Positions 1-56,750 of a stretch of DNA of 56,750 nucleotides are shown here, one piece after another. The stretch covers positions 1 to 56,750 of the forward strand of contig CAMBIR010000007.1 in the NCBI GenBank assembly GCA_945867665.1. The letters are read 5' to 3'. Below the pieces are notes generated by a model. It was not told the DNA's origin. It saw only the letters and a list, made by a program, of their open reading frames with translations, and ran no database searches. This DNA is from an uncultured Bacillota bacterium. Lineage in GTDB: Bacteria; Bacillota_I; Bacilli_A; RF39; UBA660. Both the position numbers and the translations under genes were made by a program. How positions within the stretch are numbered: position 1 is the stretch's first letter; each line of letters starts with the position of its first letter.

Positions 1-81
1 ATAATTTTCCTAAATTTGTAAATACTTTACCCCTTATAATCTAGGACACAGCGTATATTTATTAAATATTATAGAACCATT

Positions 82-101
82 AAGACTGAAAAGTCTTTTT
101 C
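82..101 (+). terminator. Rho-independent terminator of an upstream gene outside the window
   Basis: AAGACT and AGTCTT form a short hairpin with a GAAA-type loop, followed by a T-rich run. It would end transcription coming from left of the window. The stem is only six base pairs, so the call is moderate. Confidence 0.5.
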
Positions 102-163
102 TTTTTGTGTTATTTGAATGTTGATACTGATGAGTAAATTGTATGTAAAATAAAATATAAAAA

Positions 164-225
164 TTCAAATTTGGTAGTAAAGTCGCTTCGAATTTGGTAA
201 TAAAAATTCTTCAAATTTGGTAATT
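164..225 (+). repeat. Three 16-bp direct repeats with a 23-nt period upstream of the DUF4143 ATPase
   Basis: Copies at 164-179, 187-202 and 210-225 follow TTCRAATTTGGTARTW, each beginning exactly 23 nt after the last. They lie 55-117 nt before the ATPase start, just upstream of an extended -10 sequence TGGTAGAAT near 251-259. The regular spacing suggests an iteron-like or operator array for a DNA-binding protein, possibly the ATPase itself. That role is inference; the repeats are directly visible. Confidence 0.65.
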
Positions 226-280
226 GTAATTTCTTTTTTTATTTTTTTGTGGTAGAATTGAAATTAAGGATGGTGATTTT

Positions 281-1546
281 ATGGAGAATTATATTCCTAG
301 ATTGATTGATAAAAAAATTAAAAGAAAAATGAATTTATATGGGGCGGTTGTTGTTGTAGGACCGAAATGGTGTGGTAAGTCTACTACTTGTTTACAGCTT
401 GCTAAGTCTTCTATTTCTTTTCAGGATCCTGATGAGTATGTAAATAATAAAATGATTGCAGAAACAAAACCTTCATTATTTTTAAATAATGAAAAACCTT
501 TATTGATAGATGAATGGCAGGTTTTTCCTACAATATGGGATAGTATAAGGTATGATGTTGATAAAACTGGTAAAAAAGGAGAATATCTTTTGACTGGTTC
601 AGCTACAGTAACAAAAGAAAAGCCGATGCATTCTGGAACAGGAAGAATTGTTAGTTTGGTTATGAGACCAATGAGTTTATATGAATCAGGAGAATCAAAT
701 GGTTGTGTTTCGTTAAAACAACTTTTTGATGGAAAAAATGATGTTAGTGGAATGAGCCAGTTAGAAATAGAAGATTATGCTTTTTTACTTACGAGAGGGG
801 GATGGCCAGAATCTATTAAAGTTTCAAAAGATTTATGTTTTGATTATGCAAAAGATTATATACAATCAATTTCTCATACTGATGTTATAACAGTGGATGG
901 AGTAGAGAGAAATCCTTCTAAAGTTAAGTCATTATTAAAAAGTTTGGCTAGAAATATTTCTTCTACAGTAAGTATCAATACAATTTGTAATGACATTAAT
1001 ATAAAAGGTGATGAAATATCAGAAAAAACGGTTAGAGATTATTTAAATACTCTTGAAAAAATATTTGTTATTGATGATATTAATGCTTGGAGTCCAAAAC
1101 TTCGGAGTAAGGCTACAATTCGTTCAAGTAAAAAAAGAGAGTTTGTTGATCCTTCTTTGGCGATGGCGTCATTGGGGGCTACGGATAAAGACTTATTGAA
1201 AGATTTTAATACTTTTGGTTTTATGTTTGAGTCTCTTTGTATGAGAGATTTAAAAATATATGCTGAAAGTATTGATGGGGAAGTCTATTACTATAGAGAT
1301 AACAATGATTTAGAATGTGATGCTATTATTCATTTGGATAATGGGAAATGGGGAGCTATAGAAGTTAAATTAGGGGGGAATGAAGCCCAAGATGAGGCAG
1401 CTAGAAATTTATTAAAAATTAAAAATATTGTTGATGAAAAAGCGATGGGTAGTCCGTCTTTCTTGATGATTTTAACAGGAACAAAATATGCTTTTAAAAG
1501 GGAAGATGGTGTTTTAGTTGTTCCCTTAGGATGTTTAAAAGATTAG
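281..1546 (+). CDS. AAA_14 / DUF4143 family ATPase
   Basis: A 421-residue cytoplasmic P-loop ATPase. Walker A is GPKWCGKST (residues 27-35) and Walker B is LLIDEW (74-79). The SGSATV-like sensor segment and the C-terminal DUF4143 half, which resembles a PD-(D/E)XK nuclease fold (DAIIHL...AIEVKLGG), are in the order usual for the family. Such proteins are common accessory genes in anaerobic Bacillota, and their cellular role is not established. The gene has its own promoter region with three direct repeats upstream. Its end lies 20 nt before the next start. The family call is firm; no target or partner can be named. Confidence 0.85.
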   Translation: MENYIPRLIDKKIKRKMNLYGAVVVVGPKWCGKSTTCLQLAKSSISFQDPDEYVNNKMIAETKPSLFLNNEKPLLIDEWQVFPTIWDSIRYDVDKTGKKGEYLLTGSATVTKEKPMHSGTGRIVSLVMRPMSLYESGESNGCVSLKQLFDGKNDVSGMSQLEIEDYAFLLTRGGWPESIKVSKDLCFDYAKDYIQSISHTDVITVDGVERNPSKVKSLLKSLARNISSTVSINTICNDINIKGDEISEKTVRDYLNTLEKIFVIDDINAWSPKLRSKATIRSSKKREFVDPSLAMASLGATDKDLLKDFNTFGFMFESLCMRDLKIYAESIDGEVYYYRDNNDLECDAIIHLDNGKWGAIEVKLGGNEAQDEAARNLLKIKNIVDEKAMGSPSFLMILTGTKYAFKREDGVLVVPLGCLKD

Positions 1547-1566
1547 TTTTTATGGAGGTATTAGAT

Positions 1567-2451
1567 ATGGAATTAATTATTGGTAGTCATGTATCTTATA
1601 AGAGTGATACACAGTTGCTTGGTAGTGTTAAAGAAGCTTTAAAGTATGGAGAAAATACTTTTATGTTTTATACTGGGGCTCCTCAAAATACTAGAAGAGG
1701 TGTTATTGATGATGGACTTACTTATCAAGCTTATCAGTTAATGAAAGAAAATGGAATGAAATTAGAAAATATTATTGTTCATGCTCCTTATATTGTTAAT
1801 TTATGTAATGATGAAAAATTTGATTTTAGTGTTAATTTTTTAAAAAATGAGATGGAAAGATGTGAAGAATTGGGGATGACTAAATTAGTTTTACATCCTG
1901 GTTCTAGTGTTGGGTTAGAAAGAAATCATGCGATTAGTAATATTATTAAAGGACTTAATATTATTCTTTCTAATCAATATCAAGTAACGATTTGTTTAGA
2001 GACAATGGCTGGTAAAGGTACAGAGGTTGGTAGGAATTTTGAAGAATTGAAATTTATTATTGATCATGTTGAATATAAAGATAGAATAGGTGTATGTTTA
2101 GATACTTGTCATATTCATGATGCTGGCTATGATTTAAATGATTTTGATCATGTATTAGAAGAATTTGATCGAGTTATTGGTCTTAATTATTTAAAAGTTA
2201 TTCATGTAAATGATAGTAAGAATATAAGGGGAAGTCATAAAGATAGGCATGAGAATATTGGTTTTGGAGAGATTGGTTTTGATAACTTAATGAAAGTAAT
2301 TTATCATGATAAGTTAGATGGTATTCCTAAGATATTAGAAACGCCTTATATTGATAAAGAATATCCTCCTTATAAGGAAGAAATAGAAATGATAAAAAGT
2401 AAGAAATTTAATGAAAAATTAGTAGATGAAATAAGGAGAAAATATCAATAA
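1567..2451 (+). CDS. nfo: Endonuclease IV (AP endonuclease)
   Basis: Encodes about 294 residues of a metal-dependent AP endonuclease of base-excision repair, which cuts the backbone 5' of abasic sites. Family blocks occur in order: GSHVSYK at the start, HAPYIVNL, LHPGS, ICLETMAGKGTEVG, CLDTCHIHDAGYD, VIHVNDSK, and RHENIGFGEIG. These carry the His, Glu and Asp ligands of the three-metal centre. The ATG at 1567 is preferred because GGAGG at 1554-1558 sits eight bases before it. An upstream in-frame ATG at 1531 would overlap the ATPase gene and add a non-family N-terminus. Length is normal for Nfo. Confidence 0.95.
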   Translation: MELIIGSHVSYKSDTQLLGSVKEALKYGENTFMFYTGAPQNTRRGVIDDGLTYQAYQLMKENGMKLENIIVHAPYIVNLCNDEKFDFSVNFLKNEMERCEELGMTKLVLHPGSSVGLERNHAISNIIKGLNIILSNQYQVTICLETMAGKGTEVGRNFEELKFIIDHVEYKDRIGVCLDTCHIHDAGYDLNDFDHVLEEFDRVIGLNYLKVIHVNDSKNIRGSHKDRHENIGFGEIGFDNLMKVIYHDKLDGIPKILETPYIDKEYPPYKEEIEMIKSKKFNEKLVDEIRRKYQ

Positions 2452-2513
2452 ATGATAGTTTACAACTTATGAATTATTACAAAATAAGTAAGACAATATT
2501 TGACTGTAAGAGG

Positions 2514-2542
2514 TTGAATATTTTTTTATATTATGGTAGAAT
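2514..2542 (+). promoter_or_regulatory. Probable sigma-A-type promoter of the DGR operon
   Basis: TTGAAT at 2514-2519 and TAGAAT at 2537-2542 are separated by exactly 17 bp, and the -10 is extended by TGG. It lies 37 nt before the first DGR target gene. No other equally good promoter is evident before the reverse transcriptase, so the accessory genes, TR and RT may be co-transcribed from here (inference). Confidence 0.6.
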
Positions 2543-2578
2543 TTTAGTGTAGGAATATAGGATATGAGGTGATGGCTA

Positions 2579-4297
2579 GTGAAATATAAGAAATTATTAT
2601 TTGTGATAATCATTATTATAGGCGTTATGTTTAGTTTAATGCTTGCTACTAGTTATGCTTGGTATTCTTTTAGTGCAGGTTCTACTACTTTTAATGCAGT
2701 TACTAGTGATAAGGATGTAGATGTTCGTTTTATAAAGGGAGAGTATATTAATAATACATTAGCTGTTCCTATTTCTAATAATGAAATAGATCAATATTCA
2801 GATAAGCATCAATTTATTGTTAGAACGAAAAATAATAAAGAAAATAATCAAATATTATTAAAAATATCTTTAGTTGATATTGAGATAGATACTAATTTAA
2901 GAGATAAATCTCTTTATGTTGAATTATATTATCAAGGAGAAAAAGTTAGTACAGTTACTGGAGATCAACTATCAATAAGTGGGGCAAAAACTAAATTACT
3001 TAAAACAGTTGAGTTAGAAGATAATGTCGATAATAACTTTGAAGTTAGAGTATATTTGTTGGATAGTGGTGATCAATCAAAACTTATGGGATTGCATTTA
3101 AGTGCTAAAATACAAACAGAAGTTGTATCTCGATTAAAGACAAATATTAGTGATTATAGTGATGCTGATATTAGAATATCTTCTATAACAATTGATGGTG
3201 CAAGTAGTGATTCCTTGCCAGTAGATGGTTATTATACAATGAGTTCTACTTGTAGTAAGGGAAGTACTTTAAGTTGGAATAAATATAGTAAGACAATTAC
3301 TTATAGTAAGGGAAGTAAAGTTGGGGATAGTTGTAGTTTAGTGTTTACTAAGGATACTAGTACGAAATTATTAAATACAGTAAGTGTTGGTAGTTATGTA
3401 AAATATATGGGAAATAATGGCTGCGATGGTAATCATTGTGCTGGGGATAATGCAAATTATGTTAGTGATGACGATATGGGATATTGTAATGGTACTTCTT
3501 ATGGGTTTATTGTAAATGGTTGGCGTGTTGCTTATATTAAAGATAATAGTGCTTATTTGGTTAGTGCTGGTGCACCTGAGTGTGTAGCCACTTATGTAGA
3601 AAATATTTCTGCTAGTACTAGTAATCAGTCACTTAGTTCCAACTATTATTATGGAAGTGGATATGTATTTGATGAAGTAAAAGGGAAATATCGTTTGACA
3701 GGGGTTACTTCTAGTACTTTATCTTGGAGTAGTAATTATAATAGTATTATAGAAAATACTCCTTATACTTGTAAAAGTACTTCTTCAACAGAAACTTGTG
3801 CGACAATGTATAAAGTTATAGCATATTCTTCTTCTACGCAAGGAACCGCTATTACTTATAAAAATTATGAAGGAGCAGGAGTAGTTAATCATATTGCTCA
3901 TTTGAATAAGGCAGCTTTAAAATATTGTAATCCAAACTATGCTTATAATGGAGTGTGTGACGTGACTAGTAGTTGGAGTATTAATGATAGTGATTATCAA
4001 ATTATTACCACAAATATGGGAACAAAAAAAACACTTAGTAATTGTAATGGTGATTATGGAAGTAGGGCATGCGGATTTAATAATGACTTAATTGATAATG
4101 GAGGGTATTATTGGTTTGCTACACCTTATAGCGCTTCCTCGGAGTATACGTTCCACTGGGGTCCGCTTAGCCGGTACGTGTACAATCGCCGCCTCTCGAA
4201 TGTTGCGAACGGCGTGCGCCCAGTCCTACGTCTTCGGTCATCGGTCAGCGTGATGAGTGGAAGTGGAACATATAAGGATCCATATGTGATTCAATAG
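2579..4297 (+). CDS. DGR target protein 1: TasA-like N-terminus with variable C-type-lectin-like C-terminus
   Basis: A 572-residue secreted or surface protein. Residues 5-27 form a hydrophobic signal segment ending in an SYAWYSFSAGS motif like that of SipW-processed TasA/CalY proteins, followed by a TasA-like beta domain to about residue 188. A small beta module spans about 195-265. The rest is a C-type-lectin/formylglycine-enzyme-like fold with NGCDGNHC, NGWRVAY, YYWFATP and GVRPVLRL. Residues about 518-551 are encoded by VR1, which matches the template repeat, so this gene is a DGR target that can receive adenine-directed variation. The start is GTG, preceded by AGGTGAT; the nearby ATG at 2572 runs into a stop. 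A paralogous lectin lies at 6986. What it binds is unknown. Confidence 0.88.
   Translation: MKYKKLLFVIIIIIGVMFSLMLATSYAWYSFSAGSTTFNAVTSDKDVDVRFIKGEYINNTLAVPISNNEIDQYSDKHQFIVRTKNNKENNQILLKISLVDIEIDTNLRDKSLYVELYYQGEKVSTVTGDQLSISGAKTKLLKTVELEDNVDNNFEVRVYLLDSGDQSKLMGLHLSAKIQTEVVSRLKTNISDYSDADIRISSITIDGASSDSLPVDGYYTMSSTCSKGSTLSWNKYSKTITYSKGSKVGDSCSLVFTKDTSTKLLNTVSVGSYVKYMGNNGCDGNHCAGDNANYVSDDDMGYCNGTSYGFIVNGWRVAYIKDNSAYLVSAGAPECVATYVENISASTSNQSLSSNYYYGSGYVFDEVKGKYRLTGVTSSTLSWSSNYNSIIENTPYTCKSTSSTETCATMYKVIAYSSSTQGTAITYKNYEGAGVVNHIAHLNKAALKYCNPNYAYNGVCDVTSSWSINDSDYQIITTNMGTKKTLSNCNGDYGSRACGFNNDLIDNGGYYWFATPYSASSEYTFHWGPLSRYVYNRRLSNVANGVRPVLRLRSSVSVMSGSGTYKDPYVIQ
4130..4228 (+). repeat. DGR variable repeat VR1
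   Basis: This 99-bp stretch matches the template repeat at 5754-5849. Most differences fall on template adenines (about 16), with two cytosine changes and one extra codon in the AAC run. It encodes the surface between ASS and GVRP of target 1. Its GC-rich codons contrast sharply with the AT-rich gene around it. The 3' part (GGCGTGCGCCCAGTCCTACG) is shared with VR2 but differs from TR at the end, as expected for an IMH versus IMH* pair. Confidence 0.95.
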
Positions 4298-4329
4298 AAT
4301 AATAAAATGTTTAATGGAGGTAGATTGTT

Positions 4330-4764
4330 TTGAGTGTATTTCATGTTTTAGAAATAGGAAGGCAACTTCATCGAAATACGGTATTTATTATTGATTGTTA
4401 TGATAGGTATTATATTTATGATAAAGATTGTTATGTTATTTATCAAATTTTTCATTTTGATATTCATGGGGAGAAAAATATTTTTATTACCAATAAAATT
4501 GAGTACCTTCCTTATTTGATAAAGAAGTTAGAAGAAGAGAGAATAGATTATAAAGTTTTAGGTAAAAGACATGGATATAATATTATTTCTGAAAATACCT
4601 TTTTAGATAATCGGTATTGTAAAACTTTAAAAAAAGGAAAGTTAGTCTATCAAAGAACAAAAAAACTTAATCAAATTTATCATCAGTTAAATTATTTATT
4701 AAAAGATAATCCTAAAAGGTTAACGCAAATTTTAAATCAAATTGAAGAATTTGTTTATGTATAG
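4330..4764 (+). CDS. MutS-domain-I-like (MSL-type) DGR accessory protein, copy 1
   Basis: Encodes 144 residues resembling the N-terminal mismatch-recognition domain of MutS: a beta-rich block (TVFIIDCYDRYYIYDKD) where MutS has its FYE-type segment, then PYLIKKLEEERIDYKVLG, and a helical tail. No MutS ATPase follows. MutS-like small proteins are a known class of DGR accessory gene, and position between target and TR fits that. It starts at TTG with GGAGG nine bases upstream and overlaps the next gene by eight bases. It resembles its neighbour at 4757 along its length, suggesting tandem duplication. The precise function in retrohoming is unknown. Confidence 0.6.
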   Translation: MSVFHVLEIGRQLHRNTVFIIDCYDRYYIYDKDCYVIYQIFHFDIHGEKNIFITNKIEYLPYLIKKLEEERIDYKVLGKRHGYNIISENTFLDNRYCKTLKKGKLVYQRTKKLNQIYHQLNYLLKDNPKRLTQILNQIEEFVYV

Positions 4765-5155
4765 TGATTATTTAACTTGGAAGGAAAAATATCCAAATAG
4801 TGTTGTTCTGATAAAAAGTGGTTCTTTTTACCGTACTTATGATAATGATGCAATTATTCTTTCTTATTTATGTTGCTATTATGTGATTAAAAATGTTTTA
4901 GGGTTTCCAATTCGTTCTTTATCTAAAATTTTAAAGAAATTAAAGAGGGAAGAAGTTAATTTTGTTGTAGATAATGATGTTCATTTTTCTTTTGAAAATG
5001 ATGATAATTATTTAACTTTATTGAATCAATCATTTGAAGTATATAAGTTAAGTGTTAGAATTGAAAAGATTTATGATTATTTGAATGAGAATATTGAAAG
5101 AAAATTTATAAAGAAAGTAATTGATGAGATAGAGGAGATAATAAATGAGAGATAA
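4757..5155 (+). CDS. MutS-domain-I-like (MSL-type) DGR accessory protein, copy 2
   Basis: Encodes about 132 residues beginning YSDYLTWKEKYPNSVVLIKSG, which matches the MutS N-terminal pattern of a tyrosine-rich opening and a VVLIKSGSFYRTY segment, the place of the MutS FYE motif. The C-terminal third is helical and charged. ATG at 4757 is chosen because it aligns with the MutS-like start and overlaps the previous stop codon, which suggests translational coupling; an upstream TTG at 4742 is possible. The next gene starts inside its last codons. Role inferred from context and fold resemblance only. Confidence 0.6.
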   Translation: MYSDYLTWKEKYPNSVVLIKSGSFYRTYDNDAIILSYLCCYYVIKNVLGFPIRSLSKILKKLKREEVNFVVDNDVHFSFENDDNYLTLLNQSFEVYKLSVRIEKIYDYLNENIERKFIKKVIDEIEEIINER

Positions 5156-5495
5156 ATTAAAGATTATTATGTTATATAAAAAAGTTGTTTCTAAATATCT
5201 TGGCTTTGAATTGGTTTTTTCTAAGAAACATTATTATTTAAAAGATTTAGTAGAAAAAGAATTATTTTCTTTGTTAAAAGAAATTTATATTGTTAATGAA
5301 TTATCTCAAAATCGTGATACTTTAGAGAAAAAGAGGAGTTTAGTTGGTAGAGTTAAATATTTGAATTTTTTATTTGAGATGTTAGTTGATTTTAAAATTA
5401 TGAGTGAGAAGCAATATAAAGTTTTGCATATTGAGTTGGAAAATATTTATTATTCTTTAGTAGGATGGATAAAGTATGAGGGAAGAAGTTGTTAA
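5145..5495 (+). CDS. Avd-like four-helix DGR accessory protein, copy 1
   Basis: Encodes 116 residues, almost all helical and strongly basic. The C-terminal part (LFEMLVDFKIMSEKQY... and LVGWIKYE) matches the signature of the Avd/S23-type four-helix bundle, whose members often end in a GGWIK-like motif. Avd proteins form basic pentamers that bind the DGR reverse transcriptase and nucleic acid, and are required for mutagenic retrohoming in the characterised phage system. GAGGAGATAAT upstream gives a strong ribosome binding site. The gene overlaps both neighbours. Confidence 0.75.
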   Translation: MRDKLKIIMLYKKVVSKYLGFELVFSKKHYYLKDLVEKELFSLLKEIYIVNELSQNRDTLEKKRSLVGRVKYLNFLFEMLVDFKIMSEKQYKVLHIELENIYYSLVGWIKYEGRSC

Positions 5496-5745
5496 TTATT
5501 TAAGATTTTTAGATAATGAAGTTTTAGAAAAGATTCCTAATATTGAAAGAGAAACTTATCATGAATTAGTTAGTTTAAGTTATGGATTATTAAATTCTAA
5601 AAATATTTTAGAAGATATTAAAAGAATTAATTTTTTAGCAAATCTTCTTGTTCAAAAGAGAATGATTAGTTATAATTTATATATAGAATTTGGAGAGAGG
5701 ATAAATAATATTATTATGTCTTTGAAGAGTTCTATGAAGGTGTAG
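5476..5745 (+). CDS. Short Avd-like DGR accessory protein, copy 2
   Basis: Encodes 89 residues, predicted all helical (for example ILEDIKRINFLANLLVQKRM and IEFGERINNIIMSLKSS). It resembles copy 1 in the helix containing INFLANLLVQKRMISYNLY versus LNFLFEMLVDFKIMSEKQY. It is shorter than a typical Avd and lacks the WIK ending, so it may form a mixed oligomer with copy 1 or be a diverged paralogue. It overlaps copy 1 by 20 bases and ends eight bases before the template repeat. Confidence 0.6.
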   Translation: MREEVVNYLRFLDNEVLEKIPNIERETYHELVSLSYGLLNSKNILEDIKRINFLANLLVQKRMISYNLYIEFGERINNIIMSLKSSMKV

Positions 5746-5753
5746 AATTGTTA

Positions 5754-5849
5754 AGCGCTTCCTCGACGAATACGTTCAACTGGAATCCGAATAACCGGAA
5801 CGTGAACAACAACAACTCGAATAATGCGAACGGCGTGCGCCCATTCCTA
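5754..5849 (+). repeat. DGR template repeat (TR)
   Basis: This 96-bp, adenine-rich but otherwise GC-rich segment is the invariant donor for VR1 and VR2. It contains four consecutive AAC codons (5805-5816). Read in the VR frame it encodes ASSTNTFNWNPNNRNVNNN and so on, meaning that nearly every variable codon is AAC or AAT. Mutating the adenines of such codons samples many amino acids while avoiding stops. It sits between the accessory genes and the RT, the standard DGR order. Its 3' end (CCATTCCTAAA) differs from both VRs (CCAGTCCTACG). Confidence 0.95.
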
Positions 5850-6047
5850 AATGATTTGGGGATATGATTAAGGTTATATTTGAATATTATTTAGGACAGA
5901 TTTTATTCCTTGTAATTTTTACAAAAATTAAATAAGTTCAAATTAGTGCTAGTAATAGAAAAAAGTGAAAAGGCTAAGGAGGAAAAAGACTTATTTAGAG
6001 AAAAATATATTGAGTTGTATTTTTCTCTAAGTAAATCTTTATAAGAA
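5850..6047 (+). ncRNA. TR-RT spacer with a 13-bp hairpin and an in-frame mini-ORF
   Basis: This non-repeat spacer probably belongs to the TR RNA that primes and supports cDNA synthesis (inference from known DGRs). A perfect 13-bp stem pairs 5995-6007 with 6018-6030 around a 10-nt loop, 17 nt before the RT start. A 32-codon GTG-started ORF (5946-6044) is in frame with the RT and ends in TAA at 6042-6044. It has coding-like character (EKAKEEKDLF), so it may be a remnant or leader. The RT itself has only a weak ribosome binding site. Confidence 0.45.
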
Positions 6048-6989
6048 ATGAAAAGAGTTGGTAATATTTATCAGAGAGTAGTTCATATTCAAAATATTGA
6101 GTGTGCTTTTAATGAAGTAATGAAAACTACTAGAAATAAAAATAAGGTTATCTTATTTGATGATTATAAAATGGTATATATTTACCGGATTTATAAAGAT
6201 ATGCTTAATTTTACTTATCTTCCATCTTTGGTGAATGAATTTATTATTTATGAGCCAAAGAAGAGATTAATTGTTAGCCAAAATATTTATGATAAAGTTA
6301 TTAATCATTTGGTTAGTAGGGAGTTGCTGATTCCTTATTTAACTCCTTGTCTAATTGATAGTAATGTTGCTAGTAGAAAGGGAAGAGGAACTTCTTATGG
6401 AAGAAAACTTTATTTTCAATATCGTAATATTATGAATCAAAAATATTCTAAATATTATTTATTGAAAATAGATATTCATGGTTATTTTAGGCACATTAAA
6501 CATGATATTTTGAAAGAGAAGATAAGAGGGAAAATAAAGGATAGAAGAGCTATTGATTTGATTTTTAAGATTATTGATAGTTATCAAAATGGTTGTCCAA
6601 TTGGATTTATGACTAGTCAAATATTTGCTATTTTTTATTTAAATGATATTGATCATTTTATTAAAGAAGAGTTAAAAATTAAATATTATATTCGTTATCA
6701 AGATGATTTTTTGCTGATTCATGAAGATAAACAATATTTAAAGAAATGTTTGGATAAAATAAAGATAAAGTTAGCAGAGATTGGACTAGAAGTAAATGAT
6801 AAGACTAGAATTTATAAAAATAATGAAAATATGAATTTTATTGGTGTTAGGAAGAATAAGAAGTTTAGTAATAGACATCGTACAATAAAAAAAGTTAATC
6901 AAAGAATTAAATTGTATAAAGAGAATAAAGTTACTTTTTCTTCGATTATTTCTAGTGTTTCTTATTTGGAAAGAGGTGAGTTTCAGTGA
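6048..6989 (+). CDS. DGR reverse transcriptase
   Basis: A 313-residue group-II-intron-like reverse transcriptase. The catalytic Asp of motif A is D142 (LLKIDIHGYF). Motif 4 reads IGFMTSQ (185-191), matching the DGR signature IGxxxSQ that replaces the QG motif of other RTs and is linked to adenine infidelity. The active-site box is Y217QDD220. The compact size and absence of maturase or endonuclease domains fit DGR RTs. It makes error-prone cDNA from the TR RNA, which then replaces VR1 or VR2. TAA at 6042 forces the start to ATG 6048. The last bases overlap the second target gene. Confidence 0.95.
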   Translation: MKRVGNIYQRVVHIQNIECAFNEVMKTTRNKNKVILFDDYKMVYIYRIYKDMLNFTYLPSLVNEFIIYEPKKRLIVSQNIYDKVINHLVSRELLIPYLTPCLIDSNVASRKGRGTSYGRKLYFQYRNIMNQKYSKYYLLKIDIHGYFRHIKHDILKEKIRGKIKDRRAIDLIFKIIDSYQNGCPIGFMTSQIFAIFYLNDIDHFIKEELKIKYYIRYQDDFLLIHEDKQYLKKCLDKIKIKLAEIGLEVNDKTRIYKNNENMNFIGVRKNKKFSNRHRTIKKVNQRIKLYKENKVTFSSIISSVSYLERGEFQ

Positions 6990-8950
6990 TGAAAAAAAGA
7001 GTATTTATAATAGGTATTATTATTTTAAGTTTTTTCTTTATCTGTCTTTTTAGAGAGAATAATACTAAATCTCTTTTATCTTTAAAAGAAGTTAAGTATA
7101 ATGGGAATAATTTACAGATAAGTATAGATGGAAATAGTAGTGATACTTTACCTACTAGTGGAAATTATTATTTAGTTCGTTATGATTGTAAAAGTAGTGA
7201 TACTACTGTTTATTGGAATAAAACAACTTATACTTTAGATGTTAGTAATAGTAATAAAAAAGGGGGAGTATCTTGTTACTTGGATTTTCAAACTCATCCT
7301 AAGTTAAGTGATATGCCTGCGGGTAGTTATGTTTCATATACTGGTAATAATGGATGTGAAGGAAATCATTGTAAGGGAGAGAACGCTAATTATGTTGATG
7401 ATGCGACGAATATGGGATATTGCTCTAACTCTTCCTATCGTTTTTCAGTTAATGGTTGGCGAATAGGGTATTCAAAGGATGATAGTGCTTATTTAATTAG
7501 TGCAGGAGCTCCTGAATGTTTATGTACTGATTCATCTGGTAATGCGGGAACTAGTTGTAGCAATTATGAAACTACAAGTGGAGTGCCTAAGCATTTGGCG
7601 AATTTAAATCAGGCATCTTTAAAATATTGTAATCAAGATTATGCTTATAACGGAGTGTGTGATGGGACGAGTAGTTGGAATGTTAATGGGAATGATTATC
7701 AGGAATTGACTTTAAATTTAAGCACTAAAAAACCATTAAATTCAAGTAGTAGTACTTATCGAAAAAAATCATATGGAGTAGGTTATGATTTAATTGATAA
7801 TGGAAGTTATTATTGGTTTGCAACTCCTATTAACGCTTCCTCGCCGAATTCGTTCTACTGGACTCCGTCTTACCGGTACGTGAGCATCGACTACTCGGAT
7901 ATTGCGTACGGCGTGCGCCCAGTCCTACGTCTTCAGTCTTCGGTCATCGTTTTAGGAGGAAGTGGTATTTATGAAGATCCTTATACGATAGGAAATAATA
8001 GTTTTAGTATTAATAATGGAAATAAATATGTTAATGCTAGCGAGGCTTCTCAGGTAAAGTTAACTTTAGTTGGGCTATCTGGTGTTAGTCAGATGTGTAT
8101 TAATACAGATAGTACAGGATGTAGTAATTATGTTGATTTTGCCTCTAGTTATACGTTGAATTGGAGTGGGCTAGCTGATGGGAAAAAGACTGTTTATGTT
8201 TACTATAAAGATAGTAGTGATAATATTGTTGCTTCAATGAATCGTAGTATTATTTTAGATAAAACGGCTCCTACTAATAATAGTGTTAGTATAGGGGATG
8301 GTAAAGGGCTTACTCGAACTTTGACAATTTCTAGTACTGGTGCTAGCCAGATGTGTTTTTCTAATACCAGTAGTAGTGCTAGCAATTGTACGAATTGGGT
8401 AGATTATGCTACTAGTTATACTTGGAGACTTAGTGATGGAACTGGTAGTAAGACAGTATATGCTTTCTTTAAGGATGAAGCTGGTAATATTAGTAGTAAA
8501 ACAGCTACTACAACAGTTACTTCTATTGTAGAATTTGTTGTTAATGAAGATTTTAGTGATACTACTTATGATAGTAATATTACTGTTGCTGGTAGTGGAA
8601 GTTATCCTTGGGTCGTTTCTAATGGACAGTTTCAAAGTAATAATAAAGGTGTAAATAGTTCTACTAGTACTTCTACTATTCAGTTTACACCAACAGTTGG
8701 ATCAACTTTATCTTTTGATTATGGAGTATCTTCTGAAGCTAATTATGATAAATTAACGATTACTTTAGCAGGAAATAATACAACAACAACATTAGTTAAT
8801 GCAATTAGTGGTACTAAAACAGGTACAGTATCAGGTATTGCTTTATCGGAAGGGGTTACTTATACTTTAACACTATCTTATTCAAAGGATGGTAGTAGTG
8901 CTAGTGGTTCTGATATTGGTTATATTCGTAGTTTGAGAATTCAATCATAA
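6986..8950 (+). CDS. DGR target protein 2: lectin-like domain with internal VR and C-terminal Ig-like modules
   Basis: A 654-residue exported protein. It has a signal or anchor helix (residues 5-23), a small beta module (DGNSSDTLPTSG), then a C-type-lectin-like domain paralogous to target 1 (NGCEGNHC, NGWRIGY, SAGAPEC, YYWFATP, GVRPVLRL). VR2 encodes residues about 283-315. Unlike most DGR targets, the protein continues for over 300 residues: two Ig-like repeats with SQMC motifs and a TAPTN linker, then a beta-sandwich starting VNEDFSD. GTG 6986 and ATG 6989 are both served by GAGGTGAG; either overlaps the RT stop, suggesting coupled translation. Likely a surface-displayed binding protein; ligand unknown. 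Confidence 0.87.
   Translation: MMKKRVFIIGIIILSFFFICLFRENNTKSLLSLKEVKYNGNNLQISIDGNSSDTLPTSGNYYLVRYDCKSSDTTVYWNKTTYTLDVSNSNKKGGVSCYLDFQTHPKLSDMPAGSYVSYTGNNGCEGNHCKGENANYVDDATNMGYCSNSSYRFSVNGWRIGYSKDDSAYLISAGAPECLCTDSSGNAGTSCSNYETTSGVPKHLANLNQASLKYCNQDYAYNGVCDGTSSWNVNGNDYQELTLNLSTKKPLNSSSSTYRKKSYGVGYDLIDNGSYYWFATPINASSPNSFYWTPSYRYVSIDYSDIAYGVRPVLRLQSSVIVLGGSGIYEDPYTIGNNSFSINNGNKYVNASEASQVKLTLVGLSGVSQMCINTDSTGCSNYVDFASSYTLNWSGLADGKKTVYVYYKDSSDNIVASMNRSIILDKTAPTNNSVSIGDGKGLTRTLTISSTGASQMCFSNTSSSASNCTNWVDYATSYTWRLSDGTGSKTVYAFFKDEAGNISSKTATTTVTSIVEFVVNEDFSDTTYDSNITVAGSGSYPWVVSNGQFQSNNKGVNSSTSTSTIQFTPTVGSTLSFDYGVSSEANYDKLTITLAGNNTTTTLVNAISGTKTGTVSGIALSEGVTYTLTLSYSKDGSSASGSDIGYIRSLRIQS
7832..7927 (+). 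repeat. DGR variable repeat VR2
   Basis: This 96-bp copy of the template repeat has the same length as TR. Between its second base and the GCGTGCGCCCA block, 15 positions differ, every one of them an adenine in TR. This is the hallmark of adenine-specific mutagenic retrohoming. A single G/A difference at 7833 lies at the very 5' edge, probably outside the transferred tract. The 3' end CAGTCCTACGTCTTC equals that of VR1. Confidence 0.96.
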
Positions 8951-8962
8951 TAGGAGGAAGTT

Positions 8963-9778
8963 ATGAAGAGGAAGAATATTGTTAGAATTATAATTGCGGG
9001 GATTATTTCTTTTATTATTTTGATTATTGTTTTGTTATTGCTTTCTAGGACTAAGGATGGGCGTTTATTAGATTTGTATAAGACTAGTTGGGGTAATGAG
9101 GCAAAGGATGAGATGGTTGGATTTTTATATGATAGGTATCAAGTAGAAGATGGATATAAGTTTTTTCTTGTTGGTAGTGATATGAATCATGATGTTGAAG
9201 ATACTTATGGGTTATATTATAGGGAGAAGAAAACTATTTTTGAAGAATTTTCTTCTATTTATAAGAGTTATATTCTACTAGATTTGATGAATTATGATAC
9301 CCATGGATATGATGATAAGAGAAGTTGTTATTTTTATCCTTTAGATGAATTTAAGGATGCTTATTTAAAGTATTATGGTGTGATAGATGATTTTAAGATT
9401 GATACTGATGAAAAATATTCTCCTAGGTTTTATTTAGATAATGATAAGATTTGTATTACTAAAGATGTGGAAGGAAAACAATATAGTAAGGCGATTGATA
9501 CTTATTTTGTAAATGGTATTTATAAGGATAATGAGATTATTATTTATGAGAGAGTTGCTTTTGTTAAGATAGGGGATAATTTTATTGATTTTTATGGGGA
9601 TTATTCGATGAAAGATAAGGTATATTCTTTAGATAAAAGTAAGACTGATTTATCTTTTATTCATAATTCTAAGATTGTATCTAATGTACTTATGCAGTAT
9701 AGAGATAAGTTTCCTATTTATGAATATCATTATAAAAAGGGTGAGTCAACTTATTATTTGGAGAGTATTTCAAGATGA
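8963..9778 (+). CDS. Membrane-anchored protein of unknown function
   Basis: Encodes 271 residues with one N-terminal transmembrane helix (about 9-28), followed by a soluble, acidic, tyrosine-rich domain expected outside the cell. No recognisable family motif or catalytic signature is seen. AGGAGG precedes the ATG, only 12 bases after target 2 ends, and the gene overlaps the next one by four bases (ATGA), so it is probably part of the same transcript as the DGR. It could help anchor or handle the displayed lectins, but this is only context. Confidence 0.6.
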   Translation: MKRKNIVRIIIAGIISFIILIIVLLLLSRTKDGRLLDLYKTSWGNEAKDEMVGFLYDRYQVEDGYKFFLVGSDMNHDVEDTYGLYYREKKTIFEEFSSIYKSYILLDLMNYDTHGYDDKRSCYFYPLDEFKDAYLKYYGVIDDFKIDTDEKYSPRFYLDNDKICITKDVEGKQYSKAIDTYFVNGIYKDNEIIIYERVAFVKIGDNFIDFYGDYSMKDKVYSLDKSKTDLSFIHNSKIVSNVLMQYRDKFPIYEYHYKKGESTYYLESISR

Positions 9779-10308
9779 AGAAGGTAATGACCAGGTTAGG
9801 GATAATGTTAGTTAGTATTCTAATTTGTTATTTAATCTTCTTCTTTTTTTATTCTAGAAAGATAGAAGTAAAGTTATCTAGATGTATTGATGGAGATACT
9901 GTAGAAGTATTTTTAGATGGAGAAAAGAGGAAAATTAGGTTGTTAGGAATTGATACTCCAGAGATATCTTTTCATAAAAATGAAGAATATGGAACTGAGG
10001 CTTTAGAATATACTTGTTCTTTATTGAAAAGTTCTCGCCATATTTATTTAGAGTACGATAGAAATAGTAATCGATATGATAAGTATGGAAGAACATTAGG
10101 ATGGCTATTTGTTGATGAGGGGAATTTAAGTGAATTGTTGGTGAAGAATGGTTATGCGAAGGTTAGATATATTTATGGAGATTATCAATATTTAGATAAT
10201 TTATGTTCTTTACAAAGAGAGGCTTATTCAAAAAAATTAAGAGTATGGTCTATTATGGATGATTATTCTAGTAATTATTGTATGAAAAATGGGTTAACAA
10301 ACAGTTAG
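9775..10308 (+). CDS. Membrane-anchored thermonuclease (SNase-like)
   Basis: Encodes 177 residues of the staphylococcal nuclease family, a calcium-dependent nuclease for DNA and RNA. One membrane helix (about 8-28) is followed by the OB-fold. Catalytic elements are present: CIDGDTVEV, the Arg and Asp in IRLLGIDTPE, and the second Arg in DKYGRTLGW. It ends near RVW, at the usual family end. It overlaps the preceding membrane-protein gene. It is likely exposed outside the membrane, where it could degrade extracellular DNA. Whether it has any role with the DGR is unknown. Confidence 0.9.
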   Translation: MKKVMTRLGIMLVSILICYLIFFFFYSRKIEVKLSRCIDGDTVEVFLDGEKRKIRLLGIDTPEISFHKNEEYGTEALEYTCSLLKSSRHIYLEYDRNSNRYDKYGRTLGWLFVDEGNLSELLVKNGYAKVRYIYGDYQYLDNLCSLQREAYSKKLRVWSIMDDYSSNYCMKNGLTNS

Positions 10309-10350
10309 ATAGGTGTTATAATACTTAGAAATTGATTTGGAGGTACTTAT

Positions 10351-11889
10351 ATGTTTGGTGGTAGACTGAGTAAATTTCAAGAAAGACTTAGGAATATTCG
10401 ATTGACAAAGAGTAAAAAAAATAAATTTCAAGTAGAAAATGAAAAATTTGTTTGTGAAAAAGTAGAAGAGATTAAGAAAAAAGTTAGGGAAGATGGTACG
10501 GTTTATCGCAAAAGAATTTCAAGAGGAACAGGGAAAAAAGAAGACAAGTTTAAAAAAAATATTTCTTTTCCTATAGACGCTAAGGATGAAGTAAAAGAAG
10601 ATGTTAAAGTTGATTTCATGCTTAAAGGTGGGGTGTTTGTTAATCAAGAGAAGGAGTCCTTTCAAGAAGATGAAAAAAGTACTTATGGGGAAGATGAGGT
10701 ACAAAGTAAAGTTAGAAAGATAGAAGAGAGAGGGCCTAAAATTCCTAAGAAGAGGGTAATTTATTCTTGGGGTGATGAAGAAAATCATCATCAAGATGTT
10801 GGTGAGAAAAGTAAGGATAGTCAGTTAAAAGAACTAGGTAGCGATATTATTGATAAGATTAAGAATCAATTTGAATGTTACTTGGATGAGGTTGATGTTT
10901 TAGCAGGAGAGATTTATTTTGTTGGGGAACTTCTAGAAAATGAAATTGAGCTTTCAAAAGTTAATTCTTTAAGAAAAAGAATTAATGAATTAATTGATAA
11001 AGTGAATGCCATTATTCAACAATATCATTTATATAAGAAAAATTTATATCTTGATGAAGTAATTGAGATAGAAGATTCTTCGATTGTTGATGATATGATA
11101 GCTTATCGTGATTTATTAGATTCTTCGATGGACAAGAAGAAATTTGTAAAAGAATATCAAGCGTTAGAAGAGTTTTGGTTATTATATCGTCATTTGAGTG
11201 AGGTAAAAGAAGAGACTTTATCCTTAATGGATAGGCATCAAGAGAAAGAAAATACTTATTTAGATCGAGATAAAAAATATTTAGAGATACAGAAAAATTT
11301 ATCTATAGAAAGTGATGCTTTGTTAAAATGTAATGAAGATATTATGAAACAAGATGCATATTTTCAGGAACTTAATTCTAAAATAGGTTTAATTCAAAAA
11401 GAAGAATATTTGACTTATCAGCTAAGAGGAATGGATGATTTGCTTGGTCATGGTCTTAAATATATGGGCTTAATGCTATTATCTCCTTTTAGTGGTTTAC
11501 TTCCTTCTATTGGTTATCAGGCACTTTTGACAAGAAGAATGGTACAAAGTGCATATCATGGTCTTCATTTTGAAAAAAAGAGACATATTCATTATTACGC
11601 TAATGATTATGAGAGTGAAATCTTAGCTAAGTTATCTGATATTGATTATACTTCTTATTTGTTAAGTGATACACTAGATAATGTTCTACGGTTAAAAGAA
11701 GACTTTTTAAGGCAGTATCAATCAAATATTCCTTTATATGAAGATTTTTTAAAAAAGATAAATATTATGGAAGAAAAAATAATTCATCAGCAGAATCGAG
11801 TTAATATTATTTCTAAAAAATTAAAAAAGAGTCAAGAAAGAAATCAACATAAGATGATGAAGGTGCGTGATTTAAATCAAAATGATTAA
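10351..11889 (+). CDS. Large coiled-coil protein with a hydrophobic C-terminal segment
   Basis: Encodes 512 residues. The first 170 are Lys/Glu-rich and look disordered. Residues about 170-360 are long charged helices likely to form coiled coils. A hydrophobic stretch near residues 365-395 (KYMGLMLLSPFSGLLPSIGY) may insert in the membrane. Another helical region follows. GGAGGT precedes the start. I do not recognise the family. The architecture resembles cytoplasmic scaffold or cell-division-associated proteins, but nothing here proves that. Confidence 0.6.
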   Translation: MFGGRLSKFQERLRNIRLTKSKKNKFQVENEKFVCEKVEEIKKKVREDGTVYRKRISRGTGKKEDKFKKNISFPIDAKDEVKEDVKVDFMLKGGVFVNQEKESFQEDEKSTYGEDEVQSKVRKIEERGPKIPKKRVIYSWGDEENHHQDVGEKSKDSQLKELGSDIIDKIKNQFECYLDEVDVLAGEIYFVGELLENEIELSKVNSLRKRINELIDKVNAIIQQYHLYKKNLYLDEVIEIEDSSIVDDMIAYRDLLDSSMDKKKFVKEYQALEEFWLLYRHLSEVKEETLSLMDRHQEKENTYLDRDKKYLEIQKNLSIESDALLKCNEDIMKQDAYFQELNSKIGLIQKEEYLTYQLRGMDDLLGHGLKYMGLMLLSPFSGLLPSIGYQALLTRRMVQSAYHGLHFEKKRHIHYYANDYESEILAKLSDIDYTSYLLSDTLDNVLRLKEDFLRQYQSNIPLYEDFLKKINIMEEKIIHQQNRVNIISKKLKKSQERNQHKMMKVRDLNQND

Positions 11890-12216
11890 AGCTGTATCGT
11901 AATAAATTGATAAAAATTCAAGAAAATTACGACATGGCGTAATAAATTGGCAAAAGATGGATATTATATTATAATAGTTACTGAAAAGAGGGAGATTGCT
12001 ATGGTGATTCGTGAACGATATTTAATAACTTATTGCTAAGATAATTAGAAAAGAAAATATTTATAAAAATATTACAATCTTGATAGATGATAAAAGATAT
12101 AATATGCTTTTTGATTTTCTTCATGATTGTATTTTTCTTTTGGAAAATTTTTTATGTATCTAGTTTATTTTTTTAAATTGTGGTAACATTATCATTAGAT
12201 AGATAGGTGGTGTTTT
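11890..12216 (+). other. Non-coding gap with CGTAATAAATTG direct repeats and a possible ATPase-gene relic
   Basis: CGTAATAAATTG occurs at 11898-11909 and 11938-11949, 40 nt apart. An ATG at 12001, with a GAGGGAGAT site upstream, opens a 12-codon peptide beginning MVIRERYL and then stops. That opening resembles the N-terminus of DUF4143-type ATPases, the family found at 281. The rest is AT-rich with no credible gene. It may be the decayed remains of a second such locus; evidence is thin. Confidence 0.3.
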
Positions 12217-12753
12217 ATGATAGAAGTAATTGATAAAGATACGATGGTTAAGATGATGGCTTTAATTTTATGTGGTATTCGTTATGAAAAAAATACTTAT
12301 GTGGTTTTTGCTATTCGTAGAGATAAGATTGGTGCTAATTTGTTTGTTAGTAAGGTTACTAAAAATAGTAGTGGTCTTACGATGGATGATTGTTTTTCTA
12401 ATGGAGAAAAAGAGGTAGTTGATGGTATTGTTCAAAAATTTTTAAATCATGTACCAAGGGAAGAATTAGAGAATAGTGGTTTTGTTATTATTGATGATAT
12501 TCTTTTAAGTGGAATACAATATTATGATATTAATAAATGTTATGTTAGTACAGTTCCTTTAATTAAAGTAAAAGAGATGATGAAGTATTATTCTTTTATA
12601 AGAAAGACTATTTTTGAGCAACCAATTTTAGATGTTCAGGAGGATAGGAGAATTTTTAATGAAGGGTATATTGGTAATTTATTTTTAATTTTATTAGGAA
12701 TTGGTGTTATTGTATTTTGTGTTTTTGTTGTTATGATGACTTTTTTTAAATGA
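12217..12753 (+). CDS. Tail-anchored protein of unknown function
   Basis: Encodes 178 residues: a soluble alpha/beta part (YVVFAIRRDKIGANLFVSKV) and one C-terminal membrane helix (about 151-174) ending FFK. The topology suggests a cytoplasmic domain held at the membrane by its tail. GATAGGTGG precedes the ATG. It sits four bases before the ABC transporter genes and may be translated with them. No family or catalytic residues are recognised. Confidence 0.6.
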   Translation: MIEVIDKDTMVKMMALILCGIRYEKNTYVVFAIRRDKIGANLFVSKVTKNSSGLTMDDCFSNGEKEVVDGIVQKFLNHVPREELENSGFVIIDDILLSGIQYYDINKCYVSTVPLIKVKEMMKYYSFIRKTIFEQPILDVQEDRRIFNEGYIGNLFLILLGIGVIVFCVFVVMMTFFK

Positions 12754-12769
12754 GAGGATGGGTGAGATA

Positions 12770-13522
12770 ATGATTTGTGTTGATGATGTTTCTAAAAAAT
12801 TTGAGAAGAAAATTTCTAAGAAGGAAACTATTTCTTTTTATGCAGATAGGAATTTATCTTTTTGTTTAAAGGAGGGGCAAATTTTAGGAATATTAGGACC
12901 AAATGGTGCTGGTAAGACTACTTTGCTGAGAATGCTTTCTGGTTTGATGATGCCAAGTGAAGGAAAAATTTTGATTGATGGAATGAGTTATTTGGATAAG
13001 AGTAGGGAGATAAAAAAAGAAATTGCTTTTTTATCGGGAAGTACTAAACTTTATAAGGATATTTCTCCTCTTGAGTTATTAGAGATGTGTGGAGAATATT
13101 ATGGGGTAGAAAAAGACGAACTTGAAGGGAGAATTCATGATATTGTAAAAAGATTTCAGATGGAAGACTTTTTATATCAGAGAATAGAGAATTTATCAAC
13201 AGGGCAATATCAAAGAGTAAGTATTGCTAGATGTTTGGTACATAATCCTAAGTATTATATTTTTGATGAGGCTACTAGCGGATTAGATGTTATTTCTAGT
13301 CAAATTATTATTGATTTTATTAAGGAAGAAAAAAAGAGGGGAAAAGGAATTATTTATTCTACCCACTATATGGAAGAAGCTAGTAGTATTTGTGATGATA
13401 TTTTGATGATTCATCATGGAGAAATTATGATTTTGGATAAGGCTAAAAATATTTTGAAAAAGACAAGTACAGATAATTTGCGTGATGCTTTTTTTGCACT
13501 TGTTTCTATGGAGGAGAAATGA
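12770..13522 (+). CDS. ABC transporter ATP-binding protein (NatA-like)
   Basis: Encodes about 250 residues of a single ABC ATPase. Walker A is GPNGAGKTT, the signature motif reads LSTGQYQR, Walker B ends in YYIFDEAT, and the switch His is in STHYMEE. It is most like the NatA/ABC-2 exporter class. It pairs with the permease that follows, overlapping by four bases. ATG at 12770 (MICVDDVSKKF) is preferred: GGTGA lies four bases before it and the protein then starts at the usual family position. ATG at 12758 would have almost no spacing to its ribosome binding site. Substrate unknown; sodium or peptide export is typical of relatives. Confidence 0.9.
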   Translation: MICVDDVSKKFEKKISKKETISFYADRNLSFCLKEGQILGILGPNGAGKTTLLRMLSGLMMPSEGKILIDGMSYLDKSREIKKEIAFLSGSTKLYKDISPLELLEMCGEYYGVEKDELEGRIHDIVKRFQMEDFLYQRIENLSTGQYQRVSIARCLVHNPKYYIFDEATSGLDVISSQIIIDFIKEEKKRGKGIIYSTHYMEEASSICDDILMIHHGEIMILDKAKNILKKTSTDNLRDAFFALVSMEEK

Positions 13523-14661
13523 GAGAGATAATCATTACAATTAAGAAAGAATTAAGGTCAATACTTAGGGATAAGAAAACTTTTGTTACTTTACTTTTAT
13601 TTCCTCTTTTAATTCCAGTGATGATTTTTCTATATGCTTATATGTATGATAGTGAGATGGAGAATGATACTTATTTGATTGGAATTGATTATTCTTTGAA
13701 TCAGACAGAAAGGGAAATTTTAAGTGAAGTAAATCTTAAGGTTAAAAATTATGCTTCTAAAAATAAGATGATAAAAGCGTATGATAAGGGAGATATTTTT
13801 GGATATATTCATTTAAAAGAGGATGGGAAATATGTTATTTATGTGAATGAAAATTCTTCGGATGGAATGAAAGTTAAGGGCTATATGTTATCTTATTTGG
13901 AAGGATATAATACTTATTTATCTAAACTTTATTTGATTGGGGAAGATATTGATGTAGAGAAAGCAACTAAGCAAATTGAATATGATGTTGTTAATTTAGA
14001 GGGAGATAATTTTCTTCTTAATTTGATGTTTACCATAGCTTTTACTTATATTGTGATGTCTATTGTTATTGCTACTACAAATATGGCGACTAACGCTACT
14101 GCTGTTGAAAGAGAAAATGGAACTTTGGAGACGATTTTAACTTTTCCTGTTTCTTCGAAAAATTTAATTTTGGGAAAATATATTGCTACTGTAATTATGG
14201 GCTTTTTGTCTGCTTTTATTGGCTTAGTTTTAACGATAATTAGTTTATTTGTTGTTGTTCAAAACTTTTCTTTCTTTAAAGATTTGGCATACAAACTTGA
14301 AGTGGGGAGTATTTTTGTTTCTTTTGTTGTTATTTTTATTTCTTCTTTGTTTATAGCGGGACTTTCCATTATGCTTACTATTTTTACGAAAAGTTATAAA
14401 GAGGCTCAGTCTGTTAGTTCTGTTTTGAATATTTTGACGATTATTCCTATGATGATTTCTTTAATTGGGATATCTATTCAGAAGTGGTTTTATTTGATTC
14501 CTATTTTTAATTATACCCAAATGCTTATGGATGTATTCTCTGGAAATATTAATGGGGAAGCAATTTTGATGATGGTTTTATCTTCTGTTTTTTATGTATT
14601 TTTCATTTTAAATTTTATTATTAAAAAATATCATTCAGAAGAAGTTTTATTTGGAAAATAG
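13519..14661 (+). CDS. ABC-2 type permease (NatB-like)
   Basis: Encodes 380 residues with the ABC-2 layout: one N-terminal helix (about 22-40), a large extracellular loop (about 45-165), then five membrane helices ending near residue 375. The conserved ATNMATNATAVERENGTLETIL stretch (split here only by eye) marks the cytoplasmic coupling region typical of the NatB subgroup. Start ATG overlaps the ATPase stop. Together they form a two-gene exporter, in the same direction as the following M13 peptidase. Confidence 0.88.
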   Translation: MREIIITIKKELRSILRDKKTFVTLLLFPLLIPVMIFLYAYMYDSEMENDTYLIGIDYSLNQTEREILSEVNLKVKNYASKNKMIKAYDKGDIFGYIHLKEDGKYVIYVNENSSDGMKVKGYMLSYLEGYNTYLSKLYLIGEDIDVEKATKQIEYDVVNLEGDNFLLNLMFTIAFTYIVMSIVIATTNMATNATAVERENGTLETILTFPVSSKNLILGKYIATVIMGFLSAFIGLVLTIISLFVVVQNFSFFKDLAYKLEVGSIFVSFVVIFISSLFIAGLSIMLTIFTKSYKEAQSVSSVLNILTIIPMMISLIGISIQKWFYLIPIFNYTQMLMDVFSGNINGEAILMMVLSSVFYVFFILNFIIKKYHSEEVLFGK

Positions 14662-14671
14662 GTGGATATGT

Positions 14672-16591
14672 TTGAAAAAATATTTTGTTATAGTTTTTGT
14701 TGCTTTTCTTGTTTTATTTTTTGGAATTTCTAAGAATAGAATGAATGATTATTATGAAGAGGTAAATAAAGAAGTATTTCGGAGTAATCATATTAAGAAA
14801 GGGAGTAGTAACTGGAGTTATTTTAAGGACGCTACAGATGTTGCTCGTCATAATAGTATTTTATTATTTGATGATGTTTTAGAAGGGGATAGTGATTTTT
14901 CAAGGAAGGCAGAGGGTGTTTATCATAATATGCTCAATCAAGAACAAAGAGATAAGGATGGTTTGGCAGAGCTTATGGATACCATTAATTTAATTTATCA
15001 ATCTCAGAATATGAAAGAGTTAGAGCGTGTTATTGATTTGGTAGAAAATGAGCTTGGGATAAATATTTTAATGGATATTAAAGTTTATGCTGATTATGAG
15101 GATACGAGTCGTAGTTTAATTTACTTATCTCCTGTTTCATTTGCTTTTGGCTCTAGTGCTGACTATTTTGCTAATGATGATTATATGGCTTATAAGGCTT
15201 ATCTTAAGAGAGCAATCATAAAGTTACTTCAGGCATATGGCTATGAAAGGGAAGAGGCAAAGAAGATTTCTTTGGAATTGGTTTCTTTTTATGAAGATAT
15301 TGCTTCTTCTAGTATGTTAAGTTCTGATTTGGGGGATGTGAATCAGATTTATCATAAGGTAGGAATTGATACTGTTTGGAGTATTTATTCTAATGTAGAT
15401 ATTTTAAAGTATTTTAAGGATAAAGATATTCAGGTAGATACTTTTAATTTAATTGATGCTGGAGAATATAAAAAGATTAATGCCTATTTTTGTGATGATA
15501 ATCTTGAGTTATGGCAGCATCATTTACTTGTAATGATTTTATCTCATTATGCCCCATATTTGTCTTCGGACTATAAAGAAGTAGTGGATGAGTTAAGTGA
15601 GAGTTTAGGGGGAGAGGGTGATGGTAGTGAAGAAGAGAAGATAAAAGAGCAGGTGATGAATTTATTTTCTGAAAATTTTTCTTCTCTTTACGCTAAGAAG
15701 TATAAAAGTGTTTCCCATGAAAAATATTTACAAGAGTTATTTTTAAAAATAAAAAATACTTATCGAGAATTAATTTTAGATAGTGATTATATTAGTGATG
15801 AAGCGAGGAAAAAGGCGATTGATAAATTAGAAGAAATGCAGTTAGTTCTTGGAGAGGACAATGACGGTAGTTTTTCTTTTGAGGGGGTAAATCTATCTGG
15901 TAATTTGGTTCAAAATATTAAAGAAATTCAGAAGATTAAGAGAAAAGAGATGTTAATGGATTTGTTTTCTGATTATCATTTTTCTGTTGATAACCGCGTT
16001 GTGAATGCGTATTATCATGTTAATTCTAATGCAATTTATGTGCCTGCTTCGATTTATTCACTGATTGACTTAAAAAGGGATGAATTTTTTAATTTGGGAG
16101 CAGTGGGAATGATTCTTGCTCATGAGGTAAGTCATGCTTTTGATTTTAATGGTAGTAATTATGACGCAAAAGGAAATTTCTCCAAATGGTGGACGGATGA
16201 TGATTACAAGTATTATCAGAATTTAAAAAAGAAAATAGCCCTTTATTATTCTTCTTATGAGGTTTTACCGGGAAGGTATATTGATGGAGAGAAGACAATT
16301 AATGAGAATATTGCTGATATGGCTTCTTTGGAGTGTCTTGGTCGTATTTTAGCAGATAGTGGGGCAACAAAAGTAGAGAGAGAAAAGATGTATCAGGGAT
16401 TTGCTTCTATTTTTGCTAGCCAAGAGACGAAGGAATACAAAAAAATGCTTCTTCTTATTGATACTCATGCTCCAAATAAGTATCGGGTTAATGCCGTTTT
16501 ATCTTCTAATGATATGTTTTATTCTACTTATCGTTTATCTATTTTTGATGGAATGTATATTCCTTTAAAAAGAAGAATTAGAGTATGGTAA
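14672..16591 (+). CDS. pepO: M13-family (neprilysin/PepO-like) zinc metallopeptidase
   Basis: About 639 residues with an N-terminal membrane helix (KKYFVIVFVAFLVLFFG). Zinc ligands are H484EVSH488 and E545NIAD549, the classic M13 pair. The N-terminal lobe and the conserved NAYYHVNSNAIYVPAS region, which contacts substrate, are present. It should be an ectoenzyme cleaving peptides up to about 40 residues. TTG at 14672 is chosen because AGGTGG lies six bases upstream. The earlier TTG at 14651 has no ribosome site and sits within the permease gene. It overlaps nothing after this correction and may be part of the ABC operon. Confidence 0.92.
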   Translation: MKKYFVIVFVAFLVLFFGISKNRMNDYYEEVNKEVFRSNHIKKGSSNWSYFKDATDVARHNSILLFDDVLEGDSDFSRKAEGVYHNMLNQEQRDKDGLAELMDTINLIYQSQNMKELERVIDLVENELGINILMDIKVYADYEDTSRSLIYLSPVSFAFGSSADYFANDDYMAYKAYLKRAIIKLLQAYGYEREEAKKISLELVSFYEDIASSSMLSSDLGDVNQIYHKVGIDTVWSIYSNVDILKYFKDKDIQVDTFNLIDAGEYKKINAYFCDDNLELWQHHLLVMILSHYAPYLSSDYKEVVDELSESLGGEGDGSEEEKIKEQVMNLFSENFSSLYAKKYKSVSHEKYLQELFLKIKNTYRELILDSDYISDEARKKAIDKLEEMQLVLGEDNDGSFSFEGVNLSGNLVQNIKEIQKIKRKEMLMDLFSDYHFSVDNRVVNAYYHVNSNAIYVPASIYSLIDLKRDEFFNLGAVGMILAHEVSHAFDFNGSNYDAKGNFSKWWTDDDYKYYQNLKKKIALYYSSYEVLPGRYIDGEKTINENIADMASLECLGRILADSGATKVEREKMYQGFASIFASQETKEYKKMLLLIDTHAPNKYRVNAVLSSNDMFYSTYRLSIFDGMYIPLKRRIRVW

Positions 16592-16613
16592 TTTAGAAAA
16601 GTTATTTTATTAA

Positions 16614-16668
16614 AGTACTTATCTTGTTTAGACTTTTATTAAGGTTTAAATAAGGTAAGTATTTTTTT
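16614..16668 (+). terminator. Rho-independent terminator after the M13 peptidase
   Basis: AGTACTTATCTTGTTTA (16614-16630) pairs, with G-U pairs, with TAAATAAGGTAAGTATT (16647-16663), and a T7 run follows. It ends the ABC/peptidase unit before the thioester protein. Confidence 0.75.
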
Positions 16669-16739
16669 GTAAAAATTTGGAAAAAGAAGAAGGATTTTAA
16701 CAAAAATAAGCGAATAATATAAGTAGAGGAGGTAATATA

Positions 16740-19184
16740 ATGAAAAAAATAAAATCATTGAATTTAAGAAAAAGACAACATTATTTTTATCAATTTTTCT
16801 TTATTATTGTTATCTTTCTTCTTTGCTTTAAAGGAATTTTTGTTAAAGCAGGGATGATGGACTCAAAGTTAGAGAAAAATCGATTAGAGGGGATTTATGC
16901 GATTGCTAAATATAATGGAGAAGAACATTTATATTATTTAAATATGTATACACTTAATGGAGTTGTTTCCTATTGTATTGAACTTGGGCGTGATATTACA
17001 ACGGATTATTATCATTCAACAGAGGATTTTGGGCTTTCTTATTTATCTAAAGAAAGTAAGGAGTATGTTCAATCAATTGCTTATTTTGGTTATTTATATC
17101 CTGGACACGAGAGTTATTTTTATTATATGGCGGCTCAAGAGTTAATTTGGGAATATTTGAGTAGGGGCGAGATTTCTTGGACGAATGTTTTAGATATTCA
17201 TGGAGAGGAAATTGATATTGAATCTTATAAGAGGGAGATATTAAATTTGCGGAATTGGTATTATCAAGGATTGAGTTTAAGATTTAATAATGATACTACT
17301 TTTGCTATTGGGGATGTTTTTGATGTTTATGTAGGTAGTGGAGATTTATCATTATATGAGGTTTCTTCTCAATCATATTCTGAGGTTTCAAAGGAAAATG
17401 ATCATCTTAGAGTAAGAGTTCCTGTAGATTATGTGGGAAGGGATGAGATTATTTTAAAAAGAAAACAGGCTTATTCTTACGCTAGTAAGTTTTATTATTA
17501 TGATAATTCTCAGCAATTAATTTCCGTTGGAAATTTTTTAGAGGATACAAAAGAAATTCGTTTTCAAATACAAGGTAAGGATATGACGTTTCAGGTGATT
17601 GATGGTGAGACTAAAGAAAGTACTCCTTTTGGACAAGCTTCTTTTGAAGGTGCCACTTATCAGTTATATGATGATACTAATCAATTTCTTGAAGAGTTTT
17701 CTGTAAATGAATATGGTAAAGGATATGTTAGTAATTTAGGATATGGAAATTATATTATCCGGCAAGTTAGGGAAAGTTTAGGGTATCAGATTAATGAAAG
17801 TGAAGTTTTTGTTTCTTTTGGACAAGATGAGATGCCTGTTTTGTTGGAGGAATATCCTTACTATGAAACGGTAGAGATTCACAAAAGATATAATTTTGAA
17901 AATAATGGTCAGTTGAAAGAGGAAGAAAATATTCAATTTGAAATTCTTGACTACGACGGTAAGAGTTTGGGTATTATTACAACCGATGAACTTGGTGTTG
18001 CTTCCATTCGTTTGCCTTATGGTGTTTATACGATTCGTCAAATTAATACTTTATTTGGATATAAGAAGGTAGAAGAAGTGAGTTTTCGAATTAATAAACA
18101 AGGAAGTGGCAAATCAACTATTAATTTGACAGATGATTATATTATTTGTAAATTAAAACTCAGGTTGATTGATTTAGAATTTCAGGAAAAAATTAAAAGT
18201 AATGCTTTCTCTTATCGAATTTATTCTTTTAGTAAAGATAAGTATTTAGAAGTGAATGGGAAGGATGTATTTCAAAGTGATTTGTCAGGAGAACTTTTAT
18301 TTCCTCTTCTTCTAGGTTATGGAGATTATCGACTAGAGGAGGTTACGGTTGATTCTGATTATGTTTTTCAGAAACAAAATATTGAATTTACGATAGATGA
18401 TTATAGCAATATGACTTTAGAAGATGGTTATTTGTTAAATACTATGGATATTTTTCAAAAGAGAATCAAAAAAGAAGTTAAAGTATATACTAAAAAAGAA
18501 ATTTTTAAGATGGGAGATAATCAATATTGGTACGAGAAAAAGGCTCGTGGCGGTGTTTTGTTATCTTTAGTTTCGGCTACTGATAAGAAGTGGTATGATA
18601 AAACTTTATATCATGAAGGAGAAGTGATTGATATCATTTCGACCGATAAAGATGGAGAAAAAGAATTTTCTTTATATTTAGGGGATTATTGTTTAGTAGA
18701 TGGGGAGACGAAGGAAGAGAAATGTTTTTCTTTAACGGATAAGGATAATAAAATGGAAATTGAATTTTTAACAAAAGAAAAAAGATTAAGTATTGTATAT
18801 CACAATCAAGATAGTAATCAAGAAAATATAGAGGGGAGTGTAGTAGAAGTTATTTCAGATGGAAAGAAGATATATACAGGACTTACTTCAGAAGATGGTA
18901 CTTTTAAGGTTAAAGATTTGAAAGATGGGGAATATTGCTTTTTGCAGAAGAAAGTTTCAAAGAAATACTTATTGAGTAAGGAAAAACAATGTATTTCAAT
19001 TGACTCAACGAAAGAAGTATGGGATGTTTATATGATGAATCAAATTAATTCTTCTGTTATCCAGGTTCCTGATACTTTAGAAGAAAAAAAAGAGATAGGG
19101 AAAGTTATTGCTATTGTACTTTTGATTGTAGTAGGAGGTATTCTTTATCAAAAGAAAATTTATTCTTTGCTTTTTAGGAAGTAG
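16740..19184 (+). CDS. Thioester-domain, SpaA-repeat surface protein (putative adhesin)
   Basis: An 814-residue cell-surface protein. A signal helix (about 13-32) leads into a thioester-type domain: C79 in SYCIELG and Q133 in AAQELIW are placed like the Cys-Gln pair that forms an internal thioester and can bond covalently to host amines. Several SpaA/Cna-B-like prealbumin domains follow (repeats of YGNYIIRQVRES, YGVYTIRQINT, YGDYRLEEVT, GEYCFLQK). The C-terminus has VPDTL near residue 776, a helix (IGKVIAIVLLIVVGGILY) and a basic tail, like a variant sortase signal. The sortase gene follows one base later. Confidence 0.85.
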   Translation: MKKIKSLNLRKRQHYFYQFFFIIVIFLLCFKGIFVKAGMMDSKLEKNRLEGIYAIAKYNGEEHLYYLNMYTLNGVVSYCIELGRDITTDYYHSTEDFGLSYLSKESKEYVQSIAYFGYLYPGHESYFYYMAAQELIWEYLSRGEISWTNVLDIHGEEIDIESYKREILNLRNWYYQGLSLRFNNDTTFAIGDVFDVYVGSGDLSLYEVSSQSYSEVSKENDHLRVRVPVDYVGRDEIILKRKQAYSYASKFYYYDNSQQLISVGNFLEDTKEIRFQIQGKDMTFQVIDGETKESTPFGQASFEGATYQLYDDTNQFLEEFSVNEYGKGYVSNLGYGNYIIRQVRESLGYQINESEVFVSFGQDEMPVLLEEYPYYETVEIHKRYNFENNGQLKEEENIQFEILDYDGKSLGIITTDELGVASIRLPYGVYTIRQINTLFGYKKVEEVSFRINKQGSGKSTINLTDDYIICKLKLRLIDLEFQEKIKSNAFSYRIYSFSKDKYLEVNGKDVFQSDLSGELLFPLLLGYGDYRLEEVTVDSDYVFQKQNIEFTIDDYSNMTLEDGYLLNTMDIFQKRIKKEVKVYTKKEIFKMGDNQYWYEKKARGGVLLSLVSATDKKWYDKTLYHEGEVIDIISTDKDGEKEFSLYLGDYCLVDGETKEEKCFSLTDKDNKMEIEFLTKEKRLSIVYHNQDSNQENIEGSVVEVISDGKKIYTGLTSEDGTFKVKDLKDGEYCFLQKKVSKKYLLSKEKQCISIDSTKEVWDVYMMNQINSSVIQVPDTLEEKKEIGKVIAIVLLIVVGGILYQKKIYSLLFRK

Positions 19185-19185
19185 T

Positions 19186-19668
19186 ATGCTTATTTTCCTT
19201 GGATTATTTTTTCATGAGTTTTCTAAAAGCAATATTTCTTTTTCTATCCCTTCTTTTTCTTCTATTCAAATGGGTAAGGCTTTAACATATTCGTACTTAT
19301 TAGAACTAGATATTCCTAAAATTCAGTTTAAAGATTATGTTTATCCTATGGATAGTCCTTTTAATAAGGTTGATTTACATGTTGAAATATTGGAAAGTAG
19401 CAATATAGAGAATAATCTTTATTTTTTAGCAGGACATTCTGGGAATGGAAGGTATAGTTATTTTAATCATTTGGTTGATTTAGAAAAGGGAGATGTTGTT
19501 ATTTTACATATTCAGGGAAAAAGGTTATGCTATGTTGTTTGTGATATTTACTTAATTGATAAAGATGGATATATGACGGTTATGGAAGAGGAGGATGTTT
19601 TATATTTAATTACTTGTAGTCTTTTGGATAAGGGAAAGCAGCTTATTGTTAAATGTTATTTGACATAA
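19186..19668 (+). CDS. Small sortase (class D/E-like)
   Basis: Encodes 160 residues with an N-terminal hydrophobic anchor, a catalytic His in LAGHSGNG and a catalytic Cys in YLITCSLLD. The usual third residue, an Arg before LIV, appears as Gln with a preceding Lys (GKQLIVKC), which is unusual. Sortases cleave a sorting signal and attach the protein to the wall or to another pilin. It is one base after the thioester protein, whose VPDTL signal it probably recognises (inference). AGGA lies six bases before the ATG. Confidence 0.85.
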   Translation: MLIFLGLFFHEFSKSNISFSIPSFSSIQMGKALTYSYLLELDIPKIQFKDYVYPMDSPFNKVDLHVEILESSNIENNLYFLAGHSGNGRYSYFNHLVDLEKGDVVILHIQGKRLCYVVCDIYLIDKDGYMTVMEEEDVLYLITCSLLDKGKQLIVKCYLT

Positions 19669-19676
19669 AAATAAAG

Positions 19677-19705
19677 TAGACAGATTTTATTATAATTGAT
19701 ATAAT
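19677..19705 (+). promoter_or_regulatory. Promoter upstream of pta
   Basis: TAGACA (19677-19682) and TATAAT (19700-19705) with a 17-bp spacer, 16 bases before the pta start. Confidence 0.6.
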
Positions 19706-19721
19706 TTAGATGGTGATAAAA

Positions 19722-20729
19722 TTGAGTAAGATAATTGAAAAAATTAAATTAAGAGCAAAAAATAATAAAAAGACTATTGTACTACCTGAGGTTATGGATA
19801 GACGGGTATTGGAGGCTGCTGATATTATTTTAAAAGAGGAAATTGCTCATGTGATTTTAGTTGGAAGAAAAGAGGAAATTTTAAAAAATAGCTCAGGATT
19901 AGATCTTCATCTTGCAACGATTATTGATCCTTTTTGTGATAGTAAAACTCGTGAATTGCAAGAAAAACTTTATGAACTTCGTCGGGAAAAGGGAATGACC
20001 ATGGAGGAGGCATATCGTCTACTTACGGAAGACTATATGTATTATGCTTGTATGTTAGTAAAGTTAGGATATGCTGATGGAGCAGTATCAGGTGCTTGTC
20101 ATTCAACATCAAATACGCTCCGTCCTGCTTTACAAATTTTAAAGACAAAACCTGGGGTTAAGTTGGTATCTGCTTTTTTCTTGATGGTTGTACCAGATTG
20201 TCTTTATGGGGATGAGGGAACGTTCTTGTTTGCTGATTCTGGGTTAGAACAAAATCCTGATTCGGATAAACTTTCTTATATTGCAGGATCTAGTGCTGAG
20301 TCATTTCAACTTTTAACGGAACATGAGCCAATTGTCGCTATGCTTTCTCACTCTACAATGGGGAGTGCAAAACATGCAGATGTCGAAAAGGTTGTTAATG
20401 CTACAAAACTTGCTAAAGAGAGATTTCCTCAATATAAAATTGATGGTGAGTTACAGTTAGATGCTGCAATTGTACCTTCTGTTGCTAAGTCAAAGGCAGC
20501 AGGCAGTGAAGTTGCTGGTCATGCTAACGTATTGATTTTTCCTGATTTAGATGCGGGAAATATTGGTTACAAATTGGTTCAAAGATTGGCTAAGGCAGAG
20601 GCATATGGTCCTATTTGTCAAGGAATTTCTAAGCCAGTTAATGACTTATCTAGAGGTTGTAGTGTAGAAGATATTGTTGGGGCGGTTGCAATAACGGCTG
20701 TTCAAGCAATTGGAAATTCATTGCAATAA
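19722..20729 (+). CDS. pta: Phosphate acetyltransferase
   Basis: About 335 residues of the short (EutD/Pta) type. It interconverts acetyl-CoA and acetyl phosphate, feeding ATP formation by acetate kinase. Family features include KTIVLPEVMDRRVLEAA, GAVSGACHSTSNTLRP, SAFFLM, and EVAGHANVLIFPDLDAGNIGYK. The TTG at 19722 fits both the family start (SKIIEKIK) and GGTGA five bases upstream. The ATG at 19710 lies within the ribosome binding site itself. A strong terminator follows, so it is probably a single-gene unit. Confidence 0.93.
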   Translation: MSKIIEKIKLRAKNNKKTIVLPEVMDRRVLEAADIILKEEIAHVILVGRKEEILKNSSGLDLHLATIIDPFCDSKTRELQEKLYELRREKGMTMEEAYRLLTEDYMYYACMLVKLGYADGAVSGACHSTSNTLRPALQILKTKPGVKLVSAFFLMVVPDCLYGDEGTFLFADSGLEQNPDSDKLSYIAGSSAESFQLLTEHEPIVAMLSHSTMGSAKHADVEKVVNATKLAKERFPQYKIDGELQLDAAIVPSVAKSKAAGSEVAGHANVLIFPDLDAGNIGYKLVQRLAKAEAYGPICQGISKPVNDLSRGCSVEDIVGAVAITAVQAIGNSLQ

Positions 20730-20751
20730 GATAATGATGAATTTATTTTGG

Positions 20752-20777
20752 CACTAAGATAAACTTAGTGTTTTTTT
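20752..20777 (+). terminator. Rho-independent terminator after pta
   Basis: CACTAAG and CTTAGTG form a perfect 7-bp stem around five bases, followed by seven T. Confidence 0.9.
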
Positions 20778-20847
20778 CTCTATTAAAGTACTTGAATAAC
20801 TGTAAAAAAAAAGATATACTTATAGATAAGAAGAGTAGGAGGAAATC

Positions 20848-21288
20848 ATGGAGAAAAAAAATCAAGAAAGAAGTATAGAGCTTAAGAAAAAGACCACTTC
20901 TAAATTAAAAGTTAAGAAAAATAATCATCGGTTAGGAAAGGAAAAACAGAAGAAATCTTTAGAAGTATTTTTGAAAAATAAAAATTATCTTTATGTTATT
21001 GTAGTAATGATTAATATTTTATTTACTATCTTTATGGCTAGGCAAAATAAAATTAATTATGTTAATATTACTGGTCGTAATGTGATGTTAGGGGAAAATA
21101 ATTATTTATATTTTGGAAGAAATTATATTAATTTAGTTATTATTGGTTTTTTTTCCTTGTATACTATGTTACTAAGGCGATTTTTAATTAAAAAGAAACT
21201 TACTTGGAAGTTTGTTATTTTAACCCTTATTTTTTACTTTATTCTTGATATAATAGTATTCTGTATTTTTACAAAACGTATTTTTTAG
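20848..21288 (+). CDS. Small membrane protein of unknown function
   Basis: Encodes 146 residues. The first 45 are highly Lys-rich and cytoplasmic. Three membrane helices follow (about 50-66, 92-112, 120-142). No family motif is recognised. AGGAGG precedes the ATG. It is 12 bases before rlmN and may be the first gene of the rlmN-prpC-prkC-rsgA-rpe run. Confidence 0.6.
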   Translation: MEKKNQERSIELKKKTTSKLKVKKNNHRLGKEKQKKSLEVFLKNKNYLYVIVVMINILFTIFMARQNKINYVNITGRNVMLGENNYLYFGRNYINLVIIGFFSLYTMLLRRFLIKKKLTWKFVILTLIFYFILDIIVFCIFTKRIF

Positions 21289-21300
21289 AAAGAGGATTTT

Positions 21301-22335
21301 ATGCGAAATATTTATGATTATACTTTAGAAGAATTAGAAGATTATTTTGTTTCATGTGGCGATAAGAAATTTCGAGCTATTCAAATCTATGATTTTTTGT
21401 ATAAGAAAAGAATTGATGAAGTAGGTAGGATGAATAATATTGGAAGTTATTGTCAGAAAATACTTCAGGAGAACTTTTCTTTTAAAAAAATTAAAATTTT
21501 ATTAAAGCAAGAAGATGAAGGAGTTTCTAAATATTTGTTTGAGTTATTGGATGGAGAGAGAATTGAGTCTGTTTTAATGTTTCATGATTATGGAATTAGT
21601 ATTTGTGTATCTAGTCAGGTTGGTTGTAATATGGGATGTCGTTTTTGTGAAAGTGGGCGTCTTAGAAAGGTTCGTAATTTGGAGGCATATGAGATTGTTC
21701 AACAAATTTTATTAATTGAAGCTGATATTGGAAAGAGAATTACGCACGTTGTGGTGATGGGGATAGGAGAACCTATGGATAATTATGATAACGTGATGCG
21801 ATTTATCCATATTATTAATAATGGAAATGGTATTGGTATTGGTTCTAGACATATTACTGTTTCTACTTGTGGTGTTATTCCTGGAATTGAAAAGTTTATT
21901 CATGAAGATGGTCAAGTTAATTTAGCGATTAGTTTGCATGCACCAAATGATGAGATTCGCAAGAAAATTATGCCAATAGCATCTGCTTATTCAATGGATG
22001 ATTTATTTGAAGTAATAAAAAAATATATTAAAAAGACCAATCGTAGGGTTACTATAGAATATATTATGTTAGAAAAAATTAACGATATGGATTGTTGCGC
22101 TAGAGAACTTGCTAAAAAGTTAAAAGGAATTTTATGTTATGTAAATTTAATTCCTTATAATGAGACAGAAAATATTGGCTATAAACGATCAAGTAAGGCT
22201 CAGATTATGCGTTTTTATGATATACTAAAAAAAGAAAATATTAATGTGACTGTGCGAAGAGAATTTGGTGGTAAGGTAGATGCAGCATGTGGTCAACTTC
22301 GGGCGAATAATACTTTATCGAAAGGAGAAGTGTGA
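21301..22335 (+). CDS. rlmN: 23S rRNA/tRNA adenine C2-methyltransferase RlmN
   Basis: A 344-residue radical SAM enzyme that methylates C2 of A2503 in 23S rRNA and of A37 in some tRNAs. The iron-sulfur cysteines are C109, C113 and C116 (CNMGCRFC). C330 in VDAACGQLRA is the methyl-carrying cysteine. The GIGEPMDNYDNV and SLHAPNDEIR blocks are canonical. Its stop overlaps the following phosphatase start. RlmN next to PrpC/PrkC is a common Bacillota arrangement. Confidence 0.95.
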   Translation: MRNIYDYTLEELEDYFVSCGDKKFRAIQIYDFLYKKRIDEVGRMNNIGSYCQKILQENFSFKKIKILLKQEDEGVSKYLFELLDGERIESVLMFHDYGISICVSSQVGCNMGCRFCESGRLRKVRNLEAYEIVQQILLIEADIGKRITHVVVMGIGEPMDNYDNVMRFIHIINNGNGIGIGSRHITVSTCGVIPGIEKFIHEDGQVNLAISLHAPNDEIRKKIMPIASAYSMDDLFEVIKKYIKKTNRRVTIEYIMLEKINDMDCCARELAKKLKGILCYVNLIPYNETENIGYKRSSKAQIMRFYDILKKENINVTVRREFGGKVDAACGQLRANNTLSKGEV

Positions 22336-23075
22336 TGGAAACTTTTTATATGACTGATACAGGACAAGTGAGAACTCATAATGAGGATAATGTTATTATT
22401 TTAAGTAATGATAAGAATGAATATTTATTAGCGGTTGCTGATGGTATGGGTGGTCATAAGGCAGGAGAAGTTGCTAGTGCAATTGTAATTAATCATTTAA
22501 CAGAGGAATTCTATGGGCTTGATTCTATTGGTAATAAGGAAAGTGCGGTTGAATTTTTAAGAAATATTGTTACTGAGATGAATCAGAAAATTTTTGAATA
22601 TACAAAAGAAAATCCAGATAGTAAGGGAATGGGAACTACTTTTGTTTGTGCTATTCAAACAGACGATTATTTACTTTATGGCAATATTGGAGATAGTTCT
22701 GGGTTTGTGATTAAAAATCATAAAATTCATAAGGTAACAAAGGACCATACATTAGTTAATTTATTGGTTTCTACCGGAGAACTTACTCCTGAAGAAGCTA
22801 AGTATCATCCAAGAAAAAATGTTTTAATGCGTGCTTTGGGAGCAAATGATCCAATTGATATTGATATTTTTGATGTCGATATTAAAAATGATGGAATATT
22901 ACTTTGTAGTGATGGACTTACTAATATGATTACAGAAGAACAAATAGAGAGGGTATTAAATGAAGAATCTACGGCTCAAGGGGTAGTAGAAAAATTGATT
23001 AGAAAAGCAAATGCTAGAGGCGGAAATGACAATATCAGTGTTGCTTATTTGAAAAGAGAAAGCGGTGATGTGTGA
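22335..23075 (+). CDS. prpC: PP2C-type serine/threonine phosphatase
   Basis: About 246 residues of the PPM/PP2C family. Metal-binding motifs are DTGQVRTHNEDN, AVADGMGGHKAGE and GGNDNIS. It reverses phosphorylation by the adjacent PASTA kinase. ATG at 22335 has AAAGGAG seven bases upstream and overlaps the rlmN stop. A GTG one codon earlier is possible. It overlaps prkC by one base. Confidence 0.95.
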   Translation: METFYMTDTGQVRTHNEDNVIILSNDKNEYLLAVADGMGGHKAGEVASAIVINHLTEEFYGLDSIGNKESAVEFLRNIVTEMNQKIFEYTKENPDSKGMGTTFVCAIQTDDYLLYGNIGDSSGFVIKNHKIHKVTKDHTLVNLLVSTGELTPEEAKYHPRKNVLMRALGANDPIDIDIFDVDIKNDGILLCSDGLTNMITEEQIERVLNEESTAQGVVEKLIRKANARGGNDNISVAYLKRESGDV

Positions 23076-25057
23076 TGTTATCTAAGGGTCAAGTAATTAA
23101 TGAGAGATATGAGATTTTGAAATCGATTGGTGAAGGGGGAATGGCGAACGTTTATTTAGCACATGACAAAATTTTAGACCGTGATGTTGCTATAAAAGTA
23201 TTAAGAGGAGATTTGGAGAATAATGAGAAATTTATTCGAAGATTTCAAAGAGAGGCTAAGAGTGTTTCTGATTTGTCTCATCCTAATATTGTAGAGGTTT
23301 ATGATGTAGGAGAGGAAGATGGCCAGCATTATATTGTTATGGAGTATATTGACGGTAAGACTTTAAAGCAGTTAATTCAAAAGCGAGGAGCACTTACGGT
23401 TCCAGAGGTTATTGATATTATGGCACAACTTACTGATGGACTTGCACAAGCCCATGATGCTTATATTATTCATCGCGATATTAAGCCACAAAATATTATG
23501 ATTCTTGATAATGGAATGATTAAAATCACTGATTTTGGTATTGCTATGTCAATGAATGCAACGCAATTGACGCAAACGAACTCTGTTATGGGGAGTGTTC
23601 ATTATTTACCACCTGAGCAAGCTAGTGGAAAGGGGGCTACCACAAAGAGCGATATTTATTCAGCAGGAATTTTAATGTATGAACTTCTTACAGGTAGTGT
23701 TCCTTTTAAAGGAGATAATGCTGTTGAAATTGCATTAAAGCAAATGAAAGAGAAAATTCCTAGTATTCGAAGACAAAATCCATTAATTCCTCAAAGTGTT
23801 GAAAATATTGTTTTGAAAGCTACGGCTAAAAATCCTAAAAATAGATATGATAATATTCATGAAATGCATGAGGATATTATTCATGCAATGGATGAAGATA
23901 AGCAAAATGAGGTTCGCTATCATTATCCTTATCCAGAAAGTGAATTAGATGAAAGTAGGGCTATTCCAATTAAAGAGACTAGCGTATCTAAACCAAAGGC
24001 AAAAGAAATTGATGTTCCAGTTGATTCGGGGAATGAAAACTTTAATAACCCATCCAGAAAAAAAGAAAAAAAGAAAATGACAAAAATACAGATTTCTATC
24101 TTGATTGGTTTAATTTTAATCTTATTAATGTCTGGTATTTTAATCTTTTTCAATCATCGAAATAATACGAAAGTAATTATGGTTCCTGATGTTACCAATC
24201 AGAAAGTGGATAAGGCAATTAATACCTTAAAGAAGAAAGGCTTTCAGTATGATGTAAAAAAGGAATCTAGTGATAAAATTAAAGAAGGGTATGTTATTGA
24301 AACTGATCCAAAGGCTGGCTCTAGTAAGAGAAAGGGAAGTATTATTACTATTGTTGAATCTACTGGACTTGCAGATGTTACATTAAAAGATTATACTGAC
24401 CAAAATGCAAATTCGATTAAAGAAAAATTAGAGAAGCTAGGACTAAAAGTGACAATTGAGAAAAAGACGGTAAAGAGTCCAAAGGATTATATTGGAAAAT
24501 CAGGAATCGTTATTGAACAAAGTCCAAAGTATGATGATAGTGAGGAAATTACTTTAAAAGAAAATGATGAAATTACTTTGTATATTCCTGATATTTATGA
24601 GGAATATCCTGAAATGGCTACTGAAGGATGGACTTTGTCTAAGGCAGAAGAATTTTCTAATCAATATGGTTTGTCCTTAGTGGTTAAAGATAAGAAGGGA
24701 AATGTTATTAATGATTATAGCAGTTATTTAGATAAAGCCGTAACTGGTCAAAATAGAACTGGTAAGATTGCTAGTGGTGTTCAATTTGCGATTACGATTG
24801 ATATTGATACTTCTAGTTATAATTTGAATATTAATTATATTGATAAGGATACTAATGTTACAATAAAAACGGATAAAAAGGCCAAAAAAGATGGTGAGAG
24901 TGGCAGTTATAGTTGCGATGCTATTGCTGGTTATGCTCTTATTACGAAAGAGGCTATTTCTTACAAAATCAATGCAGCGGATGCAAAGATAGAGTGTTAT
25001 TATACTAAAAATGTAGATTCTAGTAGTGATGATACTTCTTTAAATAATCGTGAATAG
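23075..25057 (+). CDS. prkC: PASTA-domain serine/threonine kinase
   Basis: About 660 residues. The N-terminal Hanks kinase has GEGGMANVY, the Lys in VAIKVL, HRDIKPQN and DFGIA. One membrane helix lies near residues 336-358. Outside are two or three PASTA repeats (VPDVTNQKVDKAI; LKDYTDQNANSI) that bind muropeptides. The last 80 residues (NINYIDKDTNVTI...IECYYTKN) form an extra beta module resembling a MucBP-like domain and unusual at this position. It senses the wall and regulates growth, and with prpC forms a kinase-phosphatase pair. ATG 23075 has GGTGAT five bases upstream. Confidence 0.94.
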   Translation: MLSKGQVINERYEILKSIGEGGMANVYLAHDKILDRDVAIKVLRGDLENNEKFIRRFQREAKSVSDLSHPNIVEVYDVGEEDGQHYIVMEYIDGKTLKQLIQKRGALTVPEVIDIMAQLTDGLAQAHDAYIIHRDIKPQNIMILDNGMIKITDFGIAMSMNATQLTQTNSVMGSVHYLPPEQASGKGATTKSDIYSAGILMYELLTGSVPFKGDNAVEIALKQMKEKIPSIRRQNPLIPQSVENIVLKATAKNPKNRYDNIHEMHEDIIHAMDEDKQNEVRYHYPYPESELDESRAIPIKETSVSKPKAKEIDVPVDSGNENFNNPSRKKEKKKMTKIQISILIGLILILLMSGILIFFNHRNNTKVIMVPDVTNQKVDKAINTLKKKGFQYDVKKESSDKIKEGYVIETDPKAGSSKRKGSIITIVESTGLADVTLKDYTDQNANSIKEKLEKLGLKVTIEKKTVKSPKDYIGKSGIVIEQSPKYDDSEEITLKENDEITLYIPDIYEEYPEMATEGWTLSKAEEFSNQYGLSLVVKDKKGNVINDYSSYLDKAVTGQNRTGKIASGVQFAITIDIDTSSYNLNINYIDKDTNVTIKTDKKAKKDGESGSYSCDAIAGYALITKEAISYKINAADAKIECYYTKNVDSSSDDTSLNNRE

Positions 25058-25065
25058 GGGGAATT

Positions 25066-25914
25066 ATGGAAGGATTAATTATTAAAAATATTAGTAATGA
25101 TTATGTTATTTTGTCTAATGGAAGGACGTATTTATGTAAACCTAGGGGAAAGTTTCGCTATCATGGACTTTCTCCTTTGGTTGGTGATGTTGTTGATTTT
25201 GATGATAAAGAAAAATATTTATTAAAAATTCATGAAAGAAAGAATTGTTTAGTTCGACCTAGTGTTTCTAATGTTGATCAAGCAATTATTGTTGCTAGTG
25301 TAAAAAATCCTGATTTGGATACCTATTTATTGGATAAATTACTTACTGTAGTTAGTTATCACCGGATTTCTCCTATTATTTGTTTTACGAAGTTAGATTT
25401 ATTAGATTCAGATGAAAGAGAGCAACTAAAGAATTATATTTCTTATTATCAAAAACAAGGATATTCTGTTGTTACTAATCAAAATATTGATAAATTTAGT
25501 GCATTGCTGGAAGGAAAAATTACGGTTTTAGCAGGACAGTCTGGTGCTGGAAAGAGTAGTTTGTTAAATCGAATTTCTCCAGAACTTAATTTGAAGACGA
25601 ATGAAATATCTTATGCCTTAAATCGAGGGAAACATACTACTAGACATACTGAACTCTATTCTGTTTTAGGAGGATATGTTGTAGATACTCCAGGATTTTC
25701 AAGTGTTGATTTTCGTGGAATAGAAAAAATTTCGATTCGTGATAATATGAATGAAATGTTTCATTATTTAGAATACTGCAAATATAGGGACTGCATGCAT
25801 ATTAAGGAAGATGGTTGTTTTGTTAAAAATTTAGTCGAAAAGGGAGAAATTTTAAAAAGTCGCTACGAGAATTATCTTCATTTTATTTTAGAAAAGGAGG
25901 AGGAAAAACGATGA
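25066..25914 (+). CDS. rsgA: Ribosome small-subunit GTPase RsgA
   Basis: A 282-residue circularly permuted GTPase for 30S maturation. An OB domain (residues 1-65) precedes the G domain with motifs in the permuted order G4 (FTKLDLLD), G1 (GQSGAGKSSLLN), and G3 (DTPGFSS). A C-terminal zinc site is formed by CKYRDCMHIKEDGC. It overlaps rpe by four bases, the usual Bacillota gene order. Confidence 0.95.
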   Translation: MEGLIIKNISNDYVILSNGRTYLCKPRGKFRYHGLSPLVGDVVDFDDKEKYLLKIHERKNCLVRPSVSNVDQAIIVASVKNPDLDTYLLDKLLTVVSYHRISPIICFTKLDLLDSDEREQLKNYISYYQKQGYSVVTNQNIDKFSALLEGKITVLAGQSGAGKSSLLNRISPELNLKTNEISYALNRGKHTTRHTELYSVLGGYVVDTPGFSSVDFRGIEKISIRDNMNEMFHYLEYCKYRDCMHIKEDGCFVKNLVEKGEILKSRYENYLHFILEKEEEKR

Positions 25915-26543
25915 AGATTTCTGTTTCTATTTTAGATGCTGTTAATCGGTATGAGGCTGTAGAAAAGTTAAATGATACAAATATATCTTATATTCATATT
26001 GATGTCATGGATGGAAAGTTGGTTAATAATATTCAGTTTCAGGATATGGATGAGATACGAGAAATTAGTAAAATTAGTAAATTTCCTTTACAAGTTCATT
26101 TGATGGTAGAGGATGCTAGTTATTATGTTTCAAAATTTGCCTCTTTGAATATCGAATCGATTACCATTCATTTGAATATTAAAAATGATATTCATTCTGT
26201 TATTAAAGAAATTCATAACATGGGGTATCTGGCTGGGATTGCTGTTAGTGGGGAAGAAGATATTTTAAAAATTATTCCTTACTTGAAGGATATTGATATG
26301 ATTTTGGTAATGAGTGTTGTTCCAGGGCGTGGAGGCCAGGCTTTTATTTCAAATACAAGTGATAAGATTCGTTATTTAAGAAATTATATTATAAAAAATC
26401 ATCTATCTTCTGTTATAGAAGTAGATGGTGGAATTAATGATAAGACAATTAAAAATATTGATGGTGCTGATATTGCTGTCGTTGGGTCTTATATTATTAA
26501 AGCTAGTGATTATGATAAACAAATTAAAAGTTTAGAGCAATAA
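25911..26543 (+). CDS. rpe: Ribulose-phosphate 3-epimerase
   Basis: A 210-residue TIM barrel that interconverts ribulose-5-phosphate and xylulose-5-phosphate. Metal ligands are in HIDVMDG, QVHLMV and EVDGGI, and the phosphate loop is PGRGGQAFI. The loop after MDG reads KLVNN instead of the common HFVPN, a moderate divergence. It ends at a terminator shared with the convergent rpmB gene. Confidence 0.93.
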   Translation: MKISVSILDAVNRYEAVEKLNDTNISYIHIDVMDGKLVNNIQFQDMDEIREISKISKFPLQVHLMVEDASYYVSKFASLNIESITIHLNIKNDIHSVIKEIHNMGYLAGIAVSGEEDILKIIPYLKDIDMILVMSVVPGRGGQAFISNTSDKIRYLRNYIIKNHLSSVIEVDGGINDKTIKNIDGADIAVVGSYIIKASDYDKQIKSLEQ

Positions 26544-26544
26544 A

Positions 26545-26572
26545 AAAACTTCTCAGAGATGAGGAGTTTTTT
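26545..26572. terminator. Bidirectional terminator between rpe and rpmB
   Basis: AAAAAACTTCTC and GAGGAGTTTTTT face each other around a short loop, giving a T-tailed hairpin on both strands between the two convergent genes. Confidence 0.85.
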
Positions 26573-26574
26573 GC

Positions 26575-26757
26575 TTAAGCGGCTTTTTTAGCTGCTCTAA
26601 TTTCTCTTGCACTTAATCTTACTTTTACAGTATTTCCAAATTCATCAACGATTTGAACTTTTTGTAAGTTTACTTTTTGTGCTTTTTTGGTAACTTTTAA
26701 ACAGTTTGGTCTGTTATTTGCAAAATTTGTTTTTTTACTTGATATATTTTTTGCCAT
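26575..26757 (-). CDS. rpmB: 50S ribosomal protein L28
   Basis: A 60-residue basic protein of the large subunit. The NRPNCLKV and VRLSAREIRAAKK segments match L28, and there are no zinc cysteine pairs. It is the only housekeeping gene on the minus strand in this half. GGAGGG lies seven bases before its ATG, and a 17-bp-spaced promoter is upstream. Confidence 0.95.
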   Translation of the reverse strand: MAKNISSKKTNFANNRPNCLKVTKKAQKVNLQKVQIVDEFGNTVKVRLSAREIRAAKKAA

Positions 26758-26789
26758 AATTATCCCTCCTTGAAATGAATCGCATTAAA

Positions 26790-26818
26790 ACTATATCATA
26801 AAAATAATTTTTAGTCAA
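26790..26818 (-). promoter_or_regulatory. Promoter of rpmB
   Basis: On the minus strand TTGACT (26813-26818 complement) and TATAGT (26790-26795 complement) are 17 bp apart, 33 bases before the rpmB ATG. Confidence 0.7.
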
Positions 26819-26885
26819 ATATTTTCCTTTTCTTTTGTGTCAAAAGTGCTTTTTTTTCATAATTTATTTATGGAAGTGATATTTT

Positions 26886-27338
26886 ATGTATGAAGTTTAT
26901 ATGGTTAAAATGGGAGATAGTATGGAATCTATTGCTACTAGTCATGATATTCATGTTGATGAGTTAAGAAAAATTAATGGGTTGTTTTCTCCAAATGAGG
27001 TAGTAGTTGGTTCTTTATTAGTCGTTCCTGTTATGGGAAAAAGAAATTATCAGTATTATACGGTAAAAAAAGGAGATAGCATTTATGAGATTGCCAAAAA
27101 ATATGGAATTGATTATAATTTGTTGTTACAATTAAATGGATTAGATAAAGATGATTACATTTATCCCAATCAGTCTTTGATGTTACCAGCAGAGGGAATT
27201 GAGTTTTATTTGGTTAAGGAAAATGAAACTTTACAAGATATTTTAAGGAAGAAAAAAATTTCGGCTGATGATTTAATAAAGAATAATGATAAGATTTATT
27301 TGAGAGAGGGGCAGTTGCTTCAATTTCTGAAAAGTTAA
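26886..27338 (+). CDS. Protein of three LysM domains
   Basis: Encodes 150 residues, consisting of three LysM repeats (about 1-50, 56-103, 106-150), such as YYTVKKGDSIYEIAKKYG. LysM binds peptidoglycan or related glycans. No signal peptide or catalytic domain is visible. A leaderless LysM protein in a lineage with sporulation genes could be a spore-coat or cortex-associated protein like SafA, but that is inference. Confidence 0.85.
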   Translation: MYEVYMVKMGDSMESIATSHDIHVDELRKINGLFSPNEVVVGSLLVVPVMGKRNYQYYTVKKGDSIYEIAKKYGIDYNLLLQLNGLDKDDYIYPNQSLMLPAEGIEFYLVKENETLQDILRKKKISADDLIKNNDKIYLREGQLLQFLKS

Positions 27339-27395
27339 TCTTTTCATTTCTTTTTTTTTAGTGTATAATTTTAGATATAATAGGTGGTGGAGCAG

Positions 27396-28907
27396 ATGAT
27401 TTTAAAAAAACCATATGGATTTTTAATTAAGCATTTTCGGATGATTCATTTAATTTTGCTGGCAATATCTTTTTATTTGACTATGAAGGTAAATCATATT
27501 TTGCAGTATTATAATTCTTTTATTCGTGGAAGTGCGAGTAAATTAGATGCAATTGGTTATGTTACGAATTATCATGTTTTGGCAATTATTGTGGCGATAG
27601 TGATTTGTTTGATTGTTTATGCTTTGCTCAGATATAAGAAAAAGCCTAGGATATTGTATCTGTTACTGATTTTGCTTTATTTTTTAGTTGGGGTGATGGT
27701 TCAAGTTTCTTACCAGGGATTATATACTATTTATATTTCCATTTTAGAGACGAAGACGATGCTTTTGTACCGAGATTTACTTAGAATATTAGTGGGAGTA
27801 CAATACTTATCTTTAATTTTTCTTTTAATTAGGGGCCTTGGATTTGATATTCGAAAATTTAATTTTGTTAGTGATTTGGCAGAACTTGGTGAGAGTGAAC
27901 AGGATAGTGAGGAGTTTGAGTTAACTTTAGGGGGAACTGAGGTTACAAGAAGGAAGTTTCATCGCGGAATAAGAGAGTTAAAATATTATTATTTAGAAAA
28001 TCATACGTTTATTAATATTATTCTTATTATTGTTTTGGCTTTAGGTTTAGGAACTTTTACGGTTAATAAAGAGGTTATTAATAAGGTGTATAATGAAGGT
28101 GAAGCATTTTCTAGTTCTAATTTTAATTTTAATGTTTTAAATACTTATGTTACAGATTACGACGCTAAGGGGTCAATGGTAGGTGATCTTAAGCATTCTT
28201 TTGTTGCACTTAGAATTTCTCTTGGTGGTAATGGGGGAGCTCATCAATTGGAGACGGGCAATTTAATTTTGAAGGTAGGAAATAGTAGTTATGCTCCTAG
28301 TGTGCGCTATGCAAATTATTTTCAAGATTTGGGAGTAGTTTACCAAAATCAGAATATTCAGGAGGGAAAAACGTATTTATTTCTTTATTCTGTTTTGAAA
28401 ACAGAGATTAAGGAGAAAATGCAGTTAGTTTACGCTAATGATAAAGTTGTTCAGTTAAGTCCTGTTTTTTTGGATGTGGAAGAAAAGGAAGTAAATTTAA
28501 AGTTGGGAGATACTCTGAATTTAAGTGATACTATTCTTCATCAAGGAGAGATTCGTTTTACTTCTTATGAACTTAAAGATAAGTTTATGTATTCTTATGA
28601 ATATGAGGTTCGAGGAGAAAAATTTAAGAGTGAGTATGCCATTGGAGGAGAAAACACGGCAATTATGCTCCTTAAAATAAGCACTAATTCTTTTTCTTTG
28701 GATAGTTATGCTTCTTTTTTGAGTAGTTATGGTCATCTTTTATATCAAGTGGATGGTAAGGAATATGAGGCAACTTTTTATGATAAAACTCCTGGAAATT
28801 ATCATGATGGTGTTTATCTCTCAACTTCACGTGAGGTATTGAATGCTTCTGATATTTGGATGTCTATTCAAATTCGAAATAAAAAGTTTAAATATAAAAT
28901 AAAGTAG
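27396..28907 (+). CDS. Multi-pass membrane protein with a large extracellular part, unknown function
   Basis: About 503 residues. Four membrane helices lie in residues 15-150, followed by an acidic cytoplasmic stretch, a further helix near 205-225 and about 270 residues of beta-rich domain outside the cell. No family is recognised. The ATG at 27396 is chosen over upstream GTG codons because these lie in the ribosome site AGGTGGTGGAG. It is followed by its own neighbour's promoter, so it is probably monocistronic. Confidence 0.6.
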   Translation: MILKKPYGFLIKHFRMIHLILLAISFYLTMKVNHILQYYNSFIRGSASKLDAIGYVTNYHVLAIIVAIVICLIVYALLRYKKKPRILYLLLILLYFLVGVMVQVSYQGLYTIYISILETKTMLLYRDLLRILVGVQYLSLIFLLIRGLGFDIRKFNFVSDLAELGESEQDSEEFELTLGGTEVTRRKFHRGIRELKYYYLENHTFINIILIIVLALGLGTFTVNKEVINKVYNEGEAFSSSNFNFNVLNTYVTDYDAKGSMVGDLKHSFVALRISLGGNGGAHQLETGNLILKVGNSSYAPSVRYANYFQDLGVVYQNQNIQEGKTYLFLYSVLKTEIKEKMQLVYANDKVVQLSPVFLDVEEKEVNLKLGDTLNLSDTILHQGEIRFTSYELKDKFMYSYEYEVRGEKFKSEYAIGGENTAIMLLKISTNSFSLDSYASFLSSYGHLLYQVDGKEYEATFYDKTPGNYHDGVYLSTSREVLNASDIWMSIQIRNKKFKYKIK

Positions 28908-28920
28908 GAATTGGTTATGC

Positions 28921-28949
28921 TTGTTAAAGTTTAGAATTTATAGTATAAT
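28921..28949 (+). promoter_or_regulatory. Promoter upstream of the EIIB-like gene
   Basis: TTGTTA (28921-28926) and TATAAT (28944-28949) are separated by 17 bp, 17 bases before the start codon. Confidence 0.65.
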
Positions 28950-28966
28950 TGGAATGAGGTGGAGAA

Positions 28967-29281
28967 ATGCAACCAATACATTATGTTATTATTATTTTAG
29001 TTTTGGTGATTATCTTTTTGGCTGTGATTCGCGCTAATAGTAAAGATTTTAAGTTGGAAATTAATAAATTAGTAGAGTATCTTGGGGGAAAAGATAATAT
29101 TATTGATACCGAAGTTGAGATGTCTAGATTTAAGGTTACTTTGAAAGATGTAACTAAGGCAAATAAAGAAGGTATTATGAAATTGGGCGCGAAGGGCGTT
29201 GTTGAAATAGAAGATCAATTAAAAATTATCTTTGGAAAAGATGCAAAAAAATTAAAAAAATATATTGATGAGTTAAAGTAG
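28967..29281 (+). CDS. Membrane-tethered PTS EIIB-like protein lacking the phosphoacceptor cysteine
   Basis: Encodes 104 residues: a membrane helix (residues 5-22) and a domain very like glucose-family PTS EIIB (YLGGKDNI, then SRFKVTLKDVTK, then LGAKGVVEIEDQLKIIFG). In transport EIIBs the segment before this Arg carries a phosphorylated Cys (CxTRLR). Here the position reads VEMSRFK, so there is no Cys. It cannot pass phosphate as a normal EIIB and no EIIC or EIIA neighbour exists. It may be a structural or sensory relative. A terminator follows. Confidence 0.7.
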   Translation: MQPIHYVIIILVLVIIFLAVIRANSKDFKLEINKLVEYLGGKDNIIDTEVEMSRFKVTLKDVTKANKEGIMKLGAKGVVEIEDQLKIIFGKDAKKLKKYIDELK

Positions 29282-29308
29282 GAGTTTAGGCTTCTATTTT
29301 TTTATTTT
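29279..29308 (+). terminator. Terminator after the EIIB-like gene
   Basis: TAGGAG and CTTCTA form a 6-bp stem with one G-T pair overlapping the stop codon, followed by a T-rich run. Confidence 0.6.
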
Positions 29309-29350
29309 AGGTGATTTTGTTTTAGATATTTTATTTTGTTTAGTTTTATT

Positions 29351-29387
29351 TTCGACAATTTTTTTGAAGTTCGACAAAATACGACAA
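29351..29387 (+). promoter_or_regulatory. Three Spo0A-box-like sites
   Basis: TTCGACAA (29351-29358), TTCGACAA (29370-29377) and TACGACAA (29380-29387) carry the reverse complement of the 0A-box core TGTCGAA, the last with one mismatch. The second and third begin ten bases apart, one helical turn. They precede a histidine kinase resembling sporulation kinases. Binding by Spo0A is inference. Confidence 0.5.
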
Positions 29388-29437
29388 AAGAAGCGAAGAT
29401 GGGATGATATGATAAGTTTTAGAAAAGAGGAATGTAT

Positions 29438-30673
29438 ATGAATTTGATGGAGGATGTAATTTTAAATGTTATATTAATGATGTTTCCAATACTTGTTTAT
29501 TTTATTTATAATTGCTATCGTGAGGTATGTATGGAGAAGTATAATCATTTGCTATTGGATGTTTCTTTAGCTACTTCTATGTATTTATGCTTCCGCTATG
29601 GAAATGTAAATCATAATGCAATGGGACTTATGTTTTGTAATTTGCCTATTGTTGTTGCTTATTTGAAAAAGCAATCTAGTGTAGCAGTACTTCTTTCTTT
29701 GATTGTTATTAGTTATTCTTATTTTTATTTACATATTGATATTCTATTTATGTTGATTAAGTTTATTTTATATTTTATCATTTATTGTATTGGGGTAAAA
29801 CGGCATATTCATGATAATACTTTTATTTTATTGATTGCTGTTTTACAGGGCTTCTTTTTTTCTTTGAAATATTTCTTTGTTTTTGAGTTTAGTAGTTTTG
29901 TTTATACAATAAAGATTTTCTTTTATTTGTTTCTGTTTTATTTGTTGCCATTTACTTTATTATTTTTATTTCAACTAGCAGAGAGAGTTACTTCTTTATA
30001 TTTAAGTGTTGCTGAGTTAGAAAGAGATAAACAAATTCGAAATTCATTGTTTAAGATTACGCATGAAGTAAAGAATCCAATAGCGGTATGTAAGGGCTAT
30101 TTAGAAATGCTTGATGTAGAGAATGAAAATCAAGTAAAGCGCTATATTCCTATTGTGAGGCAGGAACTTTCAAGAAGTTTGGATATTATGAGTGATTTTA
30201 TGGAATTTAGTAAAATTAAGATAGAAAAGGAACTTATTGATATTAATTTATTATTGGAAGAAATTGAAGAAGAATTGCATTTATTAATTATCAGGAAAAA
30301 TGTAGAGTTACTGCTTTCTCTTGATTCTGATGATATTTATGTGATGGGAGATTATGGCAGGTTAAAGCAAGTTTTTATTAATTTGGTTAAGAATAGTATG
30401 GAAGCAATGGAAGACGGAGGAAAGATAGAGATAAGAGGGCGAATGGAGAAAAAATATTATTGTATTTCTGTTATTGATAATGGTAGTGGTATGGATAAGG
30501 ATACTCTATCTCATATGAAAGAGATGTTTTTTACAACTAAACCTAGGGGAACAGGGCTAGGGGTATGTTTATCTAATGAAATTATTAAGGCACATGATGG
30601 GGAAATGAAATATGATTCTAAATTGGGAGAAGGAACAAAAGTGATTGTAAAATTACCCGTTACTATGCTATAA
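29438..30673 (+). CDS. Membrane sensor histidine kinase, sporulation-kinase-like
   Basis: About 411 residues. Five or six membrane helices in the first 180 residues lack an extracellular loop, as in KinB-like kinases. The phospho-His is in ITHEVKNPIAVCKGYLEML. ATPase motifs are N (INLVKNSMEAM), G1 (DNGSGM), and GTGLGVCLSNEI. There is no adjacent response regulator, which is typical of orphan Spo0F/Spo0A kinases. The ATG at 29438 has AGAGG seven bases upstream. Together with the three 0A-box-like sites, it probably acts in initiating sporulation (inference). Confidence 0.85.
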   Translation: MNLMEDVILNVILMMFPILVYFIYNCYREVCMEKYNHLLLDVSLATSMYLCFRYGNVNHNAMGLMFCNLPIVVAYLKKQSSVAVLLSLIVISYSYFYLHIDILFMLIKFILYFIIYCIGVKRHIHDNTFILLIAVLQGFFFSLKYFFVFEFSSFVYTIKIFFYLFLFYLLPFTLLFLFQLAERVTSLYLSVAELERDKQIRNSLFKITHEVKNPIAVCKGYLEMLDVENENQVKRYIPIVRQELSRSLDIMSDFMEFSKIKIEKELIDINLLLEEIEEELHLLIIRKNVELLLSLDSDDIYVMGDYGRLKQVFINLVKNSMEAMEDGGKIEIRGRMEKKYYCISVIDNGSGMDKDTLSHMKEMFFTTKPRGTGLGVCLSNEIIKAHDGEMKYDSKLGEGTKVIVKLPVTML

Positions 30674-30700
30674 TGGATGTAGCTATAGGGGTGAGTTGTT

Positions 30701-30964
30701 ATGGGGTATGATATGTTTTTGGAAATGCTCCCCAAAATAGATTTGCATGGTTTTGATCGGGAGAGTGCTAGAGTTTTGGTTAACGATTTTGTTGAGGAAG
30801 CATCTCAAATGGGCTATTCTGAAATTTTAATTATTCATGGTATTGGTAGTGGAATTGTGAAAGAAATGGTACAAGAGGCCCTATTTAAAAACAAAAAAGT
30901 TTTATCTTATCATATTTGTGGAGAAAATGTTGGATGTACGATTGCTAAAATAAAAGAAAGGTAG
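30701..30964 (+). CDS. Stand-alone Smr-domain protein
   Basis: Encodes 87 residues, a Smr domain only: IDLHGFDRESA, then IIHGIGSGIVKEMV and a C-terminal GCTIAKIKE. Smr domains are usually the nuclease tail of MutS2; here it stands alone without the MutS2 ATPase. It may cleave RNA or DNA. It begins about 30 bases after the kinase and eight bases before the deaminase, so the three are likely one transcript. Confidence 0.88.
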   Translation: MGYDMFLEMLPKIDLHGFDRESARVLVNDFVEEASQMGYSEILIIHGIGSGIVKEMVQEALFKNKKVLSYHICGENVGCTIAKIKER

Positions 30965-30972
30965 TTGATATT

Positions 30973-31428
30973 ATGTATATGGAGGAAGGAATTAAGAGAG
31001 CTATGGATACAATGACAAAAGGGTATGGTGGTCCGTTTGGAGCGGTTGTTGTAAAAAATGGTGAAATTATTTCTGTTGCTTCTAATACAGTACTTTTACA
31101 TCATGATCCTACTGCTCATGCTGAGGTGAATGCGATAAGAGATGCGTCCCATAAATTAGGAACTCATAATTTAGAAGGGTGTGTTTTATATGCTACTGGT
31201 TATCCATGTCCTATGTGTTTGTCAGCAATTATGTGGGCAAATATTCATGAAGTTTATTATGGGACAGATTTAGAAGATGCCAGTAAGATTGGTTTTCGTG
31301 ATGATTTTATTTATGATTTTATTCGTAATGAAAATCAAGGGAATGTTCTTCAGTTAAAACAAATAAATCATGCAGAGTGTCTGAAATTAATGGAAGATTA
31401 TCATAAAAATGGAAAAGAAATTTATTAA
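30973..31428 (+). CDS. Zinc-dependent nucleoside/guanine deaminase
   Basis: A 151-residue cytidine-deaminase-fold enzyme. Zinc ligands are in TAHAEVNAI and GYPCPMCLSA, with the catalytic Glu after His. Length, HDPTAHAEV and the FRDDFIYDFI tail resemble guanine deaminase (GuaD) more than the shorter tRNA deaminase TadA. It converts guanine to xanthine if that is right. A TadA role cannot be excluded. Confidence 0.88.
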   Translation: MYMEEGIKRAMDTMTKGYGGPFGAVVVKNGEIISVASNTVLLHHDPTAHAEVNAIRDASHKLGTHNLEGCVLYATGYPCPMCLSAIMWANIHEVYYGTDLEDASKIGFRDDFIYDFIRNENQGNVLQLKQINHAECLKLMEDYHKNGKEIY

Positions 31429-31498
31429 CGAGTGTGACTTTTTTTGTTCTAAGTTTACATTTTATTTCAAAAAAAGTGAAGAAAAGTCAAAAAAGTGA

Positions 31499-31527
31499 TT
31501 GATTGATTATAAAAAATGTGCTATTAT
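31499..31527 (+). promoter_or_regulatory. Promoter of the tRNA pair
   Basis: TTGATT (31499-31504) and TATTAT (31522-31527) with a 17-bp spacer, about ten bases before the first tRNA. Confidence 0.65.
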
Positions 31528-31537
31528 TAGTGCATAC

Positions 31538-31614
31538 GGACCCTTAGCTCAGTTGGTTAGAGCATCCGGCTCATAACCGGGCGGTCGATGGTTCGAGTCC
31601 ATCAGGGTCCACCA
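31538..31614 (+). tRNA. tRNA with CAT anticodon (Ile2 or elongator Met)
   Basis: A 77-nt cloverleaf with acceptor GGACCCT/AGGGTCC and encoded ACCA. The anticodon loop is CTCATAA. The CTTAGCTCAG start resembles tRNA-Ile2, in which the C is modified to lysidine, but an elongator tRNA-Met has the same anticodon. Fifteen bases before the tRNA-Leu. Confidence 0.95.
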
Positions 31615-31629
31615 TGTTATTAATGTAAT

Positions 31630-31714
31630 GCGAGTGTGGCGAAATTGGCAGACGCACTAGACTTAGGATCTAGCGGATTTATCCATGGGGGTTCAAGTCC
31701 CTTCACTCGCACCA
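31630..31714 (+). tRNA. tRNA-Leu (anticodon TAG)
   Basis: An 85-nt tRNA with a long variable arm typical of class II Leu tRNAs. Acceptor GCGAGTG pairs with CACTCGC, and CCA is encoded. The anticodon loop contains TAG (ACTTAGGAT). Its 3' end borders an integrase remnant, a common integration target. Confidence 0.96.
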
Positions 31715-31724
31715 ATTTGAATTT

Positions 31725-31750
31725 AACCCTTATTTTATAAGGGTTTTCTT
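31725..31750 (+). terminator. Terminator of the tRNA operon
   Basis: AACCCTTA (31725-31732) and TAAGGGTT (31738-31745) form a perfect 8-bp stem with a five-base loop, followed by TTTTCTT. Confidence 0.85.
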
Positions 31751-31766
31751 ATGACTAAATGATTTT

Positions 31767-31788
31767 ACAGACTATTTACAGACTATTT
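31767..31788. repeat. Tandem 11-bp repeat at the integrase 3' end
   Basis: ACAGACTATTT occurs twice in direct succession (31767-31777 and 31778-31788), overlapping the stop codon of the integrase relic. It resembles arm-type integrase sites near an attachment site; role inferred. Confidence 0.5.
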
Positions 31789-32105
31789 TCATGTAATTTA
31801 TTAAGAGCATTCACTGTATTGCTCTTTTTTTCTGGAAACATGTGATAATAAGTAGATTGTACCATTTCAATGGTATCTCCAAGTCTTTCTGCTACATCTT
31901 TAAAGTCTAATCCTAAATGAATTAATAAACTTGCGTGGCTATGTCTAAATTCATGCAATGTTATTTTTTTAACACCAGAATTTTTAATATATATACTTAA
32001 AGTAGTATGATTTAAATGGTTAATATTTCCAAATACAAACATATTCTCATTAAAACCATATATTTTCTTTTCATCAGTTTCTTCAAAAGATGAATTGGAA
32101 AGTTA
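31776..32105 (-). pseudogene. int: Truncated tyrosine recombinase/integrase (C-terminal part)
   Basis: Only about 108 codons remain of a phage- or ICE-type integrase. The catalytic HEFRHSHASLLIHLG box and the terminal Tyr (TYYHMFP) are intact, with the usual NENMFVFGN segment upstream, but reading backward a TAA at 32103-32105 ends the frame and the core-binding and first catalytic regions are missing. It is located 61 bases from tRNA-Leu on the opposite strand, indicating a decayed integrative element. Not functional on its own. Confidence 0.85.
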
Positions 32106-32187
32106 ATAGATGAATCCGTATTTTTCGTTTACAAAAACATATTTAGCAGTTACAATTGATGTATGGTGGGTTAGTAAAGGAGTCGGA

Positions 32188-32898
32188 ATGAATTATAAAA
32201 ATTTAAAGGTTCCAAAACATGTTGGAATTATTGTTGATGGGAATGGTAGATGGGCTGTTTCTAAGGGATTATCTAGAAGTGGAGGACATGAAGCAGGATA
32301 TCGTAATTTGAAAAAGTTAGGGAAATATATTTTATCCCACGAGGTAAAGATTCTTAGCGTGTATTTGTTTTCTACTGAAAATTTTAAGCGGAGTAATGAA
32401 GAAGTTGACTATTTAATGCGGTTGTTTTTGAAAATGTTTCGAAAAGATATTTCTTTTTTTATGAAAAATAATATTAAAGTTATTGTATCAGGAAGAGATG
32501 TCCCTTTATCGAATGAGGTAATTGTTGCTCGTGATGAAATGGTGAGGGCTACAAAAGATAATACTGGTGGAATTCTTAATATTTGTCTTAATTATGGAGG
32601 AAGAGCAGAAATCGTTGATGCGATGAGAAAAATGATGCTTGATTTTGATAAGGAAGAGATTTCTAATATGAATGAAGAGGTTGTTTCAAAATACTTATAT
32701 CAAAATTTACCTGATGTTGATTTGCTTATTCGTACTAGTGGAGAATATCGACTTAGTAATTTTATGTTATGGCAAGTTAGTTATGCGGAATTTTATTTTA
32801 CAGATATTTTATTTCCTGATTTTAGTTGTAGGGATTTTGATGATGCAATTCTTTCTTATACGAAAAGAGATAGACGGTTTGGTGGAATTAAAAAATAG
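32188..32898 (+). CDS. uppS: Undecaprenyl diphosphate synthase-like cis-prenyltransferase
   Basis: About 236 residues. It adds isopentenyl units to farnesyl diphosphate to build the lipid carrier of wall synthesis. The catalytic Asp is in VDGNGRWA; GGHEAGYRNL and RTSGEYRLSNFMLWQVSYAEFYF are canonical. It is somewhat divergent (V for M before the Asp, D for H in other blocks), so it may be a second copy. The ATG 32188 follows AAAGGAG by five bases. Neighbours are sporulation genes. Confidence 0.9.
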   Translation: MNYKNLKVPKHVGIIVDGNGRWAVSKGLSRSGGHEAGYRNLKKLGKYILSHEVKILSVYLFSTENFKRSNEEVDYLMRLFLKMFRKDISFFMKNNIKVIVSGRDVPLSNEVIVARDEMVRATKDNTGGILNICLNYGGRAEIVDAMRKMMLDFDKEEISNMNEEVVSKYLYQNLPDVDLLIRTSGEYRLSNFMLWQVSYAEFYFTDILFPDFSCRDFDDAILSYTKRDRRFGGIKK

Positions 32899-32945
32899 GG
32901 GTTTCTTAATTCCTTTTTTTTCATATACTATTATTGGTGAAGTGG

Positions 32946-33182
32946 ATGAATTTGTTTAGAAGAGTTAGTGACTATTTAGTGGATAAAAATTATAGGGTAA
33001 CCCTTTCTAAAAAATGGGTACATATTATTAATTATTTAGAAATTGTAACATTAACTGATACAAGAATTGTTGTTCATTATGATGGAGGAAATAGTGTTAT
33101 ATTGGGAAGAAATTTGATTGTTGCTAGGATGCAAGATGAAGAGATTTTAATTGAGGGTGAGATTTTATCAATAGAAGTATAA
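32946..33182 (+). CDS. yqfC: YqfC-like sporulation protein
   Basis: Encodes about 78 residues, beta-rich, matching the YabP/YqfC family: LEIVTLTDTRIVVHYDGGN, GRNLIVARMQDEEILIEGEI. In Bacillus the gene is expressed in the mother cell under sigma E. It precedes yqfD as in Bacillus. ATG 32946 has GGTGA five bases upstream. Upstream TTG and GTG lie within the ribosome site. Function in sporulation is known for the family, but its mechanism is not. Confidence 0.85.
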   Translation: MNLFRRVSDYLVDKNYRVTLSKKWVHIINYLEIVTLTDTRIVVHYDGGNSVILGRNLIVARMQDEEILIEGEILSIEV

Positions 33183-33220
33183 ATGTTATTTTATTTACAT
33201 AAACTTTCATAGGTGAAATC

Positions 33221-34417
33221 ATGAGAAATCGATATTTGGAATTATGTGAGAGTAGGGTTAAAGTAAGGGTAAAGGGACATAATGTTCAACGTTATTTAAA
33301 GAGAATTATTCAGGATAAGATTCATATTATTAGGATTATTCCTATATCGATTAGAGAAGTAGAATTATTATTAGATTATCAAGAATATTTGAAGTTGATG
33401 GAATATAAATCTATTTATGAGGTTAAATTACTTAGATATTATGGGACGAAGCGATGGGGGAAAGAACTAAAGAATAATAGTATTTTATTTTCTTTTATGG
33501 TTGTTGGTCTTATTTTGATTTTACTTTTTTCTAGAGTGATTAGTCAGGTAGAGGTGATTCACCAAGATAGTTCAATTCGAAGTTATCTTTTAGATGAGTT
33601 AAAGAAATATGGGATTAAGAGGTATTCTTTTAAGAAAAGCTATGATTCGTTAGAAAAAATAGAAGATAAGATTTTAAGTGATAATAAGGATAAGTTAGAA
33701 TGGATTGAAATTATAGAGTATGGGACAAAGTATACGGTTAGAGTGGAAACGCGAAAGTTAAATGAGGATAAGGAAGTTTATCAACTTCAACATATTGTTA
33801 GTAGGAAGAACGCTGTTATTAGTCGGATAGAAGCAATACAAGGAGAAAAGGTAAAGTTTGTTAATGATTATGTTAAAAAGGGGGATATTGTTATTTCAGG
33901 GAATATTACTTTACCGGATAATACTTCTGTTGTTACTATGGCTAAGGGGAGAGTATATGGTGAAGTATGGTATCAAGTAACTTTACACTATCCATATGTT
34001 TATCAAGAATCGAAGTTAACGGGAAATTCTAAGACGGTTTATGCTATTTATTTTTTTAATAAGAGATATGGGTTGTTTAATTTTTCGAAGTACCGAACTT
34101 TTGAATCGAAGAAAGATGTTCTATTTTCTTTTAATTTATTGGATATTCAATTTGTTCGGGAAAAACAATATGAGACTTTAGTTAGAGATGAAATTTATAC
34201 GGATTCAATGGTTGAGGTAAAGGCACGTGAATATGTTAAGAAGAAATTAATGAGGGATAATCCTTATATTCGAAAAATTTTAGAGATGAGGGTTTTGGAT
34301 AAAAATAGTGATAGTAAGGGAGTGTTTTTTAAAATATTTACCAAAGTTGAAGAGGATATTGGGGAGGTACTTCCTATTACGGATAATGATTTGTTAGAAG
34401 AAAAAGAAAGGTCTTAA
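33221..34417 (+). CDS. yqfD: YqfD-like sporulation membrane protein
   Basis: Encodes 398 residues. An N-terminal alpha/beta part (RVKVRVKGHNVQRYLKR) precedes one membrane helix (about 90-110) and a long extracellular domain with ENDYV-like VKKGDIVISGNITLP and AKGRVYGEVWYQV blocks, all typical of YqfD. The yqfC-yqfD pair is conserved among spore formers. The next terminator ends the unit, and the usual downstream phoH-like gene is not present here. Confidence 0.88.
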   Translation: MRNRYLELCESRVKVRVKGHNVQRYLKRIIQDKIHIIRIIPISIREVELLLDYQEYLKLMEYKSIYEVKLLRYYGTKRWGKELKNNSILFSFMVVGLILILLFSRVISQVEVIHQDSSIRSYLLDELKKYGIKRYSFKKSYDSLEKIEDKILSDNKDKLEWIEIIEYGTKYTVRVETRKLNEDKEVYQLQHIVSRKNAVISRIEAIQGEKVKFVNDYVKKGDIVISGNITLPDNTSVVTMAKGRVYGEVWYQVTLHYPYVYQESKLTGNSKTVYAIYFFNKRYGLFNFSKYRTFESKKDVLFSFNLLDIQFVREKQYETLVRDEIYTDSMVEVKAREYVKKKLMRDNPYIRKILEMRVLDKNSDSKGVFFKIFTKVEEDIGEVLPITDNDLLEEKERS

Positions 34418-34452
34418 GTATTTTCCATTAAATAAATACTTCCTTTTTTTTT
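34416..34452 (+). terminator. Terminator between yqfD and the Tad operon
   Basis: AAGTATTT (34416-34423) and AAATACTT (34434-34441) form a perfect 8-bp stem, followed by a long T run. It overlaps the yqfD stop. Confidence 0.8.
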
Positions 34453-34500
34453 TAATTTTTGCTATAATTAAGTTAATAATAGGGATGGGTGTGATGTGGT

Positions 34501-34842
34501 ATGAATCGTCGAGGTCAGGCTTTAGTGGAGTTTGTACTTATTTTGCCAGTATTTCTCCTTATTTTGTTTACTATTGTTGATTTTGGCAACTTACTTTATA
34601 CGAAGAATATGTTTGAAAACCAGAGTACAGATATTGTTTTACTTCTTAAGGAGAAAAATAGTGTAAAGGAGGTTTCTTTACAATATAAAGATATTGATAT
34701 TAGTGTTAATTCTTATTTAGAACATTATCAGAAGATTGTAATGAAGAAAAAGTTTGTGTTTATTAATCCTGTTTTGTCTAGAATTTTAGGGAATCCCTTT
34801 TATATTGTGGTAGAAAGGGTTGTGCCGAATGATGAACAATAA
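34501..34842 (+). CDS. tadE: TadE-like pseudopilin
   Basis: Encodes 113 residues with a class III prepilin start: RRGQALVEFVLILPVFLLI, in which Glu falls at +5 after the cleavable Gly. A hydrophobic helix follows and then a short soluble domain. TadE-type minor pilins act in Tad/Flp pilus assembly at the membrane. It is first in a run of six tad genes and overlaps the next. Confidence 0.8.
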   Translation: MNRRGQALVEFVLILPVFLLILFTIVDFGNLLYTKNMFENQSTDIVLLLKEKNSVKEVSLQYKDIDISVNSYLEHYQKIVMKKKFVFINPVLSRILGNPFYIVVERVVPNDEQ

Positions 34843-35200
34843 GGGGCAAAGTTTGGTACTTTTTATTTTAATTATTCCTATTTTAATTGGGGTTATGGCT
34901 TTTGTTATTGATTGTGGTAGAGTGATAGAGGTAAAGAGTCGTCAGGAAAATATTTGTTATTTGTCGTTAGAGTATGGTCTTGATTATGGAGAAAAATCTA
35001 TTTTAGAGGATATTTTAAGGTTGAATTTAGAGGATACGAAGTATCAGGTTAATCAAGATAGGGAAAATGTTTATGTTGTTTTAGAGGATGAGGTTGATGG
35101 GGTATTTAGTCGGATGTTTGGTTTTTTGAAATTTAGGGTGAAAAGTAAGTATCAGGGTAGTTTGGTAGATAATAAGAAGGTAATTAAAAAAGTTTTGTAA
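34829..35200 (+). CDS. TadE/TadG-like pseudopilin lacking Glu5
   Basis: Encodes about 123 residues. It begins MMNNKGQSLVLFILIIPILI, like TadE but with Leu rather than Glu at +5 after the Gly. A short soluble domain follows. It is a minor pilin or TadG-like anchor. ATG 34829 has GAAAGGG upstream and overlaps tadE; the TTG at 34820 is less likely. Loss of Glu5 can uncouple a pilin from normal subunit contacts. Confidence 0.7.
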   Translation: MMNNKGQSLVLFILIIPILIGVMAFVIDCGRVIEVKSRQENICYLSLEYGLDYGEKSILEDILRLNLEDTKYQVNQDRENVYVVLEDEVDGVFSRMFGFLKFRVKSKYQGSLVDNKKVIKKVL

Positions 35201-35212
35201 TAGGGTGATAAG

Positions 35213-35989
35213 ATGGCTAAGGGTAAGATTATTAGTGTGACTTCAGTTAAGGGTGGTGTTGGTAAGACAACCATGGCGATTAATTTAGCGGGGATTTATT
35301 ATCGAGAAAAGAAACGGGTATTAATTATTGATGCTGATTTTTATAGTGGTGGTGTATCGACTTGGCTAGATATTCGTAATCAAAAGGATATTTATATGAT
35401 GATTGATAGTATTTCTAATAATCGTTATAGTAGTATAACGGACTATGTTAGTAGTTATAATAGTGGAATAGATGTTTTGGCTAGTCCTAGAGATCCCAGG
35501 GTTGCTTTGAAGATTGATGAGAAATATATTCCAATGATTTTTGATCTGGCAAGGCGAGAATATGATGTTATTTTGGTTGATATGAATCACTTGATGAATG
35601 CGGTTAATTTGATGATATTAGATCATGTTGATATTAGTCTTTTGATGGTGACGAATGATTTGATTGATCTTAAGAATATGCGTAATTTGGTTCAGATATT
35701 TAAAAATACGGATAAGGAAAATTATTTGGTTGTTTTGAATTGCTCTAGGGATACGGGAAGAGACTATTTATCTTTATTTGATATTCGTAATATTTTGAAG
35801 TGTAATGTTGATTACACGATAGAGAATAGTTTTTATATTAAGAATATTGATAAGTATGTTTTGGATGGTGAGATTCTTAGTTTGAATCGGGCAATTAATC
35901 GTTTTCATGGGGGAGATATTAATAAGTTAAAGAAAATTGCTTCTAGGTTGTTGGAGGAGGTTGATGTTCATGAAAAAGAGTCTAATTGA
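35213..35989 (+). CDS. tadZ: TadZ/CpaE-like ParA-family ATPase
   Basis: Encodes 258 residues of the MinD/ParA type. The deviant Walker A is KGGVGKTT, followed by VLIIDADFYSGG and the VDMNHLM region. In Tad systems, TadZ/CpaE positions the secretion machine at the cell pole. There is no N-terminal receiver-like domain as in CpaE. It overlaps tadA. Confidence 0.85.
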   Translation: MAKGKIISVTSVKGGVGKTTMAINLAGIYYREKKRVLIIDADFYSGGVSTWLDIRNQKDIYMMIDSISNNRYSSITDYVSSYNSGIDVLASPRDPRVALKIDEKYIPMIFDLARREYDVILVDMNHLMNAVNLMILDHVDISLLMVTNDLIDLKNMRNLVQIFKNTDKENYLVVLNCSRDTGRDYLSLFDIRNILKCNVDYTIENSFYIKNIDKYVLDGEILSLNRAINRFHGGDINKLKKIASRLLEEVDVHEKESN

Positions 35990-37319
35990 TGCTTTTGAGG
36001 TGAGACCTTCTACTTTGAAGGTAGAAGATATTCATGATTATGATATTTTTTCGGATAAGAATTTGCTTGATCGACTTAGAAATAATATTTTAGAGAAGTT
36101 GATTGATGAGAATATTCCTGATAATCAGTTAATGGAGCAATATATTAATGATGAGATTGATAAGGCAATTAGTAATTATAATTTAGATTATTTACAAAGA
36201 AATTATATTTTTAATTTGATTCAGAATGAAATTAATGGATATGGGCCTATTACGGAGTTACTTAATGATGATCGGGTTACGGAGATTATGGTTAATGCGC
36301 CTGATCAAATTTATGTTGAAGTAGATGGACGCGTTGTTTTGGATGAGAGTGTTTCTTTTATTAACGAGAAGCATATTATTCGGACGATTCAGAGAATTGT
36401 TCAACCTTTAGGGAGAACGATTGATGCGGCTAATCCGATGGTGGACGCTAGGCTTAGAGATGGAAGTCGTTTGAATGCGATTATTCCTCCTCTTTCTTTG
36501 AAAGGTCCTGTTCTTACGATAAGGAAATTTGCTAAGGATTTGGAAAGTATTGATGATTTGCTTTTAAAGGGGGCTCTTACTAATGATATGGCGATTTTCT
36601 TAGAGTGTTGTGTAAAGGCTAAATTAAATATTTTAATTAGTGGTGGTACTGGTACTGGTAAGACGACTTTATTAAATATTTTGAGTGGTTTTATTGGTGA
36701 GGATGAGAGAATTATTACCATTGAGGATGCGGCTGAACTTCGTTTGAAGCAAAAGCATGTGATTTCTTTGGAGACACGGGCTAGTAATTATGAAGGGGAA
36801 GGGGAAGTTACGATAAGAGATTTGGTTAGAAATTCTCTTCGTATGCGTCCTGATCGAATTATCGTTGGAGAAGTTCGTGGTAAAGAGGCTTTTGATATGA
36901 TGCAGGCAATGAATACAGGGCATGAGGGTTCAATTACGACATTGCATGCGAATGGGCCTATTGATGCGATGAATCGAATGGAGACTATGATTATGATGAA
37001 TGAGATGTCTATTCCGGTTGGTGCTATTCGAGGATATATTGAGAATGCAATTGATATTATTGTGCAGATTGATCGTCTTAGTGATGGAAGAAGAAAGATT
37101 ACTAATATTAGTGAAGTAGATGGTATGCGTGATGGAAATATTGTAGTTAGGGAAATATTTTACTACAGGCAAAATGGTACAACAGAAGAGGGAAGTGTTT
37201 TGGGAGACTTTGTGAAGGCTAGGGGTACGCCAAGGGTAGTTGATAAGATTTCTAGAAAGGGAATTGAAGAGATTAAAGGAATTTTTCCTAAAAAAAGTGC
37301 AAGTGTTTATGATTTATAA
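35970..37319 (+). CDS. tadA: TadA/CpaF secretion ATPase
   Basis: About 449 residues of the VirB11/CpaF family that powers pilus extension. An N-terminal helical domain is followed by ITELLNDDRVTEIMVN and Walker A GGTGTGKTT. IITIEDAAELRL (Asp box) and GEVRGKEAFDMMQAMNTGHEG (Walker B/His box) are intact. ATG 35970 follows GGAGGAGG by nine bases; earlier starts fall inside tadZ. Confidence 0.93.
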   Translation: MKKSLIDAFEVRPSTLKVEDIHDYDIFSDKNLLDRLRNNILEKLIDENIPDNQLMEQYINDEIDKAISNYNLDYLQRNYIFNLIQNEINGYGPITELLNDDRVTEIMVNAPDQIYVEVDGRVVLDESVSFINEKHIIRTIQRIVQPLGRTIDAANPMVDARLRDGSRLNAIIPPLSLKGPVLTIRKFAKDLESIDDLLLKGALTNDMAIFLECCVKAKLNILISGGTGTGKTTLLNILSGFIGEDERIITIEDAAELRLKQKHVISLETRASNYEGEGEVTIRDLVRNSLRMRPDRIIVGEVRGKEAFDMMQAMNTGHEGSITTLHANGPIDAMNRMETMIMMNEMSIPVGAIRGYIENAIDIIVQIDRLSDGRRKITNISEVDGMRDGNIVVREIFYYRQNGTTEEGSVLGDFVKARGTPRVVDKISRKGIEEIKGIFPKKSASVYDL

Positions 37320-37378
37320 GGAATAAAATACTTAAAAAGATTTTTCTATAGATAAAGATAGAGATGAGGTGAGGAATT

Positions 37379-38353
37379 TTGGATTTGGTTGTTGTTACGA
37401 GAGTGATTTTGATGCTTATTTTTCTTGGTGTTGGTATTTTTATTTTAAGATTAATAAGAAGTGTAAAGATAGAGAAAAGAATAGAAAATTATACTTTGAG
37501 AGCTTCTGAGGGGGAAGATTTTAGTTTATTTGATCAAATTAGTGATAAGTATTCTAAGGTTATGAAGCGATTTTCCAAAAATCCTCAGTTAAGAAAGTAT
37601 GCTGATAGTTATAATAAAAAGGGATTAGTATCTGATGATAAAAGTGTTTATTTTATTTTAAATAAGTTAGTGATTGCTATTGTTGTGGTTTTCCTTTTGG
37701 TTATTTCTTTTGCGATTCAAGGGAAACGGGTCAATTTTGTTTTATTTTTGATTAGTTTTATTTTTGGTTATTATTTATATGATATTTATTTGATGATGGT
37801 ACGTCGTCGTTTTAAGAAACAAGTTAAGAATGATATGCTTAGAGCGGTTATTGTGATGAATAATGCTTTTAAGGCTGGAAAGAGTACTTTGCAGGCAGTA
37901 GAGATTGCTTCTAGAGATTTGCCTAAACCGATTTCTTTAGAGTTTAAAAAAATTTATCAGGATATGATTTATGGAATTAGTGTTGAAGTTGCTTTTTCTA
38001 GATTTGCTTCACGTGTTGGTTTGGATGAGGCTAATTATATTGCGACTAGTTTGACGATTTTAAATAAGACAGGTGGAAATATTGTCGCGGTATTTTCTAG
38101 TATTGAGAGAGCTTTGTTTGATAAGAAAAAACTAGAGAGTGATTTAAAGAATTCTACGGCAGCATCTAGTTTAGTGGTTAAGGTTTTGATGGTAATTCCT
38201 ATTTTATTTGTTTTGGTCATTTATGTGATTAGTCCTAGTTATTTTGCTCCTTTGTTTGCTTCTACTCTTGGTTATTTTGTTCTTTTTATCATTGGAATGA
38301 TGTTTTTGATATATATATATTTATTAAATAAAATTATGAAAGTAAAGGTGTAG
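37379..38353 (+). CDS. tadB: TadB-like inner-membrane platform protein
   Basis: Encodes 324 residues of the T2SF family. Membrane helices lie at about 5-22, 95-130, 265-285 and 297-317. The central AVIVMNNAFKAGKSTLQAVE and ALFDKKKLESDLKNSTAAS blocks match TadB. It is a membrane core of the Tad machine. It starts at TTG with AGGTGAGG four bases upstream. Confidence 0.88.
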   Translation: MDLVVVTRVILMLIFLGVGIFILRLIRSVKIEKRIENYTLRASEGEDFSLFDQISDKYSKVMKRFSKNPQLRKYADSYNKKGLVSDDKSVYFILNKLVIAIVVVFLLVISFAIQGKRVNFVLFLISFIFGYYLYDIYLMMVRRRFKKQVKNDMLRAVIVMNNAFKAGKSTLQAVEIASRDLPKPISLEFKKIYQDMIYGISVEVAFSRFASRVGLDEANYIATSLTILNKTGGNIVAVFSSIERALFDKKKLESDLKNSTAASSLVVKVLMVIPILFVLVIYVISPSYFAPLFASTLGYFVLFIIGMMFLIYIYLLNKIMKVKV

Positions 38354-38356
38354 AAA

Positions 38357-39064
38357 ATGAGAGGAGAAGGACATTATTTTTCTAAAAAATTGTATCGAAG
38401 AAAGACGATTTTAGAGAATGAGAAAAAGATTAGGTTACTGGGTGTTTCAACGAAGTTGAATGTTTATTCTTTCTTGAATCTTCGTTTAATGGGGATGGTT
38501 CTTATTTTTCTTATCTTTTTGTTTATAAGTAAGATTGGTTTTTTGTTAGCGCCACTTTTTGCTTTTTTGTATGAGAAGGGGATTACTTATTTTCTTTTGG
38601 ATAGAAGAATAAGTGAAAGGCAAGTTCGTCTAGAGACAGAGGCACTTAGTTTTTTTGAGATTTTGACTTTGTCTTTGGAGACGGGAAGAAATTTGAATGA
38701 GGCTTTGAATGTGACGGTTTCTTCTTCTAATGGGGAACTTGCTTCTCAGTTTCGGGAAGTTTTAAGGGAGACTTCTTATGGGAAGAGTTTGACGGAGGCA
38801 TTAGAAGATATGCAGTCCTCTATTCCTAGTGATACGATTAATAATATTATTTTATCTTTAACTCAGGCTAATTTATATGGAAGTAGTATTATTCATAGTT
38901 TATATAGTCAACTGGATTATTTGAGAGAAAAGAGAAAGTTAGAGATTAAGGCACTGATTAGTAAGGTTCCTATTAAGATTAGTATTATTTCAGTATTTTT
39001 CTTTGTCCCTTTGGTCCTTATTATTATTCTAGCTCCTGTGTTGATTGAGTATATTTCGGGGTAG
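38357..39064 (+). CDS. tadC: TadC-like inner-membrane platform protein
   Basis: Encodes 235 residues of the T2SF family, with two N-terminal helices, LSLETGRNLNEALNVTVSSS, and a C-terminal helix pair. TadB and TadC together form the membrane platform. Three bases follow tadB. No further tad gene lies downstream; no major Flp pilin, prepilin peptidase or outer parts are seen in the window. Confidence 0.85.
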   Translation: MRGEGHYFSKKLYRRKTILENEKKIRLLGVSTKLNVYSFLNLRLMGMVLIFLIFLFISKIGFLLAPLFAFLYEKGITYFLLDRRISERQVRLETEALSFFEILTLSLETGRNLNEALNVTVSSSNGELASQFREVLRETSYGKSLTEALEDMQSSIPSDTINNIILSLTQANLYGSSIIHSLYSQLDYLREKRKLEIKALISKVPIKISIISVFFFVPLVLIIILAPVLIEYISG

Positions 39065-39192
39065 AATACTTCATTTTATTTTTCTTTTTTGATGAGGTTC
39101 TTTTTTAGGAGAAGAGAAACTAAATTAAGAAGGTTGACTTATTTTGAAATCATTATTAAAATATTAATAGATAAAGAAAAGAGGTGAAGAAA

Positions 39193-39912
39193 ATGTCAGG
39201 ACATAGTAAATGGTCGACAATAAAAAGAAAGAAGGGGGCTATTGATGCGGAACGTGGTAAGGTTTTTGCTAAGTTAGCGAAAGAGATTTATGTTGCGGCA
39301 AAGTCAGGAGATAGTGATCCTGCAAATAATGCAGCGCTTCGAATGGTTATTGAGAAGGCTAAGGCTGAGAATATGCCTAAGTCTAATATTCAAAATGCGA
39401 TTGATAAGGCAAAGCAAAAGGGTAATGGAGAGAATTACGAGAGTGTTCGTTATGAAGGATATGGACCTCAAGGAATGGCGATTATGATTGATTGTTTAAC
39501 CGATAATCGAAATCGTACGGCTTCTTTTGTTCGAAGTACTTTAACTAAACGTGGTGGAAATTTAGGAACAGATGGTTCTGTTAGTTATTTATTTAAAAGA
39601 AAAGGAATCCTTATTCTTAGTCGTGAATATGATGAGGATAAGTTGATGGAAGATGTACTTGATTTAGAGATAGAAGATTTTGTTTCTAATGAAGATGGCT
39701 ATGAGATTACAACAGAGCCTAATCAATTTCTTATGGTTAAGGATGGATTGGAAAAGTTAGGATATACAAATTTTAGTATGTCAGAAGTTACTTATATTCC
39801 CGATAATTATGTTTCTATGGATGAGGAGAGTATGGAGAAAGCACTTTCTTTGATTGAATCTTTAGAAGATATTGATGATGTTCAAGAAGTTTATCATAAT
39901 TTAGAAGTATAA
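39193..39912 (+). CDS. yebC: YebC/TACO1-family regulator
   Basis: About 239 residues, the standard length. MSGHSKWSTIKRKKGAIDAERGKVF is diagnostic (in two parts: SGHSKWSTIKRKKGAID and ERGKVF). The family helps the ribosome through proline stalls or regulates transcription. ATG 39193 is chosen because GAGGTGA precedes it; a GTG at 39184 falls in that site. Confidence 0.93.
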   Translation: MSGHSKWSTIKRKKGAIDAERGKVFAKLAKEIYVAAKSGDSDPANNAALRMVIEKAKAENMPKSNIQNAIDKAKQKGNGENYESVRYEGYGPQGMAIMIDCLTDNRNRTASFVRSTLTKRGGNLGTDGSVSYLFKRKGILILSREYDEDKLMEDVLDLEIEDFVSNEDGYEITTEPNQFLMVKDGLEKLGYTNFSMSEVTYIPDNYVSMDEESMEKALSLIESLEDIDDVQEVYHNLEV

Positions 39913-39913
39913 T

Positions 39914-39946
39914 AAAATTACGCGGTTAGTTGCCACGTAATTTTTT
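39914..39946. terminator. Bidirectional terminator between yebC and the DUF3006 gene
   Basis: AAAATTACG (39914-39922) pairs with CGTAATTTT (39936-39944), with T runs on both strands. The DUF3006 stop lies in the loop. Confidence 0.8.
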
Positions 39947-40144
39947 AAATTTTTCTTGAATTTTTCTTCTTCTTTTTTCTTCTTCTTTGGTATCAATTAA
40001 ATAAGTATTATTTTCCTTTTTTAAAATGGTTCCTTCGTGAATATTTTGGGGTAGATTAAAAATACTTATTTTGATTAATTTTCCTGTTTCTATATTTTCT
40101 AAAATAGCAATATCTTCTTCTATTCTGTCTAGTGCGTATTTCAT
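39926..40144 (-). CDS. DUF3006 small protein
   Basis: About 72 residues beginning MKYALDRIEEDIAILENIE, the DUF3006 pattern, with a very basic C-terminus. Such proteins regularly accompany extracellular ComEC-like MBL hydrolases, as here, but have no proven role. GGAGG seven bases before this ATG decides the start; it overlaps the upstream stop region. Confidence 0.85.
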   Translation of the reverse strand: MKYALDRIEEDIAILENIETGKLIKISIFNLPQNIHEGTILKKENNTYLIDTKEEEKRRRKIQEKFKKLRGN

Positions 40145-40148
40145 TTTT

Positions 40149-41066
40149 TTATCCTCCATTAGTATTGGTATGTTTACTTGTGATGGTAATCTTTTTTCCG
40201 TCTGTTTCTAAGAAGATGCTTCCCATCTCGTCGGTTCTGTAGATTTCAATATTTCTTTTTATTAGTTTATCTAGTGTTGTTTGGTTAGGGTGGTTATAGG
40301 AATTATTTTTTCCAACAGAAATGATTGCGTATGTTGGGTTTACTTTTTCTAGAAAAGTAGTGGTTGTGCTATATTTTGAGCCGTGATGTCCTACTTTTAA
40401 GACGGTTGCTTGAATATCTTTTTTTAGAATTTTCTTTTCTACTTCACTAGTAGCGTCGCCGGTAAAAAGATAAGATGTATTTTTGAAGGATGCTTTTAAA
40501 ACGATGGAAGCATTATTTAGATTTTTTTTGTCATTTCCTGTATAAATTACTTGGAAAAGGGTGTGTCCTAGCGTAAACGATTGATTTATTTTGGGAACAT
40601 CGAAGGTCATGTTTTTTTCTTCAATTGCATTTAAAAGGTCTAAGAAGGTTTTGGTGGTGGTTGTTACGTCTGGCATATAAATTTTATCGATGTCAAAGTT
40701 TTTCACAATATCGTCCATTCCGCCAATGTGGTCTTCGTGTGGATGTGTGGAAATGAGATAGTCGAATTTGGTAATGTTTTGTTCTTTAAAATACTGAACA
40801 AGTAAGGGGCCATCTTCGTTATTGCCAGCATCAATTAACATATTATGTCCATCATTTTGGATTAGAATTGCATCTGCTTGTCCAACATCGAGGTAAGTTA
40901 TATTTAAGTTGCGGTTCTCTTCTTTGGTTGTAACTTTTGTTTCTGTTACGGGTAAACCAAATGTTTTATCGATATCTTTTTCATAAATGCTACAGATTAC
41001 TGCTAGAATGATGATTAAAATACTTATTCCTTTGGGTAGTTTTTGTTTTTTCTTTTTCTTTGCCAT
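40149..41066 (-). CDS. ComEC/Rec2-like metallo-beta-lactamase-fold hydrolase, membrane anchored
   Basis: Encodes 305 residues. A membrane helix near residues 12-26 is followed by a ComEC-C-type MBL domain: YLDVGQADAILI, the metal motif THPHEDHIGG, FTGDATSE and LKVGHHGS. It has no ComEC channel, so it is a secreted or membrane-tethered hydrolase, probably acting on nucleic acids outside the cell. AAAGGAG sits eight bases upstream. Forms a two-gene unit with DUF3006. Confidence 0.9.
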   Translation of the reverse strand: MAKKKKKQKLPKGISILIIILAVICSIYEKDIDKTFGLPVTETKVTTKEENRNLNITYLDVGQADAILIQNDGHNMLIDAGNNEDGPLLVQYFKEQNITKFDYLISTHPHEDHIGGMDDIVKNFDIDKIYMPDVTTTTKTFLDLLNAIEEKNMTFDVPKINQSFTLGHTLFQVIYTGNDKKNLNNASIVLKASFKNTSYLFTGDATSEVEKKILKKDIQATVLKVGHHGSKYSTTTTFLEKVNPTYAIISVGKNNSYNHPNQTTLDKLIKRNIEIYRTDEMGSIFLETDGKKITITSKHTNTNGG

Positions 41067-41180
41067 AATGAATACTCCTTTATTATTATATTATAGCAGA
41101 TATTTTTTTGTTTGGGTACTAATGAATAAATTATTTGTATTATTGGGCTTATTGTGTTAAGATATAGGTGTGGTGGTTTT

Positions 41181-41921
41181 ATGGAGGATAATAATTTAAT
41201 TCATAAATTTGTTCGTCATGTGAAGAGTAAATTCACGAAGAATTCTAAAGGGTATCCTTCAGTTACCGAATATGCGTTTAGTTCTGAGGAAATAGAGAAG
41301 ATAAGTAAGCAAAATAAGCAAAAGATATTGGATTTGAAACAGGATGGGTATCCTAGAGAGGTTAAAAAGGAAGAGAGCGTATTAAAAACTTTAGATAAAA
41401 TGAAAGTGGAAAATGTTTCTGCTATGGAAAGAGCAGATGGAGACGGTTCTTCAGATAAAGATGATTTGGAGGAAAAGTCTTTTTCTAAAGAAGAAACTTT
41501 AGTTGAAGATAAAGAAGTAAGTGTGAATCAAACGTTAAAAGAAAAAGAAAAATTAGAGGAGAAAGTGGAAGAAATTTCAAAACAACCAGTTAATAGTTTT
41601 GTTTCGCTTAACTCAGATAATCAAAAAATTGTGATGGAGAATTGGAATGCGATTGATATTCGAGAGATTGATAAGGATATTATGGATGGTAAGGAGATAC
41701 TTAATCATAATTATGTGATTACTTATGCGGATGAGGCAGAAAAGTTTATTCATGATATTAGAAAAAAGTATGAGATTGTTGTTTGTTATTTGATTGGTTT
41801 TAATAATGAGAAGAAGGGAATATTTGATAAGACTATTTTTTCTTCTAAGATGGATGATGAATGGAAGTTTTTGGGACAATATATTAAGATTTTAGAAAAA
41901 ATTCGTAATTTTAAAAAATAG
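41181..41921 (+). CDS. Acidic protein of unknown function
   Basis: About 246 residues. Residues 1-60 are basic, 60-150 are acidic and low-complexity (EKEKLEEKVEEISK), and 160-246 are a folded alpha/beta part ending ILEKIRNFKK. No signal peptide, membrane helix or recognised motif. ATG 41181 is preceded by a GGTGTGGTGG-type site; an upstream ATG at 41154 lacks one. Confidence 0.5.
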   Translation: MEDNNLIHKFVRHVKSKFTKNSKGYPSVTEYAFSSEEIEKISKQNKQKILDLKQDGYPREVKKEESVLKTLDKMKVENVSAMERADGDGSSDKDDLEEKSFSKEETLVEDKEVSVNQTLKEKEKLEEKVEEISKQPVNSFVSLNSDNQKIVMENWNAIDIREIDKDIMDGKEILNHNYVITYADEAEKFIHDIRKKYEIVVCYLIGFNNEKKGIFDKTIFSSKMDDEWKFLGQYIKILEKIRNFKK

Positions 41922-42119
41922 GGAAAGTACTTATTTTTATTTTGGTATTTAGATTAAGGTTTTAGGACTTTTTAAGTATTTTATTGATATAACATAATTT
42001 ACCATAATTTTTTGATATTTATTCTGTTATCTTTAATTACAATGATATCAGTTAGCGAGGTGGTAGATGAAGAGATTTAAATATTTAGAAGTATTAGAAG
42101 TTTAGAATTTGGATGTGGT

Positions 42120-42779
42120 ATGATGAAGAGAATCGTTTTAGTTGAGGATGAGAGAGATTTAAATTCTTTGATTAAGGCCTATTTGGAAAAGGCTGGCTAC
42201 GAGGTTATTAGTTATTTGAATGGGGAAGATGCGATAGAGAATACTAGCATTGATGCTCATTTGTGGATACTAGATATTATGCTTGGCGGAGATATTAGTG
42301 GCTATGATATTTTAAAGAAAATTCGGGAGACGAATGAGGAAGTGCCAGTGATATTTACTTCGGCTAGGGATAAGGATTTGGATAAGATTATTGGTCTTGA
42401 ACTTGGTAGTGACGATTATATTACGAAACCATATTCACCTAAGGAATTGGTTCTTAGGGTTAATAATATGATAAAAAGGGTTTATTCTAAGGAAAGTAAG
42501 CGAATTGTTTATGGAAATTATACGATTGATTTAGATAAGCGAAGTGTTAGTCAAGGGGATGTTGAGCTGACTCTTACAACACTAGAGTTTGATTTGTTGT
42601 ATATGTTTGTTACGAATAAGAATAAGTCTTTTTCTAGAGATGATATTTTGAATATTATTTGGGGAAATGATTATTTTGGTAATGATAGGGTCGTAGATGA
42701 TTTGGTGAGAAGACTTAGAAAGAAGATGCCGGATATTAACATTAATACAATTTATGGGTATGGGTACAGGTTGACATGA
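42120..42779 (+). CDS. OmpR-family response regulator
   Basis: Encodes 219 residues. The receiver has the acidic pair VEDERD, the phospho-Asp in LWILDIMLGG, TSA and the KPY lysine. A winged-helix DNA-binding domain with GYGYRL end follows. It overlaps the adjacent sensor kinase by four bases. It could regulate the downstream TasA-like genes, but no binding sites are evident. Confidence 0.93.
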   Translation: MMKRIVLVEDERDLNSLIKAYLEKAGYEVISYLNGEDAIENTSIDAHLWILDIMLGGDISGYDILKKIRETNEEVPVIFTSARDKDLDKIIGLELGSDDYITKPYSPKELVLRVNNMIKRVYSKESKRIVYGNYTIDLDKRSVSQGDVELTLTTLEFDLLYMFVTNKNKSFSRDDILNIIWGNDYFGNDRVVDDLVRRLRKKMPDININTIYGYGYRLT

Positions 42780-44053
42780 CAAAGAGTAATTTAAGAGAAC
42801 AGCTTTTTGTTGTTTGGATGATTATTTTGGGGATAATGGTTGTGTCGCTTGGGATTATTCTACCGAATAAATTGATTCCTATTTATGAGACGAATGTCTA
42901 TAATTATTTAAAGCAACCTCTTAGTTTTTTACAGAGCGAAGACGATATTAAAGAGAATACGGTAAATACGGAAGTTGCTTATTTATATATTGTTTCTTCA
43001 AATACGGTTAGTATATCGGATAATTTAAGTGATATTATTGATATTAGGGATATGAATAAACTTTTATCTCATTTTGATTTGACAAAGGAGAATGGTAAGT
43101 TTATTTATAAGAGAAATACTTATTATTATGTTACTTCTGTTAGTAATGGTAAGATTAAGATAGCGATTACAAATGATAGTTATATTAGTCGAATGAAGAA
43201 GTCTATTTTGATGATTATTTTTCGAGTTATTGGTATTTCTTTTGTTCTTGTTTCTTTCTTTATTTTGGCTTGGTCGAATCATTTGATGGTTCGGATTAAG
43301 AAGATAAAGGATAAGATTGATAATATTACGAATGAGAATTATGATCATAAGCCTGATACGAGATATAGTGATGAATTATATACGCTTGATCGGGCGGTTA
43401 GTGATATGCATACTTATTTGAGTGAGCAAGAAGAATATAAAAACCAGATGTATCAAAATATTTCCCATGATTTTAAAACTCCTATTACGGTAATGATGTC
43501 TTATTTGGAAGCATATGATGATGGTATTCAAACAGAAGCAGAAACAATGAAGGTCATGAAGGAACAGTTAAAAAAATTAGAAATTAAAGTTCACTCCTTA
43601 TTATATTTAAATAAATTAAATTATTTGTCAGAGCGACGGGACAATTTAAGAGAACAGTACGATGTATCCTTGATAATTCATGCAGCAGTTGATAAATTTA
43701 AAATGTCTCGACCTGATGTTAAGTTTGTTCTGGATATTGACAAGAAGAGTATAATGTTTCGTGGTAGTGCGGATATGTGGGAAGCTATCATCGATAATAT
43801 TTTGAATAATTTTATGAGATATGCTAAAAAAGAGGTTAAAATTACTGTTAAAAATAAAAAAATTATATTATTTAATGATGGTGAGAATATTGATGAAAAT
43901 GTTTTAAATAATATATTCACTCCATATGAAAAAGGCTTGAAAGGAGTCTTTGGATTGGGGTTATCAATAGTTCGTAAGACTCTACACTTACTTGACTATG
44001 ATATTACCATTGAAAATGTAAAGAACGGTGTAAAATTTACAATTTACGAATAA
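42776..44053 (+). CDS. Sensor histidine kinase
   Basis: Encodes 425 residues. Two membrane helices (about 8-27 and 141-164) enclose a 110-residue extracellular sensor. Then a HAMP-like linker, phospho-His in NISHDFKTPITVMMSYLEAY, and N (DNILNNFMRYA) and G (GLGLSIVRK) boxes. Partner of the response regulator. Its signal is unknown. Confidence 0.92.
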   Translation: MTKSNLREQLFVVWMIILGIMVVSLGIILPNKLIPIYETNVYNYLKQPLSFLQSEDDIKENTVNTEVAYLYIVSSNTVSISDNLSDIIDIRDMNKLLSHFDLTKENGKFIYKRNTYYYVTSVSNGKIKIAITNDSYISRMKKSILMIIFRVIGISFVLVSFFILAWSNHLMVRIKKIKDKIDNITNENYDHKPDTRYSDELYTLDRAVSDMHTYLSEQEEYKNQMYQNISHDFKTPITVMMSYLEAYDDGIQTEAETMKVMKEQLKKLEIKVHSLLYLNKLNYLSERRDNLREQYDVSLIIHAAVDKFKMSRPDVKFVLDIDKKSIMFRGSADMWEAIIDNILNNFMRYAKKEVKITVKNKKIILFNDGENIDENVLNNIFTPYEKGLKGVFGLGLSIVRKTLHLLDYDITIENVKNGVKFTIYE

Positions 44054-44143
44054 AAAGATATGGATAGGTAGCTTGTAAAAAGTCGTCCCAATAAAGTTTG
44101 AATACCTCTTTAATTTCTAAAAAATATGGTAATATATACATAT

Positions 44144-44202
44144 GAGAACTTCCTTTACTATTTTTTGCTTATAGTAATTTTAATACGAAGTTCTCTTTTT
44201 TT
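44144..44202 (+). terminator. Terminator after the two-component system
   Basis: GAGAACTTC (44144-44152) pairs with GAAGTTCTC (44187-44195), with an inner ACTA/TAGT stem, then seven T. Confidence 0.85.
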
Positions 44203-44243
44203 ACAGTCAAAACAATTTTACACTATCAATGTGCGAAAAAGTA

Positions 44244-44272
44244 TTGATTTTTAAATTCTTATTTGCTATACT
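44244..44272 (+). promoter_or_regulatory. Promoter of TasA-like gene 1
   Basis: TTGATT (44244-44249), 17-bp spacer ending TTTGC, then TATACT (44267-44272) followed by TAAT. The spacer end and downstream bases recur in the promoter at 46443. Confidence 0.75.
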
Positions 44273-44300
44273 TAATACATAATATGAGGAGGAGATAGAA

Positions 44301-45380
44301 GTGGACGATAAGAATATACAAGGAGGAAATGAACAAGTTGTTAATGAAAATAAAGGGAGAGGTTTATTTTATGCAGTAATAGCAGTTGCTACATTCATTA
44401 TTATGGCTGTTGGTGCAACATTCGCGTATTTTACTGCTACAACAAATAGTGCTAATTCTTCTGTAAAGACTGGATCAACTACTTTAAAATTAAAGTATAT
44501 TGGTTATGAAGCGGGTTGGATGAATCAAGATTTAATTCCGGCTAATACAGAAGTTACAGAGTATTCATTTGAAAATCAGAATGATACTACGATTAAGGCT
44601 GATAGTTCTACTGGAGAGGCTAGTTATAAACTTTTAAAAAATGGTTTGTGTAAAGATGATTTTGGTAACTCTATTTGTAGTGTTTATGTTTTTCAAGTAA
44701 GAAATGATGCTAATTCTCCTCAAACGGTTGCTTTAAATGTTGTTAGTGAAGAAAATTCATTTGCTAGTTTGAATGCCATGGCGTATGAAATTTCTTTACC
44801 TGAAGATTTGACTGATTATAACTCAAATGATGCTAATAATGGACTTACTGATCCTAAGTTTACCAAAAAGGATGGAACTGATCCGGAGAGCGGGGTTATT
44901 GATGTAGTTGGGATTGGATTTGATTCTAACGATAGTTCTAAGTCGACGGTTCTTCCTTTAAAAAATGGTAGTAATGAGGGCTATTCTCCAATTTTTATCA
45001 ATCGCAAAGGAGTCACTAAAACTTTATTAAAGTATATTGAATCAAGTGATTCAGATTTAGGAACTTCTGTTAAGAAACCTGCTATTGATCGATTATTAGT
45101 ATCTACTGTTGAGAGTGATGGAAGTCCAAAGACTTTTGAAAATGACAGTGATAAAAGTGTTAAAGTTGCGGATGATATTGAAATTGATGGTGGAGCAACT
45201 ATGACTTTTGCCCTTGTTTTGTATATTAAGAATGCACAATCTGATCAAACAGCAACAGATGCTGCTAAGAGTTTTACTGGTAGTGTTGTTGTTAGTTCTG
45301 GTGATGGTTCTACTGGTGTTAGTGGTTCTATTGGGTTAGTGACTGAGGAAACTAAGAAAAATTTACAATCTCAACAATAG
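44301..45380 (+). CDS. TasA/CalY-like secreted fibre protein 1
   Basis: Encodes 359 residues. A cytoplasmic lead of about 20 residues precedes a signal helix ending AVGATFAYFTATTNSANS, the SipW-type motif of TasA and camelysin. The mature part begins with GSTTLKLKYIGYEAGWMN and ends with a beta-rich TFALVLYIKNAQSD segment. TasA proteins polymerise into matrix fibres. It starts at GTG after GAGGAGGAG. Stands alone between its own promoter and terminator. Confidence 0.85.
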   Translation: MDDKNIQGGNEQVVNENKGRGLFYAVIAVATFIIMAVGATFAYFTATTNSANSSVKTGSTTLKLKYIGYEAGWMNQDLIPANTEVTEYSFENQNDTTIKADSSTGEASYKLLKNGLCKDDFGNSICSVYVFQVRNDANSPQTVALNVVSEENSFASLNAMAYEISLPEDLTDYNSNDANNGLTDPKFTKKDGTDPESGVIDVVGIGFDSNDSSKSTVLPLKNGSNEGYSPIFINRKGVTKTLLKYIESSDSDLGTSVKKPAIDRLLVSTVESDGSPKTFENDSDKSVKVADDIEIDGGATMTFALVLYIKNAQSDQTATDAAKSFTGSVVVSSGDGSTGVSGSIGLVTEETKKNLQSQQ

Positions 45381-45397
45381 TAAATATATTTGAATCG

Positions 45398-45422
45398 AGA
45401 GTAATTAAATTACTCTTTTTTT
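45398..45422 (+). terminator. Terminator of TasA-like gene 1
   Basis: AGAGTAATT and AATTACTCT form a 9-bp stem around one base or a small loop, followed by T6. An IS200/IS605 remnant starts within its T run. Confidence 0.8.
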
Positions 45423-45671
45423 AATACAGTCTGTTCCATCATTATCGCCTACAATGATTGTAAGGATAATAAAAAGTATTACTGTGAAAGAAATATATAG
45501 ACTATGTCCTCAGGTAAAAAGAAATTATGGGGTGGTAATGTATGGAGCGCAGGATATTTTGTCAGTACGGTTGGCAAGAATGGGAATGAACAGCAAATAA
45601 AAAATTACGTTAAAAATCAAGGAAAAGAGTATACCAAAATTCATAGAGGACAATTGAATTTGTTTGACTAA
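45421..45671 (+). pseudogene. tnpA: Remnant of IS200/IS605 transposase TnpA
   Basis: The final part of a Y1 HUH transposase can be read: IQSVPSLSPTMIVRIIKSI, IYRLCPQVK, then after a one-base loss KLWGGNVWSAGYFVSTVGKN and the tail KIHRGQLNLFD. The His-hydrophobe-His and N-terminal half are missing. A palindrome near 45687-45708 followed by GGTTCAT looks like the element's right end. Confidence 0.85.
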
Positions 45672-45686
45672 GGGCATACAAGATAC

Positions 45687-45712
45687 TCCTTGGCTCTGCC
45701 GCGGGGAGGTTC
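45687..45712 (+). mobile_element. IS200/IS605-type right-end hairpin
   Basis: CCTTGGCTCTGCCGCGGGG forms an imperfect hairpin, followed by AGGTTCAT, as is usual for this family's right end. It abuts the IS1595-type relic, suggesting the IS inserted there. Confidence 0.6.
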
Positions 45713-45721
45713 ATAATAATC

Positions 45722-46378
45722 TCTTGTTTAGAAAAAATAAACAGTGGAAACAACTTAACTGGTAATATAGAATTGGATGAATACTATTTATCGGTCAATC
45801 TCAAGGAAACAAAAAAAGATAAAATGCCTAGAATATCGAAACTAAGAAAAACTAATGGAACAGGAAAACAAGGCATTAGTAGACATACCGTATGTGTTAC
45901 CTCATGCATTGATGAAAATACTCACATTATTTTTAAAGTAGCTGGTGCCGGAAATGTAACTTCAGATATGATTAGAAATACCCTAGTTGTTAAAATCAAA
46001 AATTAAAAAAAAGTGATAACTGACTGTAAAAGTTCGTATGAGAGTGTTGCTAAGGAAAATAATTGGAATTTAAAACAAGTAAAATCAAAGTGTTATAAAG
46101 ATAATGAAGGTAACATTTTAGCTAATATCAATTCTCTTCATTCTGAATTAACTATGTTTTTATCACGGTTTCATGGTGTTTCTACAAAACACCTACAGGA
46201 ATATTTAAATTGGTTTACTTTTTTAAAATATCAAAATTATTCAATAGATTATGTAAATCAAGTTGATGATTTTGAAAAAAAGACAATAACTAAATTAACT
46301 GAAATAAAATATTTTAATATTTGTAATAACTATAGCATATTTGATTTTTTTCAATTATACAAAGATTATAATTATTAG
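45722..46378 (+). pseudogene. Broken IS1595/ISXO2-type transposase
   Basis: A DDE transposase lacking its N-terminus. D (ELDEYYLSVN), D (ITDCKSSYE) and E (LHSELTMFLSRF) are present, then KHLQEYLNWF and a complete-looking end. A TAA at 46004-46006 interrupts the frame in the same phase, so the defect is a nonsense codon, not a frameshift. The two open parts are 45773-46006 and 46013-46378. Not functional unless read through. Confidence 0.85.
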
Positions 46379-46442
46379 CCTCCAAAATTTACAACATAGC
46401 GAAAATTTTTGTAAAAAAAACGAAACTCAAATATATAGGTAA

Positions 46443-46471
46443 TTGACTTTTATGTTAATATTTGCTATCAT
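46443..46471 (+). promoter_or_regulatory. Promoter of TasA-like gene 2
   Basis: TTGACT (46443-46448), 17-bp spacer ending ATTTGC, TATCAT (46466-46471) followed by TAAT. Very similar to the promoter of TasA-like gene 1, suggesting co-regulation. Confidence 0.75.
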
Positions 46472-46501
46472 TAATTTAAGATAATGATAAGGAGGATAGC
46501 G

Positions 46502-47482
46502 ATGAAGATGGGAAATGAATTGAAAAATGATGCTATTAATCCTGGGGGTAAAGGGGATAAAAATGATTTTGGTAATAAGACGAATACGTTTAATTTGATT
46601 ATTGGTATATCAACTTTACTTATTGCTATTTTAGGTGCAACTTTTGCATACTTTTCTGCAACGGCTAGAAGTAAAGAAAATGATGTAACAGTTAAGTCTG
46701 CTTATGTTAGTATTTCTTATGATGGTGGTACCGAGATAAAGGCTAGTAATTTGATTCCAGCGACACAACAAGTTGCTTTAACGAAGTATAAGAAAGTGGT
46801 TGATCCTTACAATGCGGAAACTGATGGTGAAATAGATACGGAATATGATACTTATAAAAATGATCCGAATAGGAGATGTGTGGATTCTAAAGGAAAAGAA
46901 GTTTGTTACGTTTATCAATTTTCTGTAATTAGTGATGGTGCTGAAGGGGAAAATACGGATATTTTGGCTTCTATTAAGGTTAATAAGAATGAGTTTTCTA
47001 ATCTTAGTTATTCTTTGTATGAAGTGACTTTTAGACCAGACCCAGAAGATGGGACAAAATATTTAAAAGATAAGTATGGTTTTGGTATAGTTGATAAGTA
47101 TGAATTGAGAAGTCAATTTACTAATATGGATAATAATCCTGATAATGTTGATTATGTTGGGGTTGGATTTAATAAATTTGATAAACCTGAGGATATTTTT
47201 GGAGACAACGGGGAGTTGACTAATACAATTAATCCTGTTAGTTGTATGTTTAAAAATGCTGACGATTTTTCGGATAAATCAAAAGATGATTCTTCGCGTT
47301 GTGGTTCTCTTTCTATTTCTAATAAAGTTAAACATACATATCAATTGGTTATTTGGTTAGAGGAGACAGGCGAAGTTCAAGATGAACAAGGAAAGACTTT
47401 TGAAGGTACTGTATCTATTGAAGTTAGTGGTGGATTAGATACTAGTGAATATGAGAATGGTCAAATTACTGGTAAGCAGTAA
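46502..47482 (+). CDS. TasA/CalY-like secreted fibre protein 2
   Basis: About 326 residues. Its signal helix ends AILGATFAYFSATARSKEND, again the SipW-type motif. The mature domain has SAYVSISYDGGTEIKASNLI and ends HTYQLVIWLEETGEV with a EGTVSIEVSGG strand. It is related to protein 1 in the signal and end strands. ATG 46502 has AAGGAGG six bases upstream. A terminator follows. Confidence 0.85.
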   Translation: MKMGNELKNDAINPGGKGDKNDFGNKTNTFNLIIGISTLLIAILGATFAYFSATARSKENDVTVKSAYVSISYDGGTEIKASNLIPATQQVALTKYKKVVDPYNAETDGEIDTEYDTYKNDPNRRCVDSKGKEVCYVYQFSVISDGAEGENTDILASIKVNKNEFSNLSYSLYEVTFRPDPEDGTKYLKDKYGFGIVDKYELRSQFTNMDNNPDNVDYVGVGFNKFDKPEDIFGDNGELTNTINPVSCMFKNADDFSDKSKDDSSRCGSLSISNKVKHTYQLVIWLEETGEVQDEQGKTFEGTVSIEVSGGLDTSEYENGQITGKQ

Positions 47483-47485
47483 AAG

Positions 47486-47510
47486 AGCAATTTTGCATTG
47501 CTTTTTTTTT
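47486..47510 (+). terminator. Terminator of TasA-like gene 2
   Basis: AGCAAT (47486-47491) and ATTGCT (47497-47502) form a 6-bp stem, followed by a nine-T run. Confidence 0.8.
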
Positions 47511-47547
47511 GTTTTTTTGATACTATTATAATAGAGGCGGTGATAGT

Positions 47548-48105
47548 TTGGAGGGTCATGTAAGACATAAAGATTTTTTCTATGTTGTGATACTTATTTT
47601 AACTTTTATTACCGTAATTGTTGGAGCAGCTTTTGCTTTGTATTCTTTCATTTATAGTCAAAAAGAAGGGACAAGTGCTGTTTATACTGGGACTTTATCG
47701 ATTGAATATTTATCTGGAGATATTATTGATTGTAATTATTTGTATCCACTTGATAATCCAACAATAGCTGCTGTTAACAATGTATATAAAAATAACTTTA
47801 GGGTTACGAATAAGGGAAGTTTAGATAGTCTATTACAAATTAAGATTGATATAACTTCTAATAATTTTTATGGAAATGAATTAAGATATGTTATTTATGA
47901 TTCTAGTCAAGAAGAAGTTGCAAATGGTAGTATTGAAGGGAGTAATGCAAATATTATTGCAAATAGTATTTATTTAAAGAACAATACTACTGAAGAATTT
48001 ACCTTAATGATTTGGTTACAAGAATCGGGTAGTAATCAAAATAATCAAATGAAAAGAAATTTAAGTGGGACAATTGAAGTTGATGCTTCACAAAAGATTG
48101 ATTAA
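47548..48105 (+). CDS. TasA-like small exported protein
   Basis: Encodes 185 residues. The signal helix (residues about 10-33) ends VGAAFALYSFIYSQ, a looser version of the SipW motif. A beta domain follows (GTLSIEYLSGDIIDCNYL) ending FTLMIWLQESGS and SGTIEVDAS, as in proteins 1 and 2. It may act as an anchor or minor fibre subunit, like TapA. TTG start with GGTGAT upstream. Twelve bases before sipW. Confidence 0.8.
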   Translation: MEGHVRHKDFFYVVILILTFITVIVGAAFALYSFIYSQKEGTSAVYTGTLSIEYLSGDIIDCNYLYPLDNPTIAAVNNVYKNNFRVTNKGSLDSLLQIKIDITSNNFYGNELRYVIYDSSQEEVANGSIEGSNANIIANSIYLKNNTTEEFTLMIWLQESGSNQNNQMKRNLSGTIEVDASQKID

Positions 48106-48117
48106 GGAGGAATAAGA

Positions 48118-49650
48118 ATGGGTGACGATAAAAAGACTTTTAGTGATTTATTTTCTAATTCTATGAGTAATGATGAAGAGAAAGATAAATTAGAACCAAA
48201 AAATAGTTCTGTTACTTTTGACCATATTTTTAATGATAATATTTTTGAAAATAATGAGATGAAAAAAAGTAATGAAGATATAAATTTTGACTTAGAAGAA
48301 AAATCACTAGAAAAAAATAATGATAACTTAGAAAACAAAGTAGAGGGTATAAGTGCTAATTTATTTTTTCAAAGTGATAAGGATGATTTGAAAAATCATG
48401 TCAGTAATAAAGAAGAAAAATTAGAAGATGCAGGGGATTTTGAAAAAAATAGTTTAGAGGAGTCTAATAATTTATTTTTTCAGGGTAATGATAGTCAATT
48501 AAAAGCTTCTAATAGTGATGAATTAGAAAATGGAGTAGTTAGTATTCCAAAGAAAATAAAAAATAATGTGTTTTTTCAGTCAGATAAACCTGATTTAAAT
48601 AAATCTCTTTTTGATAAAAATACTGATGCGGATAATGCTCCTTATTCATTGAATGAGGCGAGAGTTAGTGAAAATATTTTTAACCATAGTGTGCCCGAGA
48701 AAAAAGAAGAGGTAAAATTGGAAAATACTGATTCTTTAGAAAGTAGTGTTGATAAAGAAGTACTTTTGCAACAGGGAGTAGGAAATGTTTTCTTTGATTC
48801 TTCTATTGATAATCGTATTAGTTCTCCAAAAGAGGAAAAACATGAAGAGAAAAAAATGGTTTCATCAAGTGATAGTGAGAATGATATAAAAAAATCTGAA
48901 GAGAGTATTAGTCCGTTTTTTTCGAATGAAGGAGAGAATTTAAAACAATTAAATTTTGGGTTAGATAAAATTAATTTAGTTGAAAATGATAATAAAGTAA
49001 AAAGAGTAAACAAACTAGAGGTTGATAAAATAAAACATTATGATGTTAAAATTGTTAAAAAGAAGGAGCCATTATTTAAATTTATTTTAGGAGTGATTTC
49101 TTATGCAATTTTTATTTGGTTATTGTTGATTGGAATTGCTTTACTTGTTTATGTTCTAGATATTAAAATTAGAGCTTCAAAAGGTGATTATAGTTCTCCT
49201 ACTTTTAATGCTTATGTTGTATTAACAGGAAGTATGTTGCCAGAAATACAGGTTAATGATGTTGTTGTGACGAAAAAGGTTGAAGCAGAATCTTTAAAAG
49301 TTGGGGACGTTATTACTTTTGCATCGGCTGACTCTAGATTTTTGAATACTATTATTACCCATAGAATTATTAAGAAAGAGTATGATTCTAAAACAAAAAC
49401 TTATTCCTTTCAGACACAAGGTGATAATAATAATGTAGCGGACAGTGCTTTAGTTCCTCAAAATAATATTTTTGGTAAAGTTATATTAAAAATTCCTAAA
49501 TTGGGTTATTTACAAGAATTTTTAGCTTCTGATGGTGGTTGGATTATTGTTATATTAATTCCTTGCTTAACTGTTATTTCTTATGATATTGTTAGATTAG
49601 TTAAGGGATTAAAAAGGAAGAAGTACAAAAATATAACTGTTCAAAAATAA
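48118..49650 (+). CDS. sipW: SipW-type signal peptidase with a long repetitive cytoplasmic extension
   Basis: A 510-residue protein. Residues about 317-348 and 477-500 are membrane helices around an ER-type signal peptidase: Ser372 in TGSMLPEI and His415 in ITHRI form the Ser-His dyad of SipW. It should process the TasA-like neighbours. The first 315 residues are an acidic, disordered-looking region, absent from ordinary SipW (about 190 residues), with repeats NLFFQS (81), NLFFQG (118), NVFFQS (150), NVFFDS (223) and SPFFSN (about 264). These FF motifs may bind a partner protein. Lies between TasA-like genes. Confidence 0.9.
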   Translation: MGDDKKTFSDLFSNSMSNDEEKDKLEPKNSSVTFDHIFNDNIFENNEMKKSNEDINFDLEEKSLEKNNDNLENKVEGISANLFFQSDKDDLKNHVSNKEEKLEDAGDFEKNSLEESNNLFFQGNDSQLKASNSDELENGVVSIPKKIKNNVFFQSDKPDLNKSLFDKNTDADNAPYSLNEARVSENIFNHSVPEKKEEVKLENTDSLESSVDKEVLLQQGVGNVFFDSSIDNRISSPKEEKHEEKKMVSSSDSENDIKKSEESISPFFSNEGENLKQLNFGLDKINLVENDNKVKRVNKLEVDKIKHYDVKIVKKKEPLFKFILGVISYAIFIWLLLIGIALLVYVLDIKIRASKGDYSSPTFNAYVVLTGSMLPEIQVNDVVVTKKVEAESLKVGDVITFASADSRFLNTIITHRIIKKEYDSKTKTYSFQTQGDNNNVADSALVPQNNIFGKVILKIPKLGYLQEFLASDGGWIIVILIPCLTVISYDIVRLVKGLKRKKYKNITVQK

Positions 49651-49668
49651 TAAAAGTAAGTGATTGAT

Positions 49669-51414
49669 ATGAAAACAAATATTTTTAAATTAAAAAGTAA
49701 GAATGAGAAAAATAAAAAAATAGTTATTGAAGAAGAAAAAACAAAAAATCCAATTATTCTTTTTTTTAAAAGATATAAAATGATACTTTTAATGATTTTC
49801 TTTACTATTATTGTTTTATCTCTTTTGATTTCTGTTGGATTTGCATTTTCTCTTTTGCGGGGAAGTAATGATTATGATATTAGTTATATTGATGGTAGTG
49901 ATAAAATTAATAGTAATACGGATCCAACAATTAAGGATGATGACGTTAAAAAAGACTTATTAGGGGATGAAGCTCGTAGTGTTGGTGTTGTTGTTTTAGT
50001 TGAAACTTTTATGAGTGGCGAAGACATTATAGAGTATTATACAGATGGTACTTCAATTATTGTTACAAATGGAAAGATATATCGTGTTTTTCCGAAAAAA
50101 AATGGTAATTATGGTATAGATAGAAATGGAGTAATTGATAAAGAATGTAATAAAATCTTAGTTGAATCTACCACAACTACTTTGAGTGATGGAAGTATTA
50201 TTACTTATTATACAGATGGAACGGCTAAGGTTCAATTGAAATTTAAAACTATTTTTGTTCGTGATAGCAACAATGTTAAGACTGAAAATGGTAATGTTTT
50301 TGTTAATACTGCCCCTTCTGGAGTAGCTTTAGCTAAGAATATTCAAAAAAATGCAACTCAATATACAGATGGTACAACATATGTAATGATAGGTGAAAGA
50401 AAGTTTGTTGTTAATAAAAATAGGACTGTTGATGTAATTGATGGTGTCCCTTCATTTGAACGTTATAATTCTTTTGAGTCTATAGGAGAAAAAAAATACA
50501 GTGATGGTAGTGTTATTAATATTTTTGAAAATGGTTCTGCTATTATTACAGATAAATCAGGAAATACTTTATATGTTAAAAAAAGTGGAGATATTTTATT
50601 AAAATCAAAAAAATTGTATGAAATTTCTCCTAATGATTATGGTTATTCGATGTCTAATGTGAAATCTTCGGATGGAAAACAAATTATTTATTATGATAAT
50701 GGGGCCGCTGTTATTATTTATTCTAATGGTGACAGAAAATATGTAGAAGATAGTGACGGTATTATTTATGATGAAAATAGAAATATTGTTAGTAATTTAG
50801 AGTTAGCGAATAAACTAAGTGAAAAAACTACGACTGATGGAGAAAAAGTCTATAATTTTAATAACGGCAAATCCCAAGTTATTCGTTCTAGTGGAAATAG
50901 TTATATTGTTGATACCAGTAAATTAACATTTAAATCTAATGGTGAAATTGATGATAGTGATGTTGAGAATAAGCCTGGTCATGGTAGTATGAATGCTGGA
51001 GAAGGAATTTATATTAGTGAAGCTGAAAATAAATATAATGATTTTAAAAATGTAGAAAGTACTGTATTTCTAATAAAAAATAATAATAAGAAACGAAAAG
51101 TGCTAAGGATTACTATTCAGGAGGTAAAAGATTATAAGAAATATAATATTGAACGCTTAAGTCCTAAATATGTAAAATTTCAGGCAACTTTTAATAAAAA
51201 TTCTATTACTCCTTTGCCGGCTATTTTAAGTGATAATGTTTGGTATGATAATGATAATAATGAAAATTATATTATATATGATGGGGTGATTGAGGCCTCT
51301 TCTACTGTTCATGTTGCACTATCTCTATATGTTGATTACTCAGAGTTAGATAATAGTTATCAAAATAAGGCATTTATTGGAACAATAAAGGTTTATGTTG
51401 AGGATGGAGCGTAA
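49669..51414 (+). CDS. Membrane-anchored beta-repeat protein of the TasA locus
   Basis: About 581 residues. A basic cytoplasmic lead is followed by one membrane helix (about 33-58) ending SVGFAFSLLRGS. The extracellular part has about six tandem repeats of roughly 50-55 residues with the pattern DGS.I.YY.DGTA.V...G..YV (for example SDGSVINIFENGSAIITDKS and DGKQIIYYDNGAAVIIYSNG). A final domain ends in VHVALSLYVDYSEL and IGTIKVYVEDG, like the last strands of the TasA proteins. It may organise or cap the fibres. ATG 49669 is chosen over GTG 49660. Family unknown. Confidence 0.7.
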   Translation: MKTNIFKLKSKNEKNKKIVIEEEKTKNPIILFFKRYKMILLMIFFTIIVLSLLISVGFAFSLLRGSNDYDISYIDGSDKINSNTDPTIKDDDVKKDLLGDEARSVGVVVLVETFMSGEDIIEYYTDGTSIIVTNGKIYRVFPKKNGNYGIDRNGVIDKECNKILVESTTTTLSDGSIITYYTDGTAKVQLKFKTIFVRDSNNVKTENGNVFVNTAPSGVALAKNIQKNATQYTDGTTYVMIGERKFVVNKNRTVDVIDGVPSFERYNSFESIGEKKYSDGSVINIFENGSAIITDKSGNTLYVKKSGDILLKSKKLYEISPNDYGYSMSNVKSSDGKQIIYYDNGAAVIIYSNGDRKYVEDSDGIIYDENRNIVSNLELANKLSEKTTTDGEKVYNFNNGKSQVIRSSGNSYIVDTSKLTFKSNGEIDDSDVENKPGHGSMNAGEGIYISEAENKYNDFKNVESTVFLIKNNNKKRKVLRITIQEVKDYKKYNIERLSPKYVKFQATFNKNSITPLPAILSDNVWYDNDNNENYIIYDGVIEASSTVHVALSLYVDYSELDNSYQNKAFIGTIKVYVEDGA

Positions 51415-51494
51415 AGTCTAGTTTTGATATCATTTGTCGAATCAGATGAAATTAATTTTTGAATGTGGTAATATCTTTTTAAGGAGATGATAAG

Positions 51495-51599
51495 ATGCCA
51501 CATAAAATTATTTTAGATGATATTTTTGAAGAAATATTTGATGATATTTCTTATCTTAAGTTAAATTCTTATATTCATTTTAAAGGGGAAGACGATTAA
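51495..51599 (+). CDS. Small acidic protein, 34 residues
   Basis: A short gene, MPHKIILDDIFEEIFDDISYL and so on, preceded by the very strong ribosome site AAGGAGATGAT. It is highly acidic and predicted helical. It stands alone in the 295-base gap between the TasA locus and hpf. No family is known. Confidence 0.55.
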   Translation: MPHKIILDDIFEEIFDDISYLKLNSYIHFKGEDD

Positions 51600-51709
51600 T
51601 TGCTTCTTTTTTTAATTCTTAAAGTAAGGGAAATTATGTTATTTTTAATAATTTATATACAAAAAAAATATTCCATGTTATAATGAAGACAAGAAAGGAT
51701 CGTGATAAA

Positions 51710-52246
51710 ATGAAATGCACTATAAGAGGAGAGAAAATTAGGGTTACATCTGCTATTGAGGAGTATATTTCTAATAAGTTGTCTAGGTTAGATAAGTATT
51801 TTAAGTCAGATGATGTGTGTGCTAATGTTCTTATTAAGGTAAAAGGAAAGCATCAGTCGATTGAAGTTACTATTCCATATGATAAGTATACTTTAAGAGG
51901 AGAAGAAACTAAGGATGATTTATATGCTGCTATTGATTTAGTGATGGATAAGTTAGAAGGCCAGATTCGAAAAACAAAAGCTAAATTAAAAAAACAAATT
52001 AAAAAAGAAGAAACAGTTCTTAACTTTGATTATGAGATTTCGATTGAGGAAGAAGAAAGGGAAAAAGATAAAATTGTTAAGAGAAAAAATTTGGAATTGA
52101 AGCCTATGGATGAAGAAGAGGCAGTTTTACAGTTGGAATTGCTGGGACATGACTTTTTTATCTATAAAGATGTTCATACTAATGAAATTAATGTTTTATA
52201 TAAAAGAAAAGATGGAAATTATGGAGTAATAGAAACTAATGTTTAG
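51710..52246 (+). CDS. hpf: Ribosome hibernation promoting factor (long form)
   Basis: About 178 residues. The N-terminal ribosome-binding domain (MKCTIRGEKIRVTSAIEEYI, YAAIDLVMDKLEGQIRK) and the C-terminal dimerisation domain (KPMDEEEAVLQLELLGHDFFIYKD) are both present. Long HPF pairs 70S ribosomes into inactive 100S dimers. ATG 51710 follows AAAGGATCGTGAT. The ORF could start at 51683, but the family start supports 51710. Confidence 0.95.
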   Translation: MKCTIRGEKIRVTSAIEEYISNKLSRLDKYFKSDDVCANVLIKVKGKHQSIEVTIPYDKYTLRGEETKDDLYAAIDLVMDKLEGQIRKTKAKLKKQIKKEETVLNFDYEISIEEEEREKDKIVKRKNLELKPMDEEEAVLQLELLGHDFFIYKDVHTNEINVLYKRKDGNYGVIETNV

Positions 52247-52324
52247 AAATTAGTTTCTTTTTCTGGTGAAGTACTAGTAATTTTTAGAGTTTTTTGCTAA
52301 AATACATATTACGGAGATGATAAA

Positions 52325-54820
52325 ATGTTAAAGATTTTTAAGAAGTTATTTGATAATGAATATAAAGATTTGGAAAAGTTTAAAAAAATAGCGGATAGTA
52401 TTGATGCTTTGGACGAGGAGATTTCAAAACTTTCTGATGATGAGTTAAAAGAATATACTAATGTTTTTAAAGAGAGATTAGCTAATGGGGAGACTTTGGA
52501 AGATATTTTGATTGAGGCTTTTGCGGTTTGTCGTGAGGCTGCATATCGTTGTGTTGGAATGAAACCTTTTTATTGTCAATTGTTAGGTGGACTTGCTATT
52601 CACTATGGTAATATTGCTGAGATGAAAACTGGAGAAGGAAAAACTTTGACGGGTGTTCTTCCTGCTTATTTAAATGCTTTGGATGGAAAAGGAGTTCATA
52701 TTGTTACTGTAAATGAATTTTTGTCATCAAGAGATTCTGAGTGGATGGGAAGTATTTTTAAATTTCTTGGTCTTACTGTTGGCCTTAATCTAAGAGATTT
52801 GACACCATCACAAAAGAGAGAGGCGTATCTTTGCGATATATTATATACTACTAATAATGAACTTGGTTTTGATTATCTTAGAGATAATATGGTTGTAAAA
52901 AAAGAAAATAGGGTGCAACGACCTCTTAATTTTTGTATTGTTGATGAGGTAGATTCTATTTTGATTGATGAGGCTAGGACACCTTTGATTATTTCTGGTG
53001 GAGTTGCACAGTCTGCTAATTTGTATGTTGAGGCTGACCATTTTGTAAAGGGTCTTGTTGAAAATGAAGATTACATTATGGATGAAAAAACACGTAGTAT
53101 TAATTTGACTGATGAAGGGGCTTATAAGGCGGAAGAAAGGTTTCATTTAAAGAATTTGTATGGAATTGATAATACTTCATTAGTGCATCACCTTCAACAG
53201 GCACTTCGGGCTAATTATTTTATGCACCGTGATGTTGATTATGTTGTTCAAGATGATGAGGTTATTATTGTTGATCAATTTACGGGTCGTCTAATGAAGG
53301 GACGTGCTTTTTCTGAAGGATTGCATCAGGCAATTCAGGCTAAAGAAGGTGTTACTATTGAGCAAGAAACAAAAACTTTAGCAACAATTACATTTCAGAA
53401 TTTGTTTAGGATGTATAATAAATTATCCGGTATGACTGGTACGGCTAAGACGGAGGAAGAAGAATTTACAAATATTTATAATATGTATGTTATTCGTATT
53501 CCTACTAATAAGCCAGTGATTCGTGTTGATGCAGTTGATTTATTATATCCTGGTAAAGAAGGTAAGTATAAGGCTATTGTTAATGAAATTGAAAGACGTC
53601 ATAAAGAGGGGCAACCAATTTTGGTTGGTACTATTGCAATAGAGACTAGTGAATTAATCAGTTCAATGTTGAAGAAAAAGAAAATTCCCCATGAAGTACT
53701 TAATGCTAAGAATAATGCGAGAGAGGCTGAAATTATTGCTCATGCAGGAGAAAAAGGCGCCGTTACCATTGCTACAAATATGGCTGGTCGTGGTACTGAT
53801 ATTAAACTTGGGGAAGGTGTTAGTGAACTTGGTGGTTTGTGTGTAATTGGTACGGAAAGACATGAATCTAGACGTATCGACAATCAGTTAAGAGGACGTT
53901 CTGGTCGTCAAGGTGATCCTGGATTTACTCAATTTTATTTGTCATTTGAAGATGACTTAATGATCCGTTTTGGTTCAGAAAAATATCGTGGTATGCTTGC
54001 TAGTTTAGGATTTTCTGGAGACCAAGTTATTCAAAATAAGATGCTAGCGGGTTCTTTTGAAAGTGCGCAAAAAAAAGTTGAGGGCAATAACTTTGATATT
54101 CGTAAGCAATTGTTACAATATGATGATGTTATGAATAATCAAAGAGAAATTATTTATGGTAAGCGTAATGAGATTTTAGATAGTGAATCGATTCATAATC
54201 AGACATTAACTTTACTTAAAAATCATGTTACGGATATTGTTAATGATCATTTGATTGATACAAATAAGTTAAGCGAGAATGATTATGATGAGATATTAGA
54301 GGCTACAAATGAGAATTTGCTTCGTACAAATCGCATTGCTTTATCTGAAATTAAAGGAAAGAGTCCTTCAGAAGTTATTGATTTGATTAGTGATTTGGTA
54401 ATAAAAGAATATGAGGAAAAATTAGGTGATATTCCGGAAGAGATTCGTGATGAATTTGAGAAGGCTATTACTTTGAAGGTGATTGATTCTCATTGGATGG
54501 AACATATTTCTACGATGAGTCAATTAAGGGAAGGAATTGGCCTTAGGGGATATGCAAATGAGAATCCACTTCAAGCTTATACAATGGAAGGTTACGAACT
54601 TTTTGATCAGATGTTAACACAAATAAATAAAGAAGTTTCTATTTATTTAATGAAAGCAGAAATTAGACAAAATTTGGAGAGAAAAGAAGTTGTCAAGAAA
54701 ACGATTACGAATGATGGAAAAGAAACAAAGAAAATTCAAAGTAAAAGTAATAAAGTAGGGAGAAATGACCCTTGTCCATGTGGCAGTGGTAAAAAATACA
54801 AACAATGTTGTGGTAAATAA
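52325..54820 (+). CDS. secA: Preprotein translocase ATPase SecA
   Basis: An 831-residue motor for the Sec pathway. Walker A is MKTGEGKTL, the DEAD-like Asp box is VDEVDSILIDEARTP, and DQFTGRLMKGRAFSEGLHQAI and NMAGRGTDI are intact. The C-terminal zinc tail is NDPCPCGSGKKYKQCCGK. Lies just after hpf, a common Bacillota order. A terminator starts on the stop codon. Confidence 0.97.
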   Translation: MLKIFKKLFDNEYKDLEKFKKIADSIDALDEEISKLSDDELKEYTNVFKERLANGETLEDILIEAFAVCREAAYRCVGMKPFYCQLLGGLAIHYGNIAEMKTGEGKTLTGVLPAYLNALDGKGVHIVTVNEFLSSRDSEWMGSIFKFLGLTVGLNLRDLTPSQKREAYLCDILYTTNNELGFDYLRDNMVVKKENRVQRPLNFCIVDEVDSILIDEARTPLIISGGVAQSANLYVEADHFVKGLVENEDYIMDEKTRSINLTDEGAYKAEERFHLKNLYGIDNTSLVHHLQQALRANYFMHRDVDYVVQDDEVIIVDQFTGRLMKGRAFSEGLHQAIQAKEGVTIEQETKTLATITFQNLFRMYNKLSGMTGTAKTEEEEFTNIYNMYVIRIPTNKPVIRVDAVDLLYPGKEGKYKAIVNEIERRHKEGQPILVGTIAIETSELISSMLKKKKIPHEVLNAKNNAREAEIIAHAGEKGAVTIATNMAGRGTDIKLGEGVSELGGLCVIGTERHESRRIDNQLRGRSGRQGDPGFTQFYLSFEDDLMIRFGSEKYRGMLASLGFSGDQVIQNKMLAGSFESAQKKVEGNNFDIRKQLLQYDDVMNNQREIIYGKRNEILDSESIHNQTLTLLKNHVTDIVNDHLIDTNKLSENDYDEILEATNENLLRTNRIALSEIKGKSPSEVIDLISDLVIKEYEEKLGDIPEEIRDEFEKAITLKVIDSHWMEHISTMSQLREGIGLRGYANENPLQAYTMEGYELFDQMLTQINKEVSIYLMKAEIRQNLERKEVVKKTITNDGKETKKIQSKSNKVGRNDPCPCGSGKKYKQCCGK

Positions 54821-54861
54821 CTCGCAAAGCCCGATAAAATAAGGGAAAACGCGAGTTTTTC
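54820..54861 (+). terminator. Terminator after secA
   Basis: ACTCGC (54820-54825) and GCGAGT (54851-54856) form a GC-rich 6-bp stem, followed by TTTTTCTTTTT. The loop holds an internal CCC/GGG pair. Confidence 0.8.
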
Positions 54862-54888
54862 TTTTTATCAAAAAATTGCCCAAAATAT

Positions 54889-54914
54889 GGTCTGGAGCCA
54901 CTTTGGAGCCATTT
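54889..54914. repeat. TGGAGCCA direct repeats downstream of secA
   Basis: TGGAGCCACTT and TGGAGCCATTT stand in direct succession just downstream of secA. They mark the left edge of the GNAT block and could be an attachment-site trace. No gene is seen between here and 54993. Confidence 0.35.
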
Positions 54915-54992
54915 TGATTTAAATATTGGACTATACAAGTAAAATTTATTATGGGTTCATGTTATAATTATGTATGAAAGTTGGTGATTAAA

Positions 54993-55469
54993 TTGAATTA
55001 TGAAATAATTGATGTAAAACAAGAGGAAAAAGAAAAGTTATATAAATTATTACAGTATGCTTTATATGATGGTTCGCAATACATTGATAATGACATAAAT
55101 GAAGATTGTATATTTGAATATAGATGGTTTGATAATTATTTTACCGATAATGATCGAAATTCATATTTTATTAAAAGTGGAAATGCCTATGTAGGAATGG
55201 TTATGGTAAACGAGAATTTGAAATTTAATAAAGACGGTAAATGCATTGCCGAGTTCCTAATAATGCCAAGATTCAGAAGAAATTATATTGGTAAAAAGGT
55301 TGCATATGAAATATTTGAAAAATTTAAGGGCAATTGGGAAGTTCAACCGATGGAGAATAATCCTATTGCATATTCATTTTGGAAGAATATTATATCAGAA
55401 TATACAAATGGTAATTATATAACTAAAAATGATGGAATAGAGGATGTATTCATTTTTAATAATAAATAG
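54993..55469 (+). CDS. GNAT-family acetyltransferase 1
   Basis: About 158 residues with a GNAT fold: CIAEFLIMPRFRRNYIGKKVAYEIFEK holds the acetyl-CoA pyrophosphate loop (R-R-N-Y-I-G-K). A NPIAYSFWKNI helix follows as usual. It transfers an acetyl group to an unknown amine. TTG 54993 is preferred: GGTGA lies upstream and an earlier TTG lies in the ribosome site. First of three adjacent GNAT genes. Confidence 0.85.
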   Translation: MNYEIIDVKQEEKEKLYKLLQYALYDGSQYIDNDINEDCIFEYRWFDNYFTDNDRNSYFIKSGNAYVGMVMVNENLKFNKDGKCIAEFLIMPRFRRNYIGKKVAYEIFEKFKGNWEVQPMENNPIAYSFWKNIISEYTNGNYITKNDGIEDVFIFNNK

Positions 55470-55481
55470 AGGTGTTAATTT

Positions 55482-55964
55482 ATGCAAATAGTAGAATATG
55501 AAAATAAGTATTTAGAAGATGTTAGAGATTTATTAGTTGAACTTGAAGATTATATTGTATCAATAGATAAAGATCATTTGGATCAAGTTCATCCTGAATA
55601 TAGAGAAAAAATGGCAGTTTTAGATTTAGAAGAAGTTAATAAGAACAACGGTAAATGTTATTTGGCAGTAGAAAATAATAAAGCAATTGGCTTAATCATG
55701 GGTTGCATATTCCCATATGATGAATATGATTATCTAGACTATAAATGTCCAAAAAGAGGAGAAATTACAGAATTAATCGTTACAAATAAAATTAGAAGTA
55801 AAGGCATAGGTCAAGAACTAATAAATAAAATGGAAGAATACTTTAAATCCGTTGGATGTGAATATGTAATAGTTGATGTATTCGCCTACAATGATATTGG
55901 TAAGAATTTTTATAATAAAAAAGATTATCATGCAAGAATGGAAACAATGATAAAGAAAATATAG
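55482..55964 (+). CDS. GNAT-family acetyltransferase 2
   Basis: Encodes 160 residues. The acetyl-CoA loop is RSKGIGQEL, preceded by a EITELIVTNKI strand, and C-terminal VDVFAYNDIGKNFYNKKDY is typical of GNATs. Substrate unknown. GAGGTG precedes the ATG, 12 bases after gene 1. Confidence 0.9.
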   Translation: MQIVEYENKYLEDVRDLLVELEDYIVSIDKDHLDQVHPEYREKMAVLDLEEVNKNNGKCYLAVENNKAIGLIMGCIFPYDEYDYLDYKCPKRGEITELIVTNKIRSKGIGQELINKMEEYFKSVGCEYVIVDVFAYNDIGKNFYNKKDYHARMETMIKKI

Positions 55965-55980
55965 ATTTTAGGAGGTATAA

Positions 55981-56403
55981 ATGATATCAATAAAAGAAAA
56001 TGTTAATAGTATTGAAGAATTTAATTATTTATACGATGCTGTTGGATGGGGAAGTTATGACGAAAAAGTATCAGAAAAAGCATTAGCGAATACCATGTAT
56101 TCAGTATCTGTGTATGATGATGATAAAATAATTGGTTATGGAAGAATAATCGGAGATAGAATTTGTTTTTTATACATACATGATGTTATGGTTATTCCTA
56201 AATATCAAAATAAAAAAATAGGTTCACAAATAATGAATAAATTACTTGAAAAAGTCAATCAAATAAAAATAGAAAATCCATATGTAAGAGTTTATTTGGG
56301 TGCTTCAAAAGGAAAAGAAAAATTTTATGAAAGATTTGGATTTATTAAAAGAGAAGATGCTAATCTTGGAAGTGGCATGATATTAGATGGATTTGATGAC
56401 TAA
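55981..56403 (+). CDS. GNAT-family acetyltransferase 3
   Basis: Encodes 140 residues. IHDVMVIPKYQNKKIGSQIMNKLL carries the acetyl-CoA loop (Q-N-K-K-I-G), and FYERFGFIKR is the usual end. AGGAGG precedes the ATG. It is not closely alike to genes 1 and 2, so the trio is not a recent duplication. Confidence 0.9.
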   Translation: MISIKENVNSIEEFNYLYDAVGWGSYDEKVSEKALANTMYSVSVYDDDKIIGYGRIIGDRICFLYIHDVMVIPKYQNKKIGSQIMNKLLEKVNQIKIENPYVRVYLGASKGKEKFYERFGFIKREDANLGSGMILDGFDD

Positions 56404-56418
56404 AATTCTAACAAATGC

Positions 56419-56500
56419 CAAAAAGACAGTGGTAAAAACACTAAACATTGACAGCCATGTGGTTCGGGAAAAAAGTACAAAAACTGTTGTGGTAAATAAT
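56419..56500 (+). pseudogene. Broken SEC-C zinc-tail fragment
   Basis: A frame in this region reads NKCQKDSGKNTKH, a TGA, then QPCGSGKKYKNCCGK and stop at 56498-56500. It looks like two SEC-C-type motifs in a row, with a Cys codon turned to TGA. The final 15 codons match the SecA tail, but many third bases differ, so it is not a recent copy of secA. No ATPase or other domain precedes it. Confidence 0.65.
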
Positions 56501-56750
56501 GATTAAAATCGGTGTAAACCTAAGTAATATAAGGGATTACGCCATTCTTGTACAATGCTTAAAAATTGTAAAAAATTACAACTTAAAAATTTTAGATAAG
56601 TTTTAGATAAGTATTTCAAAGTATTGAAAGTGCTTCAATCCCTTATAAAATAAGGTTAAAATACTTATAAAATAAGATAATTTTTTTTGAAATTTTATGG
56701 CAATCGCTTAAAAATTGTACATTTTTTATGTAAAGTTGTTTATAAAATAT
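56501..56750. repeat. AT-rich end region with short repeats
   Basis: No gene is seen. GCTTAAAAATTGTA occurs at 56557-56570 and 56706-56719, CTTATAAAATAAG at 56642-56654 and 56664-56676, and TTTTAGATAAG is tandemly repeated near 56595-56615. These could be regulatory or leftover element ends. A TTGTA/TACAA hairpin lies near 56566-56581. Confidence 0.4.

Follow-up and report, generated by a model that had tools for sequence, protein, structure and literature searches.

The locus described here raises the question of whether a single reverse transcriptase (RT) and a single template repeat (TR) diversify several genes in a bacterial chromosome, how many genes this involves and whether the process has continued since the split from the closest relative. 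The window, a stretch of 56,750 nucleotides, represents contig C7 of an uncultured, small gut-type bacterium (G000), the genome of which was assembled into 28 contigs with a total size of 1.31 Mb. A preliminary description had placed a complete diversity-generating retroelement (DGR) at positions 2514-8950, with one TR, two variable repeats (VRs) and an RT with the motif IGFMTSQ. All three repeats were present at the positions given there, and the RT motif was found along with an intact YQDD motif. The completeness of the element was borne out by adenine-limited differences between the TR and the VRs, an RT that is intact and of the DGR type, an accessory variability determinant (Avd) and a conserved TR-RT spacer (Table 1). 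The end of the proposed interval was correct, but its start was slightly wide since the first target gene, T1, begins at about 2579.

Table 1. Features of the DGR cassette, in window coordinates.
Feature	Coordinates	Strand	Description
T1, target gene 1	2579..4297	+	572 aa; ORF; paralogous to T2; sibling species have orthologues at this locus; hydrophobic segment N-terminal, VR1-carrying domain C-terminal
VR1, variable repeat	4130..4228	+	99 nt; 3-nt insertion relative to TR
orfA (MSL-A), divergent MutS-domain-I-like accessory	4330..4764	+	MSL family profile, E 1e-36
orfB (MSL-B), MutS-domain-I-like accessory	4742..5155	+	KSGSFY motif, long C-terminal helix; PF01624, E 7.5e-7
orfC (Avd-C), Avd	5145..5495	+	NF033474, E 5e-8; phrog_3206, E 2e-7
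orfD (Avd-D), second, short Avd-like protein	5476..5745	+	89 aa; Avd profile by iterated search
TR, template repeat	5754..5849	+	96 nt
IMH* GC-rich core GGCGTGCGCCC	5832..5842	+	in TR; identical core in VR1 (4211-4221) and VR2 (7910-7920)
TR-RT spacer	5850..6047	+	probably a structured section of the template RNA
RT, reverse transcriptase	6048..6989	+	313 aa; PF00078, E 1e-17
RT motif IGFMTSQ	6600-6620		
RT motif YQDD	6696-6707		
T2, target gene 2	6986..8950	+	654 aa; ORF; sibling orthologues; VR2 ends the first domain, further C-terminal region beyond
VR2, variable repeat	7832..7927	+	96 nt

The VRs are located in frame inside open target genes, and the TR lies outside these, between orfD and the RT gene. 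The interval between VR1 and the TR holds four overlapping accessory genes, orfA to orfD, of which two encode MutS-domain-I-like (MSL) proteins and two encode Avd-like proteins. This gene order is common to the window and a sibling species (G004). The nearest named record, 'Bacilli bacterium isolate SUG1421' (L018), has an RT that is 88% identical and is apparently the same contig as contig C31 of G004. The repeats stand out as GC islands, with GC fractions of 0.50 for the TR and 0.5-0.6 for the VRs in a window with a GC fraction of 0.30.

When the TR was aligned with VR1 and VR2 and the substitutions were counted, the differences were concentrated on TR adenines in both VRs (Fisher p = 7e-9 for VR1 and 3e-8 for VR2). 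VR2 differs from the TR by 15 substitutions at adenines (9 to T, 3 to C and 3 to G); the earlier claim that its substitutions all fall on adenines holds for the core of the repeat but fails at two edges, where repeat positions 2 (G>A) and 91 (T>G) also differ. For VR1, about 16 substitutions had been claimed, and we counted 16 at adenines. VR1 further differs at the C of position 14, shares the T>G of position 91 and has the insertion, which the earlier description had left out and which the present TR cannot produce. The adenine focus was evident for each VR alone (p = 1e-5 to 2e-10). For repeat positions 1-90 of a pool of seven distinct VRs, four from this genome and three from the sibling species, 110 of 210 TR adenines were altered versus 11 of 420 other bases (p = 4e-50), and the altered adenines had become T in 56, G in 30 and C in 24 cases. 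Position 91 (5844 in the TR) is a T in the TRs of both species and a G in 7 of the 7 distinct VRs, which represents the IMH*/IMH difference. All 29 adenines before the IMH in the TR are at codon positions 1 or 2, none at position 3; changes of these adenines can yield no stop codon, and about 1e17 proteins are encodable.

The locus is very probably a DGR of the chromosome, with mutagenic retrohoming as its mode of action. In this process, the TR and the spacer would be transcribed, the RT together with Avd would make a cDNA copy of the TR in which the bases opposite adenines are random, and the cDNA would then replace the VR in any gene with a matching GC-rich scaffold and an IMH.

The two flanking targets are paralogous but different, and our data support the suggestion that one RT and one TR serve both of them. 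The count of two targets was too low, however. Three further VRs on contig C1 match the same TR. Two targets are thus the lower limit, and one TR would serve at least five VRs in four genes, with T1 and T2 adjacent to the cassette and T3 and T4 far off on another contig. T3 (648 aa; L016 5432-7378, minus strand) contains two tandem domains, each with a VR (VR3a and VR3b), T4 (1041 aa) carries VR4 at its end, and a paralogue that lacks a VR is located on contig C11. With six non-adenine differences from the TR before the IMH, VR4 may be rewritten rarely.

A hydrophobic segment at the N-terminus and a VR end of the GVRP type characterise the targets, which may be displayed binders. The preliminary description called them lectin-like, but a C-type lectin fold of the VR domain was not confirmed. 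Searches against Pfam with the VR domain matched only DUF6273 at E = 0.17, a PDB profile search gave no match for the domain, and a structure model of it from four sequences had a pLDDT of 28. Elsewhere in the window (44301-49650), two proteins with a leader of the ATFAYFTAT/ATFAYFSAT type are followed by a signal-peptidase-like gene, as judged by eye. The T1 leader, SYAWYSF, resembles these leaders, likewise by eye, so T1 may share the export route of these proteins.

We also compared the locus with those of relatives within the genus. In genomes G003, G002 and G001, the T1 and T2 homologues adjoin each other after the same upstream gene with no cassette in between, and the downstream genes are the same in G003 and G002 and fewer in G001. 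The VR region in G001 and G002 is without the GC-rich scaffold and mostly AT-rich. G003 contains three genes with GC-rich VRs; 28 positions vary among these VRs, and 22 of the 28 are TR adenines. Neither an RT nor a TR was found in the G003 assembly, which is 88% complete, so the cassette of this genome may be either lost or unassembled. The third of its VR-bearing genes (L062 1-344, contig C204) is interrupted by the contig start, and the missing cassette may be located just beyond it. The simplest reading of these comparisons would be that, in the lineage of G003, G004 and the window species, a DGR gained control over surface genes that had been ordinary paralogues, and that the place of the cassette changed. 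An older DGR that was lost more than once is a possible alternative.

The VR-bearing domains themselves also vary among relatives. The orthologue in G004 of the gene on contig C11, identified by the same neighbours, has an extra, VR-bearing domain. In G004, the T3 orthologue comprises a single domain, the VR-like stretch of which deviates from the G004 TR at 13 non-adenine sites. T3 in the window species has two domains with identical VRs, located in an identical run of 288 nt (325 nt with one mismatch), and the domains are otherwise diverged. A T4 homologue without a VR domain in the sibling species was considered as another case of gain or loss, and was set aside since its place is not syntenic.

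A second, separate and complete DGR was identified on contig C3 (L015, G000:C3:23000-42000, positions 7672-11661, minus strand). Its order is target-MSL-Avd-TR-RT-target and it has its own, different TR (around 9698-9834 of L015). The last 641 nt of its two targets are identical, VR included, and this tract ends in diverged flanks. In the sibling assembly, a stop or frameshift interrupts the RT of the second DGR (L036, G004:C55, 6629-7575), which could be either a real loss or a sequencing error.

Identical tracts of such lengths are beyond chance, which makes gene conversion likely and an assembly artefact possible. The genome is apparently a metagenome assembly, in which population-variable repeats collapse easily, and the identity of VR3a with VR3b and of the VRs in both targets of the second DGR might have arisen in this manner. 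However, the tracts of 288 and 641 nt extend far past the VRs, the flanks at their ends are diverged and were assembled separately, and the second DGR of the sibling species has two non-identical VRs. We consider an artefact a realistic explanation for the identical pairs, yet not the probable one. Gene duplication has previously been proposed for multi-VR DGRs in DiGReF (PMC3521204). Overall, the comparisons indicate that VR-bearing domains are gained and duplicated, and apparently homogenised by gene conversion.

The doubling of both accessory genes is what is new in a system that is otherwise of a known kind; most of the related loci fetched contain one MSL and one Avd gene. The PF01624 match of orfB scored 29.8 bits versus a cut-off of 20.6, a PDB profile search gave the same assignment, and a structure model of the protein (pLDDT 86) matched domain I of MutS and of MSH3/MSH6 (Z 11.6-12.7), followed by a long helix, while orfA is linked to MutS domain I through the MSL family profile only. 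The NF033474 match of orfC, at 33 bits, falls under its cut-off of 80, and the bAvd/DivGenRetAVD profile match of the protein likewise stays below the curated cut-offs. Membership of orfD in the Avd family is by iterated profile only, a weak profile similarity, and the protein scores in no library; it is kept in the sibling species. In the GxFY motif, which corresponds to GDFYE of Taq MutS in the alignment, the mismatch-stacking Phe is retained in 13 of 16 aligned MSL proteins, including orfB, and is replaced by Arg or Lys only in three MSL-A copies, orfA and two relatives. In the MSL tree, orfA clusters with the copies from G004 and G020 in an MSL-A clade with high support (99/99) and long branches. 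Strong matches to this type came from only 3 of the 386 family genomes searched, in two genera, G020 belonging to another genus.

As estimated from the divergence between the two species, the RT and all four accessory genes are under purifying selection, with omega values of 0.34 for orfA, 0.35 for orfB, 0.20 for orfC, 0.32 for orfD and 0.15 for the RT, and all of these reading frames are intact. That the extra copies are decaying duplicates with no role of their own is suggested by the missing Phe in MSL-A and by the short length of Avd-D and its failure to score in any library. It is nevertheless rather unlikely, since both species keep intact reading frames for orfA and orfD, with omega values like those of their partners, and since a copy of the MSL-A type is also present in another genus.

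MSL proteins are already known as DGR accessories (PMC10053308). The host genome of the cassette also contains a full-length MutS frame. In the eukaryotic MSH6/MSH2 pair, the task of reading mismatches is divided between the subunits. The MSL proteins here could perhaps bind the mismatched cDNA:VR heteroduplex, and we suggest, more tentatively, that MSL-A with MSL-B and Avd-C with Avd-D work as mixed oligomers. By analogy with MSH6/MSH2, the doubled MSL proteins would constitute a two-part mismatch reader for retrohoming, with one Phe subunit and one basic subunit, which along with a mixed Avd ring would protect or steer the cDNA:VR heteroduplex against the host MutS and let one TR rewrite many targets; this we regard as an unlikely proposal.

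We also compared the repeats of the two species. Their TRs differ at 10 non-adenine positions, at nine of which neither has an A. At these nine sites, VR1 and VR2 have the base of their own TR in 9 of 9 cases, VR3 in 8 and VR4 in 7, and each of the three VRs of the sibling species has the base of the sibling TR in 9 of 9. The VRs thus appear to be overwritten from the TR of their own species at non-adenine sites while the adenine sites scatter, and this match indicates that retrohoming went on once the species had separated. As comparative evidence for rewriting since the split it is strong, and it does not by itself prove activity today, although we infer that the DGR is active at present. 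A relic that was active until recently, with targets that are no longer rewritten and VR differences that are frozen, would account for the many non-adenine changes in VR4 and in the T3 orthologue of the sibling, and for the broken RT frame in the assembly of its second DGR. This seems very unlikely, since VR1, VR2, VR3 and the VRs of the sibling have no more than 1-2 non-adenine differences from their own TR despite the ten differences between the TRs, and the RT combines a low omega value with intact motifs.

The best solved relative of the RT is the Bordetella phage BPP-1 DGR RT (8ub7, E = 3e-20), and RT relatives (E <= 1e-20) are present in 174 of 386 family genomes, the weaker of these matches being putative DGRs only. 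The suggestion that the RT belongs to another class, with coincidental repeats, can be dismissed with near certainty: its weak similarity to group II intron maturase, retron and antiviral (DRT) families yielded scores of 75/300, 39/235, 57/200 and 35/550 bits, all far below the curated cut-offs (75 of 300 for maturases), while the BPP-1 relationship, the SQ motif, the Avd and the adenine-limited repeats all point to a DGR. A prophage origin was considered and is not favoured for the recent past, the flanks being chromosomal and syntenic between the two species. Among the matches listed, phage RTs are at most 42% identical, and matches on viral contigs are mostly 28-35% identical, with one short segment at 55%.

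Aligned with that of the sibling over 199 columns, the spacer shows 15 mismatches and 7 gap columns, as compared to a pS of 0.34 for the RT. It folds better than shuffled sequences (z = -3.6), although conservation is likewise high (82-88%) in other stretches between genes. Conservation above that of the RT synonymous sites, along with folding, is as expected of a template RNA, of which the spacer is probably a part. A search for DNA hairpins or inverted repeats just after the VRs identified none better than shuffles.

The cassette resembles the BPP-1 DGR (bRT, Avd, mtd) in its RT class, the presence of Avd, the TR-spacer-RT order, the adenine-limited TR/VR differences and the IMH versus IMH* distinction. 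It differs in that it is chromosomal rather than of phage, has at least five VRs in four genes, contains an additional Avd-like gene as well as two MSL genes, and shows no clear hairpin after the VR. DGRs of the MSL type, with Avd and a MutS-domain-I-like accessory, were reportedly described by Wu et al. in 2018. The MSL-Avd-TR-RT arrangement of such DGRs (PMC10053308) is found here, as in most close relatives of the window RT, but with both accessories doubled. Treponema denticola DGRs likewise consist of a core cassette and remote target genes with VRs of the same TR, with target turnover at the strain level (PMC4891356). They differ in having an HRDC accessory, and in the present system synteny reveals targets without a cassette as well as VR-domain gain. 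Multi-VR DGRs in DiGReF, such as that of Marichromatium with three VRs in one ORF (PMC3521204), share with this system several VRs per TR, tandem VR domains per ORF and paralogues without VRs, but here the identical VRs are located within long identical tracts with diverged flanks.

The system bears on how target genes are acquired and lost by DGRs, and on the roles of the accessory proteins. The genus offers a natural series, from targets without a cassette or VR scaffold, to scaffolds with the cassette elsewhere or unassembled, to a cassette between its targets. Within the cassette, the MutS-like and the Avd helpers each form a pair of conserved paralogues, between which labour may be divided.
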